Source: Vibrio tasmaniensis 1F-187
GTDB taxonomy: Bacteria; Pseudomonadota; Gammaproteobacteria; Enterobacterales; Vibrionaceae
Direction: 5' to 3'
Length of the DNA: 35,921 nucleotides
Assembly (NCBI RefSeq): GCF_000272405.2
Contig: NZ_AJZM02000018.1
Location: forward strand, 25,410 to 61,330
Shown here: positions 1 through 35,921 of the stretch, one piece after another
Layout: each line of letters opens with the position of its first letter
Numbering within the stretch: position 1 is the first letter of the stretch
Translations under genes and position numbers: made by a program
Notes under the pieces: generated by a model
Told to the model about the DNA's origin: nothing
The model's input: only the letters and a program-made list of their open reading frames with translations
The model's database searches: none

Positions 1-14
1 CGTACTGATAAGTG

Positions 15-800
15 CTAAGCTCGGCTTCTAACCATTTGAGACAGCATAAACATTGCCGCAGCACTAATCACAACAGACGGGCCAGCTGGTGTGTCATAGA
101 ACCAAGACAAGCTCAATCCTCCGAACACAGCGATAGAACCAATTACCGATGCAAGGAATGCCATTTGTTCGGGGGTATTGGCGAACTTTCTTGCCGTTGC
201 TGCCGGAATGATAAGTAGTGAGGTCATGATTAACGCACCAACAAATTTCATACCTACCGCAATCACGATCCCAACCAATAGCATCAAAATAAGACGCATT
301 AAATCAATGTTGATGCCATCAACCGCTGCGAGATCTTCGTTAACGGTCGTCGACAATAGTGGTCGCCAAAAAATAGCAAGTACCACTCCAATCACGGCAG
401 CACCCGCATAGATGAATACCAAATCTGTCGGAGATACTGCAAGCAAGTCACCAAATAGGTAGCTCATTAGGTCAACACGAACGTTATCTAAGAAACTCAC
501 GGCGACAAGACCCAAAGACAGAGCGCTGTGCGCCAAAATACCGAGTAGGGTATCGGTCGCGACCAGCTTTTGTTTTTGTAAAGTCACTAGCAACACAGCC
601 AGCATCAAACAACAAATCAGCAGCGCGAAATACAAGTTAATGTTGAACAGAAAGCCAAGTGCTAAGCCCATCAAAGAAGCGTGAGCAAGCGTGTCACCAA
701 AGTAAGCCATCTTGCGCCACACCACGAATGAACCTAGTGGCCCCGCGATTAGAGCAATGCCCAAGCCAGCTAAAATAGAGGGAAGAAGAAACTCAAGCAT
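15..800 (-). CDS. znuB: Zinc ABC transporter permease ZnuB
   Basis: This is the integral inner-membrane permease of the high-affinity ZnuABC zinc importer, which moves Zn2+ delivered by periplasmic ZnuA using ATP hydrolysed by ZnuC. The 261-aa product is almost entirely hydrophobic segments with short loops, as expected for the ABC-3 (FecCD-like) permease family, and its length is normal. It starts [17 protein letters not shown] with a membrane segment right at the N terminus. Its ATG overlaps the znuC stop by one base (TAATG), which indicates translational coupling in a znuCB operon. The TAG stop lies 14 bases from the left edge, so any terminator is outside the window. The family assignment rests on sequence character plus the znuC/znuA neighbours. 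Confidence 0.95.
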
Positions 801-1579
801 TAGTGGTGTCCGTGTTTATGGTTTGAACATTCATGCACGTCGCCTTCGACAGGCTGTCCTGCGAGATCATGATGGTGATGTTCGTGTTGGTGGTGATAAA
901 AGGCTAAGGTCTCTTGGGTCACGGTGCCAAAAAGTGCGATATAAGAGGGGTGGTGTTTGATGTCTGCAGGTGCGCCTGAACAGCAGATATGGTGATGCAA
1001 ACAGATAACATCGTCTGTTTTTGCCATCACTAAATGCAGATCGTGTGAAACCATAAATACGGCGCAACCAAAACGGTGGCGAATGGTATCGATCAGGTCG
1101 TACAGGTCTATTTGGCCTTGTACATCAACACCTTGTGCGGGTTCATCAAGAACCAGTAGATCGGGTCTTCTTAGCAATGAACGAGCAATTAGCACACGTT
1201 GGTTTTCACCGCCAGATAGTTGGTGCATGTTACTCTTTTGTAGATGTTCAGCACCAACGAGCTTCAATGCTTCAAGGATCTCTTGCTGACTGAACTTACC
1301 AGTGAGCTTTAGAAAACGTTCTACATTGAGCGGTAGTGAATCATTGAGCTTTAATTTTTGTGGTACATAGCCAATTTTCAGTTTTTTAGCTTTTGTTATT
1401 GTGCCTGAAAATTTGGTCTGTAAACCTAATACCACTTTTACTAATGTCGACTTTCCTGCACCGTTTGGCCCAATCAGGGTGGTGATTCTGCCGCGCTCTA
1501 AATTTAGAGAGATGTTATCTAGAACTTTTCGACCGTCAAATTCGACGCTCACAGAATCTAGTTGGATTAAATTATCCAT
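800..1579 (-). CDS. znuC: Zinc ABC transporter ATP-binding protein ZnuC
   Basis: This is the cytoplasmic ATPase of the ZnuABC importer. The 259-aa protein has a full set of ABC motifs: Walker [10 protein letters not shown] (residues 37-45), a Q-loop at VPQKLKL, the signature LSGGENQ (121-127), Walker B LLVLDEP (141-147) and an H-loop His at SHD (179). The C-terminal tail from about residue 228 is strikingly His-rich (a QHEHHHHD run, then HKHGHH at the end). That is typical of ZnuC and may bind or sense zinc, although this role is inferred. It is the first gene of the znuCB operon and diverges from znuA across an 83-bp gap that holds a Zur-type palindrome. The ATG at 1577-1579 is the only reasonable start. 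Confidence 0.97.
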
Positions 1580-1604
1580 GAATAGAACTCATTTGCAATT
1601 CGCT

Positions 1605-1623
1605 AATGTTATAATGTAACATT
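1605..1623. promoter_or_regulatory. Zur-type operator between znuCB and znuA
   Basis: AATGTTATAATGTAACATT is a near-perfect palindrome (arms AATGTTA and TAACATT). It closely resembles the gammaproteobacterial Zur box (GAAATGTTATANTATAACATTTC). It lies in the short gap between the divergent znuC and znuA starts, 40 bp upstream of the znuA ATG, and contains a TATAAT hexamer that could serve as a -10 element. One Zur dimer site could therefore repress both transcription units when zinc is sufficient. The match is seen directly; occupancy is inferred. Confidence 0.85.
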
Positions 1624-1662
1624 TACCTCAAGCCTAAGCTACTTTTCTATTAACGAGGAATT

Positions 1663-2547
1663 ATGTCACGTTCATCTTTTATACTTGCTACTTTGCTTTT
1701 AGCGCCAAGTGTTGCAAGTGCCAATACTATTCTAACAAGCTTCAAACCAATTCAAATGATTGTGACAGAATTAACGCAGGGCGTTAGTGAACCGGATGTG
1801 TTGATGAACAGCAATGCTTCGCCGCACGATTATGCGCTTAAGCCATCGGATGTCAAAAAAGTTCATAGTGCCGATATGGTGATCTGGTTTGGCCCTGACC
1901 TAGAAGCTTTTTTGACCAAGGTGATTGGTTCTAAAGAAAACGTTATCAAGATCAGTGAGATTCCGGGGATTAACTTGAGAGAGTTTGGACATGAAGACCA
2001 CGATGCTCATGAAGGGCACAACCATGGTAGCCATGACCCGCATTTTTGGTTGGGTATCGATCAAGTCGAGGTCGCGGCAAAATATATCTCAGCTAAGCTA
2101 ATTGAGTCAGACTCTGATAACGCCATGGCGTATCAAGAGAATCTAGATTCATTCTTGATTGCTTTGAAAGAGAAACAGCAGGCGATTCATGAACAACTCG
2201 CGCCAGTGAAAGACAAAGGCTACTACGTATTCCATGACGCGTATGGCTACTTCGAACAAGAATTTAAGTTGAATAATCTAGGTCACTTTACGGTTAGCCC
2301 TGAGCGTAAACCTGGCGCAAAAAGTCTGATTGCTATCAAGAAGACTTTGGTACGTGAAAATGTTCAATGCGTATTTTCAGAGCCTCAATTTACACCAGCG
2401 GTGATTGAATCGGTGACTCGTGGAAGTAACGCTAAACAAGGACAACTTGATCCTGTCGGTTCGCAGGTTGAAGTGAAGAGTGGAAGCTATTTTGATTTTC
2501 TTCAGCAGCTTACAGATAGTTACACAAGTTGCTTGAGTGGAATGTAA
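1663..2547 (+). CDS. znuA: Zinc ABC transporter substrate-binding protein ZnuA
   Basis: This is the periplasmic zinc-binding component of ZnuABC (cluster A-I solute-binding protein). The 294-aa product has a signal peptide ending about VASA (residue 20). Expected metal ligands are visible: His55 (SPHDY), His127 (DPHFWL), His191 (YVFHDAYGY) and an acidic residue near Asp263 (QLDPVG). Between the first two ligands is the His/Asp/Glu-rich loop of zinc-specific members (about 110-127, HEDHDAHEGHNHGSH). Cys236 and Cys290 could form the disulphide seen in ZnuA proteins. A good Shine-Dalgarno (GAGGAA) precedes the ATG at 1663. The gene diverges from znuCB and ends at an intrinsic terminator, so it is probably monocistronic and Zur-regulated. 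Confidence 0.97.
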   Translation: MSRSSFILATLLLAPSVASANTILTSFKPIQMIVTELTQGVSEPDVLMNSNASPHDYALKPSDVKKVHSADMVIWFGPDLEAFLTKVIGSKENVIKISEIPGINLREFGHEDHDAHEGHNHGSHDPHFWLGIDQVEVAAKYISAKLIESDSDNAMAYQENLDSFLIALKEKQQAIHEQLAPVKDKGYYVFHDAYGYFEQEFKLNNLGHFTVSPERKPGAKSLIAIKKTLVRENVQCVFSEPQFTPAVIESVTRGSNAKQGQLDPVGSQVEVKSGSYFDFLQQLTDSYTSCLSGM

Positions 2548-2597
2548 TCAATATTGAGTATTCTTTACGACACTTTGCTCTCGTTAATTGATGAATC

Positions 2598-2619
2598 ATG
2601 CCGCTTTTTGCGGCATTTT
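2598..2619 (+). terminator. Intrinsic terminator after znuA
   Basis: A 7-bp perfect stem, ATGCCGC (2598-2604) with GCGGCAT (2610-2616), closes a TTTTT loop and runs into TTTT. It lies about 50 bp after the znuA stop and separates it from the regulator gene downstream. Confidence 0.85.
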
Positions 2620-2734
2620 CGTGACCGCTAAGATAAAACCTTCCAACAAATATCAAACCTCCTTTCTCCTTTGTCAATTTCAGCTAAAATAGAAAGATAA
2701 TAATAAGCACAAAAAAACTCACTTTTTGGTTAAT

Positions 2735-2779
2735 CAGCAACAAGCGTTGTGAGAACCAATATTTCATGTGTTGTTGCTG
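2735..2779 (+). repeat. Inverted repeat in the leader of the propeller/AraC regulator
   Basis: CAGCAACAA (2735-2743) and TTGTTGCTG (2771-2779) are perfect 9-bp inverted arms about 27 bp apart. The right arm ends 3 bp before the Shine-Dalgarno (AGGA, 2783-2786) of the regulator gene. It could be an operator for a dimeric regulator, including autoregulation, or a hairpin in the mRNA leader. Function is inferred only. Confidence 0.45.
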
Positions 2780-2793
2780 TTCAGGATTAAAAG

Positions 2794-5700
2794 TTGTATC
2801 GAATTATTTTCAAAATGTTCATCTTAATGAGCATTTCATTTAGCGTTCTTGCGGTAAATACATCACCCTCCGTTTTCTACCCTTTGCCCGTTCAAGCACA
2901 AGGGAACTTCCTTGCGGCAAAAAACCTGTACTTAGGTGAAGGTGGCGGACTCTGGGTTCATGATGTGCATGGAAAAATACTTTTTTATGATGGCAGAACC
3001 CTATTCCCTCGAAAAGGTAGCCTTTTGCAATTTTCTTCAGAGAAAGTCGCGTTTCTTAACGATGAGTTTTGGACTTTCTTTGATAATGAGGTGTACCGAC
3101 ATAGCCCAGGAATCGGCAATGCACTTGCATTTAGTCTAAGCCCGGGGGCTGAGATCGCGAATATCGGTGCTTCCGGTGATTATATTTGGGTTACAGATGG
3201 CAGTAATTTCTATACGTACAATACTCAATCTTTAGAATTTAGCACTTACTCGCTTCTAAAATTGTATCGGTACAACAATAGCAGCGATATTACGATTAAC
3301 GATGCTGAGCGGGTATTGTCAAAATGGGTGCTTGCGACCAGTTCCGGAGTGTACCTTTCTGATAGCCAAGAATTTACTCATATCGGTGCATCAGAAAAAA
3401 ATCATATAGAGACGCTGTATTTTTCTATGGCAAGACGTGAGTTAGTCATTGGCACATTGAATGGTGCAGTGATCATAGATCTTGCAAATCCTGAGAAAGA
3501 AAGGTGGGTGCGTGGTTCGCATGTTCTTTCTCTCGCTGAAACAACCGATCAATACTGGATTGGGACTGAGCATGGTCTTATCAGCTACAACTTTATTACG
3601 GGGAAAATTACACGATTTGAACAAGCCGATAATCAAGACTTTTCGTTACCGGGTGAAAAGATATATTCGTTAATCAACGACCATGCTGGTGGAATGTGGG
3701 TCGCGACCAATAATGGAATTCGATACTTTTCACTGTTCAGCAGGACATTCTCAAGAACGCCATTAACGGGAATGGGGATGCACTCGAGTAGTGTGGTGAT
3801 AAACAAAGTACAACTTGTTCGCGATCAACTGTCTTGGGTTGCTTCTTCCAGAGGTCTCTATTTAGTTGATTCTCAAAGTGAAGATAACCCCGTTCGTGTT
3901 TACTCTAACCCGGTACAGGACTTTGAGATCTTTGATTCTTCAATTTGGTTGGCGACTGCAGAAGGTATTATTAGTTTCAACACTGATACGTTAGAGGCTG
4001 AAAAGGTCGATCTACCAAGAGCGATTGAAGGTGTACCCGTTGAAAACTTTGCACTTGAAGCGGATAACATGCTTTGGATGACCTCGGGACAAAACCTTTA
4101 TTCGTTATCTATCGAAACCAATAAGTTGACAAGTTATGGCACCGACTGGTTAGTTGATAAATTTTTGCCAGCAAAGATCACCGCTCTCAATATAGGTTTG
4201 CAAGGTCGTATTTATGTTGGTACTGATCACGGATTCTACTCTTTTCTTGATGAGAGAATTAGCTTTAGTCGTTCAAGCGAGCGGCTTGGCAAAGTGGTCG
4301 ATATTGAAAAAGCGAAAGATGGATCCCAGTGGTTTGCGAGTAGCTATGGTGTGTATCGAATCCCTAATAACAGTTCTATTATTCAAGAGGTTACTCTTGT
4401 TGAGGAAAATATCAGTCCTAAATGTTTAATTAGCGATGATAATGGAATGTGGTTAGGCTCTTCGAAAGGTATTAGCTATTACGGATTGGATGGGCAACTG
4501 CATAAACATATCGGCTCACCATTTGGCTTGATCACCAATGAATTGGCTGCAGGTGCGTGTGCTCTGTTTTACAGCTCAGGTAGCCAGTCTACTAGGCTTA
4601 TCTTTGGCTCAAGATATGGCGTGGTGAGTGCATTAGCTAATGAGCTATTGGTATCAACAACACCTCATAGCCGTGCATTGCTAAGCAAGATAAGTGTCGA
4701 CCATCAGATAGTATCACTTGGTGGCAAGACAGCTGATTTAGATGAAATTCCTTATGGCTCATCAATCGGTTTTAAGATTGGAATTTTACCAGCGACATAC
4801 ACACCTGCAATGGAGTATCGACTAAGCGACAATGAACCTTGGAGTGAGTTTGAAGGGGGGTTACTAACACTCGATCACCTTCTTCCTGGGGACTATACGT
4901 TGGAAGTGAAACCCGTTAAGGACTCCCATTATCGCTTTACGTCAACGAACCAAAGCTTCTCTATTGCGGAACCTTGGTATCTGAGTAATTGGGCAGCAGC
5001 AAGCTCTCTTGTATTACTTATCTGTGTAGTGACTGCTTTGGTTTTTTGGCGATCGCGTTACGTCACTTTCGCCAACAGGCACTTAAAGGCGCAAGTTGCA
5101 TTAAAGACAGATCAACTGAGGCATCAAAGCCGAATACTACTAACGACTAATCAACAGCTTAAAAAACAGCTGTCAGTTAAGAGTGCTCTTGTCACACATA
5201 CTGCTAATGAACTCTCTTCTGAAGTTAATCATATCGCAGCTATGATCCCAAATTGGAATGATGAACAAGGTAAGTCGCCAATATTGACATTGAAAAATGG
5301 CTTGGCTCAGTTGAGTAACACGCCACAAGGGAAGGGAAAGGTTTGTTACGATATAATTTTAATCTTAGAAGCTGTACTCAAAGCTTGGCAGGACGATTTA
5401 GCCAAAGCCGGTATTGAACTGGATATTAAAGTTGAAACTAAACAACGACATGTATCCTTGCTGTATTTTAATCTTGATATTATTTTCAACAGTCTAGTCG
5501 CTAGCATCATTAAGAGAAATTTTAAGTCACAGAGTATGGTGGTATTGGTTGAAGAGGTTAAAGAGCACCTTGTTGTGACGATTCGAGACCATGGAATGCC
5601 TTTCCCAAAATTGACTTCAAGCATTAATGACAATACTGGAAAGTCGACCGACCTAAACATCGAAAAGTTGCCATTATTGATGAACCAGAGCGGTGGTGAA

Positions 5701-6180
5701 CTGAATGCTTTTGTCTCGGACTCTCAAAATAAGGTTCAGCTTTCGTGGCCAATTGAGTACCAAGTGCTCGATAATCTTGAAGCCAGCACAATTGAACAGA
5801 TTGAAACCATTAAGCTTGCCGCTTCAACGCCAGAGCAGCAAAAACTGACAGCGGAACAAGAGTGGAAGAACAGAGTGTCGCAGCTTGTGAGTGAAAACTA
5901 CGCTGATGCCGAGTTCAGTACTGCAACTGCTGCTAAGTATTTGTTTATGTCTGAGAGAAGCTTACAGAGACGTTTTAAATCTGCTTACAACAAGACCTTT
6001 AAAGAGCATTTGAATGAAGTACGTTTGGAGCATGCGTGCGAGCGGCTACTTGCGGGAGAGAGGATTTCAGACGTCGCGTTTGATTCTGGTTTCAATGACC
6101 CTTCCTATTTCAGTCAAAGGTTTAAACATCACTTTGGTATGTCGCCATCTAAGTTTGCTGAAAACAACGAAGATCAGTGA
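2794..6180 (+). CDS. Membrane-anchored sensor/AraC-family regulator with periplasmic propeller and degenerate kinase region
   Basis: The product is an 1128-aa regulator resembling hybrid two-component sensors but built as a sensor fused directly to an AraC DNA-binding domain. In order: signal/anchor sequence (about 1-20); a long periplasmic region with repeated 'GGMWVATNNGI', 'YWIGTEHGL' and 'MWLGSSKGI' type blades (reg_prop propeller, about 30-610); a Y_Y_Y-like domain (about 620-725); one TM helix (about 732-752); a coiled coil (about 758-815); a HATPase-like region (about 870-985); and an AraC HTH (about 1025-1128, 'FMSERSLQRRFK' and 'SGFNDPSYFSQRFK'). No receiver domain is seen. The kinase part lacks a clear phospho-accepting His, and the N-box and G-boxes are degraded. 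The start is TTG at 2794, chosen because AGGA lies 7 bp upstream; the ATG at 2815 has no Shine-Dalgarno. Ligand and targets are unknown, and the zinc and iron neighbours do not prove a link. Confidence 0.85.
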   Translation: MYRIIFKMFILMSISFSVLAVNTSPSVFYPLPVQAQGNFLAAKNLYLGEGGGLWVHDVHGKILFYDGRTLFPRKGSLLQFSSEKVAFLNDEFWTFFDNEVYRHSPGIGNALAFSLSPGAEIANIGASGDYIWVTDGSNFYTYNTQSLEFSTYSLLKLYRYNNSSDITINDAERVLSKWVLATSSGVYLSDSQEFTHIGASEKNHIETLYFSMARRELVIGTLNGAVIIDLANPEKERWVRGSHVLSLAETTDQYWIGTEHGLISYNFITGKITRFEQADNQDFSLPGEKIYSLINDHAGGMWVATNNGIRYFSLFSRTFSRTPLTGMGMHSSSVVINKVQLVRDQLSWVASSRGLYLVDSQSEDNPVRVYSNPVQDFEIFDSSIWLATAEGIISFNTDTLEAEKVDLPRAIEGVPVENFALEADNMLWMTSGQNLYSLSIETNKLTSYGTDWLVDKFLPAKITALNIGLQGRIYVGTDHGFYSFLDERISFSRSSERLGKVVDIEKAKDGSQWFASSYGVYRIPNNSSIIQEVTLVEENISPKCLISDDNGMWLGSSKGISYYGLDGQLHKHIGSPFGLITNELAAGACALFYSSGSQSTRLIFGSRYGVVSALANELLVSTTPHSRALLSKISVDHQIVSLGGKTADLDEIPYGSSIGFKIGILPATYTPAMEYRLSDNEPWSEFEGGLLTLDHLLPGDYTLEVKPVKDSHYRFTSTNQSFSIAEPWYLSNWAAASSLVLLICVVTALVFWRSRYVTFANRHLKAQVALKTDQLRHQSRILLTTNQQLKKQLSVKSALVTHTANELSSEVNHIAAMIPNWNDEQGKSPILTLKNGLAQLSNTPQGKGKVCYDIILILEAVLKAWQDDLAKAGIELDIKVETKQRHVSLLYFNLDIIFNSLVASIIKRNFKSQSMVVLVEEVKEHLVVTIRDHGMPFPKLTSSINDNTGKSTDLNIEKLPLLMNQSGGELNAFVSDSQNKVQLSWPIEYQVLDNLEASTIEQIETIKLAASTPEQQKLTAEQEWKNRVSQLVSENYADAEFSTATAAKYLFMSERSLQRRFKSAYNKTFKEHLNEVRLEHACERLLAGERISDVAFDSGFNDPSYFSQRFKHHFGMSPSKFAENNEDQ

Positions 6181-6220
6181 GCTAGGGACGTCCAGTTACA
6201 ACATAGATAAAGATACTTTG

Positions 6221-6249
6221 AGCCTCGACATTCGTGTTGGGGCTTTTTT
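6221..6249 (+). terminator. Intrinsic terminator after the propeller/AraC regulator
   Basis: A 10-bp stem (6221-6230 with 6235-6244, two G-T wobbles) closes a TTCG tetraloop and is followed by TTTTT. It is 40 bp after the regulator stop codon. Confidence 0.85.
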
Positions 6250-6256
6250 ATGCTTC

Positions 6257-6284
6257 TACGAGATACGAGATACGAGATACGAGA
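6257..6284. repeat. Heptanucleotide tandem repeat (TACGAGA)x4
   Basis: Four perfect copies of TACGAGA lie head to tail just after the regulator's terminator. A 7-bp unit is prone to slippage, so copy number may vary between strains. It is intergenic, and no effect on a gene is evident. Confidence 0.9.
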
Positions 6285-6338
6285 TATAACGATAGTTGGG
6301 GGAGTTTAAAAAGGTTTTTGGGTTAAAACAAAAGGAAG

Positions 6339-6470
6339 AAAAAAAATATCGTGGTATAGCCGGGGGGACTATACCACGGGTGCCAATGACACCTTCGCTT
6401 GCTGCCGGAGTGATATGGCAAGCCACATCACCTCTGGAATAAAATTAAAGAGAAAGAGTTTCTCTTCGAT
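6339..6470 (-). ncRNA. Candidate trans-acting small RNA upstream of feoA (minus strand)
   Basis: Read on the minus strand, this stretch has the layout of an Hfq-type sRNA. A possible -10 TATAGT (6477-6482) would place the 5' end near 6470; the -35 is weak. Then come hairpin 1 (8-bp perfect stem, 6448-6455 with 6459-6466), an A/U-rich linker, a long imperfect hairpin 2 (6405-6436, GGC-TT-GCC tip), a small GGTG/CACC hairpin (6379-6393), and a perfect 10-bp terminator stem (6350-6359 with 6369-6378) followed by ATA and eight T residues (6346-6339). The terminator loop is C-rich (TCCCCCCGG) and could pair with Shine-Dalgarno sequences. On the plus strand the same stem has no T-run, so minus orientation is favoured. 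There is no coding potential. It matches no sRNA family I recognise. Confidence 0.65.
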
Positions 6471-6683
6471 GGAGTAACTATACGGGTAGCGACTTGTTTT
6501 GCTTATAAAATTAACGACAGATGACTGTGAGAAAACCGACATTATTATAAGTTGTTGATTATTATCGTCTTATTGTTTTCTGGTTGACGCGTACTAGTAA
6601 GGTAGTACCCACTAATTGTTGAAAGTGACGTTTTTGACGTAAACGTTTTTAACGAAATTTACGAGAGTGTATTTTCGAAAACA

Positions 6684-6697
6684 TTGATTTCACACAA
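6684..6697 (+). promoter_or_regulatory. Possible FNR-like half-site upstream of feoA
   Basis: TTGAT-N4-CACAA resembles the FNR box TTGAT-N4-ATCAA, with a perfect left half and a poor right half. Anaerobic FNR control of feo is known in other gammaproteobacteria. The match is weak and given only as a candidate. Confidence 0.25.
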
Positions 6698-6734
6698 TAG
6701 AATTGTGGGTATGTGCGTGTATTATGTCGGTAAT

Positions 6735-6753
6735 AACAATCTTTCTCATTATC
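6735..6753 (+). promoter_or_regulatory. Candidate Fur box upstream of feoA
   Basis: AACAATCTTTCTCATTATC matches the 19-bp Fur consensus GATAATGATAATCATTATC at 13 of 19 positions, with the right half (CATTATC) perfect. It ends 19 bp before the feoA ATG, a sensible position for iron repression of feoABC. Fur control of feo is established for the family; this particular site is inferred. Confidence 0.5.
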
Positions 6754-6772
6754 AATCTCGAACTGGGTACTT

Positions 6773-6994
6773 ATGAAACTCTCACAACTAGAGCAAGGAA
6801 AAGCGGCTTCTATTGTTGCACTTACAGGTTTAACACCAGACGTTAGAAAAAAACTAATGGTTATGGGCATGTTGCCAAAAACCGAGGTGACACTTATCCG
6901 TCGTGCACCTATGGGTGATCCGCTTCAAGTTGAAGTGAGAGGTGTTTCTATAGCCATTCGTGAAAGCATTGCAGAACAAATCGAGGTTATCTAA
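6773..6994 (+). CDS. feoA: Ferrous iron transport protein FeoA
   Basis: FeoA is a small cytoplasmic SH3-like protein needed for FeoB-dependent Fe2+ uptake. The 73-aa product has the family pattern: MKLSQLEQGKAASIVAL at the start, then LTPDVRKKLMVMGMLPKTEV and a final strand region PLQVEVRGVSIAIRESIAEQIEV. Length is normal for FeoA. The ATG of feoB follows the feoA stop directly with no gap, so the two are surely co-transcribed and probably coupled. The nearly 600-bp region upstream carries a Fur-like site and a candidate sRNA on the other strand. The Shine-Dalgarno is weak (GGGT region), but no better in-frame start is seen. Confidence 0.96.
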   Translation: MKLSQLEQGKAASIVALTGLTPDVRKKLMVMGMLPKTEVTLIRRAPMGDPLQVEVRGVSIAIRESIAEQIEVI

Positions 6995-9268
6995 ATGGAT
7001 TATCAAGTTCTTACTGTTGGTAACCCTAATAGTGGTAAAACAACATTATTTAACGCATTAACTGGCGCAAAACAGCACGTTGGTAACTGGGTTGGTGTGA
7101 CCGTAGAAAAGAAAACCGGTTTATATTCGCACGCTGGTGATCAATTCCAGTTAACGGATTTACCAGGCATTTATGCACTAGACAGTGGTAATGATGCAAA
7201 CAGTATCGATGAGTCTATTGCATCACGCGCCGTGCTTACTCACCCAGCGGACGTGATCATCAATGTTGTTGATGCTAGCTGTTTGGAAAGAAGCTTATAC
7301 ATGACATTACAATTGCGAGAGTTGGGTCGCCCAATGATCGTTGTATTGAACAAAATGGATGTATTAAAGCGTGAGCGTCAGGTGATTAATCTTAAGGCTC
7401 TAGAAAAAGAGCTAGGTTGCCCGGTTCTAAGCTTGTCAGCAAACGATAAAGGACAAGTGGTTCGTTTTAAAGAGCGTTTGCATAAGCTTCTGGTTCAAGG
7501 TGTGAGTCTTGATCCTATCTCTATTGATTACGATGTCGCGTTAGAAGCTCTTATTCCTTCTGTTGAGTCACAATTTGATGATGCTGACGTATCTCACCGA
7601 GCACTAGCGATTCGTGCTTTAGAAAATGATTACTTGGTATTGAATGGTTTGGCCCCACAAACTCGCACTCAAATTGATAGTGTGCGTCTTGGTGCCGATT
7701 TCGATATTGATCTTGCTGTTGCTGACGCTAAATACACTTTCTTACATGAACTTTGTAAACGAGTTCGTCGCAGCGAAGGCAAACTGAGCCGTAATTTCAC
7801 AGAGAAAGCCGATCAATTCATTTTGAATAAATGGGTCGGGATTCCTTTCTTCTTCGTCATCATGTACCTAATGTTTATGTTCTCTATCAATATCGGTAGC
7901 GCGTTTATCGACTTCTTCGATATTGGTGTTGGCGCAATATTAGTTGATGGCGGACATCACTTATTAGATGGTCACTTACCGGTTTGGCTAGTCACCGTTC
8001 TTGCTGATGGTATTGGTGGTGGTATCCAAACGGTTGCGACCTTTATTCCGGTTATTGCCGCGCTTTACTTGTTCTTAGCGGTACTAGAAAGTTCAGGCTA
8101 CATGGCCCGCGCTGCATTTGTACTGGATAAAGTGATGCAGAAAATTGGCTTACCGGGCAAAGCATTTGTACCACTTGTTCTGGGTTTTGGCTGTAACGTA
8201 CCTTCTATCATGGCAACGCGTACTCTTGACCAAGAGCGCGAACGTAAACTCGCCGCATCAATGGCACCGTTTATGTCATGTGGTGCTCGTCTACCTGTAT
8301 ACGCACTGTTTGCTGCTGCATTCTTTCCTGGTGCTGGACAAAACGTTGTGTTCGCTCTGTACATCATGGGTATTCTGGCTTCTGTATTTACGGGCTTGTT
8401 CCTTAAAAATACTATCTATCCTGGTAGCAGCGATAGCTTGGTTATGGAAATGCCGGATTACGAATTGCCGACCGTGCAAAACGTGATGCTGAAAACTTGG
8501 CAGAAGCTGAAACGTTTCGTGCTTGGCGCAGGTAAAACCATTGTAATGGTTGTGGCAATTCTGAGTTTCTTGAATTCATTAGGTATGGACGGCAGTTTTG
8601 GTAACGAAGACAGTGAAAGTTCTGTGCTATCTAAAGCGGCTCAAGTTGTAACTCCAGTGTTCCAACCGATTGGTATTACTGAAGAGAACTGGCCTGCAAC
8701 GGTTGGTATCATTACCGGTATTTTTGCGAAAGAAGCCGTGGTTGGTACGCTAAATAGCTTATACACTACACCTTCTGATGAAGAAGCGGCTGAGTTTGAT
8801 CTAGCGGCAAGTTTAGAAGAAGCCGTAATGACCATTCCTGAAAACCTTGCTGGTTTGAGCTATTCCGATCCATTAGGCATTGAAGTTGGTGACTTGTCTG
8901 ACTCTAGTTCTGTGGCTGCTGATCAAGAGGTTGATACTTCGATCTTTGGTAACTTGAAAGATAAGTTTGTATCAGGCCACGCTGCGTTTGCTTACTTAAT
9001 CCTAATCTTGCTTTACACACCTTGTGTGGCAGCGATGGGTGCTTATGTTCGTGAATTTGGTCAGACGTTTGCCCGCTTCATCGCAGTTTGGACAATGGCA
9101 CTTGGTTACTTCGGTGCGACCTTCTATTACCAAGCAGCAAACTTCTCTGTACACCCAGTAAGTAGTGCTGTGTGGATGGTGGCAATTGCTGGTGGTTTTG
9201 TGGTGACGTATCGCATCTTCAAGAAAATCGGCAGTAAGCAAAAAGCACTTGAGGTGCAAGTAGTATGA
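6995..9268 (+). CDS. feoB: Ferrous iron transporter FeoB
   Basis: FeoB is the inner-membrane Fe2+ transporter with an N-terminal cytosolic G-protein domain. The 757-aa protein shows G1 GNPNSGKTT (residues 9-17), a G2 Thr in GVTVEKK (about 36), G3 DLPG (55-58), G4 NKMD (119-122) and G5 SAND (148-151). After a helical spacer come many membrane segments from about residue 285, with the two pseudo-symmetric Gate regions (around SSGYMARAAFVLDK to GFGCNVPSIMATRT, and around GIITGIFAKEAVVGTL to AYLILILLYTPCVAA). Length is typical for gammaproteobacterial FeoB. It follows feoA directly and its stop overlaps the feoC start by ATGA. V. cholerae FeoB is reported to accept both GTP and ATP; whether this protein does cannot be read from the sequence. 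Confidence 0.97.
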   Translation: MDYQVLTVGNPNSGKTTLFNALTGAKQHVGNWVGVTVEKKTGLYSHAGDQFQLTDLPGIYALDSGNDANSIDESIASRAVLTHPADVIINVVDASCLERSLYMTLQLRELGRPMIVVLNKMDVLKRERQVINLKALEKELGCPVLSLSANDKGQVVRFKERLHKLLVQGVSLDPISIDYDVALEALIPSVESQFDDADVSHRALAIRALENDYLVLNGLAPQTRTQIDSVRLGADFDIDLAVADAKYTFLHELCKRVRRSEGKLSRNFTEKADQFILNKWVGIPFFFVIMYLMFMFSINIGSAFIDFFDIGVGAILVDGGHHLLDGHLPVWLVTVLADGIGGGIQTVATFIPVIAALYLFLAVLESSGYMARAAFVLDKVMQKIGLPGKAFVPLVLGFGCNVPSIMATRTLDQERERKLAASMAPFMSCGARLPVYALFAAAFFPGAGQNVVFALYIMGILASVFTGLFLKNTIYPGSSDSLVMEMPDYELPTVQNVMLKTWQKLKRFVLGAGKTIVMVVAILSFLNSLGMDGSFGNEDSESSVLSKAAQVVTPVFQPIGITEENWPATVGIITGIFAKEAVVGTLNSLYTTPSDEEAAEFDLAASLEEAVMTIPENLAGLSYSDPLGIEVGDLSDSSSVAADQEVDTSIFGNLKDKFVSGHAAFAYLILILLYTPCVAAMGAYVREFGQTFARFIAVWTMALGYFGATFYYQAANFSVHPVSSAVWMVAIAGGFVVTYRIFKKIGSKQKALEVQVV

Positions 9269-9495
9269 TTTTAACTGAACTTCATCGATACATTGATAAC
9301 GAAGGTGTCGCTGCACGTAGTGAGCTTGCATCTAAGTTTGGGGTAAGTGAAGACGGTATCGATGCGATGCTGGGAGTGTGGGTCAAGAAAGGCAAGATAT
9401 CTCGCTTGGTCGACACCAATAAGCATGGTCACACAATACGTATTCGCTACACCATCAGCAAACAAGATGGTTTGTCTCTGAATGTGATGATGTAG
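9265..9495 (+). CDS. feoC: Feo system accessory protein FeoC (cysteine-less Vibrio type)
   Basis: FeoC is a small winged-helix protein of the Feo system. The 76-aa product starts MILTELHRYIDNEGVAARSELASKFGVSE, a helix-turn-helix pattern shared with FeoC, and overlaps the end of feoB by four bases (ATGA). Enterobacterial FeoC carries conserved Cys residues that bind an Fe-S cluster; this protein contains no Cys at all, as in the V. cholerae form. That argues against cluster sensing and for a structural role in a FeoABC complex, as reported for V. cholerae. Position and fold make the call firm, but the molecular function remains inferred. Confidence 0.9.
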   Translation: MILTELHRYIDNEGVAARSELASKFGVSEDGIDAMLGVWVKKGKISRLVDTNKHGHTIRIRYTISKQDGLSLNVMM

Positions 9496-9547
9496 TTCAG
9501 GCCTTCATACTCTCGTTGAAAGCGACGATATTAGACAATAAAAAAAG

Positions 9548-9578
9548 CCGCTCACCTATTTTAGGTGAGCGGTTTTTT
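9548..9578. terminator. Bidirectional terminator between feoC and the HIT gene
   Basis: A perfect 11-bp stem (9548-9558 with 9562-9572) closes a TTT loop. It is followed by TTTTTT on the plus strand and preceded by AAAAAA (9541-9546), which gives a T-run on the minus strand. It serves two convergent units: feoABC and the HIT-family gene. Confidence 0.93.
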
Positions 9579-9633
9579 GTTATGTATCTTTTCTGAACTG
9601 TCTTGTTTTAAAGCTCAATGAGACTAACTCAAA

Positions 9634-10062
9634 TTACGCTTTCTTGAAGATAGAACTCAGCGACAAAACGTTTTGGATACGAGTATGGATTGCGGCTTGT
9701 TCTTCTTCACTACGTTGTTCACCTTTGGTATTTCCCCATACCGGGCCTGGCCATGCGATGTCATCTTTGAAACGTGCAATATGGTGAATGTGCAGTTGTG
9801 GCACCATGTTACCTAGCGCGCCTAGGTTTAATTTGTCTGGTTGGAATGTCGCTTCTAATGCTTGGCTTACCGCTTGAGACTCAAGTAAGAACTGCTGTTG
9901 TTCTTTCATTGGTAGATGGTGCAACTCTTTTAGGTTGGCGCGTTTGGGTACCAAGATAACCCAAGGCACTGCACTGTCTTTGCTTAGCAGCGCCAAGCTT
10001 AGTGGAAATTCGCCGATAAGCGTGGTGTCTTTTGCTAACTGTGGGTGAAGTTCAAAGCTCAT
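9634..10062 (-). CDS. HIT-family nucleotide-binding protein with Gln in the triad
   Basis: The 142-aa product belongs to the histidine triad (HIT) family of nucleotide hydrolases and transferases, which includes Ap4A hydrolase-like proteins. The signature region is NMVPQLHIHHIARF (about 85-98). Aligned to the usual P-H-x-H-x-H-x-x, the first triad His is replaced by Gln89, while His91 and His93 (including the presumed nucleophile) remain. The conserved WPGPVWG motif follows. A Q-x-H-x-H form occurs in a proteobacterial HIT subgroup as I remember it, so it is likely ancestral and not damage. The substrate is unknown. The gene is monocistronic on the minus strand, convergent with feoABC, with a MITE-like element upstream. 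Confidence 0.88.
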   Translation of the reverse strand: MSFELHPQLAKDTTLIGEFPLSLALLSKDSAVPWVILVPKRANLKELHHLPMKEQQQFLLESQAVSQALEATFQPDKLNLGALGNMVPQLHIHHIARFKDDIAWPGPVWGNTKGEQRSEEEQAAIHTRIQNVLSLSSIFKKA

Positions 10063-10092
10063 TATTATTATCCATTTCGATTTCTTGAAGTC

Positions 10093-10254
10093 ATACCAAT
10101 CACAGTAAGTAAATGATCAGAAATAGCGCAGGAAAAAGGTTTGAGAACAAGGCAGATTCTTTTGATAAGTAGTTACTCTACAATCAAAAATTCTAACGCA
10201 GTTATCGAGTATTTTAACCAGCTAGGATGATTAGTTATTTACTACGATTGGTAT
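10093..10254. mobile_element. MITE-like element with 27-bp terminal inverted repeats
   Basis: A 162-bp non-coding stretch begins ATACCAATCACAGTAAG (10093) and ends TTTACTACGATTGGTAT (10254). The two 27-bp ends are inverted repeats matching at 22 of 27 positions, with the outer nine perfect (ATACCAATC/GATTGGTAT). The interior is AT-rich with no ORF. I recall similar ATACCAATC-ended elements scattered in Vibrionaceae genomes. No target duplication is clear. It fills the gap between the HIT gene and argS. Lacking a transposase, it would need one in trans. Confidence 0.75.
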
Positions 10255-10268
10255 CAGTATACGTTAGA

Positions 10269-10303
10269 TAAAACAAAAGGTTGATGCTCTCACATCAACC
10301 TTT
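10269..10303 (-). terminator. Intrinsic terminator after argS
   Basis: On the minus strand an 11-bp perfect stem (10276-10286 with 10293-10303, 6-nt loop) is followed by a T-rich stretch (TGTTTTATC). It lies about 30 bp downstream of the argS stop. Confidence 0.85.
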
Positions 10304-10331
10304 GTATTTATTCATTGTAACCCGAAGGGAA

Positions 10332-12065
10332 TTACATGCGCTCTAGAGTTTCGATACCTAGAAGCGACAGGCCTTGCTTGATAGTCTTAGCTGTCAGTGC
10401 AGCAAGCTTCAGGCGGCTCTGTTTAACGGTTTCATCTTCAGCCACAAGGATAGGGCATGCTTCGTAGAAGCTAGAGAATTGACCAGCAAGTTCGAACAGG
10501 TAGCTACACATGATGTGTGGTTGACCTTCACGAGCAACAGACTGTACCGCTTCTTCAAATTGTAGAAGTTTCGCGATAAGGGCTTTCTCTTTCTCTTCAG
10601 TGATTTTGATTTCACCTTCTAGAGAGTCCATAGAAATGCCTGCTTTAGCAAAGATTGAAGCGACACGAGTGTATGCGTATTGCATGTACGGTGCTGTGTT
10701 GCCTTCAAATGCCAGCATGTTTTCCCAGTCGAACACGTAATCAGTGGTACGGTGCTTAGAAAGGTCTGCGTATTTAACTGCTGCCATTGCTACTGTGTTC
10801 GCAATGGTTTTCTTCTCGTCTTCTGCTAGCTCAGGGTTTTTAGATTCAATCAGCTGAGTTGCACGTACTTCTGCTTCGTCCAGAAGGTCAGCAAGACGCA
10901 CTGTACCGCCAGCACGAGTTTTAAATGGCTTACCATCTTTACCTAGCATCATGCCGAACGCGTGGTGCTCAAGAGATACAGACTTAGGAACATAACCCGC
11001 TTTACGAACGATAGTCCAAGCTTGCATTAGGTGTTGGTGCTGACGAGAGTCGATGAAGTAAAGTACGCGATCTGCGCCCAGTTCTTCAAAACGATATTTA
11101 GCACATGCAATATCGGTGGTGGTGTATAGGAAGCCACCGTCACGTTTTTGCACGATAACGCCCATAGGGTCGCCATCTTTGTTTTTGTATTCGTCTAGGA
11201 ATACAACTTGTGCGCCGTCAGACTCTTTTGCTAGACCTTGTGTTTGTAGGTCAGAAACGATGTTTGAAAGCATATGGTTGTACATACTTTCACCCATCAC
11301 ATCATCACGTGTCAGTGATACGTTCAGGCGATCGTAGTTACGTTGGTTTTGAACCATGGTTACGTCAACCAGCTTTTTCCACATTTCAGCACAGTATGCG
11401 TCGCCACCTTGCAGTTTCACTACGTAGCCACGAGCTTTCACTGCGAATTCTTCGTCTTCGTCGTAAAGCTTTTTAGATTCACGGTAGAACTGTTCAAGAT
11501 CTGAAAGTTCCATTGAAACTTCACCAGTTTCAGCTTGGATGCGCTCAAGGTTTGCGATAAGCATACCGAATTGAGTACCCCAGTCACCAATGTGGTTAGC
11601 ACGGATAACTTTGTGACCTAAGAACTCAAGTGTACGAACAACAGCATCACCGATGATTGTTGAACGTAAGTGGCCTACGTGCATTTCTTTTGCAACGTTT
11701 GGAGCTGAGTAGTCAGCAACAATCGTTTGTGCTTCTGCGGCTGAAACACCAAGGCGAGAGTCAGCAAGTGCTGCGTCTGCTTGTTGTGCCAGGAACGTTT
11801 CATCTAGGAAGATGTTTAGGAAACCTGGACCTGCGATTTCAACTTTAGAAGCGATACCGTCTAGGTTTAGAACGTCCAATACTTTTTGAGCAAATTCTCG
11901 AGGGTTAGTGCCTAGTCGTTTAGCAACACCCATAATGCCGTTTGCTTGGTAGTCACCAAATTGTGGTTTTGCAGATTGACGGACAGCCGCAGGAGAGCCT
12001 GCAGGTGCGCCAGCGGCTTCTAGAGCCTGAGATACTTTGTCATTAATCAGTGCTTGGATATTCAC
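10332..12065 (-). CDS. argS: Arginyl-tRNA synthetase
   Basis: ArgS is the class I synthetase charging tRNA-Arg with arginine. The product has the N-terminal additional domain, the HIGH-type motif HVGH (about 129-132, in [13 protein letters not shown]), a degenerate KMSKS region ([16 protein letters not shown]) as is usual in ArgS, and a C-terminal anticodon-binding domain ending ETLERM. The start chosen is GTG at 12063-12065 (reading [13 protein letters not shown]), with AAGGA seven bases upstream. That gives 577 aa, the same as E. coli ArgS. A longer frame from TTG at 12080 is rejected because that codon is part of the Shine-Dalgarno itself. The divergent yecM neighbour repeats the E. coli yecM/argS arrangement. 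Confidence 0.97.
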
Positions 12066-12414
12066 ACGCGTTTCCTTCAATTCAAGGATGAATAAGAGTA
12101 GCCGTTATTTCGTGGGCATTAAATTTGGCTAATTATGCTTCTAGTTAACGATTTAATGCTGAAATGAACAACAGACTCTGTTTAAGTTCACAAAAATGGC
12201 GTTAATCATATCAATTTTGTGGGCTTTCTTATAGGTCGAATTGATAGAAAATTAACATTTCCTGAGGGGTTTTTGACAATCAACTTTGACCAAGCCAAGT
12301 TTGTCTATTTAGGAAAGTAAGACACGGTACTTTTTGAGTGTTTTTTGTAACAGCAGCGCTTGTTGCTGGAAGTAAAACTGATACCATGTTGCCATTATTT
12401 GGAGAACATAGACA
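12066..12414. other. Divergent promoter region between argS and yecM
   Basis: These 349 non-coding bases should hold both promoters, but I could not place -35/-10 pairs with confidence. TTGACA (12273-12278) is a good -35 for yecM but lacks a matching -10 at normal spacing. A short perfect palindrome AACAGA-C-TCTGTT (12170-12182) could be an operator. No small ORF or RNA gene is evident. Confidence 0.4.
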
Positions 12415-13011
12415 ATGACGATGAGCCTGAAGCAAGCTGAACTAGAACCACAACAAATGATTGCACGCCTTGATACGTTTATGACGAAAATTGAGAACCT
12501 CGGAAATGTGCTGGGTTTGGATTTAAGCTTTGCTCAAGCGGATCACATTGCATTAAGAATCAATGAAACTGAGCTTGCGAAATCAGCACATCAAGCATGG
12601 TCTGAATACGGCTCTACGATTTCAGAAGCGATGATCAATGGTCGTCCCATTGTGGTGTTGGCTTTCGATAAACCATTGCAAAGTCTTGGTTGGAAGATTG
12701 AATGTTTAGAGCTGCCTTACCCAGCTGAAGGTAAGATTTACCCGAGCCAAGATTGGGAGCATGTAGAGTTTGTGATTCCGTCTCACGCTCAAACGGCCAA
12801 TGAGTATCTAGCAGACCTTAAAGAGACTTACCCGCAGTTCGCTGCTAAGTTTGAAAATTTGGCAGAACAAGGCATTAAGATAAAACTCTCTAGCCCGAAA
12901 GGTGAGGGTGAACGTTTGAATAATCCAACGGTTGCATTTAAGCATCAAGGGATTTGCATTAAGCTGCATCCACACTCTTTGAAGAAGATTGTTGAGTCAG
13001 AACAGGCCTAA
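12415..13011 (+). CDS. yecM: YecM family protein
   Basis: The 198-aa protein matches the YecM family, whose structure is related to glyoxalase-like metal-binding (vicinal oxygen chelate) folds. Visible family-like segments are LSFAQADHIALRINE near the N terminus, INGRPIVVLAFDKPL and LELPYPAEGKIYPSQDWEHVEFVIP, with His and Glu residues that could bind a metal, and VAFKHQGICIKLHPHSL at the C terminus. The enzymatic activity is unknown. GGAG lies 10 bases before the ATG at 12415; an ATG two codons later is possible but too far from it. The gene is divergent from argS, as in E. coli, and converges on purU across a bidirectional terminator. Confidence 0.88.
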   Translation: MTMSLKQAELEPQQMIARLDTFMTKIENLGNVLGLDLSFAQADHIALRINETELAKSAHQAWSEYGSTISEAMINGRPIVVLAFDKPLQSLGWKIECLELPYPAEGKIYPSQDWEHVEFVIPSHAQTANEYLADLKETYPQFAAKFENLAEQGIKIKLSSPKGEGERLNNPTVAFKHQGICIKLHPHSLKKIVESEQA

Positions 13012-13037
13012 TTTGATTGGATAGTTGCTGGGAATAG

Positions 13038-13067
13038 ATTCCTGAACTCACCAAGGCTCGTCGGAAT
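13038..13067. repeat. Degenerate REP-like palindrome
   Basis: ATTCCTGA (13038) and TCGGAAT (ending 13067) bracket an imperfect hairpin whose layout resembles the better preserved element at 13178-13212. It looks like a decayed copy of the same Vibrio-type intergenic repeat. Confidence 0.5.
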
Positions 13068-13177
13068 GACGGGGTGTTTGATGGTGTTTGCCAGGTCTAT
13101 CTTTAGATGCTGACAGTCTGAGTGTTCGAGGGCGCATGTTAGAGCCTATAGTTATAAGATTCATCACCGAGTTCGTT

Positions 13178-13212
13178 ATTCCCGATAGCGACGAAGGAGC
13201 GTAGTCGGGAAT
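13178..13212. repeat. REP-like palindromic repeat
   Basis: ATTCCCGA (13178-13185) and TCGGGAAT (13205-13212) are perfect 8-bp arms around a GC-richer core (GCGACGAAGGAGCG). I recall this ATTCCCGA...TCGGGAAT hairpin as abundant between genes in Splendidus-clade vibrios. It has no ORF and no T-run, so it is not a classical terminator. Confidence 0.7.
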
Positions 13213-13241
13213 CTCATAAAGCTAGTCAGATCATCAGATAC

Positions 13242-13280
13242 AAAAAACGCGCAATGGATTAACCCTATTGCGCGTTTTTT
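13242..13280. terminator. Bidirectional terminator between yecM and purU
   Basis: CGCGCAAT (13248-13255) pairs with ATTGCGCG (13267-13274), flanked by AAAAAA (13242-13247) and TTTTTT (13275-13280). It can stop transcription from both convergent genes. Confidence 0.9.
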
Positions 13281-13324
13281 ATTGGGTTCTAACTGGAAGT
13301 CTTACCTGAAATCGAACCTCCGAT

Positions 13325-14164
13325 CTACAGAATCACGGTCTTGTTGCCGTAAACAAACACGTGATCATTGATCACTTTGTTTAAAGCCTTACTCAACACG
13401 TTCTTCTCTACGTCACGACCCGCTTGTGCCATGTCTTTCGCGCTGAAGTTGTGATCCACTGGGATAACATCTTGCTTGATGATTGGACCTTCATCGAGAT
13501 CGTTTGTCACAAAGTGTGCCGTTGCACCAATGATCTTCACACCGCGCTCGTAAGCTTGCTGGTATGGCTTAGCACCAATGAATGCAGGCAAGAAACTGTG
13601 GTGAATGTTGATGATTTTGTGGTTGTACTTCTCAACAAACCCCGGCGTCAGCACTCGCATGTATTTAGCAAGCACTAGATAGTCCGCCTCATACTGGTCA
13701 ATGACTTCCAACATCTTCTTCTCATGCTCTTCACGGTTTAATCCTTCGTGAGAAACATGGTGGTAAGGGATATCAAAACGCTCGGTTAGGCTTTGCAGTG
13801 TATCGTAGTTACCAACTACTGCCGCAATATCAACATCTAAACTGCCATCGAAGTTCTTCATCAGAATATCGCCAAGGCAGTGTGCTTCTTTAGTTACCAG
13901 AATCACAACACGCTTACGAGATGAATCAACCAGCTTACGTTTTGTGTTTTCTGGCAGGGCTTGGTCTAAATCGGCGAGTAAGGTTTCGTCATTGAAGTAG
14001 CCCTCTAGCTCTGTGCGCATAAAGAAGTGGCCACTTGTGTTATCAACGAACTCATTATTGTGAATAATATTGAGTTGGTGCTTATAACAAATGTTGGTGA
14101 TCTTTGAGATGAGGCCAGGGGCGTCAGTACAATGTGTTAATAAAGTTTTTCTTTCCATTTGCAT
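13325..14164 (-). CDS. purU: Formyltetrahydrofolate deformylase PurU
   Basis: PurU hydrolyses 10-formyl-tetrahydrofolate to tetrahydrofolate and formate, supplying formate for PurT-type purine synthesis and balancing one-carbon pools. The 279-aa protein has an N-terminal ACT regulatory domain (about 5-85, with CTDAPGLISKITNICYKHQLNI) and a formyltransferase-like catalytic domain (about 88-275). The catalytic Asn-His-Asp set is visible: Asn186 and His188 in NIHHSFLPAF, and Asp224 in LDEGPI. Length matches the family (about 280). The ATG at 14164 has GGAAG just upstream. It converges on yecM and is transcribed alone. Confidence 0.96.
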   Translation of the reverse strand: MQMERKTLLTHCTDAPGLISKITNICYKHQLNIIHNNEFVDNTSGHFFMRTELEGYFNDETLLADLDQALPENTKRKLVDSSRKRVVILVTKEAHCLGDILMKNFDGSLDVDIAAVVGNYDTLQSLTERFDIPYHHVSHEGLNREEHEKKMLEVIDQYEADYLVLAKYMRVLTPGFVEKYNHKIINIHHSFLPAFIGAKPYQQAYERGVKIIGATAHFVTNDLDEGPIIKQDVIPVDHNFSAKDMAQAGRDVEKNVLSKALNKVINDHVFVYGNKTVIL

Positions 14165-14232
14165 CTTACTTCCATGAATGTTGCACTTATTATATGAAAT
14201 CGGGATTCTTCAAAATTTAACGCAGGCCGTCG

Positions 14233-14262
14233 AACGGTGAACTGAGCCGCAGTATCACCGTT
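14233..14262. other. Stem-loop upstream of purU
   Basis: AACGGTGA (14233-14240) and TCACCGTT (14255-14262) form a perfect 8-bp stem with a 14-nt loop, 69 bp upstream of the purU start. No T-run follows on either strand. It might sit in the purU leader or be an operator. The rest of the 295-bp gap (14165-14459) shows nothing I can assign. Confidence 0.35.
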
Positions 14263-14459
14263 ATAATTAATCTATTATCAAGTTGGTTTCAACAAATTCT
14301 GCTGCTCATTTATCGCATCGATAAATTGTTTTATATAGAAATATCAGTTTTTCGATAGAAAAAAAGGCAGAAGCTTCATTTTTCAAGTTTTGACCGTAGT
14401 ACGCATTTGAACTTCAACCGAGGCATTGACGCTTTGGCCAAAAAATAGAGGTGATACTT

Positions 14460-14660
14460 ATGGATAAAGAGTTACTAGCAAAAAAACTGTACTGCAAACG
14501 AGTGAATTCATTAGCGGGAAGTACAGAGTTAGATGGTAATGTTCTAGATGAAATGTGGGAAAGTAAAACCTCACCAACCGATGCAGTGAAAGCCATGCAG
14601 CCTTGCGATAATCATTTTGAAGGCGCCCCTTGGTTGTCGCGTTATCTCAGCCGAAAATAA
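14460..14660 (+). CDS. Small hypothetical protein (66 aa)
   Basis: I do not recognise this family. The 66-aa product starts MDKELLAKKLYCKRVNSLAGS and ends APWLSRYLSRK. It is hydrophilic, mixed charge, with two isolated Cys residues and no membrane segment or signal peptide. Coding is supported by a strong Shine-Dalgarno (GAGGT, 14448-14452) seven bases before the ATG at 14460. An apparent longer frame from 14451 starts inside that Shine-Dalgarno and is rejected. It lies alone between the divergent purU and the yoaA helicase, 150 bp before the latter, with a hairpin in the gap. A role cannot be inferred. Confidence 0.7.
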   Translation: MDKELLAKKLYCKRVNSLAGSTELDGNVLDEMWESKTSPTDAVKAMQPCDNHFEGAPWLSRYLSRK

Positions 14661-14728
14661 TAACGATTCTTTGATTTTTATTTCTTCAATTCTTACCTTC
14701 TAGGTAGCTTAACCCAAACCAAACACCT

Positions 14729-14759
14729 CCGGTGCGAAGTCATTCTTGATTCGCGCCGG
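14729..14759. other. Stem-loop between the 66-aa gene and yoaA
   Basis: CCGGTGCGAA (14729-14738) pairs with TTCGCGCCGG (14750-14759), a 10-bp stem with one wobble and an 11-nt loop. It lacks a T-run, so it is either a weak terminator, a repeat, or structure in the yoaA leader. Confidence 0.5.
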
Positions 14760-14810
14760 CTCACTAAACCTGCCATAATTCGCCTTCTATTTTTCTAAAC
14801 TTCGTACTCT

Positions 14811-16739
14811 ATGATATCTAAAACGTTTTCTGCTGATGGTGCTTTGGGTAAAGCGATCCCTGGGTTCCAACCTCGACAAGCTCAGCTAGACATGGCTGAA
14901 GCGGTTTCACAGGCTATTGAACAACAGAGCCAATTGGTCGTTGAAGCGGGAACGGGAACAGGTAAGACGTTTGCTTATCTAGTGCCAGCACTGCTGAGTG
15001 GTAAGAAAACGATCATCAGTACGGGGTCTAAAAACCTTCAAGAACAGCTGTTTCACCGAGATTTACCATTGATGGTCGATGCGCTTGGTTTTTATGGTCA
15101 GGTTGCGTTACTCAAAGGCCGTTCAAACTATTTGTGCTTGGACAGGCTCAGTCGTCAAATGATCGAGAGCCATGGCACTCACACCGATCCAACGCTGTTA
15201 GCTCAGTTGGTGAAAGTGCGCAGTTGGTCGTCAGCGACTCAAACTGGCGATTTAGGTGACTGTGATGATATTGCTGAAGATAGCCCGGTCATTCCAACCA
15301 TTACCTCGACTAACGACAACTGCTTAGGCAAAGAGTGCCCAAGCTACACCGATTGCTTTGTGCTGAAGGCGCGTAAAAAAGCGATGGATTCTGATGTTGT
15401 TGTAGTGAACCACCACTTGTTTCTCGCGGATTTAGCGATCAAAGAAACCGGGTTTGGTGAGCTGATACCTGAAGCCGATGTGTTTATCTTCGATGAAGCG
15501 CACCAACTTCCCGATATCGCTAGCCAATACTTCGGACAATCGGTTTCCAGCCGACAGATCCAAGAGCTAGCCAAGGACATTGAAATTGCTTACCGAACTG
15601 AAGCCAAAGACATGCGCCAACTGCAGAAAGTAGGGGATAGGCTCGTTCAATCGTCAGCCGATCTACGCATTGTGCTTGGCGATACGGGCTTTCGCGGTAA
15701 CTGGCGTGAAGCATTGAAGTCAGAGTCGATTGCGAGAGAGTTAGTTCGCTTACAAGATGCGTTGCAATTGGCCGTTGATGTATTGAAATTAGCATTGGGT
15801 CGAAGCCAGTTGTTAGACACGGCTTTCGAGCGTGCAACCATGATTAAGTCGCGTATCGAACGTGTATGTGACGTGTCGATTACTGGTTATTCGTATTGGT
15901 ATGACACCACGCCACGACACTTTGCTTTGCACATCACGCCACTCTCAGTCGCCGACAAATTCCATGAGCAGATTGAGCTAAAACCGGGTGCTTGGGTGTT
16001 TACCTCTGCAACTTTGGCGGTGTCGGACGATTTCGACCATTTCACCTCACGGCTTGGGCTAAAACCGTCAGCACAATTTTCACTACCGAGCCCGTTTGAT
16101 TACCCAAATCAGGCGCGTTTGTGTGTGCCTCGCTATCTACCAGAACCGAATAGCCCGGGCTTAGCGGACAAGCTAGTAAGAATGCTGACCCCTGTGATTG
16201 AGCAAAACCAAGGTCGCTGTTTCTTTTTGTGTACTTCACATAGCATGATGAAAGAGTTGGGGGAGCGATTCCGTGAAACGCTCTCGGTTCCAGTTCTGCT
16301 GCAAGGTGAGACAAGTAAGCAAAAAACCTTAGCCGAATTCATGGAATTAGGTAACGCATTGCTGGTGGCTACTGGCGCTTTCTGGGAGGGGATAGATGTT
16401 AGGGGCGACGCATTAAGCTGTGTTATCATCGATAAATTGCCCTTTACAGCCCCTGATGACCCTTTACTTAAGGCTCGAATCGAGGACTGTAAGTTAAAAG
16501 GGGGTGATCCTTTTGCACAGGTACAGTTGCCAGACGCCGTGATTACCTTGAAACAAGGTGTCGGCCGATTAATACGTGATAAACGTGACAATGGCGCTTT
16601 AATTATTTGCGATAACCGCTTGGTGACCCGCGATTACGGTGGTGTGTTTTTGGCGAGTTTACCGCCTATCCCACGTACCCGTGACTTAGGGATCATTAAA
16701 GAATTCTTAGCTAAAGACCATTCAACCGCTGCTGAGTAA
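14811..16739 (+). CDS. yoaA: DinG-family Fe-S DNA helicase YoaA
   Basis: YoaA is an XPD/DinG-like 5'-3' helicase involved in tolerance of replication-blocking damage; in E. coli it works with the HolC (chi) subunit of DNA polymerase III. The 642-aa protein has Walker A EAGTGTGKT (45-53), the Fe-S cluster cysteines (Cys109 in NYLCLDR, then Cys171, Cys176 and Cys182 in the CLGKECPSYTDC segment), a DEAH box (228-231, FIFDEAHQL), and C-terminal motifs including ATGAFWEGIDV and QGVGRLIRDKRDNG. Four cysteines with correct spacing suggest an intact cluster. Length matches E. coli YoaA. It leads a probable operon with tsaB 59 bp downstream. Confidence 0.93.
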   Translation: MISKTFSADGALGKAIPGFQPRQAQLDMAEAVSQAIEQQSQLVVEAGTGTGKTFAYLVPALLSGKKTIISTGSKNLQEQLFHRDLPLMVDALGFYGQVALLKGRSNYLCLDRLSRQMIESHGTHTDPTLLAQLVKVRSWSSATQTGDLGDCDDIAEDSPVIPTITSTNDNCLGKECPSYTDCFVLKARKKAMDSDVVVVNHHLFLADLAIKETGFGELIPEADVFIFDEAHQLPDIASQYFGQSVSSRQIQELAKDIEIAYRTEAKDMRQLQKVGDRLVQSSADLRIVLGDTGFRGNWREALKSESIARELVRLQDALQLAVDVLKLALGRSQLLDTAFERATMIKSRIERVCDVSITGYSYWYDTTPRHFALHITPLSVADKFHEQIELKPGAWVFTSATLAVSDDFDHFTSRLGLKPSAQFSLPSPFDYPNQARLCVPRYLPEPNSPGLADKLVRMLTPVIEQNQGRCFFLCTSHSMMKELGERFRETLSVPVLLQGETSKQKTLAEFMELGNALLVATGAFWEGIDVRGDALSCVIIDKLPFTAPDDPLLKARIEDCKLKGGDPFAQVQLPDAVITLKQGVGRLIRDKRDNGALIICDNRLVTRDYGGVFLASLPPIPRTRDLGIIKEFLAKDHSTAAE

Positions 16740-16798
16740 TTAGCATTGTTGATCTTAGCCATTATTTTTAGATTAGATAACGAATATTTGAGACACAA

Positions 16799-17500
16799 AT
16801 GAGCGCGAAAATTCTTGCAGTAGATACCGCAACTGAAAACTGTTCAGTTGCACTAGTAATTGGTGACCAGGTGTTCGCACGTAGCGAAGAGGCACCTCGA
16901 GACCATACGAAAAAAATTCTACCTATGGTTGATGAAGTACTGAAAGAAGCGAATGTTGCTTTAACCGATATCGACGCGATCGCGTTTGGCCAAGGCCCGG
17001 GCAGTTTCACGGGTGTACGTATTGGCATTGGTATTGCTCAAGGCTTAGCTTTTGGTGCTGATTTGCCGATGATCGGTGTGTCTACACTGGCAGCGATGGC
17101 GCAAGGCAGCTACCGTAAATTTGGCGAAACTCATGTTGCAACAGCAATTGATGCTCGCATGAGTGAAGTTTACTGGGCTCGTTACAGCCGTGAAGATAAT
17201 GGTCGTTGGACTGCGGTCGATGCGGAATGTGTGACGCCTCCAGGTGAGTTGGCTGAACAGCTTGAAGCGGACTCCAACACATGGGCGAAAGTAGGCACAG
17301 GTTGGGAAGCATATGCAGAGCACATGGACACACTAGCGATCAACACCAAAGCGTGTGAAGTGCTATTCCCAGAAGCTCAAGACATGGCGTTCCTTGCTCA
17401 ATTTGCTTATGCTGAAGGCAAAGCGGTTGCTGCTGAAGAGTCTGAGCCGGTTTACCTACGTGATAAAGTGACTTGGAAAAAACTGCCTGGTCGCGAGTAA
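16799..17500 (+). CDS. tsaB: tRNA t6A biosynthesis protein TsaB
   Basis: TsaB (formerly YeaZ) is the ASKHA-fold partner of TsaD in the TsaBDE complex, which transfers threonylcarbamoyl to A37 of ANN-decoding tRNAs. The 233-aa product shows the family start [17 protein letters not shown], the central [17 protein letters not shown] motif and the C-terminal [11 protein letters not shown] motif. It lacks the metal-binding His residues of TsaD, as expected for the scaffold subunit. The ATG is 59 bp after yoaA and in the same direction, and this adjacency is conserved in E. coli relatives. A hairpin follows the stop. Confidence 0.95.
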
Positions 17501-17514
17501 ATACGTATTACTTT

Positions 17515-17540
17515 GGCTCTGCAGTTTATTTTGTAGAGCC
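17515..17540 (+). terminator. Possible weak terminator after tsaB
   Basis: GGCTCTGCA (17515-17523) pairs with TGTAGAGCC (17532-17540), a 9-bp stem with one wobble. The downstream sequence GTTATTAAAATT is only mildly T-rich, so termination may be partial. Confidence 0.4.
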
Positions 17541-17593
17541 GTTATTAAAATTAGATACACAATCATTAAAGTCAGGTAATAAACTCTTTAAGC

Positions 17594-17899
17594 ATGGTTT
17601 CAATCAACGGCTTACCTCCTTCTTCGATAGGCAATACATCTAAAACCAATCGAACCAACAAAAAGAATGAGGTAAAAAAAGGCGATGCAAAGACCTCTGT
17701 TGGTCAGCCAACTAAGGTTGCGAATGCTGTCTCGCATTCTATTCGCCAGGTCAAAGAATCTGAGATTCACAAAGCTCAGGTTCAATATGATCTTCCAGAA
17801 GGGCGCGGACGACGTGCGATGGAAGAGTATATGGATGTGATGAATCAAGCTAAAAAAGAGGAACTTGCAAAGCTAATTGGGGTCGATATTTATATCTAG
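17594..17899 (+). CDS. Hypothetical protein (101 aa) between tsaB and slp
   Basis: I cannot assign a family function. The 101-aa protein has a Ser/Thr/Asn/Lys-rich, probably disordered N-terminal half (IGNTSKTNRTNKKNEVKKG) and a more ordered C-terminal half (KAQVQYDLPEGRGRRAMEEYMDV and a terminal EELAKLIGVDIYI). There is no signal peptide, TM helix or Cys. Vibrio proteins at this locus have sometimes been given ParA-like names in annotation, but no Walker motif is present here, so that label is unsupported. The C-terminal helix and IGVDIYI end look like an interaction motif (inference). The ATG has only a distant AGG (about 16 bp). It lies 93 bp after tsaB and 39 bp before the lipoprotein gene. 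Confidence 0.75.
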   Translation: MVSINGLPPSSIGNTSKTNRTNKKNEVKKGDAKTSVGQPTKVANAVSHSIRQVKESEIHKAQVQYDLPEGRGRRAMEEYMDVMNQAKKEELAKLIGVDIYI

Positions 17900-17938
17900 C
17901 TTTGTGTTTTCATTTATCCTGCTCTAAGGAGCTGCATT

Positions 17939-18499
17939 ATGTATTCTCTCATATCTAAATCTCGCTTATTTTTCCTTGTCGCTTTCTCTACGATGGTGAT
18001 GGGGTGCTCCTCTTTACCTAAAGAACTTAATGCAAACTCAGAACAGGTGGTAACTGACTACCAAGAGTGGGTAAACACACTACCGGATGCCGGTGATGTT
18101 CGTTTGGGTGGCGTGATTGCTAAAGTCACTAATCTGAAAGATAAAACGCGTGTTGAAGTGGTGAACTTACCTATCTCTAGTAGTGGTAAGCCTGATATTG
18201 ATGCCGAACCAAAAGGACGTTTTGTTGGTTACATTGACGGCTATGTTGAACCATTGAACTTTGCTGAGGGTCGTTTAGTTACTTTAGTTGGCACATCAAA
18301 TAGCACTGAAGACGGTATGGTTGGTGAATACCCTTACACTTTCCCAGTCATGAATGTCTACAATCAACGTTTATGGCAGATCACTGAAAGAGTGGTTATT
18401 AATGACTTTGCGCCAACTTACTACTCTTGCCGCAGTTTACATTGTCGCAGCTTTCAAACCATGCCTAAGTCAGGGCGTGTGATTCAAGATGTGCAATAG
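17939..18499 (+). CDS. yeaY: Slp/YeaY family outer-membrane lipoprotein
   Basis: The 186-aa product is a Slp-family lipoprotein. It has a basic-hydrophobic signal peptide (YSLISKSRLFFLVAFSTMV) and a lipobox ending VMGC with Cys23 as the lipidated residue; the following SS does not signal inner-membrane retention, so outer-membrane sorting is likely. The body contains the family-like VRLGGVIAKVTNLKDKTRVEVV segment and a late DGYVEPLNFAEGRLVTLVGT stretch. E. coli has two paralogues, Slp and YeaY; the position just before fadD and rnd favours YeaY. Its molecular function is unknown (Slp is stationary-phase or acid related in E. coli). AGGAG lies seven bases before the ATG. Confidence 0.88.
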   Translation: MYSLISKSRLFFLVAFSTMVMGCSSLPKELNANSEQVVTDYQEWVNTLPDAGDVRLGGVIAKVTNLKDKTRVEVVNLPISSSGKPDIDAEPKGRFVGYIDGYVEPLNFAEGRLVTLVGTSNSTEDGMVGEYPYTFPVMNVYNQRLWQITERVVINDFAPTYYSCRSLHCRSFQTMPKSGRVIQDVQ

Positions 18500-18546
18500 T
18501 CGAACCTTAACTCGACATACCCAATGACAGGGACACCATACTATCA

Positions 18547-19398
18547 ATGATTGAACAGTCATATTCCCTTGCGAGCGGGACACTTGCAACACAACAGATT
18601 GGCAACCCACAAACGACCGTAACGACGGTCGTTTTTATTCATGGCTGGCTAGACAATTCCGCAAGTTTTACTCAGGTCATGCAGCAAGTCTCTAAGCTTT
18701 CTCCAGATACTCACTTGGTTGCGATCGATCTTTTTGGGCACGGTTTCTCGTCGCATAAGTCGGGGAGTTACTACCCATTTCACGACTATATTGATGATTT
18801 GCACCAGCTAGTGACCAAATTATCGCCAAACAGACTGGTGCTGGTAGGACATTCACTTGGTGCATTGATAGCAAGTTGCTATAGTGCCGCCTTTCCTGAA
18901 AATGTGTCAGGATTAATTCAAATTGAAGGTCACGGACCTCTTTCTGAAGCTCCCCACGAAACAGTCTCTCGCTTGAGGGATGGGGTACTTAGTCGTCTTC
19001 GACAGCGAAGAAAGCCTTCACGTCCTCTGGCAAGTCTTGAGGATGCTATTAAGCTGAGAGCTCACGCCAACCAAATTAATGCTGAATTAATCGCTCCTAT
19101 TGTTGAGCGAGGTATTGTCGAGTTTGAGAACTCTTGGCAATGGCGATGCGACCCTAATCTAAAATGTGACTCGTTATATCGAATGTCACAGGCGCACGCT
19201 GAAGCGATTATGGCGGCTATTGAATGCCCTCAATTAATAATCCTAGGGAATGATGGATACCGACATTTGCAGCATAATCGCTACAAATCAGCGCATAGTC
19301 CTCTGAATATAGAGACGATTCCTGGCGGACATCATTGTCATTTAGAGAGCCCAGAGCTAGTTTCAGAGCTAATTCTTGGTGTAGTTAACAAAATTTAA
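18547..19398 (+). CDS. Alpha/beta-fold hydrolase
   Basis: The 283-aa protein is an alpha/beta hydrolase of the esterase/lipase type. It has the oxyanion-hole HGW (32-34, VVFIHGWLDNSASF), a strand motif AIDLFGHGFSS (about 59-69), the nucleophile elbow GHSLG (101-105, Ser103), a probable acid around the late IILGNDGY strand (about 233-240), and a likely catalytic His in PGGHHCHLESPE near the C terminus. No signal peptide is seen, so it should be cytosolic. The substrate is unknown. It sits between the yeaY-like gene and fadD, where E. coli has no such gene. A terminator-like hairpin lies within its first 90 bases. Confidence 0.9.
   Translation: MIEQSYSLASGTLATQQIGNPQTTVTTVVFIHGWLDNSASFTQVMQQVSKLSPDTHLVAIDLFGHGFSSHKSGSYYPFHDYIDDLHQLVTKLSPNRLVLVGHSLGALIASCYSAAFPENVSGLIQIEGHGPLSEAPHETVSRLRDGVLSRLRQRRKPSRPLASLEDAIKLRAHANQINAELIAPIVERGIVEFENSWQWRCDPNLKCDSLYRMSQAHAEAIMAAIECPQLIILGNDGYRHLQHNRYKSAHSPLNIETIPGGHHCHLESPELVSELILGVVNKI
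18612..18636 (+). terminator. Terminator-like hairpin inside the 5' end of the hydrolase gene
   Basis: AACGACCGT (18612-18620), loop AACG, ACGGTCGTT (18625-18633), then T to 18636: a perfect 9-bp stem followed directly by a T-run, starting 66 bases into the hydrolase coding region. It has every feature of an intrinsic terminator but is intragenic. It could end slp transcripts or attenuate the hydrolase, or be coding coincidence; active translation would suppress it. Confidence 0.5.
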
Positions 19399-19504
19399 AC
19401 AAGTGTTTGAGCCTTTTAGTGCTCATGCACTAAAGCTGTGCTGTAATACCGCAATGATAAAAAGCGGCGAAGCAGTCGTCAGCTGATAAACGAGGAGTAA
19501 CATC

Positions 19505-21199
19505 GTGGATAAACCTTGGCTTTCACGTTATCCAAGTGACGTACCAGAAACGATCAACCCAGATCAGTACCAATCTCTCATTGAAATGTTTGAACAGTCG
19601 GTACAGAAGTTCGCCGACCAACCTGCATTCGAGAACATGGGATCGATTATGACATTCCGTAAGCTTGAAGAGCGCAGTCGTGCTTTTGCTGCTTACTTGC
19701 AGAATGATCTAAAACTGAAGAAAGGCGATCGTGTCGCGCTGATGATGCCAAACTTGCTGCAATACCCAATTGCACTGTTTGGTGTACTGCGTGCAGGTAT
19801 GATTGCTGTGAACGTCAACCCACTGTACACGCCTCGCGAACTTGAACACCAACTGAATGACTCTGGTGCAAAGGCGATTGTTATCGTTTCTAACTTTGCG
19901 AGCACACTGGAGAAAGTCGTTGATAAAACTCCGGTTAAACACGTTGTACTCACTAGCCTTGGGCAAATGTTGCCACGAGCGAAAGGTACGATTGTCGACT
20001 TCGTAGTGAAATACGTGAAAGGGATGGTGCCTAAGTACGATCTACCGGGTGCCATTTCATTCAGAAAGGCACTTTACAAAGGCCGTCGTCTTCAATATGT
20101 GAAGCCGTTTATGGCGGGTGATGACATCGCATTCCTACAGTACACAGGTGGTACAACGGGTGTAGCGAAGGGCGCAATTCTAACGCACCGCAATATGATT
20201 GCGAACGTACTTCAAGCGAAAGGGGCATACAGCCCTGTGCTACAAGAAGGCCGTGAATTGGTGGTAACGGCATTGCCGCTTTACCATGTATTTGCACTGA
20301 CAGTGAACTGCTTACTGTTTGTTGAGATGGGTGGTCGTAACCTTTTGATTACTAACCCTCGTGACATTCCTGGCTTTATTAAAGAACTACAAAAAGTTCC
20401 GTTTACCGCGATTACTGGCGTAAACACCTTGTTCAATGCGCTAGTCAATAACGAAGATTTCCACGAGTTGGATTTCAGTAACATGCGTCTGTCTGTTGGC
20501 GGTGGTATGGCGGTTCAGCGCGCTGTTGCTGAGCAATGGAAGAAAGCGACAGGTGTCCACCTACTTGAAGGCTATGGTTTAACTGAATGTGCTCCTTTGG
20601 TCACAGGTAACCCATACGATCTGAAAGACTACACAGGTGCAATCGGCCTACCAGTACCATCAACAGAAGTTCGTATTGTTGATGACGAAGGTAAAGTGGT
20701 GGGCAATGACCAAGTGGGCGAATTGCAGGTCCGTGGTCCTCAAGTGATGCAAGGCTACTGGCAGCGTCCAGAAGCGACCAAAGAAGTGATCGACCAAGAC
20801 GGTTGGTTATCGACAGGTGACATCGTTAAGTTTGATGACGAAGGCTTGTTGTACATCGTAGACCGTAAGAAAGACATGATTCTTGTGTCTGGCTTCAACG
20901 TTTACCCGAACGAGATTGAAGATGTTGTGGCTCTGCATGGCAAAGTGTTAGAAGTTGCGGCTATTGGTCAACCTCATGAAGTGTCAGGTGAGTTAGTTAA
21001 GATTTACGTTGTGAAACGTGACCCTAGCCTAACCAAAGAAGACATTATCGCGCACTGTCGTGAACACCTAACAGGTTACAAGATCCCTAAATTGATTGAG
21101 TTCCGTGAAGAACTACCAAAAACCAATGTAGGCAAAATCTTGCGCCGAGTGCTTCGTGAAGAAAACGACGCAGAGCTTGCCAAACGCGAAAGCGAGTAA
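19505..21199 (+). CDS. fadD: Long-chain-fatty-acid--CoA ligase FadD
   Basis: FadD activates exogenous long-chain fatty acids to acyl-CoA (ATP to AMP plus PPi) at the inner membrane, coupling uptake to beta-oxidation or phospholipid synthesis. The 564-aa protein has the adenylate-forming signatures: P-loop-like [12 protein letters not shown] (from residue 213), [37 protein letters not shown], and [14 protein letters not shown] with the C-terminal catalytic Lys in TNVGKILRR. Length matches E. coli FadD (561 aa). The start is GTG at 19505, supported by GAGGAG seven bases upstream. A terminator follows at 21278. No convincing FadR operator was found in the 106-bp gap upstream. Confidence 0.96.
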
Positions 21200-21277
21200 T
21201 GGTCGGGTTTGCGAGAAATTAGCCCTCGAAACCATTCAGGCGCTTAATCTAAGCGAGCGCTGAAAAATGGTGTTAGA

Positions 21278-21304
21278 ATGCCGACAGTTAATGTCGGCAT
21301 TTTT
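21278..21304 (+). terminator. Intrinsic terminator after fadD
   Basis: ATGCCGACA (21278-21286), loop GTTAA, TGTCGGCAT (21292-21300), then TTTT. A perfect 9-bp stem about 80 bp after the fadD stop. It lies within a longer open frame upstream of rnd, which argues that this frame is not translated there. Confidence 0.85.
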
Positions 21305-21341
21305 GTATCCGGCGATCAAAGTAAAATCAGTGAGAGTTTTT

Positions 21342-22460
21342 GTGGATTATCAAATCATTACCCAAGTGAAAGACCTTGAGCGAGTTTGCCAACAAGCACG
21401 TGAAGCCGATGTTGTTATGCTTGATACAGAGTTCGTTCGTACAAGAACCTATTACCCTCAATTAGGCTTAATTCAGTTATTTGATGGTGAAACGCTGTCA
21501 CTGATTGATCCTATTGCTCTTGATGAAATGACCCCGTTTGTTGGGTTATTGAAAGACACTTCAGTACTCAAAGTTTTGCACGCGTGTGGCGAAGATCTAG
21601 AAGTGTTCCAGAACGCATTTGGCTGTACGCCAACGCCAATGGTTGATACGCAGATCATGGCAGCCTTCTTAGGTCATGGTCTTTCAACTGGCTTTGCAGC
21701 TCTCGTTTCAGAGTTTGTAGGCGTTGACCTAGATAAGAGTGAATCTCGCACCGACTGGCTAGCGCGTCCGCTTTCTCAAAAGCAACTCGACTACGCAGCA
21801 GCAGACGTTCACTACTTGATGCCAATGTACAACAAGCTTCTAGAAAAAGTGATGGAAGCGGGCTGGTGGGAAGCGGCGCAGCAAGAGTCTGATTTACAAG
21901 TGGCTAAGCGCATCCGTAAAGCAAACCCAGATAACGCTTACCTTGATATTAAAGGCGCGTGGCAGCTAAAACCTCAGCAGCTAGCTATTTTAAGACCGCT
22001 AGCAACTTGGCGTTTAAAAGAAGCGATTAAGCGTGACTTAGCGCTGAACTTTGTCTTCAAAGAACAAGACCTATGGGCTGTAGCGCGTTTTGCGATGAAA
22101 GACCCTAAGCACATGGAGCAAGAAGGTTTTGATTACCGCTCTGTACGTCGCCATGGCGCTAAAATCAGTTCAATCGTTAAGTTAGCTGAGCATACGCCAG
22201 AAGAAGAATACCCAGCGCCAGTAGAACGTCTAATGGACTACCCAGGTTACAAACAACTCTTCAAAGTGTTGAAAGATGAAGTGAAAACAGCTTCGCAACA
22301 CAGTGGTTTAGCGACTGAATTTTTGGCGTCGAAGAAGCAACTTAACCAAGTGTTAAGCTGGATATGGAAGCACGATCGTAATCCTGAAAAGCTGCCAGAT
22401 GTTATGCAAGGTTGGCGTTTAGATGTGGTTGGCGAGAAGCTAAATAAAGCGATCAAATAA
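21342..22460 (+). CDS. rnd: Ribonuclease D
   Basis: RNase D is a 3'-5' exoribonuclease of the DEDDy family that trims tRNA precursors and other small structured RNAs. The start chosen is GTG at 21342 (MDYQIITQVKD), which gives 372 aa (E. coli 375) and puts the catalytic pair at Asp28 and Glu30 (LDTEFVRTRTYYPQLGL), the same numbers as in E. coli. Further motifs are HACGEDLEVF, MVDTQIMAAF, SRTDWLARPLS and LDYAAADVHYL with the DEDDy Tyr; an HRDC domain follows at about 205-290. The open frame extends back to an ATG at 21267, but that start precedes the fadD terminator and is rejected. The Shine-Dalgarno is modest (GAGAG). Confidence 0.95.
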   Translation: MDYQIITQVKDLERVCQQAREADVVMLDTEFVRTRTYYPQLGLIQLFDGETLSLIDPIALDEMTPFVGLLKDTSVLKVLHACGEDLEVFQNAFGCTPTPMVDTQIMAAFLGHGLSTGFAALVSEFVGVDLDKSESRTDWLARPLSQKQLDYAAADVHYLMPMYNKLLEKVMEAGWWEAAQQESDLQVAKRIRKANPDNAYLDIKGAWQLKPQQLAILRPLATWRLKEAIKRDLALNFVFKEQDLWAVARFAMKDPKHMEQEGFDYRSVRRHGAKISSIVKLAEHTPEEEYPAPVERLMDYPGYKQLFKVLKDEVKTASQHSGLATEFLASKKQLNQVLSWIWKHDRNPEKLPDVMQGWRLDVVGEKLNKAIK

Positions 22461-22495
22461 CCAACGACTGCAATGACATTTCGATGATTCAAAGA

Positions 22496-22523
22496 AAAGC
22501 GACCTAATTAAGGTCGCTTTTTT
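22496..22523. terminator. Terminator between rnd and pfaD (probably bidirectional)
   Basis: AAAGCGACCT (22496-22505), loop AATTA, AGGTCGCTTT (22511-22520), then TTT. A perfect 10-bp stem after rnd. On the minus strand the same hairpin is followed by TTCTTTG, a usable T-rich tail for the pfa operon, whose last stop is about 30 bp away. Confidence 0.88.
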
Positions 22524-22554
22524 ATTTGGTAAAATTTAGCTAGCTACTCGGCAC

Positions 22555-24192
22555 TTAAGCCATTCTTTGCGTCGGCTTCCAGCGTGCTAGTTCCGGATCA
22601 AGCTTGATACCTTGTGAGGTCAGCAGGTTAACACGAGCTAAGTAAGCTGCACCGTGCATCAGATGCTTAGCAAGATCAACGGCATTACGCTTCTGGTAAT
22701 CATCTAGATAGCTGTCTTTTGCCCATGCGTTGAATGCGCCAAGTGCAGGACCTGCCCATACTTGGTAATCCATCTCACGGCCTTGTTCACCTGTGTTTGA
22801 CCAACGACTTGAAAGACCCAAGTACCAACGGAAAATCAACGCCATTTTACGTTTCGGGTTACCTTCAGCACGCTCGATCTGTTTAGGATCGCGCTCGTTA
22901 AAGTGCGCCACAGTCCCCGCCCAAATGTCATCCAGTGTTGAACGGAATACTTGCTTCTCAAGCTTCAGACGCTCTTCTACTGGAATCGCTTCAATTGAGT
23001 CGTAGCGAGTGTAAAGTTCATACAACTTGTTCGCACGCATTGGGAATAAAGTGCCGCGCTTAACCACTTGCAGTTTCACGCCCATTTCGAACATGTCTGC
23101 TGCCGGAGCCATAGTCACGTCAGCCATTTCAGTTGTCGAAAGCAGCTTACGTGTGTGTTCGCTCGCGCCAGCCTCAACACACGCTTGGTTGATTGAACCG
23201 GTAACAATGTAAGCAGCACCCATGTTAAACGTCGCTAGAGCCGCGTCAGGCGTGCCTACGCCACCACCACAACCGACACGTAGCGGAGTTTTGAATTGGT
23301 ACTGTGCTTGGGTTTGTTCTTTCAGTGCAAGAATCGTTGGCAGCAGGGTAACCAGTGGACGGTTATCGGTATGACCACCAGAATCGGCTTCTGCGGTAAT
23401 GTCATCAGCCATAGGAACCAGCTGTGCCAGTTCCATCTGTTCTGCTGTGATTCGACCTTCATCAACCAAAGCTTGCAGCATTTTAACTGGAGCTGGTTGC
23501 ATGAACTTACTTGCAACTTCAGTACGGCTTACCTTAGCAATAACCTTGTTGCCAATCTGAATCTCACCTTGTGCATCGCGGCTAAGGCCCGCGGCACGGT
23601 AGTGAACGATCTGCGGTGTTAGGCCTAAGAAGGCAGAAGCCTCAACCGTTTTCACTTTGTGTTTCAAAAATAGCTCTACACTGCCGCGCTCTAGAGCGGG
23701 TTCGCTTGGGCTGTGAATCAGGTTAAACGCATAAGGACCGTTTGGCAGTGCTGCTTGAATACGGTTGATCGCTTGCTCAACGCGAGACGGGATTAAGCCC
23801 GCCGCGCCAAATGAACAAAGAATGCCAGCTTGGCCAAGCGCAATCACTAACTCTTCAGATGAAATGCCGTTTGCCATTGCGCCCGCATAGTAAGCGTATT
23901 TCACGCCGTGACAGCGACGAAAATCTTCGTCGCCTAGGCTTTGTGTACCAAGTGCAGGAGCAAAGGCGCTAACAGGTTGGCTGTTCGCTGAGCTTGCTGA
24001 ATCGCCCGATGCAATCTCTGCTTGTTGGCTAACACCTAACCCTTTTTCTGGGTGGTTCACGACGTAACAAGCAAGGCTTAAGTCTTTCAATATTGTCGAC
24101 ATTGCTGCGTTATCAAAGCGAGTTGTGCTCTCTTCGATCTGCCAAGGCCACGGAGATAGCTTTTCGTTATTGATTGTAGTTTGAGTTGTCAT
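22555..24192 (-). CDS. pfaD: PUFA synthase subunit PfaD (enoyl reductase)
   Basis: PfaD is the trans-acting FMN-dependent enoyl reductase of the bacterial polyunsaturated fatty acid synthase, related to 2-nitropropane dioxygenase TIM-barrel enzymes. The 545-aa product has the family features: a start rich in PWPWQIEE, the barrel segments GQAGILCSFGAAGLIPSRVEQAI, LRVGCGGGVGTPDAALATFNMGAAYIVTGSINQACVEAG (phosphate-binding region) and the C-terminal WYLGLSSRWSNTGEQGREMDYQVWAGPALGAFN. Length is normal. It is the last gene of the pfaABCD operon, 30 bp after pfaC, with a good AGGAAAG Shine-Dalgarno. In the pathway it reduces selected double bonds, helping to set the final product (EPA or DHA type). 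Confidence 0.95.
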   Translation of the reverse strand: MTTQTTINNEKLSPWPWQIEESTTRFDNAAMSTILKDLSLACYVVNHPEKGLGVSQQAEIASGDSASSANSQPVSAFAPALGTQSLGDEDFRRCHGVKYAYYAGAMANGISSEELVIALGQAGILCSFGAAGLIPSRVEQAINRIQAALPNGPYAFNLIHSPSEPALERGSVELFLKHKVKTVEASAFLGLTPQIVHYRAAGLSRDAQGEIQIGNKVIAKVSRTEVASKFMQPAPVKMLQALVDEGRITAEQMELAQLVPMADDITAEADSGGHTDNRPLVTLLPTILALKEQTQAQYQFKTPLRVGCGGGVGTPDAALATFNMGAAYIVTGSINQACVEAGASEHTRKLLSTTEMADVTMAPAADMFEMGVKLQVVKRGTLFPMRANKLYELYTRYDSIEAIPVEERLKLEKQVFRSTLDDIWAGTVAHFNERDPKQIERAEGNPKRKMALIFRWYLGLSSRWSNTGEQGREMDYQVWAGPALGAFNAWAKDSYLDDYQKRNAVDLAKHLMHGAAYLARVNLLTSQGIKLDPELARWKPTQRMA

Positions 24193-24222
24193 ACTAAATT
24201 CTTTCCTAGTTCTCTGTCAGGC

Positions 24223-27200
24223 TTATGCTTCTTCGATACAAATCGCGATGTCTTTCACTTCGTAAATACGTAGACCATCTTTGCTCAGGTTTGCGTCGCC
24301 AACGATGATGCGTTTGCCGTCTTCGTCTTTGATTGCAGTGATGTGTACATCCAGTGACATCTGTTTGTTCAGAGGGTTAATCTGACCACGGTATTTCCAT
24401 TTCACTTCAGATTGGATTTGACCAAACTTAGGATTGCGGAAGCCAGCACCAAGATCTTTATTTAGCGCATAGGTTTGCATCAGTTCGATGATCGCTTCGA
24501 CACCTAGAGAACCTGGCATTACCGGATCTTGATGGAAGTGGAACTGGAAGAACCAATCGCTTGGGTCAATCGTACGCTCAGCGTATAGGTAACCCAGACC
24601 GTCTTTACCACCATCGCTGGTGATCTGCACCGTATCGATAAAGTTCAAGCGACCGCCAGCCAGTTGGTAGTGCTCTTGCACTTCACCAGTAGCAGAAACA
24701 GGTGCATTGAAGTAACGAGTCGTTTTGTCTAGTAGGTTGATGTTTACATCCGGCGTGCGGTTGTTATCAACATGCCAAGGGTGAGTCACTTTACCGTTGT
24801 CCAAACCAAGCTGGTCTTTCAGTGCTGCGCCCTTGAAGTAACCGAATACCGCTGTACCTTGGTAGAACGGCACGCCGTCAGTGCTCAGTTCGAAGCTGAA
24901 GCTCTGAACGATGTTGGTGCCCATCATTACTGTTGAAAGCAGACGAGAATCGTTGGTGATCGTTTTGCCGCGCAAGTCGACGTTACGCAACATTTTGCCG
25001 CTGCCATCTAGGTTGCGGAAAAACAGTTCTTCACCTGGGAAACCCAGTGTTGTTCCCATGTAGCCAGAGATGAAGCCGTTTGGCTGCAGTGAAATCTCCA
25101 TCAATACCGAGTAAGGCATTAGGGTCTGGTGGCTGTTTTCATCAAAGTACCATGCATTTTCTGGCACTTCGTACTCTGCGATACACGATGAAGGCTTCTT
25201 GAAGTCGCCACGCTTACCGTCGATCTCAACCACACGAGTGGTTAGCTGCAAGTCGCCACACGGAGTACGTGGTGGAATCATTCCACGGTAGATAGAGAAA
25301 TCAGGACCGAAACACTTCTCGATATCGCCAGTCGCGAATTCGAACATGTGGTAAGGCGTGAATGGAACCGTATCGGGTGTGCGGTTCGGGTAATCAGGCG
25401 TTGCCGGAGCTTCAACGTGTTGAAGAGGAACCACACCTTTGTTTGGTGCAGTTTCTAGGTCTTCAATTTGAGCCATCAATGGCGCATTCGCTGAAGCCTG
25501 TTGGTTCACTGCTGGTGTATGGCCCAAGCTTTTATGGTCCAAGCTTTCGATAACAGGGGTCGCGACAGCTGATTCTAAAGAAGGCAGATAACGAGTACAT
25601 TCGTCGTCTTCTTTGATCATCACACCCAAGTTTTGGAAATCAACAATCACTTTGCCATTCAGCAAAATATCGATGTTAGCTTTCGCGTATGGGCGAGGGC
25701 TTAGACCAATCTCAGTCACTTCCATGCGGTAAGTCAGTTCTGCCGATTGTGGTAGAACTTGACCACGGCAACGTACTTGTTGAGGCGCATTTTCAAGCGG
25801 TTGGAAACGACCATTTTGAACAAGCGTGTGCATGCCAAGGTGCATCATGAAGAACTGAAGCAGTTGACCACAACCTTCTGCCATCAAAGAACCAGCCATT
25901 ACCGAGTCATCTTTGAAGTGACAAGGGAAGTACCAATGCTCAGGCTCTAGCTGCTTATGACCTTCAATCAGACCAAGTCCCCATGTGCCACCTTGTGGTT
26001 CAACACGACTAACCTTTTCGATCATCATGAACTTCTCTGAGCTGAAGCATAAAGAAGGCTGGTGGCTATTGGATTGGTGAGTTGGACCAAAACATTCTGC
26101 AATGTTGGCAGTCAGTAGATGACGCAATTCTTGGTGGTTAAACTGAGTTTTAGGGCAGTGCAACATAGGATCGAAGCGTTGCTTAGTTGCAAGCTTACGA
26201 GCCTTGATTTCATCTTCAGTGTGAATCACACCCTTGCCATCTGCCAACTCTTCATCGGTGAAGAAGCCCGCACAGCCGTTATCCATTTTCAGGATCATCT
26301 TGTCGCCAACGAAACATTCGTACGAGAAGAAGAACAGCAGCGTGTCGCCATTGCGAGCAAAGTTGTTGATTGAGATGTCGTAACGCAGTGTATCGCCACC
26401 ACGAGGCAAGTCGCCAAGGAAGGTCAGCGTGCAATCAAGCAGGCGATAAACACGCTCACCTTTGTTTTCGAAATCAATACCTAAGTAGCTGATTAGCATT
26501 AGGTCACACTGACCAGATTCAACTGCAACAGCCCAAGGGATCTGACCATCAACAAGATACGGCGCATCAACTGGGATGTCGTATTCTGTGGTCATTGTGC
26601 TTGGCTTGTACTCGTTAACGGTCGCGTTTAGCTTGGTTACACGAGATACCAGTAGGTAGTCCGTGGTTGGCAAGCGAACGCGACGCGAGTAGCTATCGAT
26701 GATCGCGTAATCAGGGCCAAATACGTTCGCAATATCGCCTTCAGCGTATTCAACCAGATCATCGTAATCCCAGATACATGGCTTACGGATAGGTTTTACT
26801 GGTGCTGGCGTCGCAAGTACGTTGACTGGCGTTGACGAAACCTGAGCCGGTTGAGCTTGAACAGGCTGACCAGTCGTTTGTTGACCAGTCGTTTGTTGAC
26901 TATTTGTTTGTTGGCTGGTCGTTTGTTGAATCAGGGCATTGCTATCTAAACCAGATGTCACTGCGTTTAGCTGTGCTTTTAATAACGCATCAGCCATCTG
27001 CATGCCTTGGGCACGTGTGTGCAGGAATGCTTTGTGTACCTGTTGAGCCGCTTGCTGGTTTTGAGCAAAAGCTTGGTTTTGGCTTAGATTTTGCGGCTGC
27101 TGTGAAGCTGCGTCGATTTGAGACGCGCCATTTTTAGCGGATAGGACATGAGTCATATTGCTGTGGTTACCTGTTAGCTGACTGTGGCGCGTTGGCGCCA

Positions 27201-30180
27201 GAGTAGGGGATACTGATGTAGGAGTTTCGATGACTGGCTCTACCGCGTTCTGCGCTAATGCTTTCTTCTCTAACTCTTTTTGCGCAAGTGCTGCTTGAAT
27301 GCTTGCTGTCGTTGGAATAGACGCCACTCTTGCTGCTTGTTTGCCAGAAGCTTTCTGTTGAATCGTTGCTAAGTTAGTCACTGGGGTTTGGGCAATATGT
27401 TGATAGATATCGCGACCACCTAATGTCACTTGCTTAACTAATTGACGTTTAGCATCACTCGCCAGTTCATTACTTAAACGAACCGATAGTGACTGAGATT
27501 CAACACTCGATTGGCTTAGTAGTAGCTGTGAACATTGTCCTTCGCTGATGTTGGCAACAATCACGCTCTTAGAACTGACATTCGGATTCAGAGGTGCAAG
27601 GTTCAGGTTGAGCAGACCGTGTAACAGGCTTGCCATCCCAGAAGCTGCAGAGCAGTGCCCAACACGTAGACTCGCTTGAGTCGTCCTTGTGCTCGCTAAA
27701 CTTAGAGACGAAGACTGATATGACGAAGACTCTGGTGCATGGTTAAGCTCAAGCAGAGAAACATCGTTCGAGCTCAGACCGACTTGAGTCAGTAACTCAT
27801 CAGCCACGGCGTTGTTATTCTCGCTTGAGCCAAAGGCCAATGCGTTGATGCTGCCGTAAGCCGTATCTTGGTTGCTCGCTATTCGACTCTCTTCAACAAG
27901 AACAATCGCACCTGCGCCTTCTCCCACATTCCAACTGCCGTCTTGCGTTTGTCCGAATTTTGGAGCAAGTGACACTGGGCTCATGCTGTTCTTCAGAATT
28001 ACATGCTCTGCACTGCCGCTTAGGTCTACGGCTGCAATTACGACTGCATCCATCGATTCTTGCGACATTAGGTTTTGCGCGACATCGATACAACGAGCAA
28101 CCGACTGTTCAGCGGCTGAAATCGTAAAGGCAGGGCCGTTAAAGTCCCACAACGAAGAGATGCGCGAAGCCATGATGTTGCCGATGAAACTGGTGTATTG
28201 GTTCAGCTTGGCTGCGTCCATCACACTGTCCATCGCGATGGTTTCTAGCGCTTGGTATTCATCTTGTGTCAGCTCAATCCCCATGTTGGTAAAGCTGTCA
28301 GCCAATTGGCTATGCAGGTTTACGCGTCCACGGAATTGGTGCATCTCAAGCTCTGTTTCCATCGCAACGAGTACTGCAACTTTTTGGCCTGCTACAAGCT
28401 TGGCGTCTTTGATCGCTTCGTCTGCAACTTTCATCAGTAGCAACTGCTGAGAGATCAAACGGTCATCTTCATTAGGCGGCACTTTGAAGCGTAGGAAATC
28501 GAGATCGAATTGATCGATGTACGCGCCATTTGGAATACCGTGTAAACCAAACTGATTCAGTAGTTCTGGATGTTGGTCTAAGCCTTTCCAGCGCTTCTTA
28601 GGCAAGGCAATGAAAGCATCGTTGTTGGTCTCAATCGCAGTGCTTAGCGCGTTGATGCTCTGCAGAGAACCAAAGTGAGACGCTAGACCAGTAATGCTTA
28701 AATTAGATGGTTGTAGGCTTGGAGACGCTGACTCTTGAGTCGGGTTTACATGACTGGTGTCTGAATACGCTTCAAGCAGTAAGTGAGCGTTACAGCCACC
28801 GAAACCAAAGACAGAAACACCCGCACAGCGCTCTGAGTTGCCCGCTTTACTTGGCCAAGATTGAACCTGCGTTGGCAGAGTCTGTGAGCCAAATAAACCT
28901 TCTGGCGACGATAGTGGCTTATCCAAGTTAATACTTGGCGGAAGCACACCTTCTTTCATCGCAAAGATCATTTTCATGATCCCTGGCATACCCGCCGCAG
29001 TCAGCAAGTGACCGAGGTTGGACTTAGCAGAGCCAATCAATGGCGGGTTCGAACCATTCAATTTGTCAGCAAAGAAACGCTCCATTGAGGTTAACTCAAC
29101 CTTGTCACCTAATGGTGTACCGGTTGCGTGACACTCAATCACTTCAATGCTGTCTGGTGATAAGTTCGAAGCCTCGTAAGCGCGTTCAAAGGCTTGGACT
29201 TGTCCTTTGCTGTTTGGGCTTAATACGAACTGGCCTCGGCCATCGTTCGACAAGCCAATACCGCTGACGACTGCGTAAATATTGTCGCCATCACGCTCTG
29301 CATCAGCTAAGCGTTTTAGGACTAAAACCCCCGCACCTTCGCCAGCAAACAGACCTTTACTGTTGCTATCAAACGGAACCGACACACCGTGATCAGGGTA
29401 AGCGTGGAAGATCGAAAAACCCATATTGATAAAGAATGGGTCAGCACCGGATACCGCGCCTGCCAACATCATGTCGGCTTTGCCTGTATTCAAGTAATCA
29501 CACGCTAACTTCAATGAATACACAGAGCTTGCACATGCGGCATCTAGACTCAGTTGTACGTTACCTAAACCCAATGCATCAGCCACTAACTTAGAGGCGT
29601 TGTGTGCCGCTGCACCATTGATAGGGTTGAGGTCTTGCGCGGTTTCATTGGTTGGTAGCAATGAAAATTGGTCATTAGCTAATTTATCTTTAAATGCTTT
29701 CTCGACCACCGAGTGATAAATCGGTAGAAACAGGTCGTTTGAACGTGTGGTTGGGAACGAAAGGGCACCCATGATCACGCCTGTGCGCTCTAAAACATCG
29801 GCATTCAGATCAATGCCAGCGTCGACTAACGCCTTACGACTGGTATCCAAAGCCCATAGGAAACTTTGGTCAACACCGTTGAACGATTCTGCTGTTAAGC
29901 GGTAGCCATTGCTATCGAAATTGAAGTTTTCGATGTAACCGCCTTTGTCACAGTAAAAGCGGTCTGACTCACCTTGCACGCCCTGATAGTTTTCAGGTTT
30001 AGCTCCTAACTTTTCAGCGCTTAATGTGGTTCGAGAATCTTTTTTATCCAGCAAGTTTTGCCAAAAGTCTTTTGGCGTATCAGCTTCTGGGTATTGGTTT
30101 GCAATACCAACAATCGCGATCTTATTGCACTTTACTTGTTGTTTGTTCTGAGCCTGATACTGGTTCGATTGAGAACTCAT
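24223..30180 (-). CDS. pfaC: PUFA synthase subunit PfaC (KS-CLF-DH-DH)
   Basis: PfaC is the large ketosynthase/dehydratase subunit of the PUFA synthase. The 1985-aa protein has an N-terminal KS with Cys216 (DAACASS), His351 (ECHATGTPLGDK) and His391 (SNLGHLLTAAG). A KS-like chain-length factor follows (about 490-900), in which the position of the active Cys is Glu691 (ISAAEQSVAR). After a low-complexity linker (about 960-1150, Gln/Thr/Ser-rich with four 15-bp repeats) come two FabA-like hot-dog dehydratases, with His1421 (FPCHFKDD) and His1881 (FHFHQDPVMPG). Each has Glu (MAEGC, GVEA) where FabA has its catalytic Asp. The DHs are thought to make and isomerise the cis double bonds. ATG at 30178-30180 overlaps the pfaB stop (ATGA). 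Confidence 0.96.
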   Translation of the reverse strand: MSSQSNQYQAQNKQQVKCNKIAIVGIANQYPEADTPKDFWQNLLDKKDSRTTLSAEKLGAKPENYQGVQGESDRFYCDKGGYIENFNFDSNGYRLTAESFNGVDQSFLWALDTSRKALVDAGIDLNADVLERTGVIMGALSFPTTRSNDLFLPIYHSVVEKAFKDKLANDQFSLLPTNETAQDLNPINGAAAHNASKLVADALGLGNVQLSLDAACASSVYSLKLACDYLNTGKADMMLAGAVSGADPFFINMGFSIFHAYPDHGVSVPFDSNSKGLFAGEGAGVLVLKRLADAERDGDNIYAVVSGIGLSNDGRGQFVLSPNSKGQVQAFERAYEASNLSPDSIEVIECHATGTPLGDKVELTSMERFFADKLNGSNPPLIGSAKSNLGHLLTAAGMPGIMKMIFAMKEGVLPPSINLDKPLSSPEGLFGSQTLPTQVQSWPSKAGNSERCAGVSVFGFGGCNAHLLLEAYSDTSHVNPTQESASPSLQPSNLSITGLASHFGSLQSINALSTAIETNNDAFIALPKKRWKGLDQHPELLNQFGLHGIPNGAYIDQFDLDFLRFKVPPNEDDRLISQQLLLMKVADEAIKDAKLVAGQKVAVLVAMETELEMHQFRGRVNLHSQLADSFTNMGIELTQDEYQALETIAMDSVMDAAKLNQYTSFIGNIMASRISSLWDFNGPAFTISAAEQSVARCIDVAQNLMSQESMDAVVIAAVDLSGSAEHVILKNSMSPVSLAPKFGQTQDGSWNVGEGAGAIVLVEESRIASNQDTAYGSINALAFGSSENNNAVADELLTQVGLSSNDVSLLELNHAPESSSYQSSSLSLASTRTTQASLRVGHCSAASGMASLLHGLLNLNLAPLNPNVSSKSVIVANISEGQCSQLLLSQSSVESQSLSVRLSNELASDAKRQLVKQVTLGGRDIYQHIAQTPVTNLATIQQKASGKQAARVASIPTTASIQAALAQKELEKKALAQNAVEPVIETPTSVSPTLAPTRHSQLTGNHSNMTHVLSAKNGASQIDAASQQPQNLSQNQAFAQNQQAAQQVHKAFLHTRAQGMQMADALLKAQLNAVTSGLDSNALIQQTTSQQTNSQQTTGQQTTGQPVQAQPAQVSSTPVNVLATPAPVKPIRKPCIWDYDDLVEYAEGDIANVFGPDYAIIDSYSRRVRLPTTDYLLVSRVTKLNATVNEYKPSTMTTEYDIPVDAPYLVDGQIPWAVAVESGQCDLMLISYLGIDFENKGERVYRLLDCTLTFLGDLPRGGDTLRYDISINNFARNGDTLLFFFSYECFVGDKMILKMDNGCAGFFTDEELADGKGVIHTEDEIKARKLATKQRFDPMLHCPKTQFNHQELRHLLTANIAECFGPTHQSNSHQPSLCFSSEKFMMIEKVSRVEPQGGTWGLGLIEGHKQLEPEHWYFPCHFKDDSVMAGSLMAEGCGQLLQFFMMHLGMHTLVQNGRFQPLENAPQQVRCRGQVLPQSAELTYRMEVTEIGLSPRPYAKANIDILLNGKVIVDFQNLGVMIKEDDECTRYLPSLESAVATPVIESLDHKSLGHTPAVNQQASANAPLMAQIEDLETAPNKGVVPLQHVEAPATPDYPNRTPDTVPFTPYHMFEFATGDIEKCFGPDFSIYRGMIPPRTPCGDLQLTTRVVEIDGKRGDFKKPSSCIAEYEVPENAWYFDENSHQTLMPYSVLMEISLQPNGFISGYMGTTLGFPGEELFFRNLDGSGKMLRNVDLRGKTITNDSRLLSTVMMGTNIVQSFSFELSTDGVPFYQGTAVFGYFKGAALKDQLGLDNGKVTHPWHVDNNRTPDVNINLLDKTTRYFNAPVSATGEVQEHYQLAGGRLNFIDTVQITSDGGKDGLGYLYAERTIDPSDWFFQFHFHQDPVMPGSLGVEAIIELMQTYALNKDLGAGFRNPKFGQIQSEVKWKYRGQINPLNKQMSLDVHITAIKDEDGKRIIVGDANLSKDGLRIYEVKDIAICIEEA
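26867..26926 (-). repeat. Four 15-bp tandem repeats in the pfaC linker
   Basis: Plus-strand unit TGACCAGTCGTTTGT at 26867-26881 and 26882-26896, then two diverged copies (26897-26911 and 26912-26926). On the coding strand they give QTTSQ/QTNSQ/QTTGQ pentapeptides in the interdomain linker. The 15-bp period keeps frame, so copy-number change would only alter linker length. Confidence 0.85.
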
Positions 30181-32210
30181 ACTAGCTCTCCTTGATGATT
30201 CACTGCGCTGCCTTGAGACACACCACTTAATTGCTTAGCGGTGGTGATCTGTTGTTTTAGCCCTTGAATAAGTGGCTCGACAGACAGTGGAATTTGATGA
30301 GTAATGAGCTGACCAATGCATTTGATGAGCGTGACAACATCGTCACCGCCTTTGGCATTGGAAGCGATTGTGCAGTACTGGTCTGCTACGTTGTCGCTAC
30401 GATTGATCTTGTCGATCAATGTGCTGGTTTGACGATCGGCACCTACTTCGACAAACAGACGAGCACCTTGTTGACGCGCACTCTGGATCAACGCGGTGAA
30501 ATCCAGCGTTGAACAGAAAGTGTCGGCAATCGAAAGGGCGATGCTGTCACTGTCGATATTGATTGGTGCGCCAGTCGGTAGACCTGCTGCGCTGATAAAG
30601 CGGATATGCTTTGGCAACTCGTCGAACAGTGGTTGTGTGTAAAAATCGCGTACTTGGCTATGCTGGCTTAGTGCTGGTGTGGTGTGCATTGCAGTAACAC
30701 GGTTAGCGGCAATGCCACGTTTACCCAGTTTCTTGAGCAATGCACGACATGTGCTTTCACAACCTGCCAGTACGCAAGTGTCACCTTGGATGATAGCGAG
30801 GTAAGCGCGTGGGAATTCTGGTAACAGAGCCTCAATCGCTTGTGCATCACTGCGAACCACAAAGCTATTCCATTGGATGCTTTCGTCGCCGTTCAGCTGC
30901 CAATCTTGACGCACTGCGGTGAGTTCGCCAGAAATAGCCGTCGTGAAGATAGGACTGGTTTGAGTCATCTCAATCAGCGCATGTGGATTTTTCCAAACAT
31001 TTAAGCTGGCCCACATGGAGGCTTCACCCTTGGAGTAACCCAAGGCGAAATCTGGTTGCACTTTGAATTCATCACATAGCAGTTGTGTTAACAGATAGCT
31101 GCTGCCTACACCTGCAATTGCCAACTCACTAAGAGACATTTCTTGCGAGTCTTCAGCGTAGGTTTTGTCAGCCTGCAACATTTCTTTCAAGTTACCTTCG
31201 CGCTCTAAACGAGCAAATAACTGTGGGAAATGCTGGTGAAACTCGCGCAACATGCCGGGATAAACTGTGCCAACACCTGGGTAAACAAATGCAACTCCAC
31301 CTTTGCTTTGAGGCATCGGTGAGAAACAACTGCCCGCTGGCGTTTTGTATTGGCTATTTTCAGCCATTACTTTTGGCAACGCATTTTCTAGCGCTGTGAT
31401 CTCTTGTATTGCAGCATCAATTGAAGCCGCTTGAATCACGATGTTCGCACTACGGCCAGCATTGTGCTGAATGCTTTGCAAGTGACTTAGGTTTGAATGC
31501 ATCAAGGTAGCGATAGCAAGTTTGCTGTCTGCCGCTTCGTTAACGCATTTAAGCTCAGCTCTTAGTGAGGTCAACTGAGAAACCAATTCAGCTTGGTCAT
31601 TGCCAGAAACCACAAACATCAAACGCTCGCTCGATAGCAAGGGTTTTGGTTCTTGCAAACCGGTCGCTTGAGTCAAGATCAGGCTGGTGGATTTTTGGCT
31701 ATCGTCACTGAAAGTTAACGCAGTAACACGAGCTTTGTTCGGCTCAGTGAACCAGTAATGGTTAGGTAATGAACGGCTCGATATCGCATTAACCATATTC
31801 AACAATTCATCAAACTGCTGCGAAGCAGAAAGTGCAGAATATTGTTGTTGATGGCTTAAGTCTGAAGCTGGGCGGCGTGCAATTTCCAGAGCAAGCTGAA
31901 CGCTATCTTCGGTAGCTGCATCTGCAAAACTCGCTAGATAAGCGTGTGGATGAATCTTGCTTTGAGCCGCGGTCAGCGCGCTCAACATCACCAATGATGG
32001 AGAGTGAGAATCCAAACAAAGCTTAACAGCACTATCTTGACTGACAGCTTCAATCGCTTGAGTAAGTGCTTGATTAAAATTGCCACCAACCACAACTGTC
32101 ATCATCTCAGGAAGCGAAGATGATAAGTCGGCAGAAAGCTCAGCCGCGTTTGCTGGCTGAGCTAAAAGAGCGATGCGCAATGGCATCGCTTTATTAGTAG
32201 GAACAGTCAC
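30177..32210 (-). CDS. pfaB: PUFA synthase subunit PfaB (acyltransferase)
   Basis: PfaB carries the acyltransferase of the PUFA synthase and is linked in the literature to choice of end product. The 677-aa protein has a KS-like or spacer N-terminal part and an AT domain. The nucleophile elbow reads GYSKGE with Ser393, a variant of the usual GHSxG in which Tyr replaces His; FVYPGVGTVYPGM lies before it. The start is GTG at 32208-32210, overlapping the pfaA TAG stop by one base (TAGTG); an ATG eight codons later (AMPLRIALL) is an alternative. The 3' end overlaps pfaC by ATGA. This tight packing suggests translational coupling and fixed subunit stoichiometry. Confidence 0.93.
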   Translation of the reverse strand: MTVPTNKAMPLRIALLAQPANAAELSADLSSSLPEMMTVVVGGNFNQALTQAIEAVSQDSAVKLCLDSHSPSLVMLSALTAAQSKIHPHAYLASFADAATEDSVQLALEIARRPASDLSHQQQYSALSASQQFDELLNMVNAISSRSLPNHYWFTEPNKARVTALTFSDDSQKSTSLILTQATGLQEPKPLLSSERLMFVVSGNDQAELVSQLTSLRAELKCVNEAADSKLAIATLMHSNLSHLQSIQHNAGRSANIVIQAASIDAAIQEITALENALPKVMAENSQYKTPAGSCFSPMPQSKGGVAFVYPGVGTVYPGMLREFHQHFPQLFARLEREGNLKEMLQADKTYAEDSQEMSLSELAIAGVGSSYLLTQLLCDEFKVQPDFALGYSKGEASMWASLNVWKNPHALIEMTQTSPIFTTAISGELTAVRQDWQLNGDESIQWNSFVVRSDAQAIEALLPEFPRAYLAIIQGDTCVLAGCESTCRALLKKLGKRGIAANRVTAMHTTPALSQHSQVRDFYTQPLFDELPKHIRFISAAGLPTGAPINIDSDSIALSIADTFCSTLDFTALIQSARQQGARLFVEVGADRQTSTLIDKINRSDNVADQYCTIASNAKGGDDVVTLIKCIGQLITHQIPLSVEPLIQGLKQQITTAKQLSGVSQGSAVNHQGELV

Positions 32211-35200
32211 TATGACAATTGCTCCTTTTCTGCGTTCTTATTAGACTCTTTCTTCGAACCTGTTGAGCTAGACTTCGGCAAAAATGCGTCGTTTAAGCTC
32301 TTGCTGATGGTGACTTTTGCACCTTTCATTACCGCACTTAAACGACCATCTTGGTGGTAAAGCGAGATATCAGCTTGCAGAGAACGAGCCGTGCTTTTTA
32401 TCACGCTCAGCTCTAGCCAACCTTGGTCACCGTTGTGCATCGGTGCGTAACAAACAAACTCACCGATTGCAGACGGTAGGCTTGCCGCGCCGTACTTCAA
32501 TCGAGCCCATACCAGCATGGCTTGCAACAGATAATCTTCGGCAAATGGTTGGCTATCGCCAAAGCCTTGCTTAGGAATAAATGATCCGCAGTCGCTGTTT
32601 TCAATCTGAGGCAACTGGCATTGAGCCAATAAGCCTAAGTCGTCAAAGCGTTCAACTGAGGTAATACCTTGCAATCTTGGTCCATGAAACAGAGTGCCGT
32701 CACTGTATAGAGCTTGTGCCGTTGTTACTGGTGTTGAAGAGTTAGCTTCAAAGCGTTTTGTCGACGCTTGTTGAACATCTTCAGACACTTGCACAGAGGC
32801 AACTAGCAACTGAGCTTGATACTGTGGTCGCCCTTGGCAGCTGATTACTGCTTTTAGCTGATCTTTTGATTTAGCGTCTGAAGACAAGACAAGCGTTAGC
32901 TCTTGCACTTCATCAGTATCAAAAATCACACCCTTAAGCAGTTTATAGTTGTGAACGCTAACGTTCACCCCTAACAGTTGCTCTGCTATCTCACGCATCC
33001 ATTGGATAGCACACACTGTCGGTAACACTGGGTTACCGGCAATGCAGTGATCTTGAATGAAAGGTAATGCCTTCGGATCAAGATGACGTGTCACAGTGAT
33101 GCTTGTATTCAGCGGACTCTTTGCAAGATGCACAGACTCCGCATTAAGCTTTTTTACAGCAGCTTCCTTGTTGTCAGAACCTTGCATGCTCGTGCCAACC
33201 AGCAATTGAATTCCAGTTTCGTTCAGTAGCTGAGAACTAAACAGCTCTGCACCTGCTTGAAGAGGAATTACGTACACACCGCGCTCTGTAAACATACGTT
33301 TTAGTGCAGCGTTTACCATGCCACCGTCCCACGGTCCCCAGTTGAAGCTCATCACTTTCGCTTGAGGGTTACGAGCAGACAATTGCAGAGCCGCTTTGTT
33401 TAGGATTTCGTTAGACATCGAGTAATCGCTTTGGCCTGTGTTTCCGTAGAAACCTGCCGCTGAAGAGAACATCGCAATCAGTTTTAGCTTGCTGCTATCA
33501 AGACCGCCAAGAACTGCTTCTAGTCCGCCCACTTTCGTGCCGTAAACCATGTTCAGTTCATCAAGCGTTTTATCTTGAATGTGCTTGTCAGCAAGTACGC
33601 CTGCACCGTGGATAAGACCTGTGATGCCTTCGAAATTCGCCAGCGTTTTCGCTACTGACTCATGGTTCGACACATCTAGGCTTAGGTATTCAGCGCTCGC
33701 ACCAATCTCGTTGAAAGCGGCAAGTGCTGCGTTGATTTCAAGGCTGCTCAATACCGGTTTTAGCAAGGCATCAACTTTCTTTGGCGTTGGTTTGTCACCT
33801 GTTGCTTGTAGGTGAGCAATAGCCGCTGGTTTTAGCTCTTTCTCTTGCTTGCCTTGTGCCCATTGAGGTAGCTCTTGTGATGTAATGTGTTTGCTACGAC
33901 CTGCAAGAATGAAGTGAGACTTACATTGCTTAGCAAGCGTTAGTGCACATTCAAACGTTACGCCTTTAGCGCCACCCGTCACGAGAACTTTGTCGCTCTT
34001 GGTGAGTTGAGCGCCTGTGTTTTTGGTTTGTGCAGCACCTGGTGTTGCTGCAATCAGTGTTGCACGACCAGATTCACCGTTTTCCGCATGGCTAAGGCCG
34101 ATTTCAACCGTGTTGGTATCGATATCGAACAGTTCGCCTGTGATTGCTTCAGCAAGATGACGAGCATCAATCGAAGCGTCAGCATCCAATGCGCGGCAGA
34201 ACACGTTTGACCATTCATGGCTCAGTGTCTTAGTTAGACCAGATAGAGCCGCTTGGTTAAGTTCTGCGTTCGCTAATTGCTTAGTATCTAGGTAACCAAA
34301 GCCACCATCGATACGGCTCAGTGTGAAGAACACGCTACGACCAGAAACGGCATTCAGCTGACCATTTAGGTGCTTGGCGAATAAGAACGCTGTCGTCAGT
34401 GAAGCTCTTGAGTCTGCATTCAAGTTAACCGCTTGCTCGTTGCTTTGCTTGGCATCAACGATAGCTTGTAAATGAATGAAGCCAGCAATCACTTTGTTCG
34501 ACGTTTTAAGGTCTGCTTCGATGTCGTTAATAACTGCAGTCACACCAGCATCATCGACGCTGTTGAGCGTGTAGCTTGCAATTTCACTGTTTAAAGGTGA
34601 CGCGGCAGAAAGAGCACTACGCACTACAGCAACTTGAATGCCGTTAGCGGTCAACTTTTCTGCTAGAACACCAGCGTTGTGACCATCATCTGTGATCACG
34701 ACACAAGCGTCTTTTGAGAAACAATCGACGAGTTTATCTGCCGCTGGTAGCTTTTTTAGCGCTACCTCATTGTGTGGAGGAAGTTCCGCTGTCGCTGTTT
34801 CTGCTTTAGCAGTCGCTACAGGTGCAGCTGCGGATAGCTTGCTTTGCATGTAGGTAACGATTTCACCAAGCGTACGACACTCAGCTAAGTCTTCAGGGTT
34901 TAGCTCTGGCAGCGTTGGAAGCTGGTCTTGAACCGTACCTAGAATCTCAACACGTTTGATTGAGTCGATACCAAGGTCTGCTTCCATGTCCATCGCTAGG
35001 TCGAGCATTTCTGCTGGGTAGCCAGTTTTATCGGCAACCACTTCCATCATGGTTGATTGAACATGAGCAGGGTTTAGGTCGTTGCTTGCGCTTTCTACAG
35101 CGGCTGTAGCTGCTACTGTCGCAGTTGCTGCGTTAGGAGCTTCATTAGCGCCTAGTTTGCTGTTCATGTAGTCAACGATTTCGCCAAGAGTACGACACTC

Positions 35201-35921
35201 AGCTAGATCTTCAGGGTTCAGCTCTGGCAATGTTGGCAGCTGGTCTTGAACCGTTCCAAGGATCTCAACACGTTTGATTGAGTCGATACCAAGGTCTGCT
35301 TCCATGTCCATTGCTAGGTCTAGCATCTCTGTTGGGTAGCCCGTTTTATCCGCGACTACGCTCAACATTGTGCTTTGAACTTGTTCTGCGTTTAAACCGT
35401 TTGATACTGCTTGTACTGGTGCAGATGCTTGAGTTGCTACTGGAGCAGACACCGGAAGCTTACTGTTCATGCTTTTAGTATTCATGTAAGCAACTATCTC
35501 GCCTAGAGTGCGACACTCTGCGAGGTCTTCAGGGTTTAGCTCTGGAAGAGTCGGTAGTTCGTCTTGTACCGTACCTAGGATTTCAACTCGCTTGATTGAG
35601 TCGATACCAAGGTCAGCTTCCATATCCATTGCTAGGTCTAGCATTTCAGTCGGGTAGCCCGTTTTCTCTGCGACTACTTCTAACATGGTTTTCTGAACGA
35701 CAGCCGCATCTAGTCCATTGCTAGCTGTTGCCGGAGTAACTACTGGTGCTTGTGAAGACACAGGAGCAGAAGCTGGAAGTTTACTGTTCATGTAGTCAAC
35801 AATTTCGCCAAGAGTACGACACTCAGCTAAGTCTTCAGGGTTTAGCTCTGGAAGAGTAGGCAGTTCATCTTGAACCGTACCAAGAATCTCAACACGTTTG
35901 ATTGAGTCGATACCAAGGTCT
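32210..35921 (-). CDS. pfaA: PUFA synthase subunit PfaA, 3' part only (ACPs-KR-DH)
   Basis: This is the C-terminal portion of PfaA, the multidomain backbone of the PUFA synthase; the frame stays open to the right edge, so the KS, AT and any further ACPs are outside. Within the window are three complete ACP domains and one partial, each with DLGIDSIKRVE, where Ser takes the phosphopantetheine arm. Then comes a KR domain (VLVTGGAKGV around 33960-33990; catalytic-type Ser and Tyr in SSAAGFYGNTGQSDYSMSNE), and a C-terminal hot-dog region with HCIAGNPVLP (HxxxGxxxxP, about 33015-33053) of PKS-dehydratase type. Met at 35791 is internal, not a start: the reading frame upstream encodes another ACP. 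It ends in TAG, overlapping pfaB. Confidence 0.94.
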   Translation of the reverse strand, partial: DLGIDSIKRVEILGTVQDELPTLPELNPEDLAECRTLGEIVDYMNSKLPASAPVSSQAPVVTPATASNGLDAAVVQKTMLEVVAEKTGYPTEMLDLAMDMEADLGIDSIKRVEILGTVQDELPTLPELNPEDLAECRTLGEIVAYMNTKSMNSKLPVSAPVATQASAPVQAVSNGLNAEQVQSTMLSVVADKTGYPTEMLDLAMDMEADLGIDSIKRVEILGTVQDQLPTLPELNPEDLAECRTLGEIVDYMNSKLGANEAPNAATATVAATAAVESASNDLNPAHVQSTMMEVVADKTGYPAEMLDLAMDMEADLGIDSIKRVEILGTVQDQLPTLPELNPEDLAECRTLGEIVTYMQSKLSAAAPVATAKAETATAELPPHNEVALKKLPAADKLVDCFSKDACVVITDDGHNAGVLAEKLTANGIQVAVVRSALSAASPLNSEIASYTLNSVDDAGVTAVINDIEADLKTSNKVIAGFIHLQAIVDAKQSNEQAVNLNADSRASLTTAFLFAKHLNGQLNAVSGRSVFFTLSRIDGGFGYLDTKQLANAELNQAALSGLTKTLSHEWSNVFCRALDADASIDARHLAEAITGELFDIDTNTVEIGLSHAENGESGRATLIAATPGAAQTKNTGAQLTKSDKVLVTGGAKGVTFECALTLAKQCKSHFILAGRSKHITSQELPQWAQGKQEKELKPAAIAHLQATGDKPTPKKVDALLKPVLSSLEINAALAAFNEIGASAEYLSLDVSNHESVAKTLANFEGITGLIHGAGVLADKHIQDKTLDELNMVYGTKVGGLEAVLGGLDSSKLKLIAMFSSAAGFYGNTGQSDYSMSNEILNKAALQLSARNPQAKVMSFNWGPWDGGMVNAALKRMFTERGVYVIPLQAGAELFSSQLLNETGIQLLVGTSMQGSDNKEAAVKKLNAESVHLAKSPLNTSITVTRHLDPKALPFIQDHCIAGNPVLPTVCAIQWMREIAEQLLGVNVSVHNYKLLKGVIFDTDEVQELTLVLSSDAKSKDQLKAVISCQGRPQYQAQLLVASVQVSEDVQQASTKRFEANSSTPVTTAQALYSDGTLFHGPRLQGITSVERFDDLGLLAQCQLPQIENSDCGSFIPKQGFGDSQPFAEDYLLQAMLVWARLKYGAASLPSAIGEFVCYAPMHNGDQGWLELSVIKSTARSLQADISLYHQDGRLSAVMKGAKVTISKSLNDAFLPKSSSTGSKKESNKNAEKEQLS
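34838..35921 (-). repeat. Tandem ACP-encoding repeats in pfaA
   Basis: The conserved 21-bp block encoding the DLGIDSI region starts at 34958, 35276, 35594 and 35900 (plus coordinates), so the repeat period is 318, 318 and 306 bp. Protein copies are nearly identical in the core, while the Ala/Pro-rich linkers differ and many codons differ synonymously. Pfa synthases usually carry several such ACPs; the true number cannot be counted because the array runs off the edge. Confidence 0.93.

Follow-up and report, generated by a model that had tools for sequence, protein, structure and literature searches.

The small RNA gene between a TfoS-like regulator and feoA in a Vibrio genome is tfoR, with a predicted 5′ leader and a candidate TfoS operator

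Genes and small RNA at the locus

The window, i.e., the whole stretch of 35,921 nucleotides that we analysed, carries a small RNA gene on its minus strand, which sits between a TfoS-like gene and feoA. The locus comprises the following features:

2794..6180, plus strand: TfoS-like regulator of 1128 aa (Reg_prop match at residues 284-307, hydrophobic segment at ~732-755, C-terminal AraC/HTH_18)
6339..6470, minus strand: predicted whole primary transcript of ~130 nt with a 5′ leader outside Rfam, its start placed from the conserved -10 and the leader hairpin
6339..6349, minus strand: terminator T tract
6350..6378, minus strand: terminator stem-loop of 12 bp, with a C-run (6367-6362) in and beside the loop
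6379..6393, minus strand: short 6-bp stem-loop (Rfam model scan, covariation)
6394..6408, minus strand: mostly unpaired CGGCAGCAAGCGAAG (Rfam 33-47), nearly invariant and complementary to parts of the tfoX 5′ UTR
6409..6432, minus strand: central stem-loop (Rfam model scan, covariation)
6340..6440, minus strand: TfoR core, a full-length RF02100 match that is single in its genome
6447..6467, minus strand: 5′ leader hairpin, which folds in 48 of 49 distinct leaders
6477..6482, minus strand: -10 box TATAGT of the tfoR promoter, a -10-like hexamer conserved across loci
6506..6541, minus strand: conserved direct repeats TGTCGGTTTTCTCA (6541-6528) and TGTCGTTAATTTTA (6519-6506), 22 bp apart, a candidate TfoS operator
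6773..6994, plus strand: feoA (Pfam), the divergent neighbour

A covariance-model scan of the window matched the Rfam family RF02100 (tfoR, "Translational regulator of tfoXVC") at 6440-6340 on the minus strand, over model positions 1-101 of 101 and with 117.2 bits (gathering threshold 70). A search of the same genome yielded this one tfoR match, and across 6200-6770 an Rfam scan at a permissive E of up to 1 returned RF02100 and no other family. In an even draw of 296 genomes from the host's bacterial family, RF02100 was found in 215 (208 over the cut-off; the search filters lose some weak matches); none of 14 control genomes matched. Plasmids searched with the intergenic DNA as query gave zero matches. 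The original prediction of an undescribed small RNA fails on this full-length match, and the Rfam search that it called for refutes novelty only, because RF02100 is a named family: the sRNA at 6339-6470 is TfoR, already described in Vibrio cholerae, and its novelty is low. We are highly confident that this locus is tfoR in a Vibrio closely related to V. splendidus, presumably with the TfoR/TfoS/tfoX/rpoS mechanism of V. cholerae. It shares with V. cholerae TfoR the core, both in sequence and in structure, the neighbouring genes, the terminator, and the predicted tfoX and rpoS targets.

That the window instead holds an sRNA unrelated to TfoR, with the terminator alone in common, has next to no chance in our estimation. 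Six weak hits to RF02100, which all fall below the cut-off (L057-L062, 26.7-36.4 bits), do suggest that an E of 0.001 can be reached with little beyond a terminator, yet even among these L057 retains part of the core and L062 adjoins a TfoS-like gene. The match in the window, by comparison, spans the whole model at 117 bits and has the invariant core and a tfoS-like neighbour.

The predicted fold of 6470-6339 has a minimum free energy of -48.6 kcal/mol; shuffled sequences averaged -28.8 (z -5.3), and 0 of 200 went as low. Across 67 distinct relatives, 98.5% of the cells in the three core helices were paired (93.8% when shuffled), and 16 of 31 pairs had changed on both sides, with 7.5 expected and 0 of 500 shuffles as high; the rows were restricted to loci with a recognised -10, leaving out 27 distant or weak loci. 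The covariation check in relatives thus revealed compensatory changes in all three helices. The hairpins, T tract, and TATAGT that had been noticed on the minus strand are all present, with some corrections to their sizes. The terminator hairpin is indeed followed by eight T (6346-6339, after the stem at 6378-6350 and ATA), but its stem has 12 pairs and not 10; the 5′ hairpin has nine pairs including one G-U rather than a perfect 8 bp, and the stem-loop described as 4 bp measures 6 bp. The terminator-loop run of at least five C is kept in 67 of 67 rows of alignment A1. One locus of the same genus outside that alignment (L055, genome G290) has a terminator loop without the five-C run, while the G-runs of its rpoS and tfoX are retained. 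Downstream of the tfoR terminator, GAGATAC-type tandem repeats occupy window positions 6258-6286, with a unit that differs in some related loci.

The flanking genes are those of a tfoR locus. Besides its N-terminal one, the ORF at 2794-6180 has a single strongly hydrophobic segment, at ~732-755, and we call it TfoS-like from its layout and position, not from a comparison with the V. cholerae protein. It had been read as an orphan sensor-regulator; the regulator is there, but it is better seen as TfoS-like and as the functional neighbour of tfoR. Its relatives at 84-91% identity, at 11 loci in named genomes, place the host near V. splendidus, V. crassostreae, V. lentus, and V. chagasii. On the other side, FeoA and FeoC match Pfam, and 6995-9268 is, from its position, presumably FeoB. 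Among 100 loci, for which the retrieved stretches vary in length such that some flanking genes may have been missed, the TfoS C-terminus lay on the expected side in 86, a Feo protein on the other side in 95, and both in 83. We take the V. cholerae genes VC2078 and VC2080 to be feoA and tfoS. These two flank TfoR in that species, according to the accessible part of PMC8545128. At five of the weak loci (L057-L061), Feo was present and TfoS was not found; these matches beside feo consist mostly of terminator similarity and are perhaps remnants. Genome G224 carries two over-threshold tfoR matches (L038 and G224:C97:4952-5049), a possible duplicate. An iron-linked role read from the feo neighbourhood was set aside in favour of the TfoS-like gene as functional neighbour, and we found nothing on a role of TfoR in iron or zinc.

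Promoter and predicted 5′ leader

Upstream of the Rfam 5′ end, the TATAGT that had been named as a possible -10 box is present and conserved. Counting TATAGT, TATAAA, TATACT, or TATAAT as -10-like hexamers when they lay 30-50 nt ahead of the Rfam 5′ end, we found one at 35-48 nt in all 70 close loci, where 50 shuffles gave 5.7 on average and 12 at most. Of the 30 distant or weak loci, 10 had one, at 31-45 nt, compared with an average of 1.9 in shuffles. At 10-18 nt before the Rfam 5′ end, by comparison, 0 of 100 loci had such a hexamer. A sigma-70 pattern scan left the TATAGT at 6482-6477 unlisted, because there is no recognisable -35. The leader hairpin that follows the -10 box was significant against dinucleotide shuffles (p ≤ 0.05) in 41 of the 49 distinct leaders, with a mean z of -2.9, many of these leaders coming from closely related species and hence being non-independent. 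Both the promoter and the leader analyses merged identical rows and left out 27 of the loci L033-L062, the 30 that are distant or weak; among the rows kept, L081, L090, and L091 represent two other genera.

Given the conservation of the -10 box and of the hairpin behind it, both ahead of the Rfam 5′ end, the tfoR primary transcript is probably ~130 nt long and starts near 6470, and the RF02100 model, outside of which the conserved leader and -10 of the present locus fall, probably lacks the 5′ leader. An sRNA gene of ~130 nt antisense to feo, read from TATAGT as originally proposed, is well supported by this comparison of relatives. Northern blots of V. cholerae TfoR, in the accessible part of PMC8545128, display a major band of ~100 nt and minor bands of ~130 and ~250 nt. 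The same source numbers the rpoS-pairing region of TfoR as +79 to +113, which exceeds the 101 Rfam positions and, with a 30-nt leader, would correspond to Rfam 49-83.

In a different reading, which we regard as unlikely, the 5′ hairpin would serve as an operator in the DNA, and transcription would begin at the Rfam 5′ end to give an RNA of ~100 nt. The size of the major V. cholerae band and the start of the Rfam model at that very end would fit it, as would the tfoX-pairing region of +1 to +61 given in the available text of PMC8545128, which contains CGGCAGCAAGCGAAG if counted from the Rfam 5′ end and misses it if counted from a start 30 nt upstream. However, the -10-like hexamers lie 35-48 nt upstream at every close locus and at none of the 100 loci where a start at the Rfam end would place them, and the letters of the leader stem vary among relatives while the pairing persists, which makes an RNA leader more suitable than a protein site. 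With a leader-bearing primary transcript of ~130 nt as the preferred reading, trimming to a ~100-nt core may occur.

Further upstream, the two direct repeats, each beginning with TGTCG, were strongly conserved in 71 distinct promoters, and so was an AT-rich block that ends 10 nt upstream of the -10. A spacing of two helical turns suits an AraC-type activator, and because of this we propose the repeats as a candidate TfoS site. With up to three mismatches allowed, the operator pattern matched the genome solely at the tfoR promoter (one mismatch); a reversed control pattern also found one match in the genome. In the accessible parts of PMC11856585 and PMC13316777, TfoS is described as residing in the membrane, binding to the tfoR promoter, and activating it, and the present locus resembles the TfoS/ChiS-controlled promoter of those papers in its adjacent TfoS-like gene and the conserved block upstream of the -10.

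Predicted pairing with tfoX and rpoS

The genome contains a tfoX gene with the conserved 5′ UTR as well as a second TfoX-domain gene, which we took to be tfoY because a c-di-GMP-I riboswitch (L031 1255-1340) lies in front of it. Vibrio tfoX UTRs share UUCGC (29/30), GCUGC (29/30), UCUGG (30/30), and CGGGG (30/30), the first three of which are complementary to GCGAA, GCAGC, and CCAGA of TfoR; in more distant genomes, the tfoX UTRs are unlike these. We evaluated the pairing energy in the 63 genomes having both tfoR and tfoX sequences. The central TfoR stretch reached p ≤ 0.05 against the tfoX UTR in 20 of them (p 0.165 in the present genome), the terminator loop in 7, and the 5′ segment in 0, statistics that are modest; the whole-RNA TfoR/tfoX duplex was no better than shuffles (p 0.20), in a calculation that permits large internal loops. 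When the TfoR site of the present tfoX UTR was blocked, its predicted fold weakened from -20.7 to -8.7 kcal/mol but the Shine-Dalgarno AAGGA was freed only partly and unevenly (unpaired 0.18, 0.89, 0.63, 0.01, 0.04 vs 0.61, 0.61, 0.36, 0.19, 0.76), the start codon being open with and without the block. With a release so partial and uneven, the published activation of tfoX by TfoR is, from the folding model, no more than plausible in the present species.

The rpoS Shine-Dalgarno of this genome, CCAGGGGGAGGCGUUAUG, contains GGGGG and is complementary to the C-rich terminator loop, with a loop-rpoS energy of -14.8 kcal/mol (p 0.001, 1000 shuffles). Paired with rpoS from -17 onwards, the stretch at Rfam 49-84, which we picked in view of the published region, gave a predicted duplex of -29.3 kcal/mol; the published rpoS span is -17 to +18 (PMC8545128, accessible part). 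The unrestricted whole-RNA TfoR/rpoS duplex, large internal loops permitted, was no better than shuffles (p 0.47). We compared loop and rpoS across 36 genomes, 2 of them without a core TfoR (in one genome, G009, the rpoS start was placed 3 nt early, leaving the G-run unaffected). Where the loop has at least five C, the rpoS Shine-Dalgarno has at least four G in 20 of 20 genomes; where it reads CUCCCC (three genomes, two genera), rpoS has GGGAGG, which pairs with CUCCC; and where the loop C-run is missing, rpoS has only GGG in 10 of 11, the exception being G290. Loop and rpoS Shine-Dalgarno thus change together between genera, with exceptions and in few lineages, and relatedness explains part of the pattern because the genomes fall into so few of them. 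G290 and the two genomes without a core TfoR retain five or six G in rpoS, and the rpoS G-run is not maintained by TfoR alone. Possible pairing of the C-rich loop with GG-rich ribosome binding sites, as suggested earlier, agrees with both the published rpoS repression and this comparison, and the rpoS branch of TfoR may be conserved beyond V. cholerae.

Alternatively, the C-rich loop might mainly kiss the CGGGG loop of the tfoX UTR rather than rpoS, a possibility that we think improbable. CGGGG occurs not only in the 30 Vibrio tfoX UTRs but also in several that are otherwise different, C-run and GGGG occur together in 42 of the 63 genomes, and the seven significant loop-tfoX energies point the same way. 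Yet GGGG persists in 9 of 15 genomes without the C-run and is missing in 6 of 48 with it, G290 has kept CGGGG despite its changed loop, and the cross-genus pattern has many exceptions. We do not dismiss the kissing pair but keep rpoS as the predicted partner of the loop.

Proposed mechanism and meaning

In the accessible parts of the V. cholerae papers, TfoR is induced by chitin via TfoS and ChiS, activates tfoX translation, and represses rpoS (PMC8545128, PMC7564644, PMC11856585, PMC13316777), and tfoR is called Hfq-dependent (PMC7564644). Chitin is not the only condition for TfoR, because the RNA is present at similar levels across all growth phases in rich medium (PMC8545128, accessible part). 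Following these papers, chitin oligosaccharides would render ChiS and TfoS active in the membrane and switch on the tfoR promoter, after which TfoR would raise tfoX translation and repress rpoS. For the present locus, transcription from near 6470 would yield a ~130-nt RNA that carries a hairpin at its 5′ end and may afterwards be shortened to the ~100-nt core. The 5′ end of the core and CGGCAGCAAGCGAAG would pair with the tfoX 5′ UTR and alter the fold that involves its ribosome binding site, such that TfoX is made and competence follows, while the C-rich terminator loop would pair with the rpoS Shine-Dalgarno and lower RpoS. That this scheme holds across Vibrio, with a ~130-nt primary TfoR whose conserved 5′ hairpin is trimmed off to ~100 nt, a 5′ half that opens tfoX, and a terminator loop that shuts rpoS, is a tentative proposal to which we give slightly less than an even chance.

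The contributions made here are small and come from sequence comparison, namely, the predicted 5′ leader outside the Rfam model, the candidate TfoS operator, and the loop/rpoS pattern; they could help work on TfoR. The finding itself is settled: The locus encodes a competence regulator that is already known and not a new sRNA, and TfoR helps to switch on DNA uptake upon the sensing of chitin.
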